A stretch of 58,702 bases of DNA from an uncultured Flavobacteriales bacterium. Lineage in GTDB: Bacteria; Bacteroidota; Bacteroidia; Flavobacteriales_E; Vicingaceae. The stretch lies in contig CAJXMH010000018.1 in the NCBI GenBank assembly GCA_913056345.1, forward strand, positions 1 to 58,702, in the 5' to 3' direction. Both the position numbers and the translations under genes were made by a program. Numbering within the stretch: the first letter of the stretch is position 1; the number at the start of each line of letters is the position of its first letter. The notes under the pieces were generated by a model. The model made no database searches. It was not told the DNA's origin and was given only the letters and a program-made list of their open reading frames with translations. This document shows positions 1 through 58,702 of the stretch, in pieces.

Positions 1-266
1 GGTTAAATGAAACTAAGCAAGAGAAAGAGAAGGTATTAGTTTTTCCGAATCCGTTTCAAGAGAGCATAAACATTCGCATACAAGATTTTAATTTTCAAGC
101 GGATTATCACTATCAGATTCGAGACTTAAAGGGAAGGTTGTTAAAAACAGATGTAATAAAAGAAGCAGATAAAAATATTCAACTTAGTTCATTATCAAAG
201 GGCTCTTATCTCATTGTTATATTTGAGAATGGACAGCCTACTTCTCGTCAACTAATTATGAGGTAA
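1..266 (+). CDS. C-terminal end of a T9SS-sorted secreted protein (5' end outside window)
   Basis: The frame whose codons begin at position 3 is open from the window edge to TAA at 264-266 and gives about 87 residues. The peptide has the hallmarks of a type A sorting domain of the type IX secretion system: a VFPNPF start, a middle strand with a 'DLKGRLL' turn, then 'LSKGSYLIVIF', and a basic end 'QLIMR'. In known T9SS substrates this domain carries the protein across the outer membrane and is then removed. The function of the missing N-terminal part cannot be told. The family call rests on the domain pattern alone. Confidence 0.85.
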   Translation, partial: LNETKQEKEKVLVFPNPFQESINIRIQDFNFQADYHYQIRDLKGRLLKTDVIKEADKNIQLSSLSKGSYLIVIFENGQPTSRQLIMR

Positions 267-320
267 TAAGATGAAAGCAATCCATAAATCTTTTATCCTT
301 CATCTTTCATCCTTCATCCA

Positions 321-344
321 TTTTAAAAGCTCTGCTTTTTAAAA
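321..344. terminator. AT-rich hairpin between convergent genes, possible bidirectional terminator
   Basis: TTTTAAAAGC, a 3-nt loop TCT and GCTTTTTAAAA form a hairpin with T runs on both strands. It lies between the T9SS fragment on the plus strand and the lipoate ligase on the minus strand, and overlaps the stop codon of the latter. The GC part of the stem is short, so this is only a candidate. Confidence 0.45.
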
Positions 345-1319
345 TAAAGCGCTCATCAAATCATCTACCGTCATCTGGTGGAAGTAGGCATCTAGCTCAA
401 TTTCTTCTAGTTTTTTACGCAAGATGTCTTGGTCGTGTTGACTGCCTTTTAGCATGTCTTCTACCTCTGCCACATCTTTACTTCCAAAAAAGTCACCGTA
501 GATTTTCGCTTCTTTAATTACTCCTTTCTTCACTTCAAGGTTCATCTCTAAGGTTCCGCCTTTAGTGCGCACTCCTTGTTGAAAATTGTAATTGGGTGAA
601 TGACCAAAATTCCAATCCCAGGTGGCGTACTTTTCATCTCTGATTTTTTGAATCGCTGCTAAATCTTCCTCAGTGAATTCATAGATCCGACAATCATCAT
701 GGGTTTCCACAATGTGATCCATGATCATTTGTGTGAATTGCTCTAAGCTGATGTCTTCTTTTAAATGGTCTTTTACGTTGGTTACCCGCTTGGGGATGGA
801 TTTCACTGCTCGGTCTTTATACTTCAGCGGATTGATCTTTAAAGCGCCACTGACATCTTTCATCTCCGAAGAAAAAAGAATGGTGCCGTGGTGCAAGACT
901 TTGTTTTTAAACACATGCTCTGCATTCCCTGAGAATTTCTTGCCATCAATAGTAATGTCGTTCCGTCCTTCAAACTTGGCGTCAACCCCTAACTTTTGAA
1001 GTACTTCAATAATGGGTTTGGTGTAGCGCTTAAAGTCGACTACCTCTGTGTTTTCTCCGGTGCGGGTAAAGCTAAAGTTCAGGTTGCCCAGATCGTGGTA
1101 AACCGCTCCACCACCTGATAAACGTCGCACTACTTTGATACCTTTTTCTTTCACATAATCGACATTGATCTCAGCCAAGGTATTTTGGTGCTTCCCTACA
1201 ATAATGGCGTTATCATTTCGCCACAGCATAAAGCAATCTTCTTTTAAATGTTTGAAGATGTACTCGTCCGTAGCAATGTTGAAATAAGGATCAGTCGAAT
1301 GGTGGTGAATGCAAAGCAT
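339..1319 (-). CDS. lplA: Lipoate--protein ligase A
   Basis: This enzyme activates lipoate with ATP and attaches it to lipoyl domains of 2-oxoacid dehydrogenases and GcvH. The BPL/LplA catalytic fold is marked by RRLSGGGAVYHD at residues 65-76, and the lysine that contacts lipoyl-AMP lies in 'DGKKFSGNAEH' near 125-135. The C-terminal accessory domain is also present, so this is a full LplA of 326 residues and not a LipB- or LipM-type protein. I chose ATG at 1319 (MLCIHHHSTDPYFN), which matches how family members begin. An in-frame TTG at 1337 would add six residues. It is the last gene of the minus-strand run that starts with ftcD, 33 bp after the TPR gene's stop. Confidence 0.92.
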   Translation of the reverse strand: MLCIHHHSTDPYFNIATDEYIFKHLKEDCFMLWRNDNAIIVGKHQNTLAEINVDYVKEKGIKVVRRLSGGGAVYHDLGNLNFSFTRTGENTEVVDFKRYTKPIIEVLQKLGVDAKFEGRNDITIDGKKFSGNAEHVFKNKVLHHGTILFSSEMKDVSGALKINPLKYKDRAVKSIPKRVTNVKDHLKEDISLEQFTQMIMDHIVETHDDCRIYEFTEEDLAAIQKIRDEKYATWDWNFGHSPNYNFQQGVRTKGGTLEMNLEVKKGVIKEAKIYGDFFGSKDVAEVEDMLKGSQHDQDILRKKLEEIELDAYFHQMTVDDLMSALF

Positions 1320-1370
1320 AGGTTCAATTTTGGGCAAAAGTAAGCCAGAAAAGAACCGTTTGAAAGCCTT

Positions 1371-2540
1371 TTAGTTCAAACTATCCAGCTCAAAGTGGCG
1401 CGCCACTTTTAACTCTTCAATGCGGTGTTTTGAATAATTCTGTAGGAATTGATTGGCGGTGTCTTCTTCCTCTAAATACTTCTCATAATAGCTTAAGGCA
1501 ATACTTTTGTCTTTGTAGTAACGATCATAGCTGCGGGCTAAATGATACAGAATGACTTTGTCTTTGGTGCTTTTGTAGGCCACTTGGTAAGCTTTAATGG
1601 CTTCAGGATAATTTTCTTGCTCTTCAAAACTCACGGCTAATTGCAAGTAGTAGTTACCTAAGTTTTCACTTACCCCAAGATCAATGGCTTTTTCGAGCAG
1701 GGCAGTAGCTTTCTTCCCCTCGCCTAATTCCCGATAACTTAAGCCCAAGTAATAGTGTAAGATTTCTGAATCTCGATCTACTGCAATTACATTTTCGATC
1801 AACTGTATGGCTTTTTCGTATTCTTTTTCATGAAAATAGGCGATACCGGCGATCTTTTGGCTGATCAAGGAACTATCGGAGGCAGCAAAAAGCTGTTCAG
1901 CCAAGTCAGTTACTTTTTGATACGCTCTTAATTTATAAGCGGTTTTCAAAGCTGCTTTGAGCAGATTGGGATTATTGGGGTAAGTGCTTAGGTAGTGTTC
2001 AATCAAACTGTCAGCGGCTTTGTACTGCTGAAGCTTGTGGTATAAAGCGCTAAGGTTGACTGCTGAAGCTAAGTCTGCAGGATTTAGCTCAAGCGCTTTG
2101 GTGTAAGCTAGCACGGCAGGAATTACTTCCTTTTGTGCATCATAGATCAAAGCGAGCTTTCTTTGGTAGAAGGCATTTTTAGGCTGCTCCTCAATTAGTT
2201 CTTGGTAGAGCTTGATAGCAGCTTGATCATCGCCTAAGTTGAGCAGACATACTGCCAATTCATTCCTAACGCTAACTGATTGACTGTCTATTTCGTAGGC
2301 TTCTAGGTATGCGGTTTTTGCTTCCTCTAGCTGTCCTACTTTCTGATAGGCCTTAGCTAAGATGCGCCAAGCTTCAAATGATGGCTCATTTTGTGTTTTA
2401 AGCAGCTTGATTACACGCTCAAAATCATAGTTTTGATAGCTTTCCATGGCTGAGTCTAAGCGGAGTGAATCAGCCTTTTCTTGCCCAAAAGCAAAGGAAA
2501 AGCTACACAGCACCAAAAGGATTAAACTCAGTCTTTTCAC
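1371..2540 (-). CDS. Secreted tetratricopeptide repeat protein
   Basis: The 389-residue product begins with a signal peptide (charged MKR, hydrophobic core, cleavage near 'FAFGQ'). The rest is almost entirely TPR helices from about residue 25 to 370, with repeated A..Y..A..L..P patterns such as 'ALIYDAQKEVIPAVLAYTKAL'. TPR arrays serve as protein-binding scaffolds, here probably in the periplasm. Its ATG overlaps the stop of the small lipoprotein gene by 4 bp (ATGA), so translation is probably coupled. The partner is unknown. The neighbouring lipoprotein and membrane patatin are the obvious candidates. Confidence 0.85.
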   Translation of the reverse strand: MKRLSLILLVLCSFSFAFGQEKADSLRLDSAMESYQNYDFERVIKLLKTQNEPSFEAWRILAKAYQKVGQLEEAKTAYLEAYEIDSQSVSVRNELAVCLLNLGDDQAAIKLYQELIEEQPKNAFYQRKLALIYDAQKEVIPAVLAYTKALELNPADLASAVNLSALYHKLQQYKAADSLIEHYLSTYPNNPNLLKAALKTAYKLRAYQKVTDLAEQLFAASDSSLISQKIAGIAYFHEKEYEKAIQLIENVIAVDRDSEILHYYLGLSYRELGEGKKATALLEKAIDLGVSENLGNYYLQLAVSFEEQENYPEAIKAYQVAYKSTKDKVILYHLARSYDRYYKDKSIALSYYEKYLEEEDTANQFLQNYSKHRIEELKVARHFELDSLN

Positions 2541-2758
2541 AAACTATCAACTTGGTTTTCAGGAATACTATCACCCTTACACTTGGCTAATTCAGCGCGC
2601 ACATTAAGCAATTGTGCTTCGGTGGCGTTGAGTTTAATTTGAAGTTCTTTCAACTCTTGGTTTTCAGTTGCTTGCTCTGAATCGTTTTTTTCTGCAGGTG
2701 CTTTACAAGCAGAAAGTCCTATAAACATTAGGCTTGAGAGGATCAGTTTGTTGTTCAT
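2537..2758 (-). CDS. Small predicted lipoprotein
   Basis: This 73-residue protein has a lipoprotein signal peptide with lipobox 'GLSAC' and Cys18 as the predicted lipidated residue. Residues 30-65 form a charged, probably coiled-coil helix ('ELQIKLNATEAQLLNVRAEL'). No family is recognised. It overlaps the genes on both sides by 4 bp (2537-2540 and 2755-2758), which argues for tightly coupled expression with the membrane patatin upstream and the TPR protein downstream. It may be a short membrane-anchored helper of one of them; that role is inferred from position only. Confidence 0.75.
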   Translation of the reverse strand: MNNKLILSSLMFIGLSACKAPAEKNDSEQATENQELKELQIKLNATEAQLLNVRAELAKCKGDSIPENQVDSL

Positions 2759-5025
2759 TGGTCGTCTGTTAAGATAGTTTGCAAGCGCTTAGCAGCAGCC
2801 TGATTTTCTGAATGATTTAACGAAGATAAGATTTGTTCTTTTTCTTTGGAAGTCAAATGCCAACTCAAGGAAATGGATTGCTCTTGGTCTCTTTTTAGTT
2901 GGTAGGGGATCACTTCAAAGCTACCTGAAAACCATTGAGAGGCGTATTCGATCAACTCATCGTTATTGAAATCTTGTACCTGAAACCAATTGCCATAAAG
3001 GCTGCCAAAAGGAGAAAGCAACTGATCGGAGATACTTCTTTTTCCTTTAGCGCTTAGCTCACTGCGATTTGATTTTAGGTCATCACGAATCTGTAACAAA
3101 ACGATACCCGAAGTATTTTGCTCAAGCCATTCCCGTAAATGAAAGATGTACTTTAAGGTACTCTTGATGCCAAAATTATCGCGCAAGCCTGAATCAAAGA
3201 CTTCAATAGTTGGATCAGATGGTAAATTAATGGTTGGCATGATATAGGGGAAAGAGGCATTCATCCGCAGTACGCTAAGAAAACGAACTTTTAGCGGATC
3301 ATTTTCTTTGAAGAGCCTTAGGAATTCGATGTTTTCTTGTAAGGCTGATTCTTGTTTTTCAATTGATGACATGAAGGACATTGGAAGGTTTGAGATCAAG
3401 AGACGACGGCTATCGTTAACGATGGAAGGCGTAAATACCATTAAAGGAATATCAGCCGCTATTTCTGCTTCACGGTAAGCCCCCAACGCTTTGTCAAGGT
3501 GATACCGACTATGCTCGTTCAAGGTTTTTTCAAAAATGTATCCTCGGTCTTTCCAATATTTTGCTCCCCCGTACTCAAAACGTTGCGTTCGGATCAGCAT
3601 GTCATTCACCGCAAGGGTAAAAAAGACAGGGTTTAGGAGGTCTTGGGCTAAATCTAAGCGGTATTTTTCAGCGTAAACCTTTTTCTCACCTTTGGCTTGC
3701 TGCCAGCGTAATTCTCGAAAATAGGCACTGCCGATCATGCCTCCTGATGAACCATTCATTAAAACGGAATGCTTAAAAAGTTGCCCTTGAGTCAAGCTAT
3801 CTAGATGCTGTAAGGCCAAAAATGACCACAGCATGGCACGACTTCCGCCACCACTAGCGCTAACAAAGATCGCCTTGGGTTTTTTAACAGGGTGTTCGGT
3901 GTTCTTGAGCTTCCACCGTTGTAAGCGTTCTTCATGAAGTTGAATATCTTGTTGAAAGAGCGTGTCATCAGCTGCGCTCCCTGTCAGATAGTTTGGCTTG
4001 GCTTCATAGCTAAGTCCAGGTGCTCTGCTTTCATAATAGAAGGTATCGTATTTCGATAATTCATTCAAGCCAAGTAAAAGTCCAAGGATTACCACCCATG
4101 TCCAGCCTCTTAGCCAAGAACGCAGGGCAGAGGTAACCATAAGCAACATGGTAAACAGCAGGGTTAGCGTAGCTGCAGCAGGAATAATAAATACCTCATT
4201 TTCTCTGAAAAGGCCTAAAACAATGATAGACAAGATCACCACTAATTCAAATACGGAAGCATTGATGTGATTTTGGCGAAACACTTGACTCAACATGTTT
4301 TGGTTGTAGTGTTTGTAAGCACGGGTTTGCTTTAAGCGAAGAAATAGGCCTAAATAAGAATCAACACGCCAACTTTTGCTGTCGGCTTCATGCAGTTTGT
4401 ACCAATCTTTCTCTGTCTTGGTCAAGAGTTGTTTGACAGGCTCTCCTTTCTTTGTATCTGAGCCTACTACTTTAGCAATTTCTTTTCCAAAAAGTTTTTC
4501 AAAATCCTTATTGGTAGCCATAAAGTAGGCCAAAGAAATCAGGATGAAAATAAAATAACCGCCAAGGAAGCCAGATAATCTTAAGAGGCTTTCTTCAGTA
4601 CTAAACCCTTCATAAAGTCTTAAGAATCGAAAGGTCTCAATGCTGTACAAGATAATAAACAGTAGCGGCAGCAAGGAATTGTTGATGCAGTATTTAAAAA
4701 AGGGTTTAGAGAGCGTGGCTAAAAACGGGAAACGAAAACCGTTCATGATATAGGATGAAATGTTGAAGGACATCACAAAGCCACCAAAGGCAAAGCCCAA
4801 AATAAAATAAGAGGAAAAGCTCAGTTTACCGAGATATTCAGGACCAAGAAAAAGATAGGGAACACCATATTTGTTGCCGATCTGTTGGTAGATCATCAAG
4901 AAGAAGAGTAACCAAAAGAGCAGGAGTTGATGGTTCTTTTTGAGGTGAACAAAGAGGAGTTGAAGCGGAAAGAAATAAACCAATCGCTCAAAAAAACTTC
5001 TTTTGACCTTATTTCGTTCTTTCAT
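2755..5025 (-). CDS. Polytopic membrane protein with patatin-like phospholipase domain
   Basis: The first ~330 of 756 residues contain about six hydrophobic segments (near 30-50, 70-90, 115-135, 150-170, 255-300 and 305-320). A patatin-like domain follows. Its oxyanion loop is 'SASGGGSRA' (near 385-395), its nucleophile elbow is GSSGG with the GxSxG serine near residue 425, and its dyad aspartate is in 'DSGLRDNFG' near 611. Patatin enzymes are Ser/Asp acyl hydrolases that act on lipids. The membrane part suggests action on bilayer lipids, but the substrate is unknown. The start overlaps the end of ftcD by 17 bp, and the gene is coupled by 4-bp overlap to the lipoprotein gene. A fusion of a large membrane module with patatin is less common than soluble or T5 patatins. 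Confidence 0.85.
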   Translation of the reverse strand: MKERNKVKRSFFERLVYFFPLQLLFVHLKKNHQLLLFWLLFFLMIYQQIGNKYGVPYLFLGPEYLGKLSFSSYFILGFAFGGFVMSFNISSYIMNGFRFPFLATLSKPFFKYCINNSLLPLLFIILYSIETFRFLRLYEGFSTEESLLRLSGFLGGYFIFILISLAYFMATNKDFEKLFGKEIAKVVGSDTKKGEPVKQLLTKTEKDWYKLHEADSKSWRVDSYLGLFLRLKQTRAYKHYNQNMLSQVFRQNHINASVFELVVILSIIVLGLFRENEVFIIPAAATLTLLFTMLLMVTSALRSWLRGWTWVVILGLLLGLNELSKYDTFYYESRAPGLSYEAKPNYLTGSAADDTLFQQDIQLHEERLQRWKLKNTEHPVKKPKAIFVSASGGGSRAMLWSFLALQHLDSLTQGQLFKHSVLMNGSSGGMIGSAYFRELRWQQAKGEKKVYAEKYRLDLAQDLLNPVFFTLAVNDMLIRTQRFEYGGAKYWKDRGYIFEKTLNEHSRYHLDKALGAYREAEIAADIPLMVFTPSIVNDSRRLLISNLPMSFMSSIEKQESALQENIEFLRLFKENDPLKVRFLSVLRMNASFPYIMPTINLPSDPTIEVFDSGLRDNFGIKSTLKYIFHLREWLEQNTSGIVLLQIRDDLKSNRSELSAKGKRSISDQLLSPFGSLYGNWFQVQDFNNDELIEYASQWFSGSFEVIPYQLKRDQEQSISLSWHLTSKEKEQILSSLNHSENQAAAKRLQTILTDDQ

Positions 5026-6031
5026 TCAATTGATCTTCTAGTACATATTCTAGGACACGTTTTCGAACTTCAAAGGGTTTGAATTCGCTTAATCCTAAGG
5101 CTTCAACAGCAGACTCGATCAACTCTTTTTCGGTTGCATTGGCGCGCTCATTAAAATACTTGCCTGCCGTGATCAAGGCCTCCTTTGGAATTAGACCGAT
5201 TAATTCAGAACCAGTGACGCTTAAATCATAGCGAGCAGCAATCTTTTTACAGCTTTCAAATACTTGATGAAGCGGAGTTTTCTGATAATTGGTTAGGTTA
5301 ATGGACACTTGTGCTCTTTCAAAGTCTTTGATGTACCAGCCAATGGCTTTTACGTATTTTAATTCACCTGCTTTAAACGTCTTTTTTCCTTTCACTACTT
5401 CTAGTGGGCGACCCAACTCTCTTAAATCATAAGCAATTTCTTGAGCAAGTTTAGCATCTTGAGTATTGAGGTTGATGTTGTATGCTACCAAAAAGTTACG
5501 CACGCCCATTACCAAACCTCCAAAAGTGGGATGAAATTGCTTACCTAAATCTGCAGGCCATTCTTGGCTGTTCATCCGTTTTTCAAGAGCTTCATAGTTA
5601 CCTATTCTATGCCGCGCTAAGTTTCTTCGAAATATGGAAGAGGCGTTTTCTTCATAAAAGAAGATAGGCATTTTGAAATCTTGGTGCAAACGTGCAGCTA
5701 ATTGATTGACCAAAGGAATGAGTTCAGCTTGGCTTATACCCGAAATGGGTACAAAAGGGCAAACATCGCAAGCCCCAATTCTTGGGTGTTCACCTTGATG
5801 CTTGCGCATGTTAATTTGCTCATGAGCCAACTTAATGGCTCTGTAAGCAGCTTCTATAACTGCATTGGCTTCTCCTGCGAAGGTAAAAACGGTGCGATGC
5901 GCAGCAAAACCAGTATCTTGATGCAAGAGATAAACTCCCTCAACCGACTGAATGGCATGCGCTAAGGCTTTGATGACCTTGGGGTCTTGCCCTTCAGAAA
6001 AATTCGGAATGCATTCAATGAGGTTTTTCAT
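5009..6031 (-). CDS. ftcD: Glutamate formimidoyltransferase
   Basis: The enzyme transfers the formimino group of N-formimino-glutamate to tetrahydrofolate, at the end of histidine degradation. The N-terminus 'LIECIPNFSEG' and the block 'HPRIGACDVCPFVP' (about residues 82-95, containing the folate-binding and catalytic His region) are diagnostic. At 340 residues it has only the transferase part, without the cyclodeaminase domain found in mammalian FTCD. hutG and hutI lie upstream on the same strand, separated by the repeat array at 6117-7007. The gene overlaps the membrane patatin by 17 bp, so it probably heads that transcript. Confidence 0.93.
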   Translation of the reverse strand: MKNLIECIPNFSEGQDPKVIKALAHAIQSVEGVYLLHQDTGFAAHRTVFTFAGEANAVIEAAYRAIKLAHEQINMRKHQGEHPRIGACDVCPFVPISGISQAELIPLVNQLAARLHQDFKMPIFFYEENASSIFRRNLARHRIGNYEALEKRMNSQEWPADLGKQFHPTFGGLVMGVRNFLVAYNINLNTQDAKLAQEIAYDLRELGRPLEVVKGKKTFKAGELKYVKAIGWYIKDFERAQVSINLTNYQKTPLHQVFESCKKIAARYDLSVTGSELIGLIPKEALITAGKYFNERANATEKELIESAVEALGLSEFKPFEVRKRVLEYVLEDQLNERTK

Positions 6032-6116
6032 ATTGAGTAAAACGCTGATTTGCTAAAATAATTAAAGTATCGTTCGCAAGTATCACTTTTAGTAACACGA
6101 GAGACTTACAACTATT

Positions 6117-6197
6117 CCCCGCTGATTCCGCTGAAAAACGCAGAGATGTTAGAATTAGTGATAATAAATATCTGCGCTAGTCTGTATAATCTGCGGG
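6117..6197 (+). repeat. Hairpin repeat unit A
   Basis: 81 bp from CCCCGCTGATT to AATCTGCGGG. The outer arms pair as CCCGC/GCGGG and GATT/AATC, and the inner arms as CGCAGA/TCTGCG. It differs from unit B at only a few positions in the 'AGATGTTAGAATTAGTG' core. Confidence 0.85.
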
Positions 6198-6217
6198 CAA
6201 CTGAAAATAGATTGGAA

Positions 6218-6297
6218 CCCCACTGATTTCGCTAAAAACGCAGAGATGTTAGAATTAGTGAGAATAAATATCTGCGCTAGTCTTTACGATCTGCGGG
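6218..6297 (+). repeat. Hairpin repeat unit B
   Basis: 80 bp, nearly identical to unit A over the central and right parts. Its right arm, TCTGCGCTAGTCTTTACGAT followed by CTGCGGG, is identical to that of the half unit D beyond the gene. Confidence 0.85.
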
Positions 6298-6317
6298 AAT
6301 TGAAATGAGACTATACT

Positions 6318-6398
6318 CCCATAGATTTCGCTGATTGTCGCAGAGTTTGGCAAAAGTAATATTGTTTTATTTCTGCGATTATCTGTGTGATCTGCGGG
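6318..6398 (+). repeat. Hairpin repeat unit C (most diverged)
   Basis: 81 bp with a weaker left arm (CCCATAGATTTCGCTG) and right arm TTTCTGCGATTATCTGTGTG followed by ATCTGCGGG. It is the last unit before the GxxExxY gene and its core has diverged from A and B. Confidence 0.75.
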
Positions 6399-6459
6399 AG
6401 CTATTTAGATGATAGCAAACTTCTAATGATAATTTAATTTCATCTTATTTAGTATGGCT

Positions 6460-6837
6460 TCAAAGATTATTGACTTTTCTGTATATACCTTCATTGATCC
6501 TATCAACATTAAAATTGACTAATATGCCTAACTTTAAATCTGTTAATTTAAGGTAGGTAAGGACTTGTTTATGATGAACTTTAGCTAATAATTCCACTGA
6601 CTTAACTTCAATTAGGACTTTTTTTTCTACAAGCAAATCTAATCTGAATCCCAGACCTAATTTTGTACCTTCATAATAGACAGGTACTGGAACTTCTTTT
6701 TCTACACTTAATCCTTCCCTTTTAAGTTCATGCATGAGAGCATGACAATAAACAGATTCTAACAAACCGGGACCTAATTCATTGAATACTTTAAAAATTG
6801 CTCCTCTAATTTTATAAGAAATGTCGTTTTCAGTCAT
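6460..6837 (-). CDS. GxxExxY family protein (PD-(D/E)XK nuclease-like fold)
   Basis: This 125-residue protein carries the family motif GLLESVY at residues 24-30. Downstream are D67, E77-V-K79 and Q91, which fit the D...ExK...Q active-site order of PD-(D/E)XK nuclease-like proteins. Members are small and widespread, and their biochemical role is, as far as I know, unproven. The gene lies inside an array of ~80-bp hairpin repeats and is AT-richer by eye than the hut genes on both sides, which suggests separate acquisition. ATG at 6837 is the only good start. A nuclease acting on its own flanking repeats is a speculation worth testing, not a result. Confidence 0.85.
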   Translation of the reverse strand: MTENDISYKIRGAIFKVFNELGPGLLESVYCHALMHELKREGLSVEKEVPVPVYYEGTKLGLGFRLDLLVEKKVLIEVKSVELLAKVHHKQVLTYLKLTDLKLGILVNFNVDRINEGIYRKVNNL

Positions 6838-6878
6838 TAAGTTACTTTTTGTCTAAAGTACAAAAGCAAATTAAAATA

Positions 6879-6907
6879 CATCTGCGCTAGTCTTTACGAT
6901 CTGCGGG
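6879..6907 (+). repeat. Half repeat unit D (right arm only)
   Basis: Only the right arm (CATCTGCGCTAGTCTTTACG then ATCTGCGGG) is present. The left arm, expected around 6827-6875, is replaced by the 5' end and promoter region of the GxxExxY gene. That makes this the apparent boundary of the gene-bearing insert. Confidence 0.75.
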
Positions 6908-6926
6908 AATTGAAAAAAGATTGAAA

Positions 6927-7007
6927 CCCCGCTGGTACCGCTAAAAAACGCAGAGACTTAAGAAGTAGTGAGAATGAATATCTGCGCTAATTTGCGCGAT
7001 CTGCGGG
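6927..7007 (+). repeat. Hairpin repeat unit E
   Basis: 81 bp, CCCCGCTGGTACCGC to GCGCGATCTGCGGG. It is full-length with both arms and ends 3 bp before the hutG stop codon (7011-7013 on the minus strand). Confidence 0.8.
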
Positions 7008-7010
7008 AAA

Positions 7011-8012
7011 TTATAAAAAATTAATCTTTCTAGCCTTTACAAAATCACTTACCAAATAAGCCAACATCTTACCCACTAAATCTTCTGAGCCTTTTTCCAG
7101 AGCAGGGGCGGCTTCTGGTAAATGAAGGTAAACAGCATTTTTTTCTTTCCCACATTGGTAAACATATTGTCTAGCTTGCAGAGCACTTATGCCTGAGGGT
7201 GTTTGCGCAGAAGAGGGGAAATTTTCGATGCTATCGCAATCCAATTCGACGCCAAACTTTACTTGCTTTACTTTTTCTAAAGCAGTCTGTGTGGCTTGGG
7301 TAAAGGGAATAGAATCTCTCAAAAAGAGATCTTCATAAAAACTAAACTGTACCCCATCTTGCTGCATTTGCTCCAACATATTTTGGCTGTTGTAGTTTTC
7401 ATGCAGAGCTAAAATGCTGTAATGGCTTAAATAACCTTCTGCTTTAGCATACGAAAAGCCATTACCTGAATGGCGACCCTCCAGGGCTCGATAATCGGCG
7501 TGTGGGTCTAGATTAATGCAATTTATTGCTTGACTTAGCGCTTCTGAACAGCCTTTAATAGTCCCGTATGAATTATTGTGTCCACCGCCAACAATTAGTG
7601 GAACTTTACCTGCTTCCACAATCAGCTTAATTAAACCACTAAGTTGCTCGTCAATCTTGCTGACGGCCGTTCTTAGCTTTTCTAGATCAGAGTTTCCGCT
7701 TCCCACCAAGTCGCTAAAATCGAAGTTTCCCAACAACAAAATTTCTTCACCGCTCAGTTCTTCAGTCGATTGTATGTTGAGAAACTTGGGTAGAAAAGCT
7801 TGCCAAGCTGAATCTGCGCCACCTCGTCCACAATTAGCCCTTGGCCCAATGTCTTCGGGGATGCCCAACAACACAAACTGCGCTTTTGAGTTTTGTAATT
7901 CTTCTAATAAGTCTGTTTCAACTAATCGAATTCGCTCCCCCAATTTAACCTCTCCAGTTCGTTTGACAACTAATTTGTTGAGGTCGCTTTGCTCAATAAT
8001 CTGAAACTCCAT
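7011..8012 (-). CDS. hutG: Formimidoylglutamase (arginase family)
   Basis: It hydrolyses N-formimino-glutamate to glutamate and formamide. The 333-residue product has the six ligands of the arginase di-manganese centre: His in 'GGGHNNSYG', D-x-H-x-D in 'LDPHADYR', and D-x-D in 'VELDCDSI'. Placement 1 bp after the hutI stop supports formimidoylglutamase over agmatinase or arginase. The genome therefore has two enzymes for formimino-glutamate, this hydrolase and the folate-dependent transferase at 5009-6031. Sequence alone cannot exclude a different ureohydrolase substrate. Confidence 0.85.
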   Translation of the reverse strand: MEFQIIEQSDLNKLVVKRTGEVKLGERIRLVETDLLEELQNSKAQFVLLGIPEDIGPRANCGRGGADSAWQAFLPKFLNIQSTEELSGEEILLLGNFDFSDLVGSGNSDLEKLRTAVSKIDEQLSGLIKLIVEAGKVPLIVGGGHNNSYGTIKGCSEALSQAINCINLDPHADYRALEGRHSGNGFSYAKAEGYLSHYSILALHENYNSQNMLEQMQQDGVQFSFYEDLFLRDSIPFTQATQTALEKVKQVKFGVELDCDSIENFPSSAQTPSGISALQARQYVYQCGKEKNAVYLHLPEAAPALEKGSEDLVGKMLAYLVSDFVKARKINFL

Positions 8013-8013
8013 T

Positions 8014-9246
8014 TTAATACACTTTTCCGTTAATAATCACTTCATCAATGTGGTTACTGCCAAAGGCATAAGGAATGTAACCCACCGAAGGAATTTTCTT
8101 CGTAAGAATCAAATTGGCTTTTTTCCCAACTTCAATGGAACCGTAATCCTTTTCCAATTCCAAAGCAAAGGCTCCATTTAAGGTAGCCGCATTAATGGCC
8201 TCTTCTGGGGTCATCTTCAGTTTAATACAAGCCAGAGCCACTACTAAGTTCATATTGCTTGAAGGTGTTGAGCCGGGATTGTAATCGGAAGCCAAAACCA
8301 CCGGAATATCGGCATCAATTAATGCGCGTGCAGGTTGGTAAGGGTCGCTTAAAAAGAAGGGGGCAGAGGGTAATAAAGTAGCAAGGGTAGAGGAGCCTTG
8401 CAAGGCTTTGATCTCGGTCTCGTTTACCACTTCTAAATGATCAACCGACAAAGCATTTTGCTCAACACATAACTCAATGCCGCCCATGCAGTTAAATTGA
8501 TTAGTGTGAACTTTTGCTTTTAAGCCATGTTTTGCTCCTGCTTCGATCACTTGTCTGGTTTCATCAACTGAAAAAGCAACCTTTTCGCAAAATGCATCGA
8601 TGTAATCAGCCAAGCCCTCCTCGGCAATTTGGGGTAACATTTCATTGACAACCAAATCCACATAGCCTTGGTGGTTGTCTTTATACTCTGCAGGAAAGGC
8701 ATGAGCTCCTAAAAAGGTAGCTTTAATAGGAATGGGACTTTCTTTTTTTAATTCACGAATTACCCGTAGCATTTTCAACTCAGCTTCTGTGTTCAAACCA
8801 TAACCGCTTTTGATCTCAATGGCACCGGTTCCCATGCGAATCACTTCTTGCAAACGGCCCCAAGCATCATCAAAGAGCTCTTCTTCTGATTTTTCTTGCA
8901 GCTTTTTGGCAGAATTCAGAATTCCTCCACCTGCCGCGGCAATTTCTTGATAGCTTTTGCCCTTTAAGCGCATCACGAATTCTTCCTCTCTTGGGGCTGC
9001 AAACACCAAATGTGTGTGCGAATCAACCCAAGTAGGTAGCACAAATCGATCTTTCGCATCAATCACTTCACCTTCATAAGTGGGGCAATCTTCCATTTTG
9101 CCGTAAGCCGCAATGCGGTCGTCTTTAAGCAAGAGGAAAGCATTTTCGATTATGGGTAGTTTTTTGAGGACTTCACCTTTTAAGGGATTCTGACTTTCAT
9201 CAGCCGTTCTGGTTTGAACTAATCCTTTGATGTTTTTGATTAGCAT
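8014..9246 (-). CDS. hutI: Imidazolonepropionase
   Basis: Third step of histidine degradation: it opens the ring of 4-imidazolone-5-propanoate to give N-formimino-glutamate. The 410-residue amidohydrolase has the metal-binding 'DSHTHLVFAA', family blocks 'AAGGGILNSAKK' and 'EIKSGYGLN', a metal His in 'VHTNQFN' and the catalytic Asp in 'LASDYNPGS'. It heads a two-gene unit with hutG. A good -7 box stands 20 bp upstream of its ATG. hutH and hutU are not in this window. Confidence 0.95.
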   Translation of the reverse strand: MLIKNIKGLVQTRTADESQNPLKGEVLKKLPIIENAFLLLKDDRIAAYGKMEDCPTYEGEVIDAKDRFVLPTWVDSHTHLVFAAPREEEFVMRLKGKSYQEIAAAGGGILNSAKKLQEKSEEELFDDAWGRLQEVIRMGTGAIEIKSGYGLNTEAELKMLRVIRELKKESPIPIKATFLGAHAFPAEYKDNHQGYVDLVVNEMLPQIAEEGLADYIDAFCEKVAFSVDETRQVIEAGAKHGLKAKVHTNQFNCMGGIELCVEQNALSVDHLEVVNETEIKALQGSSTLATLLPSAPFFLSDPYQPARALIDADIPVVLASDYNPGSTPSSNMNLVVALACIKLKMTPEEAINAATLNGAFALELEKDYGSIEVGKKANLILTKKIPSVGYIPYAFGSNHIDEVIINGKVY

Positions 9247-9266
9247 GGTTTTTCTTTTGTCTTATT

Positions 9267-9274
9267 CAAAAGTA
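9267..9274 (-). promoter_or_regulatory. -7 box of the hutI-hutG promoter
   Basis: TACTTTTG on the minus strand matches the Bacteroidota -7 consensus TAnnTTTG, 20 bp before the hutI ATG. Confidence 0.55.
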
Positions 9275-9291
9275 TTAATCTAAAAATAGAA

Positions 9292-10461
9292 TTAATATAG
9301 AAAGCCAAATTGCCACAATGGGATTTCCCTCTTGTAGGCGACTTCTATATTATCCTTCGCAAGAATGTAATGTGCTATACCTTTTAATTGTGTTGCGTCT
9401 TTATTTCTTCCACCAACTTCTACCACTAGGTTCTCAAGCTGAAAATCACCTTTAGGGGGAATACTGATTTGTGTTTTATCTTGAAATTGCGAAAGGAAGA
9501 ATGTTTCTCTTGCATTTCCGAGGTTTACCTGATGTTCGCCCGTCAGTGCATAACTCAGGTTTGTATTGCTCAAGTAAATTTTTTCAGCTTTACCCATAGC
9601 TTGAATGCCTTTGGTAGTGGCAGGGAGTTGAATAATCAAACCGCTTTTTTCTAAGTATTTCAAGTAGTCTGAGAGTAAATTCCTTGAAATGCCCGTTTTC
9701 TCAGCGAGCTTAGATAAATTTGGTTTAAAGGGTACGCTTTCCGCAATGATTTGCAGTAGCTGCTTGAGCTTACTAACGGTTGAGGCTTTTAAATCAAAAT
9801 ATTGAAGCAAGTCCACTTCAATTATAGTGTTGATAACTTGAAGTAATTTTTGCTCATACAAGCCTTCTTTGTAAAAAGGGTATATCCCACTTTTTAGATA
9901 GCGTTTAAAATGGAAGATCGGATTTTCAATGTCTTCATTGAACTTGGCGCTAGCAATCTCCTTAAAACTATAGGTCGGATAGTGTAATTGCTTTTCAAAA
10001 GCTAAATATTCTCGAAAGGAAAGTGGTTCTAAGTGATAGGTTGCAGCCCTTCTACTTAAATCTGCATTTCCTTTCAAAAGCTCTAAAATGGAGCTGCCGC
10101 TGTAAATGATTTTAAGTTCAGGTAAACTATCATAAATGTGCTTAATTGCAGTGCTCCAGTCAGGATATTTATGAATCTCATCTACGTAGAGTCTTCGGCC
10201 ACCATTTTGATAATGATCCAAGGCTATTTCATGAAGTGGAGTTTTATAGAGGATTAAACTATCGGCAGAAATATAAAGCGCCTGTTCTTTTGTATCACTC
10301 TGTTTAATGTGTTGGAGTAACAAAGTGCTTTTACCAACTCCTCTTTGACCTGTAAGTTGTATCAATCGCTGAGTCCAGTCAATTTGCTCGTACAAATACC
10401 GTTTGTGAGTCAAATCTACTTTCTCAAGCAGTCTTTTCTGAATACCGAATAGAACTTCCAT
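9292..10461 (-). CDS. AAA ATPase with DUF4143 domain
   Basis: The 389-residue protein is of the AAA_14/DUF4143 type. The Walker A is GQRGVGKST at residues 38-46, the Walker B region is 'RRLYVDEIHK' near 89-98, and the sensor strand 'LKIIYSGSS' follows. The C-terminal half includes a winged-helix-like part ('LAEKTGISRNLLSDYLKYLE') and a nuclease-fold-like end ('NLVVEVGGRNKD'). The family is abundant and scattered in bacteria, with no agreed function. It stands alone between hutI and aroC with its own promoter, and its patchy occurrence elsewhere suggests horizontal movement. Confidence 0.85.
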   Translation of the reverse strand: MEVLFGIQKRLLEKVDLTHKRYLYEQIDWTQRLIQLTGQRGVGKSTLLLQHIKQSDTKEQALYISADSLILYKTPLHEIALDHYQNGGRRLYVDEIHKYPDWSTAIKHIYDSLPELKIIYSGSSILELLKGNADLSRRAATYHLEPLSFREYLAFEKQLHYPTYSFKEIASAKFNEDIENPIFHFKRYLKSGIYPFYKEGLYEQKLLQVINTIIEVDLLQYFDLKASTVSKLKQLLQIIAESVPFKPNLSKLAEKTGISRNLLSDYLKYLEKSGLIIQLPATTKGIQAMGKAEKIYLSNTNLSYALTGEHQVNLGNARETFFLSQFQDKTQISIPPKGDFQLENLVVEVGGRNKDATQLKGIAHYILAKDNIEVAYKREIPLWQFGFLY

Positions 10462-10479
10462 TATGATGAATTAATTATT

Positions 10480-10487
10480 CAAAAATA
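10480..10487 (-). promoter_or_regulatory. -7 box before the AAA/DUF4143 gene
   Basis: TATTTTTG on the minus strand fits TAnnTTTG and ends 18 bp before the ATG at 10461. Confidence 0.45.
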
Positions 10488-10576
10488 AATAAAAAATGAT
10501 AAGTAAAGTGTGCAAAATAAACGTCAATTTGATAAGTTACTTATTCATAAGTAGCTGTTTGATTAAAAAATTGTTA

Positions 10577-10609
10577 TTTGCCTTCCATGGTTTAAATCAA
10601 TTACTTTTG
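10577..10609 (+). promoter_or_regulatory. aroC promoter, probably giving a leaderless or near-leaderless mRNA
   Basis: TTTG at 10577-10580 and TACTTTTG at 10602-10609 fit the -33 and -7 elements with a 21-bp gap. The -7 box ends only 5 bp before the aroC ATG (10615), so transcription would start at or next to the start codon. Confidence 0.5.
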
Positions 10610-10614
10610 CTAGC

Positions 10615-11694
10615 ATGTCAGGAAATCGCTTCGGCAAAATCTTTTCGCTCACCACTTTTGGTGAATCTCATGGTACGGCTATTGGAGGAATAATTGAAGG
10701 ATGTCCTGCAGGCCTAGTGCTTGATTTAGAGCAAATCCAATTGGAATTAGATCGAAGGAGACCAGGACAGTCGAAACTGACCACTCAGCGAAAAGAAAGC
10801 GATCAGGTGCAGTTTTTGTCAGGCATTTTTGAAGGCAAGACTACCGGAACTCCAATCGGCTTTCTTATTCCCAATCAGGATCAGAAGTCGAAAGACTATA
10901 ATCACATCAAAGAAACTTATCGCCCCTCTCATGCCGACTACGTATATCAAGCTAAGTATGGTCATCGTGATTACCGCGGAGGTGGAAGATCTTCGGCCAG
11001 AGAGACCGCTTGTCGGGTAGTGGCGGGTGCTATAGCGGAACAGCTTTTAGCTAAAGAAGGAGTAGAGGTTTACGCTTTTGTGCAGCAAGTAGGCAAGGAG
11101 CAACTTAAGAAACCTTATCAAGCTTTGGATTTGAGCCAAACTTTTTCCAATGCAGTACGCTGCCCTGATGCTGAAGCAGCTAGTCGTTTTACGGCCGCTA
11201 TAGAAAAAGCAAAAAAACAAGGCGATACCTTAGGTGGAGTGATTCAGGCGGTAGTAAGAGCTTGTCCTGCAGGATGGGGTGAACCTGTCTTTGATAAATT
11301 GCATGCCGACCTTGCCAAAGCCATGCTAAGTATAAATGCGGTAAAAGGGTTCGAATACGGTTCGGGCTTTCAAGCAGCAGAAATGAAAGGCTCCGAGCAC
11401 AATGATGAATTCTACAAAGAAGATGGAAAAGTGAAAACCAAGAGCAACTTCAGTGGAGGCATTCAAGGGGGGATCAGCAATGGAGAAGACATTTATTTTC
11501 GAATTGCTTTTAAGCCAGTAGCCACTTTGATGCGTGATCAAAAAAGCATTAATCAAGCAGGAGAAGCAGTGGAAGTAAAAGGGAAGGGCCGACATGACCC
11601 TTGTGTCTTACCGCGTGCTGTACCTATTGTGCGCGCCATGACTGCCCTTGTTCTAGCCGATCATTTTTTACGAAGCAAATCCAACACGCTATAA
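10615..11694 (+). CDS. aroC: Chorismate synthase
   Basis: Last step of the shikimate pathway: trans-elimination of phosphate from EPSP to chorismate, using reduced FMN. The 359-residue protein begins '[20 protein letters not shown]' and contains the signatures '[14 protein letters not shown]' (near 122-135) and '[18 protein letters not shown]' near the C-terminus. The length is normal. The symporter gene follows after 10 bp, so the two are probably co-transcribed. The start is fixed by the family's conserved N-terminus. Confidence 0.97.
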
Positions 11695-11704
11695 AATAGA
11701 AAGT

Positions 11705-13012
11705 ATGAAGAAGATCAAATTGGCACTGCATTGGCAGATCATTATTGGTTTAGTATTAGGCTTACTTTACGGTTTATTAGCCGCTAATGCCGGATGGTTA
11801 GAATTTACCTCAGATTGGATTGCTCCCTGGGGGAAGATCTTTATCAATATGCTGAAAATGATTGCGGTGCCTTTGGTGTTGATTTCATTGATCAATGGGG
11901 TTTCTGGCTTAAAAGACATTGCTCAGCTTTCTTCTATGGGAGGAAAAACCATTGGGATCTACATTGTAACTACCGTTATAGCCGTCACAATTGGTTTATT
12001 TGCGGTAAACCTGATCAAACCTGGCAAAACTTTTTCTGAGGAAATTCGAGCTGAGATGGTGGTGCAAAATGAAGCTAAGGTAAAGTCTACCGAGGAACGC
12101 GCTAGTGCACAGCAAGAGAGTGGACCCTTGCAGTTCTTGGTCGACATGGTTCCTTCCAACTTATTTTATTCCGCTTCTGACAACCGAAACATGTTGCAAG
12201 TGATCTTCTTTGCTTTGATGTTTGGAATTGCCTTGATTATTGTGCCAGATTCTGCTAAAGTACAACCCATTAAAGACTTTTTTGAAGGCGCCAATGAGGT
12301 GATTCTCAAAATGGTGGATATTATCATGTATTTCGCACCCATCGGGGTGTTTGCCTTATTGGGAAACATCATGGTTGAATTAGCCGGGGAGGATCCCGGC
12401 GCCGCCGTTGAAATATTAACTGGATTAGGCGTTTATTCACTCACTGTTTTAATTGGCTTAGCCCTGATGGTGTTCGCAGTTTATCCCCTAGCCTTAAAGT
12501 TTTTAGCCGGTTTTTCCTACCGTGACTTTTTTAAGGGAATTGCTCCGGCACAGTTACTTGCCTTTTCAACTTCTTCATCTGCTGCCACTTTGCCACTTAC
12601 GATGGAGCGTTGTGAAGAGAAGTTAGGCGTTTCTAATAAAGTGGCCTCCTTTGTTTTGCCGCTTGGAGCAACCATTAACATGGACGGGACTTCTTGTTAT
12701 CAAGCAGTCGCGGCGGTCTTTATCGCTCAAGTTTATGGTATGGATTTAGGCCTTTCAGAACAGTTAACCATTGTGATGACAGCCACCTTAGCATCCATTG
12801 GTTCGGCGGCTGTGCCCGGAGCGGGCATTATAATGTTGGCCATTGTGTTGGGTGCAGTTGGCGTACCCTTAGAGGGTATCAGTTTGATCTTTGCGGTTGA
12901 TCGCCCCTTAGACATGTGCCGCACGGTGGTTAATGTAACTGGTGATGCAACTGTTTCTACAATTGTTGCATACACTGAAAATGAACTCATTCCTCATCCG
13001 GTAGAAAAATAA
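11705..13012 (+). CDS. Dicarboxylate/amino acid:cation symporter (SLC1/DAACS family)
   Basis: This inner-membrane transporter of 435 residues has about eight hydrophobic segments and two re-entrant hairpins. Family motifs are visible: the serine-rich HP1 tip 'FSTSSSAATLP' (near 280) and 'NMDGTSCYQ' in TM7 (near 322), which bind cation and substrate. The variable hydrophilic loop at ~105-140 (K/E/Q-rich) is typical. Glutamate, aspartate or C4-dicarboxylates are likely substrates, coupled to Na+ or H+. The exact one cannot be read from sequence. It lies 10 bp after aroC. Confidence 0.93.
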   Translation: MKKIKLALHWQIIIGLVLGLLYGLLAANAGWLEFTSDWIAPWGKIFINMLKMIAVPLVLISLINGVSGLKDIAQLSSMGGKTIGIYIVTTVIAVTIGLFAVNLIKPGKTFSEEIRAEMVVQNEAKVKSTEERASAQQESGPLQFLVDMVPSNLFYSASDNRNMLQVIFFALMFGIALIIVPDSAKVQPIKDFFEGANEVILKMVDIIMYFAPIGVFALLGNIMVELAGEDPGAAVEILTGLGVYSLTVLIGLALMVFAVYPLALKFLAGFSYRDFFKGIAPAQLLAFSTSSSAATLPLTMERCEEKLGVSNKVASFVLPLGATINMDGTSCYQAVAAVFIAQVYGMDLGLSEQLTIVMTATLASIGSAAVPGAGIIMLAIVLGAVGVPLEGISLIFAVDRPLDMCRTVVNVTGDATVSTIVAYTENELIPHPVEK

Positions 13013-13094
13013 TGACAGAATCAATTTTTGGCAAAGCCTTTGCTCTTAGCCCTTCTAAAATGGCTATCTTCATGCTTTACAAAACCAATCTTCT

Positions 13095-15779
13095 ATGAAA
13101 GCGCTACTGAAAGTTTTGGGCGGCTTGATCGTCCTCATCATCATTGCACTGATTACAGTGCCCATTATTTTTAAAGATGATATTGTTAAGCTTGTTAAAA
13201 CAGAAACCAATAAAGCCGTCAATGCTAAAGTTGAATTCGGCGACTTTGAGTTAAGCCTGATCAAGAGTTTCCCAAATTTCTTTTTCGCCATTGAAGATAT
13301 TTCAGTGACCGGTATTGATGACTTTGAAGGAGTAAAACTGGCGGAGATTAAAGAACTGGATCTTACCATCGATTTGATGTCGGTGATAAATGGAGAGTCT
13401 ATCAACTTAAAAAAGATCAATTTAATTGAGCCCCGCATTCAAGCTAAGGTGCTTGCCGACGGTAAAGCCAATTGGGATATTGCAAAAGAGGGCTCAGAAG
13501 GTGAGGTAGTTGAAGAGGTTGATACTTCTGCAAGCTCTTTTGAATTAGACCTTAAAAGCATAATCATTCAAGATGCTCGGATTATTTATGATGACGCTAC
13601 TTTTCCTATGCTGATGGATATTCAAAATCTAGACCTTGACATAAGCGGCAATATGAATGAAGCGTTGACTACTTTAGATTCGAAAGGAAGCATCGAGACT
13701 TTTGATTTAACCTATGATGGGATTCAATACATGAAGGATGTGAAAGTGTTGTTGGATGCCTTGATTGAAATGAACTTAGAAGAATTCAAATTCACTTTTA
13801 AAGAGAATGAATTAAGGGCAAATGAGTTGCCTTTAGCCTTTGATGGATGGTTGGCTATGCCTAATGAATCCATCGATATGGACTTGACCTATTCTGCCAA
13901 AGAAACGGATTTTAAGCATTTGTTAGCCATGATACCAGCTGCTTTTGCTGCAGATTTAGATGGGGTAGAAACTTCAGGTACCTTGGCCTTGGATGGTTAT
14001 GTAAAAGGAAGTTACGTTGACGATACTTATCCCGGATTTGGTGTAAAAATGGTAGTAAACAATGCCCGTTTCCAATACCCTGATCTGCCAAAGTCAGTTG
14101 AAGAGATCAACATCAAAGCTGGAGTAGAGAGCAAAAGTGGTGACCTTGATGAAACCATTGTAGATGTGCCGGAATTTCGTCTGAAGATCGCCGATAATCC
14201 TTTTAAGCTTAATTTTTACTTAGCTACTCCTATTTCGGACCCTTATGTAAGAGCAGGCATGAAAGGAAAATTATCCCTAGATAACATTAAAGATGTAATT
14301 CCGCTAGAGCAGGGAGATGAACTTTCAGGGCTCATTACCTCAGACGTCTCACTTGCGGGAAATTTATCGACTATTGAAGCTGAACGCTACGAAGAGTTCA
14401 AAGCCGAGGGACAATTGGTGGTGGAGGAAATGCATTACAAAACTGACTCTCTAGACTACCCCGTTGATCTGCATAAAGTTGATATGGTCTTTAGTCCCAA
14501 GTTTGTGGACCTGAGAGAAATGAGCATGAATTTAGGAAAGAGTGATCTCTACATGGATGGTCGTTTGGAAAACTTTATTGGTTATGCCTTAAAAGATGAC
14601 CAAACCCTAGTTGGGAAAGTAAACTTCAAGTCTCAGTTGCTCGATATTAATGAGCTTGCAGGAATAGACCCTGAAGCAGAAGAAACAGCAGAAGAAACTA
14701 CAGAAGTTGACACGACCGATTCAACTCCTACAGAGGCGGTTATCTTACCAAAATTCATTGATTTTGTTGCCAATGCTGAGATAGCTGAGTTAATCTTTGA
14801 TAACATCAATATTACCTCAATCAAAGGTGGGGTAAGCCTGAAAGATCAAAAAATGAGTCTTGAGCAAACCGCCATGAATTTACTAGGCGGAAAGATGACC
14901 ATGAATGGCTTTTACGAAACAACTGATTCTTTGAAACCTACTTATGACTTTGATATGGACATTGATAAGTTCGATGTTCAACAAACGGTTACAACTTTCA
15001 ATACTGTTAATCAGCTTGCTCCGATTGCAAAGCACAGTGAAGGGGCTTACAGCACTAGCATGGACATCACAGGTGAGTTGAAAGCAAATATGGATCCCGT
15101 TTATGAAAGTATGTTTGGAAGTGGAAGACTGCAAACAGCGAACATCGAAATAAAGGATTACAAACCATTTAAAAAGGTAGCAGATGCTATAAAATACAAT
15201 AAGCTGAACCCTTTAAGTTTAAAAGATGCTGACCTAAACTTTAAGATCACGGAAGGGAAAGTTTTTGTAGAACCTTTTGATGTTAAGCTTGGTGCATCTA
15301 AGGTTACCATAGCAGGGAGTAATTCATTTGATCAAACTATCGATTATACCATGAGTTTTCAAATTCCACGTTCTGAATTTGGTGGTGCAGCTAATCAGGC
15401 AGTTGATGGCTTATTAGCTCAAGCTGCTTCTAAAGGAATAGATGTAGCTATTGCTGATGTAATCAATGTTGATGTACGTTTGACCGGTCCTGCTACAGAT
15501 CCTAAGATCAAAACTGATTTTAAAAAGGCCGCAAGCAATGCAACAGATGCCTTAAAGAAAAAAGCAGAGGAAGAGTTTCAGAAAAAGAAACAAGAGTTAG
15601 AAGATAAAGCACGCCAAGAAATAGAGAAAAAGAGAAAAGAAGCAGAGCAAAAAGCCCAAGAGGAAATCGATAAAGCAAAGAAGAAAGCGCAGGAAGAGAT
15701 TGATAAAAAGAAGAAAGAGGCTGAAAAGAAGCTCAAAGAAGAAGCGAAGAAAAAGTTAAAAGGTCTTTTTGGTGGCTAG
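13095..15779 (+). CDS. AsmA family protein
   Basis: The 894-residue protein has one N-terminal membrane anchor (residues ~5-25), followed by an AsmA-type N-terminal region ('FELSLIKSFPNFFFAIEDISV') and a long beta-rich body, with the AsmA-like C-terminal region near 640-810. AsmA/TamB relatives are thought to form bridges that move phospholipids between inner and outer membranes. The last ~80 residues are an extreme Lys/Glu/Ala helix made of repeats like 'KKKAEEEFQKKKQELEDKA', an unusual coiled-coil tail that could reach into the periplasm or bind a partner. Acidic Thr/Glu linkers occur near 515-535. The OmpA-like gene follows after 34 bp. Confidence 0.88.
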   Translation: MKALLKVLGGLIVLIIIALITVPIIFKDDIVKLVKTETNKAVNAKVEFGDFELSLIKSFPNFFFAIEDISVTGIDDFEGVKLAEIKELDLTIDLMSVINGESINLKKINLIEPRIQAKVLADGKANWDIAKEGSEGEVVEEVDTSASSFELDLKSIIIQDARIIYDDATFPMLMDIQNLDLDISGNMNEALTTLDSKGSIETFDLTYDGIQYMKDVKVLLDALIEMNLEEFKFTFKENELRANELPLAFDGWLAMPNESIDMDLTYSAKETDFKHLLAMIPAAFAADLDGVETSGTLALDGYVKGSYVDDTYPGFGVKMVVNNARFQYPDLPKSVEEINIKAGVESKSGDLDETIVDVPEFRLKIADNPFKLNFYLATPISDPYVRAGMKGKLSLDNIKDVIPLEQGDELSGLITSDVSLAGNLSTIEAERYEEFKAEGQLVVEEMHYKTDSLDYPVDLHKVDMVFSPKFVDLREMSMNLGKSDLYMDGRLENFIGYALKDDQTLVGKVNFKSQLLDINELAGIDPEAEETAEETTEVDTTDSTPTEAVILPKFIDFVANAEIAELIFDNINITSIKGGVSLKDQKMSLEQTAMNLLGGKMTMNGFYETTDSLKPTYDFDMDIDKFDVQQTVTTFNTVNQLAPIAKHSEGAYSTSMDITGELKANMDPVYESMFGSGRLQTANIEIKDYKPFKKVADAIKYNKLNPLSLKDADLNFKITEGKVFVEPFDVKLGASKVTIAGSNSFDQTIDYTMSFQIPRSEFGGAANQAVDGLLAQAASKGIDVAIADVINVDVRLTGPATDPKIKTDFKKAASNATDALKKKAEEEFQKKKQELEDKARQEIEKKRKEAEQKAQEEIDKAKKKAQEEIDKKKKEAEKKLKEEAKKKLKGLFGG

Positions 15780-15813
15780 TCCAAGTTTTAAGTTTATTTG
15801 CGTTGCATAGGAA

Positions 15814-17814
15814 ATGAAGTTGATGAATAGCTATTGGAATGTCTTTTTGAAAACACTTTTTGTTTTCTTTTTTCTAATTCAAGCAAAGGGTTTTGCTCAA
15901 AAAGATTACGGTTGTCCTAAGCCAAGTAAAAAGGCTGTAAAGCTTTTTGAGAAGGCAAAAAAAATGTCTTTCAGAGGAAGCACAGCCTATAATTACCTTG
16001 TAACCGCTACTGTAGAAGACAAAAAGTTTGCAGAAGCCTATTCTGTTTTAGCCTACCTAAATAGTAAAAAAGACCCCTCTAAACCACAGAATGTTAACCG
16101 AACTAAATCCTATTACGAAAAGGCGCATGAAGCCTGTCCTGCTTTTCGGAATTATGAAGCTGCTCACTGGCTTGGTATGCACTTTTACAGCAAAAAGGAA
16201 TTAGAGCTAGCTGAGGGTTATTTATCAACTTATGCTTCAAATGCTGAGAAAGAGGGCAAGGGAGAAAGAATGAACAGCGCTCAAGAGAAGATCGCTCAAA
16301 TTAAAGCCTATCGCGATATTTTCAACAGTCCTGTTCCCTTTGATCCTAAAAAAGTGGAGGGGCCTTCCACCAATGCAGATGAATACCTTCCCATGCTATC
16401 ACCCGATAACCAGTTTCTCTTTTATACCCGCAAGGCCATGGTGGATACTAAAAGTGCTGTGGGCGAAGTAGAAAAAGAACTTTTTGTACAGAGTAGAAAG
16501 AAATACGACGGTAGCTATTCTACAGGTATTCCGATGCCGACACCTTTTAACAAGGGCAGTTATCAAGGAGGCTCTAGTATATCAGTAGATAATAAGGTTT
16601 TGTTCATCACCATTGTTGAGCAGGTAAAAACAAGGTCGGGCAGAGGATTTTCCAATGGGGACATCTACTATGCTGAATTTCGTGGTGGCAAATGGTCAGA
16701 TTTGAAAAGCATTGGGGATCATATTAATGGTCGTTTTACTTGGGAAGGCCAACCTTCGATCTCTGCTGATAAGAAAACCCTTTATTTTTCAAGTGCGAGG
16801 GGAGAGGATAACTACGGGGGAATGGACCTTTACAAAACAGAGCTACAAGAAGATGGTAGCTGGGGCCCGCCCATCAACCTTGGGCCAACCATCAATACAA
16901 GCGGAAACGAAAAGTCACCTTTTATGCACTCTGATAGCTATACTTTGTATTTTTCATCGGATGGGCATCCCGGTGTTGGTGGACAAGACGTGTTTTTTAC
17001 CCATTTTAACAAATTTGGCAAGTTTGAAGCTCCTGTAAACATAGGTGTGCCCATCAATACAGAAGAAGACGAACACGGTTTTATGGTGAGTACAGATGGG
17101 CGTTATGGCTATTTTTCTTCTAATCTTGACCAAAACAGCTTAGACCTGTTTTATTTTGAATTGCCCGAGGAAGCGCGTCCTGAAGAAGTAGTATTTGTGC
17201 GAGGAAGTATTGAAAGCGATGATCCGGATGCGGCAAAGGACATGAAGATAGAATTGAAAAACATGGCAACCAATCAAACTATTGAAGGGGTAGTTGACGA
17301 AGAAAGTGGGGATTATGTTGCCGTCGTGGCAGCTAATAAGGACCAAGATGTCATGATGATGGCTAAAAAAAATGGCTATGCCTTTACTTCTCAATACATC
17401 AACAGTGGAGAGGATGTGGTGGGTAAGCCTATTCGGGCCAAACCTATGGAGTTCAAACCAATCGAGGAGGGAACTACCTACCAGATCAACAATGTGAATT
17501 TTGCCACCGACTCTTACGCCTTAAGCGAACAAGTCATGAACATTCTTAATGAGTTTGTTGATTTCCTAGAAACGAATAAGCAGGTCAATGTGATGATCCA
17601 AGGGCACACAGATAATGTAGGTGACGCAGCTGAAAACTTAGCTCTATCAAGCAAACGGGCTGAGGCGGTAAACAATTATTTGATTTTAGAAGGAATCGAT
17701 CCTACACGCTTAAGCCATAAAGGGTTTGGAGAAACTAAGCCTGTAGCTTCTAACGATGCAGAAGAGGGTAGAGCTAAAAATAGACGGACTGAATTCTTGA
17801 TTCTTTCCAAATAG
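15814..17814 (+). CDS. OmpA family protein with PD40 beta-propeller repeats
   Basis: This 666-residue outer-membrane or periplasmic protein has a signal peptide ending near 'AKGFAQ', a TPR-like helical part (~30-160), PD40/WD40-like propeller blades (~190-450, for example 'ADEYLPMLSPDNQFLFYT' and 'GQPSISADKKTLYFSSARG'), a carboxypeptidase-like beta domain (~460-540) and a C-terminal OmpA domain (~555-665). The peptidoglycan-binding motif is 'IQGHTDNVGDAAENLALSSK' with the conserved 'RAKNRRTEF' end. Architecture matches PorE/PD40-OmpA proteins of Bacteroidota, some of which work with T9SS. Whether this copy does is not shown. Confidence 0.9.
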   Translation: MKLMNSYWNVFLKTLFVFFFLIQAKGFAQKDYGCPKPSKKAVKLFEKAKKMSFRGSTAYNYLVTATVEDKKFAEAYSVLAYLNSKKDPSKPQNVNRTKSYYEKAHEACPAFRNYEAAHWLGMHFYSKKELELAEGYLSTYASNAEKEGKGERMNSAQEKIAQIKAYRDIFNSPVPFDPKKVEGPSTNADEYLPMLSPDNQFLFYTRKAMVDTKSAVGEVEKELFVQSRKKYDGSYSTGIPMPTPFNKGSYQGGSSISVDNKVLFITIVEQVKTRSGRGFSNGDIYYAEFRGGKWSDLKSIGDHINGRFTWEGQPSISADKKTLYFSSARGEDNYGGMDLYKTELQEDGSWGPPINLGPTINTSGNEKSPFMHSDSYTLYFSSDGHPGVGGQDVFFTHFNKFGKFEAPVNIGVPINTEEDEHGFMVSTDGRYGYFSSNLDQNSLDLFYFELPEEARPEEVVFVRGSIESDDPDAAKDMKIELKNMATNQTIEGVVDEESGDYVAVVAANKDQDVMMMAKKNGYAFTSQYINSGEDVVGKPIRAKPMEFKPIEEGTTYQINNVNFATDSYALSEQVMNILNEFVDFLETNKQVNVMIQGHTDNVGDAAENLALSSKRAEAVNNYLILEGIDPTRLSHKGFGETKPVASNDAEEGRAKNRRTEFLILSK

Positions 17815-17825
17815 ATTAAAAGGCT

Positions 17826-17833
17826 TACTTTTG
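17826..17833 (+). promoter_or_regulatory. -7 box before the DUF4920 lipoprotein gene
   Basis: TACTTTTG fits TAnnTTTG, 19 bp upstream of the ATG, with a TTG about 17 bp further upstream as a weak -33 element. Confidence 0.5.
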
Positions 17834-17852
17834 CGCCGTAAAATGTTAAACT

Positions 17853-18392
17853 ATGAAAAAATTACCTTATTTATTTGCCGCTGCAGCACTACTTATGGGA
17901 GTAGCTTGTGGGCAAGCTGAAAAGAAAGCAGAAGAAACTGCTGAAGAAAAAAGCAATACTGAAGAAGCTGTTGCTGAAGAAGAAACCGAAATGGAGACAG
18001 ACAGCGTTCATTTTGGTGAGATGATCACCGAAGAAGGTGCTGTATCTGTTGACGATTTTGCCATGAAAATGGAAGGTCAAGATACCTTAGAAGTTAAAAT
18101 TATGGCCACTGCGACTGATGTTTGTCAAAAGAAAGGTTGTTGGATGAAAGTTAAGACTGCAGATGGTGGTGACATGAGAATCCGTTTTAAAGACTATGGT
18201 TTCTTCGTACCAAAGGATATTACAGGAAAGAATGTAGTATTTGAAGGAATTGCTTTTAGAGACACTGTAAGTGTTGAGGATCTTCGTCACTACGCTGAAG
18301 ATGGTGGTCAATCTCCTGAAGAGATTGCAGCGATTACTGAGCCTGAGATCAATACCTCTTTCTTGGCACATGGTGTTATGATCAAAAACTAA
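17853..18392 (+). CDS. DUF4920 domain lipoprotein
   Basis: The 179-residue protein has a lipoprotein signal with Cys19 in 'MGVACGQ', a low-complexity Glu/Ala/Lys linker (residues 21-50) and a DUF4920 domain from about residue 60. The domain shows the family's 'CQKKGCWMKV' and 'VRF/IRFKDYGFFVP'-type blocks; the paired cysteines could bind metal or form a disulfide. The function of the family is unknown. It has its own promoter and ends at a strong terminator, so it is probably monocistronic. Confidence 0.88.
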   Translation: MKKLPYLFAAAALLMGVACGQAEKKAEETAEEKSNTEEAVAEEETEMETDSVHFGEMITEEGAVSVDDFAMKMEGQDTLEVKIMATATDVCQKKGCWMKVKTADGGDMRIRFKDYGFFVPKDITGKNVVFEGIAFRDTVSVEDLRHYAEDGGQSPEEIAAITEPEINTSFLAHGVMIKN

Positions 18393-18410
18393 AATTGAAT
18401 TAATCAATTG

Positions 18411-18438
18411 AAAAGCCTCGCATTGCGAGGCTTTTTTT
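18411..18438. terminator. Bidirectional intrinsic terminator
   Basis: AAAAGCCTCGC, a short ATT loop, GCGAGGC and a run of seven T form a strong hairpin that reads in both directions. It separates the DUF4920 gene (plus) from the RDD gene (minus), whose stop codon lies at its edge. Confidence 0.9.
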
Positions 18439-18940
18439 ATGAATTTAAACTAACGGAAGTTCCTGCAAGTTGATCGTAGAGAATACCCTTGCCACCGCTG
18501 ATTAAAAGGCTGATAAAATAGGTGAAGGCGACCACTTGAGGAAGAATCAGCAACACCCAAACCCAAGTTGGGGGTTCAATCTCTTGAAGCTGATAGAAAA
18601 CCATCCAATGCACCCCTGTGTGCGCTACTTCCCAAGGCAAAAATTTTAAGACATTTCGAACTAAGAGATTGACAGCATCCCCATTAACTTGTATTCCCAT
18701 TTTTTGCTTTCCTAGGCTTCCTTTCTTTGTTCCACTTTCGCTTAGGAAGAAATAAAAGAAAACCGGCAAAGTGAGGGTAAAGAAACCAATAAGCTGCCCC
18801 TTCAAGGGTTGTAAACTACTAGGTGTGTAATTTAAAAAGTGTACAAGGGATAAGGTTGCACCAAGCAATAAGGCAATGTATACCAACATAATCAAGTAAT
18901 CGATCAAAAAAGCAAGACTTCTTCTGTGTAGGATCAGCAT
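18437..18940 (-). CDS. RDD family membrane protein
   Basis: The 167-residue protein has three to four membrane segments. The RDD signature is visible: Arg and Asp in the first helix ('RRSLAFLIDYLIML', residues 6-19) and a 'SLGKQKMGIQV' block after the second. RDD proteins are small inner-membrane proteins. Some have been linked to ion transport, but most lack an assigned role. The gene follows the Na/Pi symporter after 16 bp on the same strand, so the two are likely co-expressed. Confidence 0.85.
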   Translation of the reverse strand: MLILHRRSLAFLIDYLIMLVYIALLLGATLSLVHFLNYTPSSLQPLKGQLIGFFTLTLPVFFYFFLSESGTKKGSLGKQKMGIQVNGDAVNLLVRNVLKFLPWEVAHTGVHWMVFYQLQEIEPPTWVWVLLILPQVVAFTYFISLLISGGKGILYDQLAGTSVSLNS

Positions 18941-18956
18941 GCGTTAAAAGTAAAAA

Positions 18957-19907
18957 TTATGCTTTTATTTTATCCTGCTCTTTAATCAACCAATTGAAAA
19001 AACGTTCAGCAAGTCCTACAAAAGGCAAGAGTAATAAAACGCCTCCGATGTTAAAAAGTACATGTGCATTTGCTATTTTCCTTCCAATATTAGCATTTGG
19101 AGATAGGTGTTCAATCAATTGAACAAAAGGTTCAAACACCAACAAACCGATGATAATCGTGATAAAGTTGAATAGTAAGTGAAAAAGCCCTGCTTTTAAA
19201 GATTGGCGAGTGCCCTTAATGGTAGCTAAAAGAGTGTCAGAACAAGTGCCAAGTTCAGCACCTAACATAATGGCCATGCCACCTGCAAGGGTAATGAGCT
19301 TTTGTTTGCCCAAAACAATGGCAATGCCAACTGTACCGCTACTTGATTGAATAATCAAGGTAACCAAACCTCCAATTAGAGTTCCTTGTAAATAATTTTC
19401 ATCAATTCTTTTGATCCAATTCTCGAAGACAGGACTGTCTCTAAGTGGATCTACAGATTCCTGCATAACAAATAGGCCAAAAAAGAGCATGCCAAAATAA
19501 AGCAAGAAGTTGCCGTAGTTTTGAATTCTTTCTGTTTTCCCGATCATGCTGAGCAATAACCCAATAAAAAGTGGAATGGCGGCATATTGACCAATGTCAA
19601 AAGCGATGAGTTGACTTGAAAAAGTAGTGCCAATGTTTGCTCCCATAATGATACCGATTGCTTTTTTAAAGTTCAAGGATTCGGCATTGATGAAAACAAT
19701 GGTTAAAATAATGACCGCCGATGAGGAACCAAGGAGAATTGTTAATACAGTGCCTACTAAAAGCGAACTAATAACATTTGAAGTGTATTCACCAATGACC
19801 TTTTTGGCTTTTGCTGTAAATACATTTTTTAGCGTATCGGATAATTTCCCAATAGAGTAAAGAAATAAAAAAAGACCCCCTGCTAATAGCGGTAGTATTT
19901 CTGCCAT
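18957..19907 (-). CDS. Na/Pi cotransporter family protein, short form without PhoU domain
   Basis: The 316-residue membrane protein contains the two inverted-repeat signature regions of the Na+/phosphate symporter family, 'LLGSSSAVIILTIVF' (near 60) and 'IQSSSGTVGIAIVL' (near 186). These serine-rich stretches line the substrate site. Many bacterial homologues carry a C-terminal PhoU-like cytoplasmic domain; here the protein stops after the membrane part. Phosphate is the expected substrate. It is the first gene of a two-gene unit with the RDD protein. Confidence 0.87.
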   Translation of the reverse strand: MAEILPLLAGGLFLFLYSIGKLSDTLKNVFTAKAKKVIGEYTSNVISSLLVGTVLTILLGSSSAVIILTIVFINAESLNFKKAIGIIMGANIGTTFSSQLIAFDIGQYAAIPLFIGLLLSMIGKTERIQNYGNFLLYFGMLFFGLFVMQESVDPLRDSPVFENWIKRIDENYLQGTLIGGLVTLIIQSSSGTVGIAIVLGKQKLITLAGGMAIMLGAELGTCSDTLLATIKGTRQSLKAGLFHLLFNFITIIIGLLVFEPFVQLIEHLSPNANIGRKIANAHVLFNIGGVLLLLPFVGLAERFFNWLIKEQDKIKA

Positions 19908-20128
19908 TCGTTGTTTGTTAAGCTACAGAATAAAAGTATTATTTGACCGCTACTAATTTTAGTTTCGAAAAAAGCTTAAGGGTAAGTTCTTCTAGCCTTA
20001 AAGTTATTTTAAGGTTAGTTTCAACTGGTTAAAATTGGGTAAATAAAATATTATAAGATAGTTATGTTTTATTTTCTGCTCTTTTAATTAGATAATCATT
20101 CCTTTTCTTCGTGAATTAAACTTTTCAT

Positions 20129-20953
20129 ATGCAGAAATTAAGTTCTTTCCTTTCAGGAGTCAATTCCTACCTTGGAGCAGCTGTAATGTTGATTGCCCTT
20201 GTGGTCTCTTATTTTATCTACCATAATTTAATTGGTAACCCTGCTAATTTTATAGAAGGTGATCCAGCTAATGAACCCATAGAAGGGAATTATCTTGGGG
20301 TAGTGCATAAAGGAGGTCCCATTGTAATTTTACAAATCTCCTTTATCATTATTTTGATTGCTTATATTTTAGAAAGGGGTATTACCTTAAGTCTTGCTAG
20401 CGGAAGAAGAAACAATAAACAGTTTGCTCAATCAGTTGAATCAAAGCTTCATCAAAACGACTTTAAAGAAATAGAAAAGCTTGCCAATATTCAGAAGGGT
20501 TCAGTTGGAAATGTTGTTCGAAAAGGGATTGAAAGTTTCAAGAATGCAAACGAAAAAAATGAGTGGAGTCAATCTGAGAAAGCTTATCGATTAAAAACTG
20601 AATTAGAAGAAGCCACACACCTTGAAGTTCCGGTATTGGAAAAGAATATGATTATTCTTTCTACACTAGCTTCTATAGCTACCTTAGTTGGACTTTTAGG
20701 AACAGTAACAGGAATGATTCGTGCCTTTTCTGCATTAGCAAGATCAGGTACCCCGGATGCAGTAGGATTAGCCGGAGGTATTTCTCAAGCCTTAGTAACA
20801 ACAGCTCTTGGTATTTCTACAGCAGCTGTTGCTATTGTTTTTTACAATTTGTTTACCAACAGCATTGATAAGATTACTTATAGTATTGATGAAACAAACT
20901 ACGCTATCTTAAATCATTTTAAAGAAAAGGCTAAAAGCAACGAAAAAGTCTAA
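20129..20953 (+). CDS. exbB: MotA/TolQ/ExbB proton channel protein
   Basis: First gene of a four-gene TonB system. The 274-residue protein has three membrane segments (near 15-35, 65-85 and 175-245), and the MotA/TolQ/ExbB channel domain covers the second half ('LASIATLVGLLGTVTGMIRA', near 188-207). ExbB pentamers conduct protons and, with ExbD, energise TonB. It differs from E. coli ExbB by a long N-terminal extension, as is usual in Bacteroidota. The next gene follows after 11 bp. Confidence 0.92.
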   Translation: MQKLSSFLSGVNSYLGAAVMLIALVVSYFIYHNLIGNPANFIEGDPANEPIEGNYLGVVHKGGPIVILQISFIIILIAYILERGITLSLASGRRNNKQFAQSVESKLHQNDFKEIEKLANIQKGSVGNVVRKGIESFKNANEKNEWSQSEKAYRLKTELEEATHLEVPVLEKNMIILSTLASIATLVGLLGTVTGMIRAFSALARSGTPDAVGLAGGISQALVTTALGISTAAVAIVFYNLFTNSIDKITYSIDETNYAILNHFKEKAKSNEKV

Positions 20954-20964
20954 GCCAAAGAGCA

Positions 20965-21561
20965 ATGCCAAACCTTCGAAAATTAAAAAAGTTACCGAAA
21001 CTTGACATGAACCCCATGGTTGACATGGCTTTTTTGTTAGTTAGCTTTTTTATGATGACGACAACTTTTAAAACCGACACTCCGGCAGAAATAAATTTAC
21101 CCGATAGTCATTCTAAGGTTAAAATACCTGAGAGAAATATGGCAACAATTACTGTATCAAAGGATGGTAGGATATTCTTTGGAATTGACAATAAGTTTAA
21201 GCGAGCCAGAATGTTAGATGTAATTAGCACACAGGCTGAAATTAGTTTTACAGAACATCAAAGAAATGTGTTTTCCTTACAAAATAGCTTTGGAACACCT
21301 TTAAACCAACTTGGCGACTTTTTAGAGGAACGTGCTTTAGGAAATAAGGTTGAACAGCATGGTATACCCGCAGATTCAACTCAAAATGAGCTAAAGAAAT
21401 GGTTGTTGGCCTCCCGTATTTCTAATCCTAGTTTAAGATATTCCATCCATGCTGACCAAGAAGTTCCTTATCCTATTATTCATGATTGTATTGAGAGTTT
21501 AAGAGACTTAAACATTACCCGTTTCAATTTGATAACTGTTGGAGATGATTCCCCCTCTTGA
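20965..21561 (+). CDS. exbD: ExbD/TolR biopolymer transport protein, copy 1
   Basis: The 198-residue protein begins with a short basic tail, then the hallmark 'MNPMVDMAFLLVSFFMMTT' helix (residues 13-31), whose Asp is the proton-carrying residue of ExbD. A periplasmic domain follows. It pairs with the ExbB above and the second ExbD below. Two different ExbD copies beside one ExbB are common in this phylum. It overlaps the start of the next gene by about 17 bp. Confidence 0.9.
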   Translation: MPNLRKLKKLPKLDMNPMVDMAFLLVSFFMMTTTFKTDTPAEINLPDSHSKVKIPERNMATITVSKDGRIFFGIDNKFKRARMLDVISTQAEISFTEHQRNVFSLQNSFGTPLNQLGDFLEERALGNKVEQHGIPADSTQNELKKWLLASRISNPSLRYSIHADQEVPYPIIHDCIESLRDLNITRFNLITVGDDSPS

Positions 21562-22063
21562 GGAAATAGAAGTTGAACGAATTCATAAACGTTCTGTCAG
21601 TGATTCAAAAGCTGAGAAGCGGAATGTCAATGTAGACATGAATCCTATGGTCGATTTGGCTTTTTTATTATTGACTTTTTTTATGCTTGCTACGACATTT
21701 AGTAAGCCTTTTGCCATGGAATTACTAGTACCCGCAAAACCAAAAGAAAATGCAGTTGAGAAAGAAATCCCTGTAAAAGAATCTAAAACCCTTAGTCTAT
21801 TGCTGTTGGAAGACAAGCTTATTTGGTACAATGGGATCACCGACCCTGAAGTGAATGAAATGGAATACCAGAGCGAAAAGATTGATGCCCTGATTAAAAC
21901 TCAAATCATTCAGATCTCAGGATTAGTTGTTCTGATAAAACCTCATGAAAAAAGTAATTATGGACAGCTAGTGCAACTTATTGATCTTTTAAACCAGAAT
22001 AAATCAAAGCGCTATGCTATAACTGAATGTTCAAACTTTGATTTGAAGCTAATCAATGAGTAA
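21545..22063 (+). CDS. exbD: ExbD/TolR biopolymer transport protein, copy 2
   Basis: This product of about 172 residues has the same ExbD helix ('MNPMVDLAFLLLTFFMLATT') after an N-terminal tail. I prefer ATG at 21545 over the in-frame TTG at 21539. Either way the start lies inside the end of the first exbD, indicating translational coupling. It overlaps tonB by 8 bp at its end. The periplasmic domains of the two ExbDs are quite different, so they probably do different jobs, not the same one twice. Confidence 0.9.
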   Translation: MIPPLEEIEVERIHKRSVSDSKAEKRNVNVDMNPMVDLAFLLLTFFMLATTFSKPFAMELLVPAKPKENAVEKEIPVKESKTLSLLLLEDKLIWYNGITDPEVNEMEYQSEKIDALIKTQIIQISGLVVLIKPHEKSNYGQLVQLIDLLNQNKSKRYAITECSNFDLKLINE

Positions 22064-22829
22064 AAGTGAATATCTATACGGCGCCGAATATTTAAAAGCA
22101 AAAGCAGTCCACTTTACTTTTATTGCCATAACAGTTTCATGCACATTGGTGTTAGGGATGTTTTTAATACCAAAAATTCAAAAATGGTTAAGTAAAGAGG
22201 AGGAGTCTACTGTAGTAAAAGTACAGGCAAAAAAAGTAATCAATTACGCCGAACTATCTGCACCACCACCCATTGATTTAGAACAAGCAAAACCACCACC
22301 CAAAAAAGTTGATGTGAAGATAAAAACCGTGAAGTTTTTACAACCGGTAGCAAAAAAAGACGAAGAAGTGCCTGACGAAGAGCTTATCCCAACTATGGAC
22401 GAAATGGAACATACACAGATTGGAGCTAAAGACCAAGAAGGGGTGGATAGTATAGTTTTTCACCAAGAAGAGGCAGTTGAAGTTGAATACCATCCAGAGG
22501 CCGAAATGGAACCTTATTCTTTTGTACAAAAAATGCCTGAATTTTTTGGAGGATCTAAGGCCTTAATTAAATATCTTTCAGAAAATATAAGTTATCCAGC
22601 AATAGCCAAAGATGCAGGGATTGAAGGTACTGTTTATATAAATTTTGTAGTAGAACCCGACGGTACAATAAGTAATGAAAAAGTCTTGCGCAGTGTACAT
22701 CCAAGCATAGATAAAGAGGCTTTAAAAGTAATTGCACAGATGCCTAAATGGCAAGCAGGAGAGCAAAATGGACAATTTGTGCGAGTTAGTTTTACAATTC
22801 CGGTCCGTTTTTACTTAAAGGATAAATAA
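22056..22829 (+). CDS. tonB: TonB energy transducer
   Basis: The 257-residue protein has an N-terminal membrane anchor (~18-40), a Pro/Lys-rich periplasmic spacer ('APPPIDLEQAKPPPKKVDVK', near 68-88), an acidic stretch and a C-terminal TonB domain (~165-255: 'YPAIAKDAGIEGTVYINFVV', then 'MPKWQAGEQNGQFVRVSFTI'). It transmits proton-motive force to TonB-dependent receptors of the outer membrane. It is the last gene of the exbB-exbD-exbD-tonB operon. No receptor gene is linked, so it is likely a general system. Confidence 0.92.
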   Translation: MSKSEYLYGAEYLKAKAVHFTFIAITVSCTLVLGMFLIPKIQKWLSKEEESTVVKVQAKKVINYAELSAPPPIDLEQAKPPPKKVDVKIKTVKFLQPVAKKDEEVPDEELIPTMDEMEHTQIGAKDQEGVDSIVFHQEEAVEVEYHPEAEMEPYSFVQKMPEFFGGSKALIKYLSENISYPAIAKDAGIEGTVYINFVVEPDGTISNEKVLRSVHPSIDKEALKVIAQMPKWQAGEQNGQFVRVSFTIPVRFYLKDK

Positions 22830-22833
22830 CCAT

Positions 22834-25683
22834 TTAAAAGTTTGTAGCAAAGAAAAGTTGATGCCGCCAGCTGTTTGCAGCTTGACTTCCAACTTCATTC
22901 AGCCGATAAGCAGAACGCACGCCTATGGTTAGGGTAGCCCAATTAAACCAAACATTATCAAAGCTTAATTCTGTTCCTACACTTCTAAAAACAGTTTGTC
23001 TATCAAGCAGATCTAGCTGACTTTCTCCATAATCAAAAAAGAAGTTTGCGCGAATGCGTTTGAAGTATGTAATGCCACCAAAGCCCCAATCAGGATAAAG
23101 CAAAGGTAAACGATAAGCCATTGAGAGTCTGTAAAAAGCATCATTTAAAGGCAAGTTATACCCTCTAGGGTAAAAGAAATTGTCAAACCATTGGTAGCTA
23201 TTTCTCAGCGATTCGCTCAGTAATCCACCACTCAATTGCAAGCTGTGATTGGCAAATAAACCAGGTAAAAATGCTCTCGCACTCATTGCTAATCGAGCTT
23301 CAGTGGCTGCTTCTTGGTTTAAGCCATAGTTTATACTTGTTTGAAATCCCCACTTGGGCGCCAAGTTCTGTAAGGCTGTTCTACGCAATGCAGAAAAACG
23401 CAAACTACCTTCAATTAATGCGGTTTGTGTCCTTTGGTTGTTAAACTGTGAATCCAGAAAAAGTAGATCATAGCTTAGGGAAGGTTGAAAACTGTAGCGG
23501 TAATTTCCCCTTAAAGTGGAAAGTGGAATGTTGACACTTAAGCCGATTTGGTCTTGAACTAAAGACGCATCAATTAAATTATTTTCTTCGTTAAAACGCT
23601 TAAAACTTCGAAAACTCCTTGAAGCGCTTAAGCGGAAAACAGGTAGGTATTTACCAAATGATAGGTTGGTGCTGTAATAGCTAGCCTCCTCATTTAAGTT
23701 GTAGCCCGCAGTAGTGCGTGCGCTCCAATTTCTCAAATAATCATTAAAAGCTAAGCTAATCGATTGATCGCTTGGACTTGCGTTAATGGGCCAAGAATGC
23801 AGCTTCAATTTACTGAATCCTGCCTTGTAGGGTTTGCTTTTAGCTTCAACTTCTGCTAAGTTTTCCAGAAAGTCTTCGTTTGCCTCAGCAAGGTTTTGAA
23901 GCTGCCAAGTTTGCTCGATGGGTTCAGTGATTTTAATATTACGTTTTAAACTTTCCGATAACTGAAGCTTGCGAATGGCAAAACCGTTGAATTTCCCTTC
24001 TGTGAAAACGAGGGTCTTGTTTTTACTGTCGTAGAAAGGATGATAGGCGCCTATCTGTGATTCACTTAACTGCTCAATCGCTGCGTCATCTTCTAATTTT
24101 ATGCGGTAAAGGTTGTCGATTTGGTTAAAAGATGCACTAAAGTAGAGGTAGTTACCTTGAATACGGATATCATCTATGCTGTGAGTTGTCCATGGGGTTA
24201 GTTGCTTTACTTTATCTTTTTTCGGGTCAAAAAAGTGAATGGCAACCTGATTGTTTCGCTGAAGTATGAAGTAAATTTGCTTTTGCTCATCTTCGGCCAA
24301 TCGACTCAAAAAAGAATCGGTTGAGAAAGTTTTAAGGGTTTGTCGCTTGCCACTTTTTAAGTCAAGCTTAATCAGCTGACAACTTAATGATTCTGTATAC
24401 TCAATGGCATAAACTGCATTTTGAGCTTGACTAATTATGGGAGAGAAGAGTCGAGCCTTTTTACTCAAATAGCGTTTTTCACCTTGCTTTTTATCGTAGA
24501 TCACTAAATTGCTGTACTGCTTTCGTGACCTTCTTGGATCAACTGCTTGTTCTGTCCATACTAGATAATTTCCAGCACTATGAAAATAGCGGTCATAGGT
24601 AAAACCTGGTTTCACAAGACTTTGCTCTTTACCTTCAACGATCTTGACTATAGCATCTGTTTTTTGATAGGATTGCTTCCAAACGATCAGCTCGTTAGCA
24701 TCAGTTAGTTGAGGGTAGTAATAAAAAGTAGGTACTCGATCTTTTGCCTCTTTAATCGGTTTATGAGGGGTTAAGCTCCTGCCTTCTAGTTGCTTATTCC
24801 AATGTGTTTTGACACTTTTCCAAGCAGAATCGTATAAGCTTTTGGTGGTGAATCCACTGTGTGCTTTAAGGGAACGGCTAAACGGATAAATGATTTTATC
24901 ATAAGCTGCAGCTTCTCTCATCACTTTTGGCAGCACTTGAGCGCCTTTTTCATTTTGTAAATGACTAAGCAGGGTATAGCCCCAAGCGTAATGATTGGGA
25001 ACCCAATCTTTAAAGGAACCATTTCTAATCTTGTGGTAGCGGTACTTTTTCTTGGCTTGGGCAATGCTTCTTTGCCCTAAGGTAAAAAAGGGAAGTCTTC
25101 CTCTTCCGCTTTTACTTAGCAAGGTCTCTGTTAGAATAGCATCTCCTTCCCAAAACCAATTGGGTAGTGCAAATTGAGAAAAGGAGGCCCAGCCAATCTC
25201 ACCAAAGATCCAATGGCCTACCTTGGAGGCTCCAACTTTGGTATTGGCGAATTGCAGAATATGCCGGTATTCATGTAGAGCAAGTAGGTTGCCCCACTGC
25301 GTGGTACCTAAATTCCTAAAGGTTGGGGGAGGAGTTAAAAAGAATTCTGAACGAAAGGGTGCTAAGCCAACATAGCCATTTGCTACTAAGGTCTGGTTGT
25401 GCAGGAAAAGCGGGATTCTTGCCTTTTTTTCTCCAATCAGGCGGTGTTGATTAAATTGTTGGTTGAGTACCCGAGCAGTTTGCAGTGCAAAGGGTTTCAG
25501 TTTGGCAGGATAAATGATTTTAGCCGAAGGAGTCTCTAACTTTTGCCAGCTCTGTTGATTAGGGTTAATCCCTAAGTTTTGAGAAAAAGCAAGCTGGTAC
25601 AAAAGCAGTAAGCTGACAAAAATCAAAAAGCGATGAACCCTAAGGCCATCGCTTTTCTGTGATAATATACTAAGCTGCTGCAA
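22834..25683 (-). CDS. Outer-membrane protein with HExxH metallopeptidase-like domain, beta-propeller and C-terminal barrel
   Basis: The 949-residue protein has a signal peptide (~17-35). A gluzincin-like region follows, with HEYRH (137-141) and, about 40 residues on, 'WFWEGDAILTE', the usual second-helix Glu of peptidase-MA-like families. Next comes a TolB/PD40-like propeller (~310-590), and then a beta-rich barrel part with a terminal Phe (~650-949), resembling surface-antigen/BamA-type barrels. The apparent start is TTG at 25683, preceded by an AAGGA-like site; no ATG fits before the signal peptide. It lies 10 bp after the universal stress gene on the same strand. Peptidase activity is inferred from motifs only. 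Confidence 0.72.
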   Translation of the reverse strand: MQQLSILSQKSDGLRVHRFLIFVSLLLLYQLAFSQNLGINPNQQSWQKLETPSAKIIYPAKLKPFALQTARVLNQQFNQHRLIGEKKARIPLFLHNQTLVANGYVGLAPFRSEFFLTPPPTFRNLGTTQWGNLLALHEYRHILQFANTKVGASKVGHWIFGEIGWASFSQFALPNWFWEGDAILTETLLSKSGRGRLPFFTLGQRSIAQAKKKYRYHKIRNGSFKDWVPNHYAWGYTLLSHLQNEKGAQVLPKVMREAAAYDKIIYPFSRSLKAHSGFTTKSLYDSAWKSVKTHWNKQLEGRSLTPHKPIKEAKDRVPTFYYYPQLTDANELIVWKQSYQKTDAIVKIVEGKEQSLVKPGFTYDRYFHSAGNYLVWTEQAVDPRRSRKQYSNLVIYDKKQGEKRYLSKKARLFSPIISQAQNAVYAIEYTESLSCQLIKLDLKSGKRQTLKTFSTDSFLSRLAEDEQKQIYFILQRNNQVAIHFFDPKKDKVKQLTPWTTHSIDDIRIQGNYLYFSASFNQIDNLYRIKLEDDAAIEQLSESQIGAYHPFYDSKNKTLVFTEGKFNGFAIRKLQLSESLKRNIKITEPIEQTWQLQNLAEANEDFLENLAEVEAKSKPYKAGFSKLKLHSWPINASPSDQSISLAFNDYLRNWSARTTAGYNLNEEASYYSTNLSFGKYLPVFRLSASRSFRSFKRFNEENNLIDASLVQDQIGLSVNIPLSTLRGNYRYSFQPSLSYDLLFLDSQFNNQRTQTALIEGSLRFSALRRTALQNLAPKWGFQTSINYGLNQEAATEARLAMSARAFLPGLFANHSLQLSGGLLSESLRNSYQWFDNFFYPRGYNLPLNDAFYRLSMAYRLPLLYPDWGFGGITYFKRIRANFFFDYGESQLDLLDRQTVFRSVGTELSFDNVWFNWATLTIGVRSAYRLNEVGSQAANSWRHQLFFATNF

Positions 25684-25693
25684 GTCCTTATTT

Positions 25694-26497
25694 TTACTCA
25701 GGAATTACAAGCATAGGCAAGTTGGCGTGCATAACAGCTTTCCTGCTATCGCTTTGGTTAAAAAAGCGTTCCCAAAAGGTTTGTTTTCTTCTAACCATTA
25801 CCAAAATACCTTCTGTTTCCGCTGTACCTTTTTTGAGGCCATCTTCAACGTTTTCCGCATGGATCTCATGTACTGATATTTTTACTCCTTCAAAAAACTT
25901 TTTTAATTCAGAAGTATCTTGCAGAGGTGAATCGTTTTCTGTGATTACATGCAAAATGCGCAAGGGAAGCGAGTGTTTTTGAGTGAAAAACTGAATGGGC
26001 TCTACTACTGCTTCTGGAAAACCCTTCCCGTCATAGCTAATGATCAATTCATTGATATTCTTGTCTTGGTAATTTTCAGGAACCACATAAAGCGGTCGGC
26101 TAAGCTTACGCATCATATCTACCGTGCTGCTTCCAATTAATACTTCTTGAACCCCCGACGCTCCTTTAGTTCCCATAACGATGCAATCTGCTTTTGAATC
26201 TGCCGCTACAATCTTAGATTGTTCGGCAAAGTCTCCTTGAGCTAATCTTGTTTCGAGTTTCATATCTTGGTTAGCAAAACGTTCTTTTAATTTTGCGCTG
26301 AATTCCTCCATGTCCTTTTCAGCTTGTTTTTTTAACTCTTCCATGAGGTAAAAAAGACCGCTGGTTCCACCATGCGGGATATCATATACGTGCAGCATTA
26401 CGTATTTCGTTTCGGGATTTCCAAGTTTTGAAACAGCAAAATCAACTGCCATTAATGCATTTTTAGAAAAATCAGTTGGGATTAAAATGGTTTGCAT
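25694..26497 (-). CDS. Universal stress protein with two UspA domains
   Basis: The 267-residue protein is a tandem UspA. Domain 1 (1-150) carries the ATP-binding signature G-x2-G-x9-GSS in 'GTKGASGVQEVLIGSST', and domain 2 (150-267) is shorter and lacks a clear glycine signature. Such proteins often respond to low oxygen or redox stress. It is divergent from the Crp/Fnr gene at 26647, with about 150 bp between, so a functional link to the neighbouring sulfur/oxygen regulon is possible. No copy of the GTAAC-N4-GTTAC palindrome was found in that gap. Confidence 0.9.
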   Translation of the reverse strand: MQTILIPTDFSKNALMAVDFAVSKLGNPETKYVMLHVYDIPHGGTSGLFYLMEELKKQAEKDMEEFSAKLKERFANQDMKLETRLAQGDFAEQSKIVAADSKADCIVMGTKGASGVQEVLIGSSTVDMMRKLSRPLYVVPENYQDKNINELIISYDGKGFPEAVVEPIQFFTQKHSLPLRILHVITENDSPLQDTSELKKFFEGVKISVHEIHAENVEDGLKKGTAETEGILVMVRRKQTFWERFFNQSDSRKAVMHANLPMLVIPE

Positions 26498-26646
26498 TTT
26501 TTTCTAATTCAAATTTGAAACATAAAGATGCTAAAGAAAAGAATATTATCAGTCTTTTGGACAATAATAATCTGTTAAATTTCGATTTAGATAGTGGCAT
26601 TACACAATTGTTAAAGCCTTAATTTTACTCAGCTAAATAAGTAAGC

Positions 26647-27279
26647 ATGATTCAAGAATTAAAAGAAAAATATGCAGCTGTTTTCGAACCGGCTTTAATT
26701 GATGAGATCAATCAAGTGGCAACCATCAAAGAGATTAGAGAAGGAGAACACCTGATGGAGATCGGAAATTACATAAGGAGTATGCCTTTGCTTTTAGAGG
26801 GAGCTGTTAAGGTGCTTCGCGAAGATGAGAATGGAGACGAATTGTTGCTGTATTTTTTAGAGAGTGGAGAAACTTGCGCTATGACGATTACCTGCTGTTT
26901 AGGCAATACCCGCTCTGAAATTAGAGCGATCGCCGAAAAAGATACACGTTTGATCATGCTGCCAGTTCAAAAAATGCAAGAATGGATGGAGCAGTACAGC
27001 AGCTGGCGAAACTTTGTATTAAACAGCTACCAAAACAGGATGATGGAGTTGTTGAATACCATTGATAAGATTGCCTTTTTGAAAATGGATGAGCGCTTAA
27101 TTAGTTATTTGCGAGAAAAGGCCAAGGTTTCAAACGATGATTTGATCAAAAGTACACACCAAGAAATCGCTTATGAATTGAATACCTCTCGTGTAGTGAT
27201 TTCTAGATTGCTTAAAAAACTTGAGAATGACGGCTTTATTGAATTGCACCGGAATCGAATCAAATTATTGACTCTGTAA
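26647..27279 (+). CDS. Crp/Fnr family transcriptional regulator, candidate regulator of sulfur and cyd genes
   Basis: The 210-residue protein has an N-terminal cyclic-nucleotide-binding-like barrel (~20-120), a long dimer helix and a C-terminal winged helix (~150-205) with recognition helix 'TSRVVISRLLKKLEND'. Three cysteines stand together in 'GETCAMTITCC' (C77, C83, C84) in the effector domain; no Fnr-type N-terminal 4-Cys cluster is present. The gene is followed directly by tauE and two MBL-rhodanese genes. A perfect palindrome GTAAC-N4-GTTAC overlaps its own stop codon and recurs before three other operons. Redox or persulfide sensing through the cysteines is a hypothesis. Confidence 0.88.
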   Translation: MIQELKEKYAAVFEPALIDEINQVATIKEIREGEHLMEIGNYIRSMPLLLEGAVKVLREDENGDELLLYFLESGETCAMTITCCLGNTRSEIRAIAEKDTRLIMLPVQKMQEWMEQYSSWRNFVLNSYQNRMMELLNTIDKIAFLKMDERLISYLREKAKVSNDDLIKSTHQEIAYELNTSRVVISRLLKKLENDGFIELHRNRIKLLTL

Positions 27280-27319
27280 CATTGGTTACGGCAGTTGTGC
27301 TTACTTAGCAATACATTTG
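27276..27319 (+). promoter_or_regulatory. Operator 1 and promoter of tauE
   Basis: GTAAC-ATTG-GTTAC spans 27276-27289 (centre 27282.5), followed by the -7 box TACATTTG at 27312-27319. The centre-to-box distance is 29.5 bp, putting the operator near -41 of the likely start site (about 27324). The tauE ATG is at 27333. The operator overlaps the regulator gene's stop codon. Confidence 0.75.
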
Positions 27320-27332
27320 CTCAAAAATAAGC

Positions 27333-28133
27333 ATGGAGCTTTTAACAATCTTAGGCTATTTAGGCGCTATTTTAATTGGAGTAGTATTGGGTTTAATTGG
27401 TGGAGGTGGATCTATTCTAACCGTTCCCATTTTCGTTTACCTGCTTGGTATCGATCCAGTCATGGCAACAGCATACTCTTTATTTGTGGTAGGGAGTACC
27501 GCTTTAGTTGGAACCCTGCGTAATCTTCCTAAAAAACAAGTTGATTTGAGAACGGGGACTGTTTTTGCGATTCCCGCCTTAACAGCAGTATATGTCACCC
27601 GTAAGTTTATTGTTCCTGCCATTCCGAACGAACTCTTTACCTTAGGTGAATTCACCGTTACCAAAGATTTTGGAATCATGGTGTTTTTTGCCATCATCAT
27701 GTTGTTAGCTGCTTTTTCTATGATAAGAAACAAGCGGAAAGAGCAAAAGGAATCAACTGAGGTAAGCTACAACTACCCCATGATTGTTGTTGAAGGTATA
27801 TTGGTTGGCTTTTTAACTGGTATAGTAGGAGCAGGAGGAGGCTTTTTGATCATTCCAGCTTTGGTTTTATTGGCTAAACTGCCGATGAAAAAAGCAGTAG
27901 CCACCTCCTTAATGATTATCGCTATTAAATCCTTGATCGGTTTTATTGGTGATGTGGAGAACTTAGTGATTGAGTGGAACTTCCTACTCATCTTTACAGG
28001 TTTATCGATTGTGGGAATCTTCATAGGGATTTACCTCAATAACTTTATTGATGGTAAAAAGCTAAAAACAGCCTTTGGTTGGTTTGTATTGTTAATGGCT
28101 TTTTATATCTTTTACAAAGAGTTGGTGGCCTAA
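27333..28133 (+). CDS. TauE/SafE family sulfite/organosulfonate exporter
   Basis: The 266-residue membrane protein has about eight helices in two related halves. Each half begins with the family's glycine-rich motif: 'GLIGGGGSILTVPIFVYLLG' (near 22-41) and 'GIVGAGGGFLIIPALVLL' (near 163-180). TauE/SafE proteins move sulfite, thiosulfate or organosulfur anions. Beside the MBL-rhodanese genes, export of sulfite made from persulfide oxidation is the most natural role. It has its own operator-promoter and is followed by a second operator before the next gene. Confidence 0.92.
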   Translation: MELLTILGYLGAILIGVVLGLIGGGGSILTVPIFVYLLGIDPVMATAYSLFVVGSTALVGTLRNLPKKQVDLRTGTVFAIPALTAVYVTRKFIVPAIPNELFTLGEFTVTKDFGIMVFFAIIMLLAAFSMIRNKRKEQKESTEVSYNYPMIVVEGILVGFLTGIVGAGGGFLIIPALVLLAKLPMKKAVATSLMIIAIKSLIGFIGDVENLVIEWNFLLIFTGLSIVGIFIGIYLNNFIDGKKLKTAFGWFVLLMAFYIFYKELVA

Positions 28134-28141
28134 ACGCCCGC

Positions 28142-28185
28142 GTAACATAAGTTACTGATAGACCAATAGCAAGGGTTTACCTTTG
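28142..28185 (+). promoter_or_regulatory. Operator 2 and promoter of the MBL-rhodanese pair
   Basis: GTAAC-ATAA-GTTAC spans 28142-28155 (centre 28148.5), with the -7 box TACCTTTG at 28178-28185. The distance is again 29.5 bp. The ATG is at 28223, leaving a leader of about 33 nt. The operator begins only 9 bp after the tauE stop codon. Confidence 0.78.
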
Positions 28186-28222
28186 GAGAAGAAAAAATTT
28201 AGAAATTTAAAACATACATAAG

Positions 28223-29635
28223 ATGAAAGTACAACAGATTTATACCGGATGCCTTGCTCACGCAGCATATTACCTAGAAAGTAATGGAGAAGCAGCAGTT
28301 TTTGATCCTTTAAGAGAAGTTCAGCCTTATTTAGATAAAGCTGAAAAAGACGGTGCGAAAATGAAATATGTTTTTGAAACTCATTTTCATGCCGATTTCG
28401 TTAGCGGACACTTAGACCTGCAAAAGAAAGCAGGATCTGAAATTGTATTTGGACCAAATGCAAAACCGGGATACGAGGCAACCGTTGCTGAAGATGGACA
28501 AGTTTTTAAGGTAGGTGATTACCAAGTTAAGGTGATTCATACCCCTGGACATACGATGGAGAGTACTACCTATTTGTTAATTGATGAGAACGGAAAGGAA
28601 CACGGTATTATTACCGGCGATACCTTATTCATTGGTGATGTTGGACGACCTGACTTAGCACAGCATGTTGTTTCGGACTTAACCGAAGAGAAATTAGCCC
28701 GAACCCTTTATAAGTCTCTTCGCGAAAAGATCATGCCTTTGTCTGATGATTTGATCGTTTACCCAAATCATGGAGCAGGTTCTGCATGTGGTAAGATGAT
28801 GAGTAAAGAAACTACTGATACTTTAGGTAATCAGAAAAAGGTGAATTACGCTTTACAAGAGATGAGCGAAGATGAGTTCGTAGAAAAATTACTTACTGGT
28901 CTAACACAACCACCAGTCTATTTCCCTCAAAACGTGTTGATGAACATTAAAGGTTACGATAGTCTTGATGAAGTGATGGAGAGAGGAACCCAAGAATTAG
29001 ATCCTGAGTCATTTGAAGTAGCAGCTAACGAAACGGAAGCTTTGATGTTGGATACCCGAGATGCTGAAGTTTTTGCCAAAGGTTTTATTCCTAATAGTGT
29101 AAACATTGGCTTAGATGGGAATTTTGCCCAATGGGTAGGAGAGTTGGTGCCTTCAGTAAAACAAGAGATCTTGTTAATTACTGATCCTGGAAAAGAAGAA
29201 GAGGCGATAACCCGATTATCAAGAGTGGGTTATGACAATACCATTGGATTTCTAAAGGGTGGTTTTGATGCTTGGAAAGCAAGTGGAAAAGAGATCGATC
29301 AGCTTGAGCGTATCTCTGCTAAAGAATTAGAAGCATTGTACCAACATGAAGAACCTATGGTGATTGACGTAAGAAAGAAAAGTGAATACGATTCTGAGCA
29401 TTTAGTAGGAGCTAAAAATGTGCCACTAAATCAGTTGAATGAAATGCTTTCAGAATTACCGAAAGATAAAAAGTTAAACATTCACTGTGCAGGAGGTTAC
29501 CGCAGCATGATTGCTGCTTCTATGCTAAAACAAAGAGGTTGGGATAATTTAGCCGATGTAAGAGGAGGATTTAAGGAAATAGCAGAGACGGATGTAGAGA
29601 AAACAGATTATGTTTGTCCAACCACCTTGCTTTAA
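28223..29635 (+). CDS. MBL-fold hydrolase with two rhodanese domains (persulfide dioxygenase-like), copy 1
   Basis: In this 470-residue protein the metallo-beta-lactamase domain (1-~240) has 'THFHADFVSGH' (near 52-62), 'HTPGHTMEST' and 'ITGDTLF'. Together these supply the His/His/Asp iron ligands used by ETHE1-type persulfide dioxygenases. The His after HAD is Phe here, as I recall for the Blh-type branch. Two rhodanese domains follow (~265-355 and ~365-465). Only the second keeps the active-site Cys ('HCAGGYRS'). Expected role: oxidation of sulfane sulfur to sulfite or thiosulfate handling. A near-copy follows 45 bp downstream. Confidence 0.88.
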   Translation: MKVQQIYTGCLAHAAYYLESNGEAAVFDPLREVQPYLDKAEKDGAKMKYVFETHFHADFVSGHLDLQKKAGSEIVFGPNAKPGYEATVAEDGQVFKVGDYQVKVIHTPGHTMESTTYLLIDENGKEHGIITGDTLFIGDVGRPDLAQHVVSDLTEEKLARTLYKSLREKIMPLSDDLIVYPNHGAGSACGKMMSKETTDTLGNQKKVNYALQEMSEDEFVEKLLTGLTQPPVYFPQNVLMNIKGYDSLDEVMERGTQELDPESFEVAANETEALMLDTRDAEVFAKGFIPNSVNIGLDGNFAQWVGELVPSVKQEILLITDPGKEEEAITRLSRVGYDNTIGFLKGGFDAWKASGKEIDQLERISAKELEALYQHEEPMVIDVRKKSEYDSEHLVGAKNVPLNQLNEMLSELPKDKKLNIHCAGGYRSMIAASMLKQRGWDNLADVRGGFKEIAETDVEKTDYVCPTTLL

Positions 29636-29680
29636 GCAGGTTCATTTAGATCGAATTAATCAATTTCAAAGAAGTAAAAA

Positions 29681-31087
29681 ATGAAAGTAGAACAAATATA
29701 TACCGGTTGCCTAGCGCAAGGAGCTTACTACATTGAAAGTGAGGGAGAGGTAGCAATTATTGATCCTTTAAGAGAAGTACAACCTTATCTTGACCGTGCG
29801 GAGAAAGACGGTGCTAAGATCAAGTACATTTTTGAAACTCATTTTCACGCCGACTTTGTAAGTGGGCATCTGACCCTTGCCAAAAAAAGTGGAGCTGATA
29901 TCATTTACGGTCCAAACGCTAATCCAAGTTTTGATTCTATCGAAGCTAAAGATGGTCAGGTTTTTAAATTGGGTGCGGTAAGCATTACAGTTTTACATAC
30001 GCCTGGTCACACCATGGAGAGCACTACCTATTTGTTGAAAGATGAAAACGGTAAAGATGAAGCCATATTTACAGGTGATACGCTTTTCTTAGGCGATGTT
30101 GGTCGACCTGATTTGGCGCAAAAAGCGGCTAGCCTGACCCAAGAGGAATTGGCGGCTACCTTATACGACAGCCTTCGAACTAAGATCATGCCCTTGAGTG
30201 ATGAGGTGACGGTTTACCCCGGACATGGAGCAGGTTCTGCTTGTGGAAAGAACATGATGAAAGAAACGGTTGATACCTTAGGCAATCAGAAGAAGGTTAA
30301 TTATGCCTTACGAGCAGACATGAGTAAAGAAGAGTTTGTGAAAGAGGTTACCGATGGGCTATTGCCACCACCTCAGTACTTTCCTTTAAATGTAAAACTG
30401 AATAAGGAAGGTTATGAGGACATTGATGAGGTACTCGCTCGTGGAACCCAAGCACTATCGCCCGATGCTTTTGAAGCAGCTGCTAATGAAACAGGAGCAG
30501 TAGTTTTAGACGTGCGTTCGGCAGCTGATTTTGTAAAAGGCCATATACCTCGTTCTATTTTCATCGGTTTAGACGGTGATTTTGCTCCTTGGGTAGGTGC
30601 TTTGATTGCCGATGTGCAGCAGCCTATCTTATTGCTTGCACCCGAAGGAAGAGAGGAGGAAGCCGTTACCCGTTTATCTCGAGTAGGTTTTGATAAGACC
30701 TTGGGTTATTTGAAAGGAGGTTTTCAAGCATGGAAGGCTGAAAAAGAGTACGATACCATGAGTTCCATCTCTGCTGAGCAATATGCAAAAGAGCAAGATG
30801 AAGCGAACAAGGTTTTAGATGTGCGCAAAGTTTCAGAATACCAAGCAGAGCATCTAGAAGACGCCCTAAATTTTCCTTTGAGTGAATTGAATGATCACTT
30901 AGCAGAATTCCCCAAAGAGGAACCTTTTTATGTGCATTGCGCAGGCGGTTACCGTTCGGTAATTGCAGGCTCAATTTTAAAATCAAGAGGCATTCACAAT
31001 TTGATCAATGTGGAAGGCGGTTTCAAAGCTTTGAAAGAAACTTCAGTTAAAACCACTGATTATGTTTGTCCTTCTACCTTGAAGTAG
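29681..31087 (+). CDS. MBL-fold hydrolase with two rhodanese domains (persulfide dioxygenase-like), copy 2
   Basis: This 468-residue tandem paralogue of the preceding gene has the same domain order: MBL with 'THFHADFVSGH', 'HTPGHTMEST' and 'FTGDTLF', an inactive first rhodanese, and a second with 'HCAGGYRS'. By eye roughly two thirds of residues are identical. It differs at 'YPGHGAGSACG' (copy 1 has Asn for the Gly before His) and across the inactive rhodanese. There is no operator in the 45-bp gap, so it is probably transcribed with copy 1. It ends at a strong terminator. Confidence 0.88.
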   Translation: MKVEQIYTGCLAQGAYYIESEGEVAIIDPLREVQPYLDRAEKDGAKIKYIFETHFHADFVSGHLTLAKKSGADIIYGPNANPSFDSIEAKDGQVFKLGAVSITVLHTPGHTMESTTYLLKDENGKDEAIFTGDTLFLGDVGRPDLAQKAASLTQEELAATLYDSLRTKIMPLSDEVTVYPGHGAGSACGKNMMKETVDTLGNQKKVNYALRADMSKEEFVKEVTDGLLPPPQYFPLNVKLNKEGYEDIDEVLARGTQALSPDAFEAAANETGAVVLDVRSAADFVKGHIPRSIFIGLDGDFAPWVGALIADVQQPILLLAPEGREEEAVTRLSRVGFDKTLGYLKGGFQAWKAEKEYDTMSSISAEQYAKEQDEANKVLDVRKVSEYQAEHLEDALNFPLSELNDHLAEFPKEEPFYVHCAGGYRSVIAGSILKSRGIHNLINVEGGFKALKETSVKTTDYVCPSTLK

Positions 31088-31112
31088 AATACTAGCTTAA
31101 ATGAATAATAGT

Positions 31113-31150
31113 AAAAGCCCTAAAGCGAAAGTTTTAGGGCTTGTTTGTTT
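31113..31150 (+). terminator. Intrinsic terminator after the MBL-rhodanese pair
   Basis: AAGCCCTAAA (31115-31124), loop GCGAAAG and TTTTAGGGCTT (31132-31142) form a 10-bp stem followed by TGTTTGTTT. Confidence 0.85.
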
Positions 31151-31236
31151 CGGTTAACGATTAAAAATATGGTTTCAAACAATGTGATAGAATAAAATAA
31201 ACTGTTTTTATTTAAAAATTGTTAATTTAGTAATAG

Positions 31237-31404
31237 CTGACTTTCAAATTTTACGATGTTCTAGGAAAACTAGAAGCCGAAAGAAAGCTTTCAGAAAACT
31301 CCACTCACAGCTTAAACTTAACTGAATTGCAACAAGGTATCTACTTTTATCGTCTATTACAAGGAGAAGATGTTAAGGAGCATGGTAAATTAATTATTAA
31401 GTGA
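31237..31404 (+). pseudogene. Remnant of a T9SS sorting domain (5' part lost)
   Basis: The frame open from CTG at 31237 (just after TAG at 31234-31236) to TGA at 31402-31404 encodes about 55 residues. These match the second half of a type A sorting domain: 'FKFYDVLGKLEAE', 'LNLTELQQGIYFYRL' and 'KEHGKLIIK'. There is no start codon, signal peptide or PNP start, so it is the tail of a deleted gene. Its stop overlaps the GTG start of the next T9SS gene by 4 bp (GTGA), suggesting the lost gene and the next one were once coupled. Confidence 0.8.
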
Positions 31405-32369
31405 AATTGATCTTATATATAGTTAGCTTGTTTTGCCCTGCTATTTTGGCGGGGCAAAACTTGGTGATTAATGGCAGCTTTGAAGACACAAGCCGGCACT
31501 CTAATGGTATTTTGAGAGCGAATGATTGGATAGACGCTACTAGTTCAAGTCCAGATTTTTTCCACCCAAATCGAGGAATTCCTTATTCTATTGCACCTTC
31601 AAATTTTGCAGGTTTTCAACTAGCCAAAAATGGGGTTGGTTACTTTGGTTTAATACTCTACAGTCCATACAATTCAAATGGCAGAGAGTATATTCAAGGA
31701 AAATTATCTGTATCACTGCAACAAGATTCAATTTATTGCTTCCAACTTTACATTAGTTTAGCAGACTCGTCCCATTATGCCATAAAGCGAAACTTAGGGG
31801 TTTATTTTTCTAACCAAAGAGTGGATAGCTCTCAAATTCAACATCGTCTACTTCATTTAAATCCTCAAATTACTTTTGATACCACTACTTTTTTTACCGA
31901 TAAACAAAATTGGGTAGCAGTAAGTGGTGGTTTTAAGGCACAAGGTGGAGAGCGTTTTTTTGTGATTGGCAACTATGATGCAGATAGTTTACTTGATACC
32001 TTAAGATTGGCAGGAGGTGGATCGCAGATCTATCATCAAAACACTTATTATTATTTTGATGATGTTAGCTTGGTGGCTTGTGATAGTTTTCCGGGTATGA
32101 TAACTTCTGTTGAAGAAAAGGAGATAGGGGAAAAGGTTAAGCTTTATCCTAATCCTTCTCAGGGAGTCTTTCAACTAGAATTACCCTATTCTAACAAAGA
32201 AGTTTACAACTTTCAATTGTATGATATGAAAGGCCGTTTGGTTTATTCAGAAGAAGTTAATCAATCCAAGCGGTTTGATTTGGGTTATTTGCCTAGTGGT
32301 TTGTATCATTATCGGATTGTTGCTGATGAAGGGGTAATGAAAACAGAGAAGTTGGTAATCAAGCATTAA
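31401..32369 (+). CDS. T9SS-sorted secreted protein with carbohydrate-binding-like domain
   Basis: The 322-residue protein starts with GTG and has a signal peptide ending near 'ILAGQ'. 'NLVINGSFED' then opens a jelly-roll domain of the type often found in secreted Bacteroidota proteins (~20-225). The C-terminus is a full type A sorting domain: 'LYPNPSQGVFQLEL', 'YDMKGRLVYS', 'LPSGLYHYRI' and 'KLVIKH'. Its ligand is unknown. The start codon sits inside the end of a decayed T9SS gene, and no separate promoter was recognised in the 300 bp upstream. Confidence 0.82.
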   Translation: MKLILYIVSLFCPAILAGQNLVINGSFEDTSRHSNGILRANDWIDATSSSPDFFHPNRGIPYSIAPSNFAGFQLAKNGVGYFGLILYSPYNSNGREYIQGKLSVSLQQDSIYCFQLYISLADSSHYAIKRNLGVYFSNQRVDSSQIQHRLLHLNPQITFDTTTFFTDKQNWVAVSGGFKAQGGERFFVIGNYDADSLLDTLRLAGGGSQIYHQNTYYYFDDVSLVACDSFPGMITSVEEKEIGEKVKLYPNPSQGVFQLELPYSNKEVYNFQLYDMKGRLVYSEEVNQSKRFDLGYLPSGLYHYRIVADEGVMKTEKLVIKH

Positions 32370-32529
32370 TTACCAATTACTAATCTCTGCCTGCCTGTAT
32401 TAGCAGGGCCCTGCTCCATTGTATTCTGTTCCTAAAGACAGATTCTGAAGCTAAAAATTGGCACAATAATTTCATGTTAAAAACAACCAATCGCCTTTGA
32501 TTGATGTTATAACTTAAAACCTCAAAACC

Positions 32530-33297
32530 ATGAAAAAAACTGCCCTAATTTGTCTGCTTGCTATTGGCTTAAGCAGCTGTGTTACCATTCGTCAAGGAGA
32601 AGTTGGCGTGAAAAGAACTGTAGGAAAGATCTCAGAAAATTACCTAAGCCCGGGAGCTAAATTGTTTAATCCTTTTGCAAGCCGTATAATTCGTGTACCC
32701 ATTAGGACTGAAAACATAGAGGTAAACCTAACCCTCCCTTCAAAAGAAGGACTAAATGTTGAAGCAGAAATCTCCATTCTTTATCACATAGAAGAAAATC
32801 AGGCCACAGAAGTGATCGGAACCATTGGTATGAACTATGAAGCTACTATGATCATGCCTGTTTTTAGAGCTGCAGCTGCAGACATTACGGCCAAATACAT
32901 GGCAAAAGATATGCACACTGGTAATCGTTTAGAAATTGAAACCGCAATTCGAGATCAGATGAAAAAGATCCTAGAGTCAAGAGGCTTTGTGATCGAGGCT
33001 GTATTGATGAAAAGCATCAAATTGCCACGTGGTCTTTACGAAGCAATTGAACAAAAACTAGAAGCAGAGCAAGATGCGCAGCAGATGGAATTTATTTTAC
33101 AAAAAGAACGTCAAGAAGCCCAGAGGAGAACTATTGAAGCGGAAGGAATTCGTGATGCGAATAAGATTATTTCAGAAGGCCTTACGCCTCAAATCCTGCA
33201 GTACAAAACCATTGAAGCGTACCGCGAATTGTCTAAATCACCCAACGCTAAAATGATCATTGGTAGTGGCGCTAACCCTATTTTGATGGAACCGTGA
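32530..33297 (+). CDS. SPFH/prohibitin family lipoprotein
   Basis: The 255-residue protein has a lipobox 'GLSSC' with Cys17, then a Band-7/SPFH domain (~20-200) with 'RQGEVGVKRTVGKI' and the typical helical end rich in Glu/Gln ('IEQKLEAEQDAQQMEFIL', 'IEAEGIRDANKII'). SPFH proteins form membrane-bound ring or scaffold assemblies. Most bacterial ones have a membrane helix; here a lipid anchor takes its place, as in some Bacteroidota and Spirochaetes. Partners are unknown. Confidence 0.88.
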   Translation: MKKTALICLLAIGLSSCVTIRQGEVGVKRTVGKISENYLSPGAKLFNPFASRIIRVPIRTENIEVNLTLPSKEGLNVEAEISILYHIEENQATEVIGTIGMNYEATMIMPVFRAAAADITAKYMAKDMHTGNRLEIETAIRDQMKKILESRGFVIEAVLMKSIKLPRGLYEAIEQKLEAEQDAQQMEFILQKERQEAQRRTIEAEGIRDANKIISEGLTPQILQYKTIEAYRELSKSPNAKMIIGSGANPILMEP

Positions 33298-33357
33298 TTT
33301 TGAAACTAGAAACTAAAAATTAGAAAAAAGAAACTAGTAGAGGGAATCTGAAAATTT

Positions 33358-33392
33358 AAGCTCTAATGCGAAAGTGTTGGGGCTTATTTTTT
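33358..33392 (+). terminator. Intrinsic terminator after the SPFH gene
   Basis: AAGCTCTAA pairs with TTGGGGCTT through nine pairs including two G-U, with loop TGCGAAAGTG, followed by ATTTTTTT. Confidence 0.65.
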
Positions 33393-33453
33393 TCTGTTCT
33401 TAGCTTGTAATTAAGACTTACGCAAAGTAAGTAGCTTTTTAGGGATGTCCAGA

Positions 33454-34320
33454 TTACTTTTTAAATCCGAATAAGTTTTGCCCCACAAAGTCTTGTGGGA
33501 AGTTTTCATCACCTTCAAAACCTAATTTAGTTTCACCATCTTCATTGGGTATATGAGCTGTTCCGAATAAGTAATCCCATATACTTAAACTGATTCCATA
33601 ATTGACCCCATGACTTCCTTTAGGCAAATGATAAGCATGGTGGTGCAAGTGCATAACTGAATTGTTGAAAACATACTTTAAAGGTCCCCAAGTAATTTTT
33701 ACGTTAGCATGGTTAAGATGACCGATGGTAATAGCAGCGAAATGCACAATGTAGGCCTGCTCAGGCTCAAAACCACCGATAACCATTACCCCAAGGGTTT
33801 TTAAAGGTTTGTAGAGTATGTTTTCCATCCAATGGTAGCGAAGGTGCGCTGCGAAGCCCATTTCTTTGACAGAATGGTGCACTTTATGAAATTGCCATAA
33901 AGCAGGAATGCGGTGCAAAAGGACGTGAGTAAACCACTGCACAAAATCCAAGATCACGAAAAAGACCAACAATTGCAGCCAAGCGGGCCAAGCTGAGGTG
34001 TTGAATAAACTAAGGCTATCTGCCTTTATACCAATTTCGCCGAAGCCTAATTCCATCCATTTGTAAAAACCACTGATAAAAATGGAGAAGAGGAAAAAGT
34101 TGAAAAACATGTAGAAAGCGTCTAACCAAAAATCTCTGCGGAGTAATTTTTGATTTTTTCTCCAAGGGAATGCCGCTTCTAAACTCCAAACAATGAGGGA
34201 TATTAAAATTAATCCATAGAAATAATTTTGATACCAAGGAACCTCAAAAAGGATACTTTTCCATGTCCAATCAAGGCTTCCTATAATCGAATTGATAAAG
34301 GCTTCAAAATAGTGATTCAT
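33454..34320 (-). CDS. Fatty acid hydroxylase / sterol desaturase family protein
   Basis: The 288-residue membrane protein has the histidine boxes of the di-iron hydroxylase family: HVLLH (near 132), HKVHH (near 145) and 'HLHHHAYH' (near 224). These proteins hydroxylate or desaturate lipids with O2. In bacteria the substrates range from fatty acids to carotenoids, and here it is not known. The gene is divergent from the YeeE gene, and operator 3 lies 49 bp upstream of its ATG, so the same regulator could touch this oxygen-using enzyme. Confidence 0.88.
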   Translation of the reverse strand: MNHYFEAFINSIIGSLDWTWKSILFEVPWYQNYFYGLILISLIVWSLEAAFPWRKNQKLLRRDFWLDAFYMFFNFFLFSIFISGFYKWMELGFGEIGIKADSLSLFNTSAWPAWLQLLVFFVILDFVQWFTHVLLHRIPALWQFHKVHHSVKEMGFAAHLRYHWMENILYKPLKTLGVMVIGGFEPEQAYIVHFAAITIGHLNHANVKITWGPLKYVFNNSVMHLHHHAYHLPKGSHGVNYGISLSIWDYLFGTAHIPNEDGETKLGFEGDENFPQDFVGQNLFGFKK

Positions 34321-34368
34321 GCTTATAATTCTTACAATAAAATTACAAAATAGTGGAGGGCTTGTTCT

Positions 34369-34412
34369 GTAACATTTGTTACATCAATTAAGTGTAGATA
34401 CAATTAATTTCG
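34369..34412 (+). promoter_or_regulatory. Operator 3 and promoter of the YeeE/YedE genes
   Basis: GTAAC-ATTT-GTTAC spans 34369-34382 (centre 34375.5). At exactly the same 29.5-bp distance stands TAATTTCG (34405-34412), one base off TAnnTTTG. The ATG is at 34436. The operator rules out the upstream TTG at 34376 as start codon, since that would lie inside the operator and before the promoter. Confidence 0.72.
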
Positions 34413-34435
34413 TACATCAAATTAAAATTGAAGAA

Positions 34436-34993
34436 ATGAGTTGGATTTTTGGAACTTGGCCTTGGTACGTTAGCGGAATGGGTATTGCATTTGTTATGTT
34501 CTTGTTGCTCATGATGGGCAAAAAATTTGGAATGTCATCTAACCTCAGAACACTTTGCTCCATTTGCGGTGCAGGTAAAAAAGCCAGTTTTTTCAATTAT
34601 GATTGGAAGGCTCAGAAGTGGAATTTGGTAGTGGTAGCCGGTGTTATTATTGGAGGCTTTATTGCCAATAATTTTTTAACCACTGATAATGCAGTTCAAA
34701 TTGATTCGGAAATGGTAAGTGAGCTAAAATCACTTGGCTTTGAATCTGCAGGAGAAGCTTATTTACCCAAAGAGATTTATGGCTTAGAAGAAATGAATTT
34801 ACAGTCGATTTTGATCTTGATCATTGGAGGCCTTCTGGTTGGCTTTGGTACACGTTATGCTGGAGGTTGTACTTCAGGACACGCCATCTCAGGCTTAAGT
34901 TCGCTACAGTTACCATCCTTAATAGCAGTAATTGGTTTCTTCGCCGGAGGCTTGTTCATGATTCACGTATTATTTCCCATAATTTTTAATTAG
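34436..34993 (+). CDS. YeeE/YedE family sulfur transporter, first half
   Basis: The product is 185 residues from ATG at 34436 ([14 protein letters not shown]). It has about five hydrophobic segments and the family motif '[16 protein letters not shown]' (near 141-156), whose Cys relays thiosulfate in YeeE/TsuA structures. The protein is half the length of E. coli YeeE; the second half is encoded by the next gene, so the two probably assemble as one transporter. It takes up thiosulfate or another sulfur anion. Regulated from operator 3, it belongs with tauE and the MBL-rhodanese genes. Confidence 0.9.
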
Positions 34994-35001
34994 TAGAAGA
35001 G

Positions 35002-35418
35002 ATGAAAAGAGGTATAGGATTTTTATTGATCGGAATTTTATTTGGCATCGTGCTTTTTAAATCAGAAGCGGCTTCGTGGTTTAGGATCTACGAAATGTTC
35101 AACTTCAAGTCCTTCCACATGTATGGCATTATTGGAACAGCGGTAACCTTAGGAGTGATTATCATTCAATTGATTAAACGCTTCAAGGTAAAATCTTTTT
35201 ATGGCGCTGAGATCAGCATACAACCTAAGGAGAAGTCTATTGTGCGTTATTTAATCGGAGGTACGCTGTTTGGTTTAGGTTGGGCCTTAGCAGGTGCTTG
35301 CCCCGGACCTATGTTTGCCTTGACCGGAGCAGGTTTTTACCCCATATTGATCGTGATTCTCTCAGCTACCCTTGGTACGTTCTTATATGGCTTCCTTCGG
35401 GATAAATTGCCACATTAA
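35002..35418 (+). CDS. YeeE/YedE family sulfur transporter, second half
   Basis: The 138-residue protein has four hydrophobic segments and the second cysteine motif 'GWALAGACPGPMFALTGAG' (near 93-111). It follows the first half after 8 bp and must be co-transcribed. Split YeeE pairs of this type are common in Bacteroidota and Proteobacteria, often beside MBL-rhodanese proteins and sulfide-responsive regulators. It ends 2 bp from the stop of the convergent POT gene, with no terminator between. Confidence 0.9.
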   Translation: MKRGIGFLLIGILFGIVLFKSEAASWFRIYEMFNFKSFHMYGIIGTAVTLGVIIIQLIKRFKVKSFYGAEISIQPKEKSIVRYLIGGTLFGLGWALAGACPGPMFALTGAGFYPILIVILSATLGTFLYGFLRDKLPH

Positions 35419-35420
35419 CA

Positions 35421-37091
35421 TTAATGAATGCCATTCATCCACTTTCTTAAAGTGGGAACCAAAAAGCTAAGCAAGAGGGCTGCTCCACCAACTACAGCCA
35501 CTCCCCAAATTAGGTAAGTATTGCTGTAAACTTCTAGTGTCTCAGTACGGCTAGCATTTTCACCTAAATCTTGGCTTGCTGTTAGCTCTCCAATTAAACC
35601 TGCCATCTTATTGGCTAAGGCAATGGAAAGAAACCAGGCTCCCATCACAAAGCCGACTGCTTTCTTGGGCGATAGTTTGGTGATCATGGAAAGTCCTACA
35701 GGGGATAAACATAGTTCCCCAGAGGTGTGAAACAAATACATGAGCACTAAGAAAATTACCGGCACTAAACCTTCAACAGCAAATTGACTTCCTAAAACAA
35801 TAAAAGCAAATCCTAAGGCTAAGAGTCCTAGACCCATTACAAACTTCATTGGAGTAGAAGGTTCTTTTTTGCTCTTTCTCAATTTGATCCACATCCAAGA
35901 GAATACAGGTGCAAGAGTCATGATAAAAAAGGCATTGAAAAATTGAAAGATGGAAGCAGGTATTTCAGAACCCATCACAAAACGGTCGATGTTTCTGGCG
36001 GTAAAAAGGGTGATGGAACCACCTGCTTGTTCGAAAAGGGCCCAAAACATAGAATGAAATAAAAACAAGACCACTACTACCCACAACCTTTCTTTTGAGG
36101 CTTCATCCTTTTGTTTTAAACTCATGGCTATTAGTACACCTAGGATGCCAATGCTCAAAGCAATAAGAATCCATGTTACTACATCACTTAGGTTCAAGAA
36201 TTGAGCAGAAATCGGGATGAAAATTAAAGTACCAACAATCGTAAGAAACTGATTGCGCTTTAATTTAGGGTCCTTTATTTTTTCAAACTTTTCAGCTTCT
36301 TGATCAAGTGCAGCCTGTTTTGCTTCTTTACTTGATTTCAAGCGCTCCAATTCTTCCTCTTCTATTACTTCTGGGAATTCTTCTTTTTCGCTTGGGTTAA
36401 TACCCTTTTTGCCGAAGCTAGAAGGGCCGAGCAGCCAGAAAACCAATAAGCCTAGTAGCATGCCAATGCCTGCTAGGCCAAAGCCGTAATGCCAGCTAAT
36501 TTGCTCGCCTACGTAGCCACAGGTAACAATAGAGAGTAAAGCCCCAATATTAACACCCATATAAAAAATCGTAAAAGCACCATCTTTACGGCTATCGTTA
36601 AGTCCGTAGAAGTTACCTAAGAAGGAAGAGATATTGGGTTTAAAAAAGCCGTTTCCAATAATGATAAAGGCCAAGGAAAGGAAGAAGAGTTGCATATTTC
36701 CAGCAAAGTACATTCCTTCTAAAGCCAGTGCAAAGTGTCCTGCCATCATCAAGATTCCACCAAAGATGATGGCTTTTCTGAAACCTAATACTTTATCTGC
36801 CAAGATGCCGCCTACTACCGGGAAAAGGTAAACCATGGCAGTGTAAGAACCGTAAATGCCAAGTGCTTTCTCATCCGCTTCTGCTTGGCCTAGTTCCTTA
36901 AAGAGTTCCTGCACCATGTAGAGCGTTAATAAGGCACGCATGCCATAATAACTGAAGCGTTCCCACATCTCAGCGAAAAAGAGAATAAAAAGCGCCTTCG
37001 GGTGAAGCCTGCGGTTACTAAGAATAATAAAGGGTACCCAAATGAGCACAAAGGCCCAGGCTACCACCATGATCCAAAATCCTATATCCAT
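35421..37091 (-). CDS. POT/PTR family peptide transporter, copy 2
   Basis: The 556-residue MFS protein has 12-14 membrane helices. The proton-dependent oligopeptide signature is clear: 'FAEMWERFSYYGMRALL' (ExxERFxYYG motif, near 40-56) and 'FYMGVNIGALLS' (near 175). A charged cytoplasmic insert (~228-275) separates the halves. It takes up di- or tripeptides with protons. It lies 15 bp after its paralogue on the same strand, so the pair is one transcript. S9 peptidase and POT genes close together suggest peptide feeding. Confidence 0.92.
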   Translation of the reverse strand: MDIGFWIMVVAWAFVLIWVPFIILSNRRLHPKALFILFFAEMWERFSYYGMRALLTLYMVQELFKELGQAEADEKALGIYGSYTAMVYLFPVVGGILADKVLGFRKAIIFGGILMMAGHFALALEGMYFAGNMQLFFLSLAFIIIGNGFFKPNISSFLGNFYGLNDSRKDGAFTIFYMGVNIGALLSIVTCGYVGEQISWHYGFGLAGIGMLLGLLVFWLLGPSSFGKKGINPSEKEEFPEVIEEEELERLKSSKEAKQAALDQEAEKFEKIKDPKLKRNQFLTIVGTLIFIPISAQFLNLSDVVTWILIALSIGILGVLIAMSLKQKDEASKERLWVVVVLFLFHSMFWALFEQAGGSITLFTARNIDRFVMGSEIPASIFQFFNAFFIMTLAPVFSWMWIKLRKSKKEPSTPMKFVMGLGLLALGFAFIVLGSQFAVEGLVPVIFLVLMYLFHTSGELCLSPVGLSMITKLSPKKAVGFVMGAWFLSIALANKMAGLIGELTASQDLGENASRTETLEVYSNTYLIWGVAVVGGAALLLSFLVPTLRKWMNGIH

Positions 37092-37106
37092 GATCTTTTG
37101 TTTGGT

Positions 37107-38507
37107 TTATGCTTCAGGAGCGTCGGCAATTTCAAAGCCTTCCTGTTCTTCGTAATTAGAATCTTCTTTCAATTCTTCTGCACCATGCGTAAGGCGTTTA
37201 AGCGGTTTAAGCATAGCAATTACAATAGCAGCGATAATGGTACAGAAAATTGCAATTCCGGTAAAGATCTCTAATTCTCCTGCTGATTGTGACCATTCTC
37301 CAAGTAAACCTGCCACTTTGTTTCCAACTCCTGTGGCCGCAAAATAAACGCCCATCATCAAGGAAGCGTATTTCAGGGGAGCCAATTTGGTAATAAAAGA
37401 AAGGGCTACCGGAGATGCACATAGTTCACCAATGGTATGGAAAAGGTAAGCGAGTACCAACCAGTACATGGCTGAAGAACCTTCCGCTTCATATTCCATG
37501 GCTGCGCCTGTCATAAAAAGGAATCCCCAACCCATGATCAAGACACCTATTGCCATTTTAAATAGGGAAGAAGACTCTTTTCCTTTCCTCTTCCACCAAA
37601 CCCAAAAGGAAGCAATTGGTACACCGAGGGTAATAATAAAGAAAGCATTAACCGATTGGAACCAAGAGGCAGGGATAGCATCAATTCCCAATAAAGGAAC
37701 AGTAAAGCCTAAGGTTAGATCTGTTTTCTGAGCGGTATAAATGTTCATCAAACCACCTGCTTGTTCAAATGCACCCCAAAATACAATGATCAATAAGAAA
37801 GAAAGCAACATCACATAAACACGATCTTTCTCAACTTGGGTAAGTGGTCTGTCTTTGGCCTCTTTTTCAGCTGGGGTCAGGTCTTTAGTCGCTTCACCAA
37901 CTCCTTTTAAAAATTTTTGTCCCCACATAAAAACTGCTTGGCCAACTAACATGCCAATACCTGCTAAGCCAAAGCCATAGTGCCATCCGTGGACTTCACC
38001 TACGTATCCTACCACTAGAGCTGATAAAAAGGCTCCTAAGTTTATACCAATGTAAAAAATGGTAAAACCTTTGTCACGTCTGTCATCACCAGGAGGGTAA
38101 AGTCCACCCACCATGGTTGAGATATTGGGTTTTAGACCTCCAACTCCAAGCACAATCAAGGTCAAACCAGCATAAAAGGCCCAAAGGGCTTCAACGGCTA
38201 ATATTCCATGTCCTAAACAAAGCAATAAACCACCAATCAGGACTGTACGCTTTTGACCCCAAAGTTTATCGGCTACCAAGCCTCCGGCAATCGACATCAC
38301 ATAAACCATCATCGTGTAAGTGCCATATAAACTTATAGCATCTGATTCATCCCAACCAAAACCTGGATTGTCTCCACTTACAGAAGAAATCAGAAATAAA
38401 ACTAAGATGGCACGCATGCCATAATAACTAAAGCGTTCCCAAAGCTCGGTAAAGAATAAAATGTACAATCCTTTTGGGTGGCCCCACAATTCTGATCTAT
38501 CTTGCAT
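37107..38507 (-). CDS. POT/PTR family peptide transporter, copy 1
   Basis: This 466-residue paralogue of the preceding entry has 'FTELWERFSYYGMRAIL' (near 18-34) and 'FYIGINLGAFLS' (near 150). It is shorter because the central insert is smaller. The N-terminal helices and the ExxER motif that couples protons are intact. It is the upstream gene of the pair, and the C-terminus ends in an acidic tail. Tandem POT copies probably differ in peptide preference. Confidence 0.92.
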   Translation of the reverse strand: MQDRSELWGHPKGLYILFFTELWERFSYYGMRAILVLFLISSVSGDNPGFGWDESDAISLYGTYTMMVYVMSIAGGLVADKLWGQKRTVLIGGLLLCLGHGILAVEALWAFYAGLTLIVLGVGGLKPNISTMVGGLYPPGDDRRDKGFTIFYIGINLGAFLSALVVGYVGEVHGWHYGFGLAGIGMLVGQAVFMWGQKFLKGVGEATKDLTPAEKEAKDRPLTQVEKDRVYVMLLSFLLIIVFWGAFEQAGGLMNIYTAQKTDLTLGFTVPLLGIDAIPASWFQSVNAFFIITLGVPIASFWVWWKRKGKESSSLFKMAIGVLIMGWGFLFMTGAAMEYEAEGSSAMYWLVLAYLFHTIGELCASPVALSFITKLAPLKYASLMMGVYFAATGVGNKVAGLLGEWSQSAGELEIFTGIAIFCTIIAAIVIAMLKPLKRLTHGAEELKEDSNYEEQEGFEIADAPEA

Positions 38508-38585
38508 AATCTGCTTTTTAGTGGTTAAGTTTAGTTTACGAAGTGACTAAAATAATAAAAAATGACTTCCTGAAAAGACTCTATT

Positions 38586-40814
38586 TTAAAGGTTCTGAAT
38601 CAAAAAGTCTGTCATTTTTTTATATAAGTGATAGCGGGTATTGCCGCCATAGATCCCATGATTTTTATTGGGATACATAAAAAGCTCGAACTGCTTGTCG
38701 GCTTTAACCAAGGCAGAGATCATTTCAGTGGTGTTTTGCAAATGCACATTATCGTCTGCCATTCCGTGTACTAATAAGTATTTTCCTTTTAGGCTGTCCA
38801 CGTGGTTAATAGGGGAGTTATCATCATAGCCCTCCTCATTTTCTTGTGGGGTTTGCATGTAACGTTCGGTGTAAATGCTATCATAAAAGCGCCAGTTGGT
38901 GACCGGAGCAACCGCAATGGCCGCTTTAAAATGATCAGCTCCTTTTAAGAGGCACAAACTTGACATGTACCCACCATAACTCCAACCTTGCACGGCAATG
39001 CGTCCTTCAGTAATAAAGGGTAAGCCGCTCAAATATTTAGCAGTTTCGATCTGATCCATGGTTTCGTACTTACCCAATTGTTTGTAGGTCACTTTTTTGA
39101 AATCCACTCCTCGAGCACCAGTTCCTCTATTATCAACTGAAACCACTATGAAGCCTTGCTGTGCCAACATTTGATGCCAAAAGTAGTTGCTTCCGCCCCA
39201 AGCATTGGTTACCGTTTGTGAGCCTGGTCCGCCGTAAATGGTTAAGAAGGCAGGGTATTGTTGTGCAGGATTAAAGCTTGGAGGTTTGATCATCCACCCA
39301 TTCAGTTCTACGCCTTCGGAAGTGGTGAAAGTGAAAAATTCCTTTTTACTCAATTGATAGTTTTCCATTTTGTCTTTCAACGACTGGTTGTCTTCCAAAA
39401 CTCTGATCTGTTCACCAGAAGCATCATGTAAGCTAATGAAAGCAGGTTCGTCTGCCGTGCTGTGGTAATTGATAAAATAGTCAAAACTTCGGCTGAAGGA
39501 TGCACGATTGGTTCCATCAGCTTTACTTAAACGTTCTTTCGAATCGCCGTTTAACTTGATACGGTAAACGTTTCGGTCTAGGGCTGAAGTTTCTGCCGAC
39601 TGATAATACACAAAACCTGACTCATCGTCTACTCCATATAAATTGGTAACTGGCCATTCTCCTTTGGTGATTTGGTTTTGCAGTTTGCCATTCATCCGGT
39701 AGAGGTAGAGGTGGCGAAATCCACTTTTCTCACTTAAGATTACAAAATGCTTTTGGTCTTTGGTGAAGTACACCTCAAAAGGCATTTCAATGTAAGTTTC
39801 ACTCGTCTCAGTATGGATGATCTCACTGCTCCCATCTTGCGCATTCACCAAATTGATATGCAATTTATTTTGGTGGCGGTTAGTGCTCATTACCGCTAAT
39901 TGATCGGGGTTTTCGGTCCACTTTATGGAAGGTAAGTATTCGTAATCTGCTTCTAAACTGACATCAACTGTTTTCTCACTTTCTAGCAGAAAAAGCTTGA
40001 TCTGCACTTTTGCATTTTCCTCACCAGCTTTGGGGTATTTAAAGCGGTAATCAGAGGGGTAAAGTCCGTCATACATTTTCATATTCCATTGTTTTACCGC
40101 TGATTCATCAAAACGGTAATAGGCAATCTTTTTTCCATCAGGCGACCATTGAAAAGCTTGGGCTAAACTCAACTCCTCTTCATATACCCAATCAGAGGCA
40201 CCATTGATGATCTTATTCTTTTCTCCGTCTGCAGTTAATTGGAACTCTTGATTGGTCTCTAGGTCTTTGTAAAAGAGGTTGTTTTCCTTTACAAAAGCCA
40301 CTTTATTACCTGAGGGTGAAAAGTCAGCATACAGTTGCTTAGGACCATCACTAAGTTTTTGCAGCTTTTTGCTCTTCAGGTCTAAAATGTAATAGTAGGC
40401 CTGAGTTGAACGCCTGTAGATGCTTTCTAACTCATGGGCGATCAATACTTTTTTCTCATCTGCTGAAAATTCGTAATCATCAAGGCTGATCGATTCACCA
40501 TCATAAACAAGATCATCTGGGCTGATCAAGGTTTTCACTTTCTTTCCACTAGCGTACTTATACTGAACTACCGCTTTCCCATCTTCGGTTCTTTCAATAA
40601 TTGTGTAGTGCTTACCATCGTTCATTGAACGTAATCCTCTTACACTCCGTGAACTAAAAGTATAGTCACGCCAAATATCTGTTAAAGCAATGAACTGGTT
40701 ATTTTCGACTTGGTTGGGATTTTCATTCTCCATGTTTTCATATTCGGCTTGACCGAAAAGAATTCCCGGAATAATAAGGCAAGAAAAAACAATCAGATTT
40801 TTAAGGCTGTTCAT
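38586..40814 (-). CDS. S9 family peptidase (dipeptidyl peptidase IV-like)
   Basis: The secreted serine peptidase is 742 residues from ATG at 40814, which directly precedes a signal peptide ('MNSLKNLIVFSCLIIPGILF'). The frame continues further upstream, but that extension would precede the signal peptide and run towards the divergent gene at 40889. A DPP-IV-type beta-propeller (~40-490) is followed by an alpha/beta-hydrolase domain with nucleophile Ser in 'GWSYGGYMSS', Asp in 'GMADDNVH' and His in 'NKNHGIYGG'. Such enzymes cut dipeptides from N-termini, feeding the POT transporters encoded next on the same strand. Confidence 0.92.
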   Translation of the reverse strand: MNSLKNLIVFSCLIIPGILFGQAEYENMENENPNQVENNQFIALTDIWRDYTFSSRSVRGLRSMNDGKHYTIIERTEDGKAVVQYKYASGKKVKTLISPDDLVYDGESISLDDYEFSADEKKVLIAHELESIYRRSTQAYYYILDLKSKKLQKLSDGPKQLYADFSPSGNKVAFVKENNLFYKDLETNQEFQLTADGEKNKIINGASDWVYEEELSLAQAFQWSPDGKKIAYYRFDESAVKQWNMKMYDGLYPSDYRFKYPKAGEENAKVQIKLFLLESEKTVDVSLEADYEYLPSIKWTENPDQLAVMSTNRHQNKLHINLVNAQDGSSEIIHTETSETYIEMPFEVYFTKDQKHFVILSEKSGFRHLYLYRMNGKLQNQITKGEWPVTNLYGVDDESGFVYYQSAETSALDRNVYRIKLNGDSKERLSKADGTNRASFSRSFDYFINYHSTADEPAFISLHDASGEQIRVLEDNQSLKDKMENYQLSKKEFFTFTTSEGVELNGWMIKPPSFNPAQQYPAFLTIYGGPGSQTVTNAWGGSNYFWHQMLAQQGFIVVSVDNRGTGARGVDFKKVTYKQLGKYETMDQIETAKYLSGLPFITEGRIAVQGWSYGGYMSSLCLLKGADHFKAAIAVAPVTNWRFYDSIYTERYMQTPQENEEGYDDNSPINHVDSLKGKYLLVHGMADDNVHLQNTTEMISALVKADKQFELFMYPNKNHGIYGGNTRYHLYKKMTDFLIQNL

Positions 40815-40888
40815 AAGTGAAAATTGAGGTTTGTTTGAAATTAGGAGCCCGAATTTACTTAATTTGCTTAAGATAAAAGCAAGCGTAT

Positions 40889-42304
40889 ATGAACAAGACC
40901 ACATGGCATCAGCTAGATGATTCTGATATTCAATTTTTTCAGTCGCTTTTAGGAGCAGAAAAGGTTTTAGATCTGCAGGATCAAATGGAACCTTATAAGC
41001 GCGATTATACTGAAGACCTTGAATATACACCTCATTTGGTTTTATTGCCAAGTTCTGCTCAGGAAGTGGCAGACATTCTTGCTTACTGCAACCGAACTAA
41101 TATTCCTGTTACGGCAAGAGGTGCGGGAACTGGTTTAAGCGGTGGTGCTTTGGCAGTAGAAGGAGGGGTAGTTTTGAGCACAGAAAAGCTGAACCGCATT
41201 TTAGAGATCGACGAACAGAATTTACAAGCCACAGTAGAGCCCGGTGTGATTACTCAAGTGTTCCAAGAGGCTGTGGCTGAAAAAGGGCTTTTCTACCCTC
41301 CAGATCCTGCAAGTAAAGGAAGTTGCTTTATTGGTGGAAATTTGGCTGAGAATAGCGGAGGACCGAAAGCTGTCAAATATGGTGTGACCAAAGATTATGT
41401 GCTTAACCTTGAAGTAGCCCTTGCCGACGGTCGTTTAATGTGGACTGGCGCTAATGTTTTGAAGAATGCGACTGCTTTAAACCTCACTCAGTTGATGGTG
41501 GGCAGTGAAGGCACCTTGGGAATCATCACCAAAGCGGTCATGCGCTTAATTCCTCACCCAAAAAATGATCTTTTAATGCTTGTACCATTTCGCAAGGCAA
41601 CAGAAGCTTGTCAGGCGGTGGCCACTATTTTCCATGCAGGCATTACACCTTCCGGTATGGAGTTTATGGAAAGAGATGCTTTAGAATTTGCACAAGCTTT
41701 CGTAGATGGAATTGAAATTGAAATTGCAGCCGATGTTCAAGCTCATTTATTGATTGAATTAGACGGCAATTATCCTGAGGTGCTCATGCAAGAGGCAGAA
41801 CAAATCTATGAGCTGATGGAGCAATACGACTGTGATGAAATCCTTCTGGCTGAATCAAAAGCTGAAAAAGATAAGCTGTGGAAATTGCGAAGGAGTTTGG
41901 GAGAAGCAGTTAAAGCCAACTCCATTTACAAAGAAGAAGATACAGTAGTAAAGCGAGCCGCCTTAGCTGAATTATTAGCCGGAGTAAAAGAAATTGGTGA
42001 ACGCTATGGTTTCCGATCGGTTTGTTATGGGCATGCTGGTGATGGTAATTTGCACGTGAATATATTAAAAGGGAAGATGAGCGATGAAGCCTGGCAGGGT
42101 GAGCATTTAAAAGAAGGCATTCGTGAGATTTTCGCACTTTGTAAGAAGTTAGGTGGCACCATTTCAGGTGAACACGGAATTGGGCTTGTGCAGAAAGAGT
42201 TTATGGATATTATGTTCAGTCCTGAGGATATCGCTCTACAGAAGTCAATCAAAATGGCATTTGATCCAAACGGAATTTTAAATCCGGGGAAAGTTTGGGA
42301 CTAA
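40889..42304 (+). CDS. FAD-binding oxidase, GlcD/D-lactate dehydrogenase type
   Basis: The 471-residue protein has a PCMH-type FAD domain (~35-215) with 'ARGAGTGLSGGA' (near 77-88) and 'VGSEGTLGIITKAVMRL', and a FAD-oxidase C-terminal domain with 'HAGDGNLHVNIL' and 'GTISGEHGIGLVQK'. It oxidises a 2-hydroxy acid such as glycolate or D-lactate. No glcE or glcF partner lies beside it. In Bacteroidota single GlcD-like proteins usually act alone, so the substrate is undecided. It is divergent from the S9 peptidase gene, with 74 bp between the two starts. Confidence 0.9.
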   Translation: MNKTTWHQLDDSDIQFFQSLLGAEKVLDLQDQMEPYKRDYTEDLEYTPHLVLLPSSAQEVADILAYCNRTNIPVTARGAGTGLSGGALAVEGGVVLSTEKLNRILEIDEQNLQATVEPGVITQVFQEAVAEKGLFYPPDPASKGSCFIGGNLAENSGGPKAVKYGVTKDYVLNLEVALADGRLMWTGANVLKNATALNLTQLMVGSEGTLGIITKAVMRLIPHPKNDLLMLVPFRKATEACQAVATIFHAGITPSGMEFMERDALEFAQAFVDGIEIEIAADVQAHLLIELDGNYPEVLMQEAEQIYELMEQYDCDEILLAESKAEKDKLWKLRRSLGEAVKANSIYKEEDTVVKRAALAELLAGVKEIGERYGFRSVCYGHAGDGNLHVNILKGKMSDEAWQGEHLKEGIREIFALCKKLGGTISGEHGIGLVQKEFMDIMFSPEDIALQKSIKMAFDPNGILNPGKVWD

Positions 42305-42471
42305 ATGAAACGGTATTGATAATGAGTTTATTAGCACAGCCTACCTTTCTTTATTGATCGAAAGAAATAACCTTAGCTTGATGCTTTTAGCCGCAGGGAT
42401 AGCTATGATAGCATTTTAGCTTTATTTTTAGGCTCCTAAAAAATTATCTTATTCATTATAAAATCAATCGC

Positions 42472-45400
42472 ATGAATTTTAGATCACTTTTTCCAATCCT
42501 TCTTTTTTCCATTTGCTTTTTTAGTGCTTTTGCACAAAAGAAAGATAAAAATGCTTCTGATTATTGGTTGCAATCCAAACAGATTAGCGGCTTAAAATTT
42601 AGAAACATTGGCCCTGCCTTAACTTCGGGTAGGATAGCAGACATTGCGGTGAATCCGAATAATTTTAATGAATACTATCTGGCAGTGGCTTCCGGCGGCG
42701 TTTGGAAAACCACCAATCACGGCGTGACTTACACCCCTATTTTTGATGGTCAAGGCTCTTATTCCATTGGTTGCATTACCCTTGATCCCAACCAGCCTTC
42801 TACAGTTTGGGTTGGTACAGGAGAGAACAACAACCAACGTTCAGTAGGTTATGGGGATGGCGTCTACAAGTCGATTGACGGAGGAAAGAGTTGGAAACAC
42901 ATGGGCCTAAAAGAGTCAGAGCACATTTCTAAGATCATAGTTGACCCTAGAAACTCCGATGTGGTTTATGTTGCAGCATATGGTCCGCTTTGGTCAGATG
43001 GAGGGGAGCGAGGCGTTTATAAAACCACGGATGGCGGCGAGAATTGGGAGCGCATTCATTTTATTTCAGAAAAAACAGGAACTGCAGACCTCGTGATGGA
43101 TCCCACTAATCCGGATGTCTTATACGAATCAGTTCATCAAAGAAGAAGACATGTCTTTACCTACATAGGCGGTGGATCTGAAAGTGCAGTCTACAAAACA
43201 ACTGATGGAGGAAAAAACTGGGAAGAGCTGAAAAATGGTCTGCCATCAGGCAAAATGGGAAGAGTCGGCTTAGCAGTTTCGCCTGCTGATGCGAATGTAG
43301 TTTACGCCATTGTTGAAGCAGAAGAAGATAAGGGGGGCTTTTTCCGTTCTACCAATAAAGGGGCTTCATGGGAGAATCGCAGTAAGTATAGCACTTCAGG
43401 AAACTATTATCAAGAAATCATCTGCGATCCTTATGATGTGGATAAAGTTTTTAGCATGAATACTTGGCTACACCATACCGAGGATGGAGGTAAGTCCTTC
43501 AAGAAAACAGGAGAGAAGAACAAGCATGTGGACAATCATTGTATTTGGATTAATCCTGAAGATACCGACCACTGGATTGTGGGCTGTGATGGTGGAGTTT
43601 ACGAGACTTACGACCATGCTAAGACTTGGGAATATAAAAAAAACTTACCCATCACCCAGTTTTACAAGGTTTCAGTTGATAACGATAAACCGTTTTACAA
43701 CGTCTTTGGTGGAACGCAAGACAATAACTCTCAGGGAGGTCCTTCCCGCACCATCAACAATGCTGGAATCTTAAATTCAGATTGGTACATTACCGTGGGC
43801 GGAGATGGTTATGAAACCCAAGTTGATCCTACCGATCCCAATATTATATATGCGCAATGGCAGTATGGTGGCTTGGTGCGTTATGATCGTCAGTCGGGAG
43901 AAAGAATTGGCATAAAGCCCCAACCGGGTAAAGACGAAGCTGCTTACCGTTGGAATTGGGATGCTCCTTTATTAATCTCTCCACACGACCATAAAACCTT
44001 GTTTTTCTGTGCCAATAAGGTATTTAAAACTACAGATAGAGGGAACAGTTGGGAAACCATTTCACCCGACTTGACCAGACAGCTCGATCGGAATCAAATG
44101 AAAGTGATGGGCGAGATCCAATCACCAGATGTGGTGATGAAAAATAAATCGACCACCATTTATGGAAACATTGTAGCATTTGACCAATCGCCTATAAATG
44201 CTGATCTTTTATATGCCGGCACCGATGACGGTTTGATTCAAGTATCGGAAGATGGGGGCGAAAGCTGGAGTAAAAAAGAAAGTTTCCCGGGAGTACCTAA
44301 ACTCACTTATGTAAACATGCTTTGGGCTTCTCAGCATGATGAAAATGTGGTGTATGCTGCCTTTAATAACCACAAGAGAGGTGATTTTAAACCCTATCTC
44401 TTAAAAAGTTCAGATAAGGGAAACAGTTGGACTGCTATTCAAAATAATCTGCCTGATAGAGGTAGCGTTTATTCCATCGCTGAAGACCATGAAGACCCTA
44501 CTTTAATTTTTGCAGGCACTGAATTTGGCTGCTTTGCTTCCTTAAATGGCGGAAAAGAATGGGTAAAATTAGCCGCCGGTCTTCCTACCATAGCGGTCCG
44601 TGATATGGCCATTCAGAAAAGAGAAAACGATTTGGTATTGGGAACATTTGGTAGAGGGTTTTACATTTTGGATGATTACACCCCTTTAAGAAATTTAAAA
44701 AAGGATGATCTAGAGCAAGCGGCCAAAATCTTTCCGATTAAAACCGCTTTGACTTATGTAGAGTCAAATCCGCTTGGATTAAGAGGAGTGGGAAGTCAAG
44801 GTGCTGATATGTATGCTGCTCCTAATCCTGAGTTTGGAGCCACTTTTACCTATTTTATAAAGGAAAAGCCTGAATCGCCAAAAGAAAAGCGACAAAAAGC
44901 AGAGAAGAAGGCCAAAGAAGCCGGTAATGAGATTGATTACCCCACTTATGAAGAATTTGTCGCTGAAGATAACTATGAGAAAGCGTATTTGCTTTTTGTC
45001 GTAAAAGATGATAAAGGACAGGAGGTTCGGAAGATCAAAACAAATGCGACAGAAGGCATGCAGCGAATAAATTGGAACTTACGCTATCCTGCGGTTACAC
45101 CTATTAAATTAAATGAAGGTAAAGCAGGAAGGTATAGCAACCCCAATGAAGGTCCTTTAGCCTTGTCAGGAAAGTATACGGTAGAGCTATGGCAGTCTGA
45201 TAATGGAGTGATGGAAAAGCTAGTGGAACCAACCCCTTTTGAAGTGATTCCTTTGGAGAATTCATCCTTAGACAGACAAACGGCTGCTAATATTGCCTTT
45301 AAACGAGAGGTACAAGAATTGCGAAGAAGTATGCAAGGAAGTAATTATGAGAAGAATGAATTGGATAAGCGTTTAAAACATATAAAAATGGCCATTAAAA

Positions 45401-45747
45401 TTTATCCAGGAGCTGAAGTGGAGTGGATGAATGAAGTGAAAAAGCTAGAACAAACTTCTCATGATCTTCGCATTGCTATGTGGGGAGACTTCCATAAATC
45501 GAAAAGAGATGTGGAAACAGCTCCGGGTGCTGCTAGTAGGGTAGAGAACATTGTTTGGAATAGCTGGTATTCCACTTCTAACCCAACGGAAACCAATAAG
45601 GAGCAATTTACTTTGGCCAAAGAACAGTATGTTGACATTCGAGCAAATTTGGATGAAATGAAAGCAGCTATTGTGGCGCTCGAAGAGAAGTTAGACAGTA
45701 AAAATGTTCCTTACACGCCAAACAGGCCAAATTGGAAGGAGGAATAG
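42472..45747 (+). CDS. Secreted sortilin/VPS10-type BNR propeller protein
   Basis: The 1091-residue protein has a signal peptide (~1-22), then many BNR/Asp-box blades ('SxDGGxxW' repeats such as 'SIDGGKSWKHMG', 'TTDGGENWERI' and 'SEDGGESWSKK') forming a 10-bladed VPS10-like propeller (~35-740). A C-terminal helical and beta part has no recognised domain. Homologues are commonly labelled 'glycosyl hydrolase', but no glycosidase active site is visible, so the enzymatic label should not be trusted. It lacks a T9SS sorting domain. Its function is unknown. Confidence 0.87.
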   Translation: MNFRSLFPILLFSICFFSAFAQKKDKNASDYWLQSKQISGLKFRNIGPALTSGRIADIAVNPNNFNEYYLAVASGGVWKTTNHGVTYTPIFDGQGSYSIGCITLDPNQPSTVWVGTGENNNQRSVGYGDGVYKSIDGGKSWKHMGLKESEHISKIIVDPRNSDVVYVAAYGPLWSDGGERGVYKTTDGGENWERIHFISEKTGTADLVMDPTNPDVLYESVHQRRRHVFTYIGGGSESAVYKTTDGGKNWEELKNGLPSGKMGRVGLAVSPADANVVYAIVEAEEDKGGFFRSTNKGASWENRSKYSTSGNYYQEIICDPYDVDKVFSMNTWLHHTEDGGKSFKKTGEKNKHVDNHCIWINPEDTDHWIVGCDGGVYETYDHAKTWEYKKNLPITQFYKVSVDNDKPFYNVFGGTQDNNSQGGPSRTINNAGILNSDWYITVGGDGYETQVDPTDPNIIYAQWQYGGLVRYDRQSGERIGIKPQPGKDEAAYRWNWDAPLLISPHDHKTLFFCANKVFKTTDRGNSWETISPDLTRQLDRNQMKVMGEIQSPDVVMKNKSTTIYGNIVAFDQSPINADLLYAGTDDGLIQVSEDGGESWSKKESFPGVPKLTYVNMLWASQHDENVVYAAFNNHKRGDFKPYLLKSSDKGNSWTAIQNNLPDRGSVYSIAEDHEDPTLIFAGTEFGCFASLNGGKEWVKLAAGLPTIAVRDMAIQKRENDLVLGTFGRGFYILDDYTPLRNLKKDDLEQAAKIFPIKTALTYVESNPLGLRGVGSQGADMYAAPNPEFGATFTYFIKEKPESPKEKRQKAEKKAKEAGNEIDYPTYEEFVAEDNYEKAYLLFVVKDDKGQEVRKIKTNATEGMQRINWNLRYPAVTPIKLNEGKAGRYSNPNEGPLALSGKYTVELWQSDNGVMEKLVEPTPFEVIPLENSSLDRQTAANIAFKREVQELRRSMQGSNYEKNELDKRLKHIKMAIKIYPGAEVEWMNEVKKLEQTSHDLRIAMWGDFHKSKRDVETAPGAASRVENIVWNSWYSTSNPTETNKEQFTLAKEQYVDIRANLDEMKAAIVALEEKLDSKNVPYTPNRPNWKEE

Positions 45748-45785
45748 TAGCTTAGTACAATAAGTTTGGTTGCTTTGCCATAAAA

Positions 45786-45815
45786 AAAAGGTGTCTGAAA
45801 ACTCAGACACCTTTT
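45786..45815. terminator. Bidirectional intrinsic terminator
   Basis: A stem AAAAGGTGTCTGA/TCAGACACCTTTT of 13 bp with a 4-nt loop lies between the convergent propeller gene and the His-rich lipoprotein gene, with A and T runs on either side for both directions. Confidence 0.92.
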
Positions 45816-45834
45816 CTATTTCAATAGACTCCGT

Positions 45835-46362
45835 TTACTTTTCTACTTCAGTTTCTTCGTTTTTATCATCCATTTCTTTGTGATCTTCTAACATTTGTTT
45901 GTGCTCCTCAACCATCATAGCATGTTCATTTGCTAAATTTTCATGGTCTTCTTTAATAGAAGCATGCTGAGCTTGCATTTTTTCATGATCTGCTTTTAGG
46001 CTTTTTTCATCAACTTCTCCTGCTTCATGCTTTTGCTCTAATTCTTGATGTGCTTGCATTAAAGCTATATGGTCAGCAATAATTGCTTGATGCTTTTCTA
46101 AAATGCTTTCATGCTTTGCCTCTGTAGCTTGGTGAAGGGTGTCTGTGTCGCCCATCATAGCTTGGTGCTCTTGCATTAATTGCTCGTGTTCACTTTCCAT
46201 TTGCTGGTGTGCATCTTCAAGCTCGGCATGCTCTGCCTCTAATTCAGCATGTTCTTTAACTAATGTATCATGCATTTCTGTATTGGCTTCTTTTTTTTCA
46301 GTTCCCGAACCGCAAGCAAATAGACTTACTGAGACAATAAGGGAGATTAGGATTCTTTTCAT
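45835..46362 (-). CDS. Histidine-rich heptad-repeat lipoprotein
   Basis: The 175-residue protein has a lipobox 'SLFAC' (Cys17), then an almost unbroken helix to the C-terminus. The helix repeats a 7-residue unit H-x-x-L/M-x-x-E (for example 'HAELEAEHAELEDAHQQMES'). About 18 histidines recur at the same heptad position, giving a long His/Glu stripe that could bind metals or stack as a coiled coil. It is Lpp-like in overall form (lipid anchor plus coiled coil), but there is no recognised family. It has its own -7 box and is divergent from cydA. Confidence 0.82.
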   Translation of the reverse strand: MKRILISLIVSVSLFACGSGTEKKEANTEMHDTLVKEHAELEAEHAELEDAHQQMESEHEQLMQEHQAMMGDTDTLHQATEAKHESILEKHQAIIADHIALMQAHQELEQKHEAGEVDEKSLKADHEKMQAQHASIKEDHENLANEHAMMVEEHKQMLEDHKEMDDKNEETEVEK

Positions 46363-46390
46363 GTTTTGTTTTTTAATTGATTAGATGCTG

Positions 46391-46398
46391 CAAAACTA
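46391..46398 (-). promoter_or_regulatory. -7 box before the His-rich lipoprotein gene
   Basis: TAGTTTTG on the minus strand matches TAnnTTTG, 28 bp before the ATG at 46362. Confidence 0.5.
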
Positions 46399-46493
46399 AT
46401 CTTTTATTAATCAATCAATTAAATTCTGAAGGCATGTCAATACCTCATGCTATGGATTTACATTTGCCAACAACTGTTAAGCTTTCCGATTAG

Positions 46494-46537
46494 GTAACTG
46501 AAGTTACTGTGCATCTCTTGTTAACTAATTAATTTTG
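46494..46537 (+). promoter_or_regulatory. Operator 4 and promoter of cydAB
   Basis: GTAAC-TGAA-GTTAC spans 46494-46507 (centre 46500.5), with the -7 box TAATTTTG at 46530-46537. The distance is 29.5 bp, the same as for the tauE, MBL-rhodanese and YeeE promoters about 12-19 kb away. The cydA ATG is at 46554. Confidence 0.78.
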
Positions 46538-46553
46538 GCCTAAATGCATTCTA

Positions 46554-47933
46554 ATGGAAACAGAAATTCTCGCCAGAATACAATTTGCTTTTACTGTAGC
46601 CTTTCACTATATCTATCCGCCCTTAAGTATAGGCTTAGGTTTGTTAATGGTAATTTTTGAAAGTTTATACATTCGAACTAAAAATCAAGAATACCATACC
46701 CTTGCTCGTTTTTGGACTAAGATTTTTGCCCTCACTTTTGGCATAGGTGTGGTAACAGGCATTGTAATGGAATTTGAATTCGGAACTAATTGGGCGGTTT
46801 ATTCGCGCTATGTAGGTGATGTTTTTGGATCAGCTCTTGCAGCAGAGGGAATTTTTGCTTTTGCATTGGAAAGTGGTTTTCTGGGTGTCCTTTTATTCGG
46901 TTGGAATCGAGTAAAGCCCTGGGTTCATTTGGTAAGCACTATAGGGGTGTTTTTAGGCTCTATGTTTTCCGCCATTTGGATTGTTGTGGCAAATAGCTGG
47001 CAACAAACACCAGCAGGCTTTCATATTGTTGGTGAAGGCTTTGATGCCCGGGCAGAGATCACAGATTTTTGGGCTATGGTATTTAATCCGTCTTCAGTAG
47101 ATAGACTGACTCACGTCTGGTTAGGTGCCTTTTTAGCAGGTGCTTTTTTAGTTATGAGCGTACACGCATATTACCTTTTGAAAAACAAGCATGTTTCAAT
47201 TTCAAAACGCGCATTCAAGATAGCTTTAGCAGTTGCGACTATTTTTTCGCTTGGTCAATTATTTACCGGACATCGTTCAGCAGAAGGTGTAGCTGAGAAT
47301 CAACCTGCTAAACTTGCTGCTTTTGAAGGTCATTTTGAGGCCAATGCACCTGCTGATATGTACTTGGTTGGCTGGGTCGACAAAGAAAATAAAAGTGTTA
47401 GTGGTTTAAAGATTCCTGGAGGGCTATCATTTTTGCTACATTATGATCCTGAAACGCCAGTAACAGGTTTAGATGCCTTTCCTGAGGATGAAATTCCCGG
47501 CCAAGTAAATGCCGTGTTCCAATTTTATCATCTTATGGTTACAATTGGTATGCTTTTGATTGGTTTGACTCTTTTGGCTAGTTTTTATTGGTGGAGAGGT
47601 AAACTTTTCAAGCAAAGGTGGTTGCTCAAGATATTTGTATTTGCTGCTATTTTGCCACAGCTAGCCAACCAATTGGGTTGGTTCTCAGCAGAGATGGGTA
47701 GGCAACCCTGGGTGGTTTACGGACTGCTTCGTACTTCTGATGCATTTTCTCAAGCAGTAACGGATAACCAAATACTATTCTCTTTGATTTTATTTTTTAT
47801 AGTGTATGCTCTTTTGTTCTTTCTTTTCATTTATCTTCTAAATAAGAAGATCGTGAAAGGTCCCTACAGCGATGAGGAGGCTGAAAACCGTCCTTTTACC
47901 AAAGAGATATCTGAAAACTTTACAAGCTCATAA
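46554..47933 (+). CDS. cydA: Cytochrome bd ubiquinol oxidase subunit I
   Basis: High-affinity terminal oxidase subunit, 459 residues and nine predicted helices. The first heme ligand His lies in '[11 protein letters not shown]' (near 18), and the quinol-oxidising Q-loop follows '[17 protein letters not shown]' (~185-200). The signature '[15 protein letters not shown]' (near 385) is present. The Q-loop has no long C-terminal insert, so it is the short (Q-S) form. cydB begins within the TAATG of its stop. Bd oxidases are resistant to sulfide and serve at low O2, which fits shared control with the sulfane-sulfur genes through operator 4. Confidence 0.96.
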
Positions 47934-48973
47934 TGATGGAAACTTTATTTGGACTAGATTATCCCACTTGGTGGTACTTGGTTATAGGTGGACTTTTTTC
48001 AGGTTATGCCATATTGGATGGCTTCGACTTTGGAGCAGGGGCTTGGCATCTCTTCTTCAAAAAGGAGAAGAGTAGAAGAATAGCCTTAAATGCTGTTGGC
48101 CCTGTTTGGGATGGGAACGAAGTTTGGCTCGTAATTGGCGGTGGAGCTCTATTTGCCGGTTTTCCTGTCATGTATGCCACCTTCTTTTCTGCCCTTTACG
48201 TTCCCTTTATGCTGTTTTTATTGTTCATCATTTTTCGAGCCATCGCCATAGAGTTCCGTGGGAAAGAACCCATGCAATGGTGGAAGAATCTATGGGATGT
48301 GAGTTATAGCGTTTCTAGTATTATGTTGGCTTTTTTGCTGGGGGTGGTATTAGGGAATTTGTTACAAGGCATTGCAGTCGGACCAAAATACCTCTACCAA
48401 GGAAGTGGGTTTTTTGAATTTTTGAATCCATACGCTCTTCTGGTTGGGGCAACAACCTTAAGTCTTTTTATGGCGCATGGAGCCATTTATTTATTGCTAA
48501 AAACTGAAGGTAGGTTGTTCGCTAAACTCACTATACTACTAAAAAAAGCAATGATTGTGTTTATGGTGCTATTTGGGGTGACTACCTTGTATACACTCTT
48601 ATATATTCCTCATTTATCAGATGATTTTAGCGAGCATCCTATTCTATTTTTGGTGCCTTTATTGGTTTTTTTGAGCATTGCGAATGTTCCTCGTTTGGCA
48701 GCAAAAAGACGTTTTAAACTTGCCTTTTTCTTTACTTCACTTACCATCGCCTTCTCTTTAGTTCTAGTGGCAGTAGAGCTGTATCCAACCTTATTGATTT
48801 CCACAGTAGCTCCAGAGCATAGTATCGATATCTACGAAGCTGCAGCATCTTCTAAGTCCTTGGAAATCATGTTAACTATTGTAGCTATTGGAACACCTTT
48901 AGTTTTGGGTTATACCATTTTTGTTTACCGCACTTTTAAAGGAAAAGTAAAGCTTGATGAAACTAGCTATTGA
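47933..48973 (+). CDS. cydB: Cytochrome bd ubiquinol oxidase subunit II
   Basis: The 346-residue membrane protein begins 'METLFGLDYPTWWYLVIGGL' after a possible extra Met, and has 'YAILDGFDFGAGAWHLFF' and 'RRIALNAVGPVWDGNEVWLV', the conserved CydB blocks. It forms the dimer with CydA. The start overlaps the cydA stop by 1 base (TAATG). An ATG 3 bp further down is equally likely. No cydX-like small gene and no cydCD assembly genes follow; the next gene is convergent. Confidence 0.96.
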   Translation: MMETLFGLDYPTWWYLVIGGLFSGYAILDGFDFGAGAWHLFFKKEKSRRIALNAVGPVWDGNEVWLVIGGGALFAGFPVMYATFFSALYVPFMLFLLFIIFRAIAIEFRGKEPMQWWKNLWDVSYSVSSIMLAFLLGVVLGNLLQGIAVGPKYLYQGSGFFEFLNPYALLVGATTLSLFMAHGAIYLLLKTEGRLFAKLTILLKKAMIVFMVLFGVTTLYTLLYIPHLSDDFSEHPILFLVPLLVFLSIANVPRLAAKRRFKLAFFFTSLTIAFSLVLVAVELYPTLLISTVAPEHSIDIYEAAASSKSLEIMLTIVAIGTPLVLGYTIFVYRTFKGKVKLDETSY

Positions 48974-48986
48974 ATCTTCAGCGGTT

Positions 48987-49676
48987 TTAATTGTTTACCA
49001 AAGGACTGATCATAATGTGTGCCCGATGCGTTCCTGGATCCATGATCCATGGATGATTGGGCTTAACCGGTTGTATGGGTAAGCCAGTTGTTTTAGCTGT
49101 AGCAAAGGGTAGGTAAACCACATAACGGTATTTTGCTCCCTCTACTTCATTCGTTTCAGGATTGTAGCGCTCTTCAGAGCCGTAATAAATGTGAAGGGTA
49201 GAACCAGGATTGCCCATCTTCAATTTGCCTGATTTTATTTCGGTTTCCCGAATGTTGAATATTTCTTCCCGTTTTTTTCCTTCTGCTTTAAGCGCTCTCC
49301 CTCGGGCCATAAAAGGCTCTAAACTTTTGTGATAGCAAGCTGCGCTAAATCCCGCTTTATTTGGATCATCCGCTAGCACAATAAACTGATTGCTGCCTTC
49401 CCTCAAGGTAATGAGCTTCCCTTCCTTATTGTACCCAATAACCTTACAGCTATCGCGACTTTCTTCAGGAGCTGCCATTACAGCTGTAGCTAAAATTGCT
49501 GCTTCATTGTCAATTGCTTGCCAATTAATTTGATCTTCTTGAATGCTTCTCGCTTCGGTCTCTTCTAGCGTTTCAGCTTTCTCCACTTCCTTTTGATTAG
49601 GGCTTGGAGCGTTACAAGCCGTAAAAATTCCAATTAAGACAAGTGGGAGGTAGGTAATTTTCATCTTTTTAAGCAT
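48987..49676 (-). CDS. Conserved lipoprotein of unknown function
   Basis: A lipoprotein signal ends in 'GIFTAC'. I prefer ATG at 49676 or 49664; a TTG at 49691 would only lengthen the N-terminus. An acidic linker (~20-50) is followed by a globular domain containing 'GYNKEGKLITLREGSNQFIV' and the C-terminal block 'NHPWIMDPGTHRAHIMI'. No named family is recognised. The C-terminal half reads like a small beta-rich sensor or enzyme domain with paired His residues. It is convergent with cydB, 13 bp away, and monocistronic. Confidence 0.72.
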   Translation of the reverse strand: MLKKMKITYLPLVLIGIFTACNAPSPNQKEVEKAETLEETEARSIQEDQINWQAIDNEAAILATAVMAAPEESRDSCKVIGYNKEGKLITLREGSNQFIVLADDPNKAGFSAACYHKSLEPFMARGRALKAEGKKREEIFNIRETEIKSGKLKMGNPGSTLHIYYGSEERYNPETNEVEGAKYRYVVYLPFATAKTTGLPIQPVKPNHPWIMDPGTHRAHIMISPLVNN

Positions 49677-49865
49677 GAGGCAATTTTTCAAATTAAGCGA
49701 CTAAAATAGCACTTTATTTGCTGTTTATTCTCAATGCCTTGTTGCTCTTTCGGTTCTCAAACTTCAATCATCTGTGTTAGGGGACTTTTTTTATTCTCTA
49801 GGCTTGTAAGCTGAATTTGTCAGAATTGCTTTCTTTTGGGTTTTGTGACGGTAAACCCACTTTAA

Positions 49866-51338
49866 TTGAAAAATAAGTTAGAACTTTTTGGAAAGTACCT
49901 TGCTGAACCTAAAAGGCCTTTTGGCTTTTTTCTGCTTCTCTTTGCAGGCAGTGTTTTGTTGCGTTTTCTTTCTTTTCACTATGCGGTGATCGACCATGAT
50001 GAGTCGACCTACATGGTTATTGCTGACCGTTTATTGCAAGGTGATCAGCTTTATGTGGATGTGGTTGATAATAAACCTCCCGGAATCTTTTACCTTTTTG
50101 CCGCTTGGCAGGCCCTAGTAGGCAAATCGATCATAGCCTTTCGCTTTTTGGCTGCTTTAATGGTGGCTTTAACTGCTTTCTTTTTGTATCGTGCAGCTCA
50201 AAACCTATTGAATCATGAATCCAAAGCGGTAGGTTCAGCATTTAGCTTTTTATTTTTAGTGAGTTTATACCGTTACGGATTACCTGCTAATACAGAGCTC
50301 TTTTTTTTACCTCTCACAGCATTAGGGCTTTACTTTTTTAGTCTGCAAGATTCACCGCCCCGAAAGCAATGGGGTCTGTCTGCTTTAGCTGCCTTAAGCC
50401 TTGGCTTGGCTTTTTCAATTAAGTACGTAGTAATAGCAGATGTGGTGGCGCTAACATTTTTCTTCAATTTTTGGCGAGAAAAGAAATACCCAAAGATCAA
50501 CCTAGGCCAAATTGGTAGAACGGTTATGCAAGTAGGGGTATTTACTTTACCCTTGGCAGGAGTGGTTTTCTATTATTGGAAGAGCGGAGAGCTTAATTCC
50601 TTTTGGTATTATACCATAGAGGCCGGAGCTGATTACAGCGGTCAGAATAAGGGAGAGCAGTGGTACAAAACGCTTTTGGATTTTCATTTAAAATACTTGC
50701 CTTTCTTGTTACTGTTCTATTTTTTATGGTTTCGTTCAAAGCAAGAAAATTTAAAAAAGCTAGTTGCTTTGTGGTATTTAATGGTATGGGGAATCATCCT
50801 CTACTTGCAGAAAGGTTTTGATCATTATTTCTTGCAGTTGCTACTCCCTATTAGTCTGCTTTTGGGTGAACTTCATTCTGCTAAGCGAAGCATCAAGGAT
50901 AAATTCAAAAAGTGGTATCCAAAGGCTTTAGTTGGGGCGGCAGTTTTGTTGGTTTTAATAATCTGGGGCAATCAATCTTATTTTTGGACTCGTGAGGATC
51001 AAGTGCGAAAACTGACAAAAGCACTCAAAGAAGAGGTGAAGCCTACAGATGAGATTTTATGTGGACAAGACTGTCAGTTAATTCCATATCTTTTGGATCT
51101 AAAACCCATTTCCAAAATTGTTCACCCAACACTCTTGTACAATCATTTTGAACTCTACAATATTAAAGCTGCTGTAGAAGTAGGCAAACTACTTGATAAA
51201 AAACCTGCTTACGTTATTTTTAGGGAGGATAAATTCTTTGTTACCGCCTTGCGAAAACGGTTGCACGAGGAGTATGAGCTCAAGGATAAGTTTGGTAAGA
51301 TCAAACTCTACCAAAGGTCTAAAGCTGAAGGACATTAA
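49866..51338 (+). CDS. Membrane glycosyltransferase of the GT39/ArnT type
   Basis: The 490-residue protein has about 11-12 hydrophobic helices. The first periplasmic loop contains 'DHDESTYMVIADRLLQG' (near 38-54), with the acidic catalytic pair typical of PMT/ArnT-like GT-C enzymes, and 'VVDNKPPGIFYLFAAWQ' follows. These transfer sugars from polyprenyl-phosphate carriers to lipids, proteins or cell-surface polymers. The acceptor is unknown, and no other glycan gene is nearby. The start is TTG at 49866; no upstream ATG fits. Confidence 0.85.
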   Translation: MKNKLELFGKYLAEPKRPFGFFLLLFAGSVLLRFLSFHYAVIDHDESTYMVIADRLLQGDQLYVDVVDNKPPGIFYLFAAWQALVGKSIIAFRFLAALMVALTAFFLYRAAQNLLNHESKAVGSAFSFLFLVSLYRYGLPANTELFFLPLTALGLYFFSLQDSPPRKQWGLSALAALSLGLAFSIKYVVIADVVALTFFFNFWREKKYPKINLGQIGRTVMQVGVFTLPLAGVVFYYWKSGELNSFWYYTIEAGADYSGQNKGEQWYKTLLDFHLKYLPFLLLFYFLWFRSKQENLKKLVALWYLMVWGIILYLQKGFDHYFLQLLLPISLLLGELHSAKRSIKDKFKKWYPKALVGAAVLLVLIIWGNQSYFWTREDQVRKLTKALKEEVKPTDEILCGQDCQLIPYLLDLKPISKIVHPTLLYNHFELYNIKAAVEVGKLLDKKPAYVIFREDKFFVTALRKRLHEEYELKDKFGKIKLYQRSKAEGH

Positions 51339-51569
51339 GTTCATCCTGTTTTCTCTGTAAGCTTTTACTTTTCAGGGATTAATTAAGCCTTTTCTTCTTA
51401 ACCTCATTCTTAAAAGCTACGCATGTACTTTCTCATATACTATTGAGCACATAATTTGAATAGAGTTGGTTTGCAAGCAATAAAACATTTCATTTTTCCA
51501 ACCTTTTTGCTCTAATGCTGCATTGTTTCTATAGACAAGGCTTCATCCTAGGCAACGGCCTAATTAAGT
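51339..51569. other. Intergenic stretch, nothing recognised
   Basis: The 231-bp AT-rich gap between convergent genes shows no convincing coding frame, RNA gene or strong terminator. Confidence 0.5.
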
Positions 51570-52316
51570 TTAAATCTTAGAAATAAGCAAAACGACGATG
51601 AAGAAGACTGCGCTCAAGAGCAGGTAGATCAGGTAAGTCAAGAGTGAGCGCAGGAGGTTGAGTATTTTAATTTTATGAACGAAAAGTTTATAGTAGACAT
51701 AAAAGTTATAGCTAACGCTAACTAAGAAAGGTGCTATTTCCACCGATTCATGTTTAACTACTAGGCCAAGAAGCGCAAAAAATGAATAGATTATGCTTTG
51801 CTGAGCAGTCACATAAGAGTTGATGAAGATATGTTCAACGTAATTTTTTTTGAACTTATAAAAGGATAGGTAAGAAGCTAAAGAGAAAATTGGCAGAAGC
51901 AATAAAACGGTATAGGCATAATGCTTAGAGAACCAAGTCAAAATTGCCGGAGTGGTATCATTATTCTCTTTAATACCTTCGTTAAATCCCGTTAAGAAAT
52001 CATCAATCCAGGTATTTGCATCTAAAGTGAGTGTGACCAAATAGTAAAAAGTGGACAATATGAGGAGGTAGGAAAGTGGTTTGAAATATTTTTTTCGCTT
52101 GCCATTTAAAAATTCAGTGATGCTTTTAGCAGGATTAAGAAATAACTCCTTTAAGGTATAAAAGAAACCGTGTTGAAGTTGAAAAAGGCTGTTAGTGAGC
52201 TCATCTAAGAGGTAGTCTGCATTCAACCTGCTTGTAGCTGTTTTCTGACCACAATTGCTACAATAATTTCCATTGGTGCTCTCACCACAGTTTTTGCAAA
52301 GCGTTTGCTCTTTCAT
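51570..52316 (-). CDS. DUF3667 membrane protein with N-terminal zinc ribbon
   Basis: The 248-residue protein starts with two CxxC pairs ('CKNCGESTNGNYCSNCGQK', residues 7-25), expected to bind zinc. The DUF3667 block follows ('LFQLQHGFFYTLKELFLNP', 'NGKRKKYFKPLSYLLI'), then four to five membrane helices (~80-245). The family is common in Bacteroidota, and its role is unknown. A good -7 box stands upstream. Nothing in the neighbours suggests a function. Confidence 0.88.
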   Translation of the reverse strand: MKEQTLCKNCGESTNGNYCSNCGQKTATSRLNADYLLDELTNSLFQLQHGFFYTLKELFLNPAKSITEFLNGKRKKYFKPLSYLLILSTFYYLVTLTLDANTWIDDFLTGFNEGIKENNDTTPAILTWFSKHYAYTVLLLLPIFSLASYLSFYKFKKNYVEHIFINSYVTAQQSIIYSFFALLGLVVKHESVEIAPFLVSVSYNFYVYYKLFVHKIKILNLLRSLLTYLIYLLLSAVFFIVVLLISKI

Positions 52317-52333
52317 TTTACCGTTTATACCAT

Positions 52334-52341
52334 CAAATTTA
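52334..52341 (-). promoter_or_regulatory. -7 box before the DUF3667 gene
   Basis: TAAATTTG on the minus strand fits TAnnTTTG, 17 bp before the ATG at 52316. Confidence 0.5.
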
Positions 52342-52459
52342 GCTATGTAGAAAGATACCTTTAAAGTTCACATTAACTTATAAATTAGGAAAATGCTTTG
52401 AAGAATTGCTTTTCAAGACTTTATTTAAAAAGAGGGTAACTGTGAATTTACTAATCTAC

Positions 52460-53464
52460 TTAGCGGGGTAGGGGGACTTCAATTTTTGCACAAGCACCTG
52501 AGCGGTCGCTGAATTGGATGCTACCCTCTAGCTGTTTTGCTAGACTTTCCATGATGCTCATGCCAAAAGAACTACGCTCATTTTCTGTAACCAAACTTTC
52601 TCCATAGCCCTTGCCATTGTCGGCATACCACAGCTGTAGACTGCCTTTTTCTTGCCTTGCTATGATTCTGATCTCCAAATTGTCAGTATGCTTTGAAGGG
52701 AAGGCATGTTTAAGGCTATTGTTCAACAATTCCATTACGATCAAACTTAGGGGAATGAGAAAAGAGATCTCTGCTTTACTTTCATCAGCCTCTAGCTCGA
52801 GTTGAATCGAACTATCGCGAGCCAAACCTTCAACTACCTGCTTCAAGTGTTCACCCACTTTAATTTGGTCAAGCTGTTCACTGCGATGAAGGGCTTCATA
52901 AGCTGCTGCAATGGTTTCAATTGAGCTGATTACCTCTGCAGATTCAATCAAGCCATCCTTACTTTTAAGACGACTTAGGCTCAAAAGTAATTGAAGGTTG
53001 TTTTTTACGCGGTGGTGAACTTCTTTTAGCAAGACATCACGCTCTCGAATGGCCTTTTTTAAGTTAATCTCTAATTCTTTTTCAGCTGTTATGTCTAAGT
53101 GAGTCCCTGCCATTCGAACAGGTTTTCCCTGCGCATCCCATTCAAACACCTTTCCTCTAGAATGCACCCAAACATAATGCCCATTCTTATGCCGCATTCT
53201 AAACTTGCTGTCGTAGTATTCTGTCTTAGCTGCAAAATGATCCCTTACTTTTTGACCTGTAACCTTAAAGTCCTCTTTGGGAATCAAATCTACCCAAGTT
53301 TCAAAACGCACTGGTTCTAGTTCTTCTTTATCGTATCCGATAATCTCAGCCCAACGCTTGTTAATGTATACAATGTTGTTTTTTAAATCATAGTCCCAAA
53401 CTGCTATTCTGGTTCCTTGAATGGCCAATTCATTCTGTATGTCTTTTGAGCGCAGCACTACCAA
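52460..53464 (-). CDS. PAS domain sensor histidine kinase (HisKA_2 type)
   Basis: This cytoplasmic kinase of 334 residues has a PAS domain plus PAC tail (~15-130, ending 'MAGTHLDITAEKELE'), a HisKA_2 dimerisation helix with the phospho-acceptor His at 150/151 ('KEVHHRVKNNLQLLLSL'), and a HATPase_c domain with 'MELLNNSLKHAF' (N box) and 'YADNGKGYG' (G1 box). There is no membrane segment, so the signal is internal. No response regulator lies nearby, so it is an orphan. The start looks like TTG at 53464; GTG at 53458 is an alternative. Confidence 0.88.
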   Translation of the reverse strand: MVVLRSKDIQNELAIQGTRIAVWDYDLKNNIVYINKRWAEIIGYDKEELEPVRFETWVDLIPKEDFKVTGQKVRDHFAAKTEYYDSKFRMRHKNGHYVWVHSRGKVFEWDAQGKPVRMAGTHLDITAEKELEINLKKAIRERDVLLKEVHHRVKNNLQLLLSLSRLKSKDGLIESAEVISSIETIAAAYEALHRSEQLDQIKVGEHLKQVVEGLARDSSIQLELEADESKAEISFLIPLSLIVMELLNNSLKHAFPSKHTDNLEIRIIARQEKGSLQLWYADNGKGYGESLVTENERSSFGMSIMESLAKQLEGSIQFSDRSGACAKIEVPLPR

Positions 53465-53759
53465 GTTGATTTACAGTAAAAATAGAAATAAATGGACGGT
53501 AAAATACGCTTTAGGTCTACTTTATTTAAGTTGTAAAAGCATACTCTTGATTCCCGTAAAAACGAAGTAGTTTTCTACGCTGCTCGCTGTTCTTCTAGAG
53601 GTTTAGATATATAATTAGCATGCTTCTCCAAAAATGGTTTAAAGTAACTACCAATGTATAGCAAGCCATGATGAAAAGTTGCATCCAAAAGCCATTACAC
53701 TTGTGCGTTGCTGCTGCAAAAAAGTTTATAGCGCCTTGCAAAACCTATACTGTAGGACT
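53465..53759. other. Intergenic stretch, nothing recognised
   Basis: About 295 bp between two minus-strand genes. A plus-strand reading frame crosses its right part into the neighbouring gene, but it looks like chance. No RNA, repeat or clear terminator was seen. Confidence 0.5.
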
Positions 53760-54764
53760 TTACTTCAACTTAAACTTACCCATTACCGGCAAGTGGTCTG
53801 AGATCTTGCGCATGCTATCAGGGCTAAATATGGTAGGTAGGCTGATGGCATCTTCAGCGCTTTCTTGCTTAATTGCTCGGTTTATCAAAATGTAATCCAA
53901 ACGCCGCTCAGGCTGCTCTGCAGGGTGGGTGAGTTGGTTGATGTCTAATAAATCAAATAGAGGCACTTTTGCTTTTGGGTCAGTTAGTTGCTTAAGCTCA
54001 GGACTGTTGGGAAGGGCATTAAAATCGCCGGCCATGATCAGCTTCAATTCCGGATCAGTTTGCTGTAATTCAGCAAAGGCTGCTTGTAAAAAACGAATTT
54101 GTCCTAAGCGCATACCGTTATTTCTCGCACCTCTTCCTGCTTTTAGGTGCACGCCATTAAGCCAATAAGGCGCTTGGGCAGAAGGAAAAAACTGTACACT
54201 CAACAGGCGTGTATTCAAGTGGTCTTGTCTTTCTCGGCTACCATCTTTGTTAAGGTGTTTTAAGACAGGGGTATGTACATCGCCATAAGCATGCAAAGGA
54301 CCGAGTGGAAAGCGACTCATCACCACTACATTCATGTACCAAGTGGGGCTTTCTGCAGAAGCAAAAAACTCATAGCCCAATTCAGGAAGAGAGTCCTTTG
54401 CCAGCTGCATCAAATAGGCCTCACTTTCAAATTCTTGAAGCAATACCAGATCAGCATCAGCTTTGCGCAAGGCAGCCACAAAAAGGGCACGCTTTTCATC
54501 TAATTCCTCAGAGGGATTATCCTCCCTTTTATTGTTGATGTAAGGGTTGTCGTAAGGGTCAACAAAATGCTCAACGTTCCAAGAAAGTAGGCTAAAGTGC
54601 TTTTGATCAGGAAATTGATAATCCTCTGGTAAAGCAATGATGGAGCTATCATTTAGATTCTTCAATTGAGTAGTAGCAGTTTGATCTGTAGAAGCTTGAT
54701 GCTCTTGCGCTTGACATGAGAATAGGCCTGCCAAAAGGGTGAGGCAGCAAAATATATTTTTCAT
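53760..54764 (-). CDS. Endonuclease/exonuclease/phosphatase family lipoprotein
   Basis: The 334-residue protein has a lipoprotein signal with lipobox 'GLFSC'. The EEP fold follows: 'LLSWNVEHFVDP' (Asn ligand), 'LLQEFES' (Glu ligand), 'MAGDFNALPNSPELKQL' (GDFN), 'RRLDYILIN' and the final 'SDHLPVMGKFKL' (catalytic His). All metal and catalytic residues appear present. Substrates in this family include DNA, phosphoesters and sphingolipids; being extracytoplasmic, a phosphodiesterase role is more likely than DNA repair. Its -7 box almost touches the start codon. Confidence 0.88.
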   Translation of the reverse strand: MKNIFCCLTLLAGLFSCQAQEHQASTDQTATTQLKNLNDSSIIALPEDYQFPDQKHFSLLSWNVEHFVDPYDNPYINNKREDNPSEELDEKRALFVAALRKADADLVLLQEFESEAYLMQLAKDSLPELGYEFFASAESPTWYMNVVVMSRFPLGPLHAYGDVHTPVLKHLNKDGSRERQDHLNTRLLSVQFFPSAQAPYWLNGVHLKAGRGARNNGMRLGQIRFLQAAFAELQQTDPELKLIMAGDFNALPNSPELKQLTDPKAKVPLFDLLDINQLTHPAEQPERRLDYILINRAIKQESAEDAISLPTIFSPDSMRKISDHLPVMGKFKLK

Positions 54765-54768
54765 CTCA

Positions 54769-54776
54769 CAAAGGTA
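54769..54776 (-). promoter_or_regulatory. -7 box abutting the EEP gene start (possible leaderless mRNA)
   Basis: TACCTTTG on the minus strand fits TAnnTTTG and ends 4 bp before the ATG at 54764, so transcription would begin at or near the A of the start codon. Confidence 0.45.
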
Positions 54777-54918
54777 GAATAAGCAGTTTGTAATCTAAGT
54801 TTACAAGTGGTAAAATGTTTCTATTTTATAAAGATTGATCAGTTTAGATTGTTGTTAATCAGAATAATATAAAATTTAATATTTAATTAATTTAGTCATG
54901 CTAGAGTAAAATTAAATT

Positions 54919-56772
54919 ATGCGCTATCGTTTCAATTTTCTTCTTTTTTCTTGTGTCGCTTTTCCAATCATGATGCATGCTCAAGTGATAAATGGTTATG
55001 CTCGGGTGAACTCTATTGCAGGACAAACCTTAAACCTTGCATCTGTCAGCGAGGGTGGTGACTCTTTCGAAGTTGGTGAAGAGGTGATTGTGATGCAAAT
55101 GCAGGATGATGTAATAGGCGCTAATACTGCAGACAATAGCAATTTCGGTAATCTGGGGTCTATAGCATCAGCCGGACTTTATGAAATCAATGAAATTGCC
55201 TCTATAACTGAATCGGGAGGAGTTCCGGCAAGTGTGACCTTAGTTTCTTCCCTTTCTAATACCTACAATACCGGCCCTAACCAGAGAGTTCAGCTCATAA
55301 CTTTTCCAACCTTTGGTTCACCCGATCATACTACCACAGGAACCTATAGAGCTCGCAATTGGAACGGTAATAGAGGAGGAGTTTTAGCTTTTAATGTAGA
55401 TGGCACACTTACTATTGCCAATGACCTTCATGCAGATCAGAGAGGGTTTAGAGGTGCAAATGCTAATGGTGGAGGCTCTGCTTCATGCAGCGGTGGAGCG
55501 AACTACAGGCTAGCGAGTACAGGTAATTTTGCAGATAAAGGGGAAGGGATTTACCGAAACAACACTGCAGCTTATGAGGCAGGTCAAGCCCGAATCTTAA
55601 ATGGAGGAGGTGGTGGAAATAGCCATAATGGCGGCGGAGGCGGCGGCGGTAACTTTACCGCAGGAGGTCAAGGTGGTCCCGGCTGGCCCAATTGCAGTCC
55701 TTCAGGAGGAGGGTTTGGAGGTATTTCCTTAAGCTCCCAAATATCAGGAGAGCGTATTTTTATGGGCGGAGGTGGAGGTTCAGGAGAAGGAAATAATGGA
55801 GGTGTACCCGACGGAGGAGATGGAGGAGGAATAATTCTGATCTCTGCTAATGAAATCATAACAAGCGGTAGTTGCGGAACGCACACTATTTCTGCTAACG
55901 GAGCCGCTCCGTCAACTGGAAGTGGAGGTGATGGAAATAGTGGAGGCGGTGCTGGAGGTACAATTGTTTTTAACGTAAATAGTTGGAATATCGCATCAAC
56001 ATGTCCAATAGTTGTTGAAGCAAATGGCGGTGCAGGAGGTGATGTAACCCACCCTGATATTCATGGTGCTGGAGGTGGCGGTGGAATGGGAGCAATAATC
56101 TTTAACATTGCTGAACCAACTACTAATACAACCATCACTACAGTTTCAGGAAGTGGTGGCCAAAATTGTAATACTTGCGGAAGCGCAAGTGGTGGGACTG
56201 GTAGTCCGGGTGATGGAGTGCTTGATAATGAAGCAGGACCTTTACCGGTTGTGCTTCAATCCTTTTTTGCGCACAAAGCAACTAATTACAATTTACTTGA
56301 GTGGTGTAGTAGTGTCGAAATAAACAATGACTATTATTTACTTGAAAAGTCAAAAAAGGGTCAAAGATGGTTGCCCTTTGCAACCGTAAACGGAAGAGGA
56401 AACAGCTTAGAAGAGAATTGTTACCGCTACCTTGATCAAAGTCCTTATCAGTTTGAGACCTATTACCGTTTAAGTCAGCATGACTTTGATGGCAAATCCG
56501 AAATTCTTGGTGTAAGAAAAGCAGCGACTTATAGCGAAATAGCAGAAGGTGAGATCTTGCTCGAACCTAACCCCTGTGAAGAGCGTTTTCGAATCAGAAC
56601 TAATGCAAATTTGCAGTACATTAGCATTATTGATATCAATGGTAGGCCTGTTAAAGGCGTAAGTCTTTCTAAGCTTAATCAGCAATATGTATTAGCCAAT
56701 GTATCTAACCTTAGCAGTGGGATTTACTTTATACGAATAAAAGAATCCATGAAGCGGTTTATAAAGCGTTAA
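54919..56772 (+). CDS. Glycine-rich T9SS-sorted surface protein
   Basis: The 617-residue protein has a signal peptide ending near 'MMHAQ', then a beta-rich region (~25-150). A long glycine-rich stretch (~150-430) has many GGGG and GGxGG runs ('NGGGGGGGNFTAGGQGG') such as occur in adhesins or extracellular matrix proteins. A linker domain of the kind 'LLEWCSSVEINNDYYLLEKS' (~465-540) precedes a type A sorting domain ('LEPNPCEERFRIRT', 'IIDINGRPVKGV', 'LSSGIYFIRIKE'). Probably cell-surface attached or released. The last residues are basic (KRFIKR), as is usual for this domain. Confidence 0.85.
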   Translation: MRYRFNFLLFSCVAFPIMMHAQVINGYARVNSIAGQTLNLASVSEGGDSFEVGEEVIVMQMQDDVIGANTADNSNFGNLGSIASAGLYEINEIASITESGGVPASVTLVSSLSNTYNTGPNQRVQLITFPTFGSPDHTTTGTYRARNWNGNRGGVLAFNVDGTLTIANDLHADQRGFRGANANGGGSASCSGGANYRLASTGNFADKGEGIYRNNTAAYEAGQARILNGGGGGNSHNGGGGGGGNFTAGGQGGPGWPNCSPSGGGFGGISLSSQISGERIFMGGGGGSGEGNNGGVPDGGDGGGIILISANEIITSGSCGTHTISANGAAPSTGSGGDGNSGGGAGGTIVFNVNSWNIASTCPIVVEANGGAGGDVTHPDIHGAGGGGGMGAIIFNIAEPTTNTTITTVSGSGGQNCNTCGSASGGTGSPGDGVLDNEAGPLPVVLQSFFAHKATNYNLLEWCSSVEINNDYYLLEKSKKGQRWLPFATVNGRGNSLEENCYRYLDQSPYQFETYYRLSQHDFDGKSEILGVRKAATYSEIAEGEILLEPNPCEERFRIRTNANLQYISIIDINGRPVKGVSLSKLNQQYVLANVSNLSSGIYFIRIKESMKRFIKR

Positions 56773-56800
56773 AGACCTCATCTATTATTTAAGTCATCTT

Positions 56801-57259
56801 ATGCATTTGGAGGCTCATTTCGAAAAGATAAAATATTATCTCCCACACTTAGATGCACGGAATGAAAAGGTTTCTAAAGTTGATGTGGCCTGGCAGCTCG
56901 ACCACAGTTTGCAGGTTTTAATAGAGGTGTCAAAGGCTATTCTAGCATCAGATCCGCAGGCATATCAAGCTCAGTTCAACCTTCGTTTTGAGCTTTTAAG
57001 CCTACTCAATTGGTTTCCCAGAGGAAAGGGTAAAGCGCCAAAAGCTGTTGTTCCTCAAGAAAAGAGCACTGCAGAGGGTTTAAGCACCAAATTAGCAGAA
57101 GCAAAGCAATTACTGAAGCAGTTAGAGGATTTATCAGACAAGCATTATTTTGACCATCCTTTATTTGGGCAGATCAAAAAGCAGCGGGCTTTGCGCTTTT
57201 TAGAGATGCATACTGAGCATCATTTGAAAATTGTAAGGGAGATCATAACAGGCCAATAA
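56801..57259 (+). CDS. DinB-like protein (DUF1569 type)
   Basis: The 152-residue helical protein has histidines placed as in DinB/DUF1569 four-helix metal-binding proteins: 'WQLDHSLQVL' (near 31-40) and 'EMHTEHHLKIVREI' near the C-terminus. 'YFDHPLFGQIKKQRALRF' is a typical DUF1569 block. Members of the superfamily include thiol-dependent transferases, but the function of this branch is unknown. It starts 28 bp after the T9SS gene. Confidence 0.78.
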   Translation: MHLEAHFEKIKYYLPHLDARNEKVSKVDVAWQLDHSLQVLIEVSKAILASDPQAYQAQFNLRFELLSLLNWFPRGKGKAPKAVVPQEKSTAEGLSTKLAEAKQLLKQLEDLSDKHYFDHPLFGQIKKQRALRFLEMHTEHHLKIVREIITGQ

Positions 57260-57284
57260 GCCTATTTTACTGTTTCAAGCTATT

Positions 57285-57524
57285 TTAAGTCTTGTTTTTT
57301 AATGCTGCTTTTAAGGCTAAATTCTCATGCAACAAGGCAATAAAGCCAATTCCCATCGCAAGCATTTTGAGTAGTTCGAATTCCTCACTGTAAGGCCAAT
57401 GCATCACCTTAAATAAAGCTGCAACTACTATCACTGTTGCAGCAAAAAGGTAAATGAGCTTGCAATATTTCGTGATCTTATTGATCCTTTTTCTGTAGTC
57501 ATAGTAATTTAAGGTTTGGTTCAA
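57285..57524 (-). CDS. Small GldL-like membrane protein
   Basis: The 79-residue protein has two membrane helices (~20-40 and ~48-65). The turn 'FKVMHWPYSEEFELLKML' resembles the FKxxHWP region near the N-terminus of GldL, the gliding/T9SS motor protein, but the long C-terminal part of GldL is missing. The only possible start is TTG at 57524, since a stop lies 30 bp upstream and no ATG is in frame. It lies just outside the attC-like site at 57598 and may mark the chromosomal side of the cassette region. Confidence 0.62.
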   Translation of the reverse strand: MNQTLNYYDYRKRINKITKYCKLIYLFAATVIVVAALFKVMHWPYSEEFELLKMLAMGIGFIALLHENLALKAALKNKT

Positions 57525-57597
57525 ATTGCAAGCTAAAAAGTGTAAACGATGTATCTATAACGCTGTAAAGGATGTTTGTATATCGTACCCAATTAAT

Positions 57598-57658
57598 GCT
57601 AACGTTTACTGTATGGTGCGTATCCCGAAGGGTATTCATTATACAATTTGTTACCCGC
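57598..57658 (-). repeat. attC-like recombination site (61 bp) downstream of the DUF3644 gene
   Basis: On the minus strand the site runs from GCGGGTAAC to CGTTAGC. The outer TAAC/GTTA and TGTAT/ATACA pair, and further inward TG/CA, TA/TA and CCC/GGG pair around a TTC loop. Mismatch bulges and an extra base lie where attC sites have them. GCGGGTAAC is the exact complement of GTTACCCGC at the other end of the cassette, as expected of a single excisable cassette. Confidence 0.62.
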
Positions 57659-58680
57659 TGTTTTTATTTTTTTAAAGTGTAATGCTTTTTCAGTTCATTG
57701 AGAATTTCGGGATTGTAAAAGTCTTGTCCGATTCCATCTTTCTTACTCAAGTCAAGATATCTTTTGCGGTGTAGTGAAGGATTCTTTTTTAGCTCACTCA
57801 TTATTCTATTATAATTCGCATTCTGCTTGAAGTCTGAAAATAGCTCGCGTGCCTTTTTTGTTACATCTAAGTATTTTAAAGTGTATACTGTTTTAAATAG
57901 TGTTTCTTCTTCAATATTGACTTTTTTAGCCGTTTCTTCATTAGTTACTTTTATAGCACCAAGAATATTTGAAACTGTCAATTTCGATTCGGACTTATTC
58001 TTTGTTATACCTGCAATAATATCTGCATTCTTGATTCTATTTTCATTTACCACCGCGACATTATATCCTGTAAGAATAGACTCATCTATGCCTTCATCGT
58101 TAAGTGCTTCAGTAGAACTTACAATGCTCTTGATAAAAGTTTGCACCGCATTTGTAGATTCCTTAAGATCGGATTGATTCGAAAGAAAGTCTACAGGAGT
58201 ACTGAAGGGCTTGAATCCTATTGGCAAGAGCATAAGATTGGTTTCGTCTGCTAGGTCAATGTTGAATTGATCTTTGATAAATCTATTATAAAATATTATT
58301 GATTTATGTAATAGCGAATAGAGTATTGTGCCTATGTGATCTTTGTAAAAATGGATTATGTGACATCTAAATTCATAGAGTTTATTAAGGTTTTCTTCTT
58401 GAGCTCTAAAGTCTTTGCCGAATTGACCTGAAACAAACGCTAAACACTCTTCAAACGACTTAGAAGTACCATCTTTCCTTATCAACTTGACTTCTGGGTG
58501 TTTCTCATTGATATAAGCCTTTAGCAATAGTTCCCAACCATTTATCGCAAGAATGGTACAGACTTCATAACGAAACTTAAATACAGGTTTATTATGTAAT
58601 TCTACACAACCAATGATTGCGGATTTTGAATTTTCAAGTAAGGATTCTGTAATTACTTTCATTTTTCAAATTGCGGGTAA
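57603..58680 (-). mobile_element. Integron-like gene cassette carrying DUF3644
   Basis: A 1078-bp unit, counted from the expected G^TT crossover in one attC-like site to that in the other, holds one gene. The gene begins 18 bp after the crossover and its stop lies 8 bp before the attC, the compact layout of integron cassettes. The two sites share the 11-mer TATGGTGCGTA (57612-57622 and 58689-58699) in the same orientation. No integrase is in the window; it would lie beyond the right edge if this is a full integron. Confidence 0.58.
57664..58662 (-). CDS. DUF3644 protein with HEPN-like RxxxxH motif
   Basis: The 332-residue protein begins with the DUF3644 block ('GCVELHNKPVFKFRYEVCTI', 'NGWELLLKAYI', residues ~18-51). 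Residues 99-104 (R-C-H-I-I-H) form an R-x4-H motif of the kind used by HEPN ribonucleases. The C-terminal ~130 residues look like a helix-turn-helix-type region ('TVSNILGAIKVTNEETAKKV') of unknown role. The function is unproven. HEPN-type proteins are frequent among toxins and phage-defence effectors. The gene is AT-rich by eye, stands alone, and is bounded by attC-like sites, which points to acquisition as a cassette. Confidence 0.85.
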   Translation of the reverse strand: MKVITESLLENSKSAIIGCVELHNKPVFKFRYEVCTILAINGWELLLKAYINEKHPEVKLIRKDGTSKSFEECLAFVSGQFGKDFRAQEENLNKLYEFRCHIIHFYKDHIGTILYSLLHKSIIFYNRFIKDQFNIDLADETNLMLLPIGFKPFSTPVDFLSNQSDLKESTNAVQTFIKSIVSSTEALNDEGIDESILTGYNVAVVNENRIKNADIIAGITKNKSESKLTVSNILGAIKVTNEETAKKVNIEEETLFKTVYTLKYLDVTKKARELFSDFKQNANYNRIMSELKKNPSLHRKRYLDLSKKDGIGQDFYNPEILNELKKHYTLKK

Positions 58681-58702
58681 CGCCCAAATATGGTGCGTAG
58701 TG
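58673..58702 (-). repeat. Partial attC-like site at the right window edge
   Basis: Minus strand CACTACGCACCATATTTGGG then CGTTACCCGC. It shares TACGCACCATA and the GTTA core with the complete site at 57598-57658, but the rest lies outside the window. It ends just before the DUF3644 start codon, as the attC of a preceding cassette would. Confidence 0.58.

Follow-up and report, generated by a model that had tools for sequence, protein, structure and literature searches.

A GxxExxY nuclease gene among inverted-arm hairpins: a probable REPIN/RAYT-like family in Bacteroidota

Introduction

Does a small nuclease gene lying in a tandem array of hairpins belong to those hairpins, as a RAYT belongs to its REP sequences? 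The question is raised by a window of 58,702 nucleotides (the whole stretch of DNA analysed) from an uncultured Flavobacteriales bacterium (contig CAJXMH010000018.1 of assembly GCA_913056345.1), in which a 29-nt arm and its inverse (L/R) occur five times, in units of about 83 bp, around a GxxExxY gene. The original prediction proposed that the gene and the repeats may travel or recombine together and that the protein could act on the hairpins as REP-associated transposases act on REPs.

The rayt genes sit between inverted REPs, which pair up as hairpin doublets and also occur in tandem arrays, and every RAYT is matched by a REP class of its own (PMC2817692, PMC3116915). No description of a functional role of GxxExxY proteins (PF13366, TIGR04256), or of their association with hairpins, was found in the open-access literature. 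Our data suggest that the gene and the hairpins probably constitute one REPIN/RAYT-like family, in which a PD-(D/E)XK enzyme replaces the HUH transposase and would mobilise the hairpins. Class-matched hairpins would give the GxxExxY family a testable function, and the link would account for intergenic palindromes of a common type and present an instance of evolutionary convergence on REPIN/RAYT.

Results

The array and its gene

The predicted five hairpin units of about 80 bp around the gene were confirmed, with starts 100 bp apart where units are adjacent and linkers of about 17-20 bp. The features of the locus are as follows.

6032..7010: inserted block of hairpin array and GxxExxY gene, between ftcD and an arginase-family gene, delimited by gap comparison with relatives
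6117..6200: hairpin unit A; left arm 6117-6145, right arm 6170-6198
6217..6300: hairpin unit B, diverged; left arm 6217-6245, right arm 6270-6298
6317..6401: hairpin unit C; left arm 6317-6345, right arm 6371-6399
6318..6908, minus strand: putative gene-bearing element in the order arm - gene - arm' - loop - arm
6460..6837, minus strand: GxxExxY gene, 125 aa, PD-(D/E)XK nuclease (D67, E77, K79; E27, Y30; Q91xxxY95)
6878..6908: half-unit D; right arm only (plus strand), which in the sense of the gene is the arm immediately upstream of it
6927..7010: hairpin unit E; left arm 6927-6955, right arm 6980-7008

Tandem Repeats Finder reported a period of 100 across 6117-6332 (84% matches, score 297). 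The arms are built of CGC[A/T]GAT-type boxes with CCCGC...GCGGG at the outer end. When the units were folded as single-stranded DNA and compared with dinucleotide shuffles, units A and C formed full-length hairpins clearly better than the shuffles (z -4.1 and -3.2), unit E formed one marginally better (z -2.0), and unit B folded no better (z -1.1). An Rfam search returned only a chance miRNA match (E=0.27).

The protein matched TIGR04256 (E=4.7e-42, 143 bits, cut-off 35) and PF13366 (E=1.4e-41, 142 bits, cut-off 22) over its full length and above both curated cut-offs, which places it in the GxxExxY family as predicted. Residues D67, E77, K79, E27 and Y30 were invariant in 30 aligned sequences, and the QxxxY motif was at least 90% conserved. 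The AF2 model (pLDDT 95.8) had Cas4 SSO0001 as its top structural match (Z 9.5, 99 residues), followed by the restriction-like 3ijm (Z 8.5) and the Holliday resolvase Hjc (Z 7.0); core fold and D, ExK active site were those of the PD-(D/E)XK superfamily. The median dN/dS of 27 GxxExxY pairs was 0.08. An intact, invariant active site, a confident model and this purifying selection indicate that the protein is kept as an enzyme. A PDB search by sequence gave no credible match, and PADLOC gave only weak Cas4 and RT-PDDEXK matches. GxxExxY proteins were present in about half of the sampled Bacteroidota genomes (195/392). Cargo of a phage or plasmid was considered as well and rejected, since the phage search returned zero matches and the plasmid search seven distant relatives, all on non-mobilizable records.

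Unit D had been described as lacking the half that the gene's 5' region occupies. Its left half is indeed absent; this need not reflect a deletion, because the same gene-sense order, arm - gene - arm' - loop - arm, was found at locus L156 of G006 and L034 of G029. From this shared order, half-unit D, the gene and unit C can be read as one gene-bearing element of about 590 bp inside an array of gene-less copies. The order is not general, since arrangements differ elsewhere, as in the plain arm-gene-arm of L188 and L038.

Further copies of the unit and of GxxExxY genes had been proposed as a check, and the window genome (99.7% complete) was searched for both. It holds one PF13366 gene, and BLAST found the unit at the window array only. 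A looser, arm-specific pattern matched 10 times, seven of them inside the array, whereas a reversed control pattern gave no match. The pattern also picked up three degenerate right arms on contig C39, with no gene there; their neighbour is presumably aspS, named by reading its sequence. Along this contig (locus L213, 1860-2105 and 4140-4320), degenerate right arms of the CGCAGAT and CACAAAG classes lay among 8-bp repeats, without left arms and without a gene, in an apparent graveyard of several element classes.

The array and gene as an insertion

The cluster of hutI, arginase, ftcD and a 756-aa ORF is conserved among relatives. The gap between arginase and ftcD is 979 bp in the window genome versus 2, 11, 11, 60 and 61 bp in five relatives (G014, G009, G019, G007 and G018), and is 179-216 bp and hairpin-free in G021 and G011. 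Because the gap in these relatives is short and free of hairpins, the array and gene between arginase and ftcD are an insertion. In G006 the same gap measures 851 bp and contains some seven gene-less tandem hairpins of the window kind, which shows that the array can occur at this site apart from the gene.

A second insertion was seen in G029. Its yidD-S41 peptidase gap of 594 bp holds TTAA-CACATAG-gene-CTATGTG-TTAA, about 560 bp. The gap is about 20, 40 and 99 bp in three congeneric species (G003, G017 and G024), and about 16-99 bp when most of the other relatives with a measurable gap are included; two further relatives had no yidD in the flank. Judged by the short gap in the congeners, the inserted block is arm-gene-arm. 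This element is flanked by an 11-bp direct repeat, TTAAAAAAATT. Across 19 elements, mainly the CACATAG set of G029, no consistent signal of target-site duplication was detected, with one 22-bp and one 11-bp repeat found. The 22-bp direct repeat, TTAAAAAATTGATAACGAACTC, lies on either side of one gene-less hairpin of G029 (C49, L285, around 205-468), 19-25 bp off the hairpin arms.

Inverted arms around GxxExxY genes

Loci compared with the window were selected because their protein resembles that of the window, and not on the basis of their arms. In a sequence-blind test, the 250 bp upstream of each gene were compared with the reverse complement of the 250 bp downstream, with regions 700 bp away as the control. 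GxxExxY flanks had a median score of 20.5 versus 13 in the control regions (n=68, p=5e-14), and flanks of arginase genes, used as a control, showed no excess (p=0.92). Flanks of PF05635 four-helix-bundle genes were complementary like those of GxxExxY genes (n=30, p=2e-9).

The arms near GxxExxY genes consist of two or three direct heptamer boxes spaced 8-10 bp: identical 6-mers at a lag of 8-10 occurred 43-80 times per 10,000 in the flanks and 3-9 times far away. Box types were CGC[A/T]GAT, CGCAGAG, CGCAAAG, CACAGAG, CACAGAT, CACAAAG, CACATAG, CATTAAG and CACGGA, among others. In PF05635 flanks, 6-mers recurred at a lag of 7 (also 14 and 21), a recurrence absent in distant DNA.

Box type and protein clade

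In 123 genes, arm similarity climbed with protein identity, from a cosine of 0.03 at 30-40% to 0.23-0.24 at 60-85% and 0.51 above 85%. When arms were permuted among copies of the same genome, the observed correlation was never reached (0/500). Mapped on the protein tree for the 79 of 123 genes with a clear box (the 44 without one were left out), box type required 23 changes compared to 47.8 with shuffled labels (0/200). Five CACATAG genes from three families (G029, G039 and G050) formed a single clade, as did three CATTAAG genes; G043 carried several types of box, and most of these went with a separate protein clade.

Box type thus tracks the protein clade, which shows that a gene and its arms are passed on together. 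From this covariation we infer that the nuclease recognises boxes of its own class, although linked inheritance without recognition could produce the same pattern.

Gene-less hairpins and the presence of the gene

Besides the gene-bearing form of about 450-680 bp, in which the GxxExxY nuclease lies between inverted arms, gene-less forms of about 80-140 bp carry the same arms and are scattered or in tandem. Among relatives, the CGCAGAT-class arm pattern was found in 21 of 34 genomes with PF13366 versus 2 of 26 without (p=1.4e-5); across Bacteroidota, 50 of 195 gene-bearing versus 7 of 197 gene-free genomes had it (p=1.1e-10), and it was commoner with a gene of the window clade (22/39 versus 28/156 otherwise, p=3.6e-6), all these p-values being nominal because the genomes are related to one another. 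Such searches detect only classes near the pattern, and many of the genomes are drafts. The reversed control pattern had almost no matches across the sampled genomes. For the CACATAG pattern, 28 of 45 matches fell in the three genomes with CACATAG-clade genes, and those in G029 were mostly gene-less hairpins of 110-142 bp between CACATAG boxes and their inverse.

Two genomes were exceptions: G222, with 19 arm matches and no GxxExxY gene, its arms lying in arrays (L267-L269), and G023, with 42 arm matches and no clear CGCAGAT-clade gene. In G023 (L217-L224), a MITE with terminal repeats GTTACTACTCAGCCGCT occurs in eight near-identical copies and contains a CACAGAT/CGCAGAT hairpin. The repeated 29-mers of this genome were therefore rejected as fresh element copies; the hairpin rides inside an unrelated MITE.

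The prediction that gene and hairpins travel together was thus supported by the empty sites, by the yidD/S41 insertion in one of four congeneric species, by the protein-arm covariation and by the tendency of gene-less hairpins to occur in genomes that have the gene. Repeats scattered without association with GxxExxY genes, and the gene occurring elsewhere without them, would have spoken against it; this was not the pattern observed.

Arrays and repeats at other loci

G006 also carries an array of 11 units of 114 bp with the gene inside one unit. On contig C2 of this genome (L212, 1300-2600), a 258-bp tandem repeat present three times comprises a hairpin and the first ~42 codons of a GxxExxY gene, followed by a full CGCAAAG-class gene. 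In G262 the GxxExxY gene itself is tandemly repeated. At an ABC locus of the Winogradskyella group, copies are kept at one site across genera.

Discussion

Comparison with known systems

The analogy with REP and RAYT, drawn in the original prediction, is close. As in REPIN/RAYT (PMC2817692, PMC3116915, PMC3733652), the gene sits between inverted arms that form hairpin doublets, tandem arrays adjoin it, gene copies are few, there are several classes, each matched to one enzyme clade, and gene-less doublets of the resident enzyme's class are dispersed (with G222 and G023 as exceptions). Unlike RAYTs, the enzyme is a 125-aa PD-(D/E)XK nuclease rather than an HUH/Y1 tyrosine transposase, the arms are two or three direct heptamer boxes rather than single palindromes with a GTAG tag, and the GTAG (or CGTC) end tag is absent, the arms ending in CCCGC/GCGGG or CCACATAG/CTATGTGG; the GxxExxY system was studied here mainly in Bacteroidota. 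Because the enzyme is unrelated to HUH transposases, the window system is not a RAYT.

MITEs and insertion sequences with terminal inverted repeats likewise have gene-bearing and gene-less copies that share inverted ends and insert as units, but here there was no consistent target-site duplication, the ends are repeat arrays, and the enzyme lies outside known transposase families. Cas4/RecB-type nucleases share the fold, the D-ExK site and the QxxxY motif, whereas the window protein is about 60% of their size and no CRISPR context was seen in the window. The 23S rRNA IVS/PF05635 genes are also small genes in a loop between inverted arms; their protein fold is unrelated (PMC10053308), their arms have a 7-bp period, and PF13366, not PF05635, was the only match of the window protein.

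Proposed mechanism and alternatives

By analogy with RAYTs, we infer recognition, cleavage and mobilisation in trans by the nuclease. It would recognise boxes of its own class, probably where the DNA is extruded as a hairpin or cruciform or is single-stranded during replication, and would cut at these boxes in the arms. Gene-bearing and gene-less forms would then move in trans, either by copying or by excision and reinsertion, and host repair or replication would complete the movement, in the way proposed for RAYTs and REPINs. The tandem array of the window probably arose via duplication of 100-bp units. Mobility may be slow or lost, or the element domesticated, given that some copies stay at one site across genera.

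It is unlikely that the hairpins are instead moved by another enzyme or by replication slippage, with the GxxExxY gene a passenger or parasite inserting into hairpin loops. PF05635 genes are found in similar hairpins, which means that such loops hold more than one gene family, and the gene-free arrays of G222 and the hairpin-carrying MITE of G023, with its unrelated terminal repeats, would fit as well. However, even inside a single genome the box class goes with the protein clade, PF05635 flanks differ in period, and ATCTGCG hairpins track the presence of GxxExxY genes although 59 of 60 relatives have PF05635 genes.

Quite improbable is a domesticated regulatory pair, in which the hairpins function at the RNA level and are either processed by the nuclease or control it, comparable to type III toxin-antitoxin systems with a tandem-repeat RNA antitoxin. 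The hairpins would also form in RNA, and tandem repeats do adjoin a nuclease gene under purifying selection; yet hairpins occur to either side of the gene and frequently at a long distance, with as many as 66 copies counted by the pattern search, the fold is of a DNase-type PD-(D/E)XK with Cas4 nearest, and gene-bearing units insert as blocks. Ordinary intergenic terminators or BIME-like repeats with the gene as a chance neighbour are very improbable: repeats between genes of an operon-like cluster could terminate or attenuate transcription, but the flank, covariation, co-occurrence and insertion tests contradict this account, and the window genome has its array only at its sole GxxExxY gene.

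A parallel hairpin family

The PF05635 hairpins are a second, parallel hairpin-element family. The REPIN/RAYT-like reading of the GxxExxY hairpins may extend to it, and we tentatively propose a second, independently evolved REPIN/RAYT-like world, in which GxxExxY nucleases mobilise heptamer-box hairpins by cutting, the four-helix-bundle family with its 7-bp-period arms acts likewise, and both are major sources of intergenic repeats in Bacteroidota; this broader proposal is somewhat less probable than not. The window genome has eight PF05635 genes. At loci L124-L153, four-helix-bundle/23S-IVS genes were found between inverted arms of 7-bp-period repeats, such as TTAGGTGTTAGGTATTAGG. In G007 (L225-L236) and G359 (L271), solo GxxExxY-type arms occurred in the order right arm, about 20 bp, left arm, and were bordered by PF05635-type repeats.
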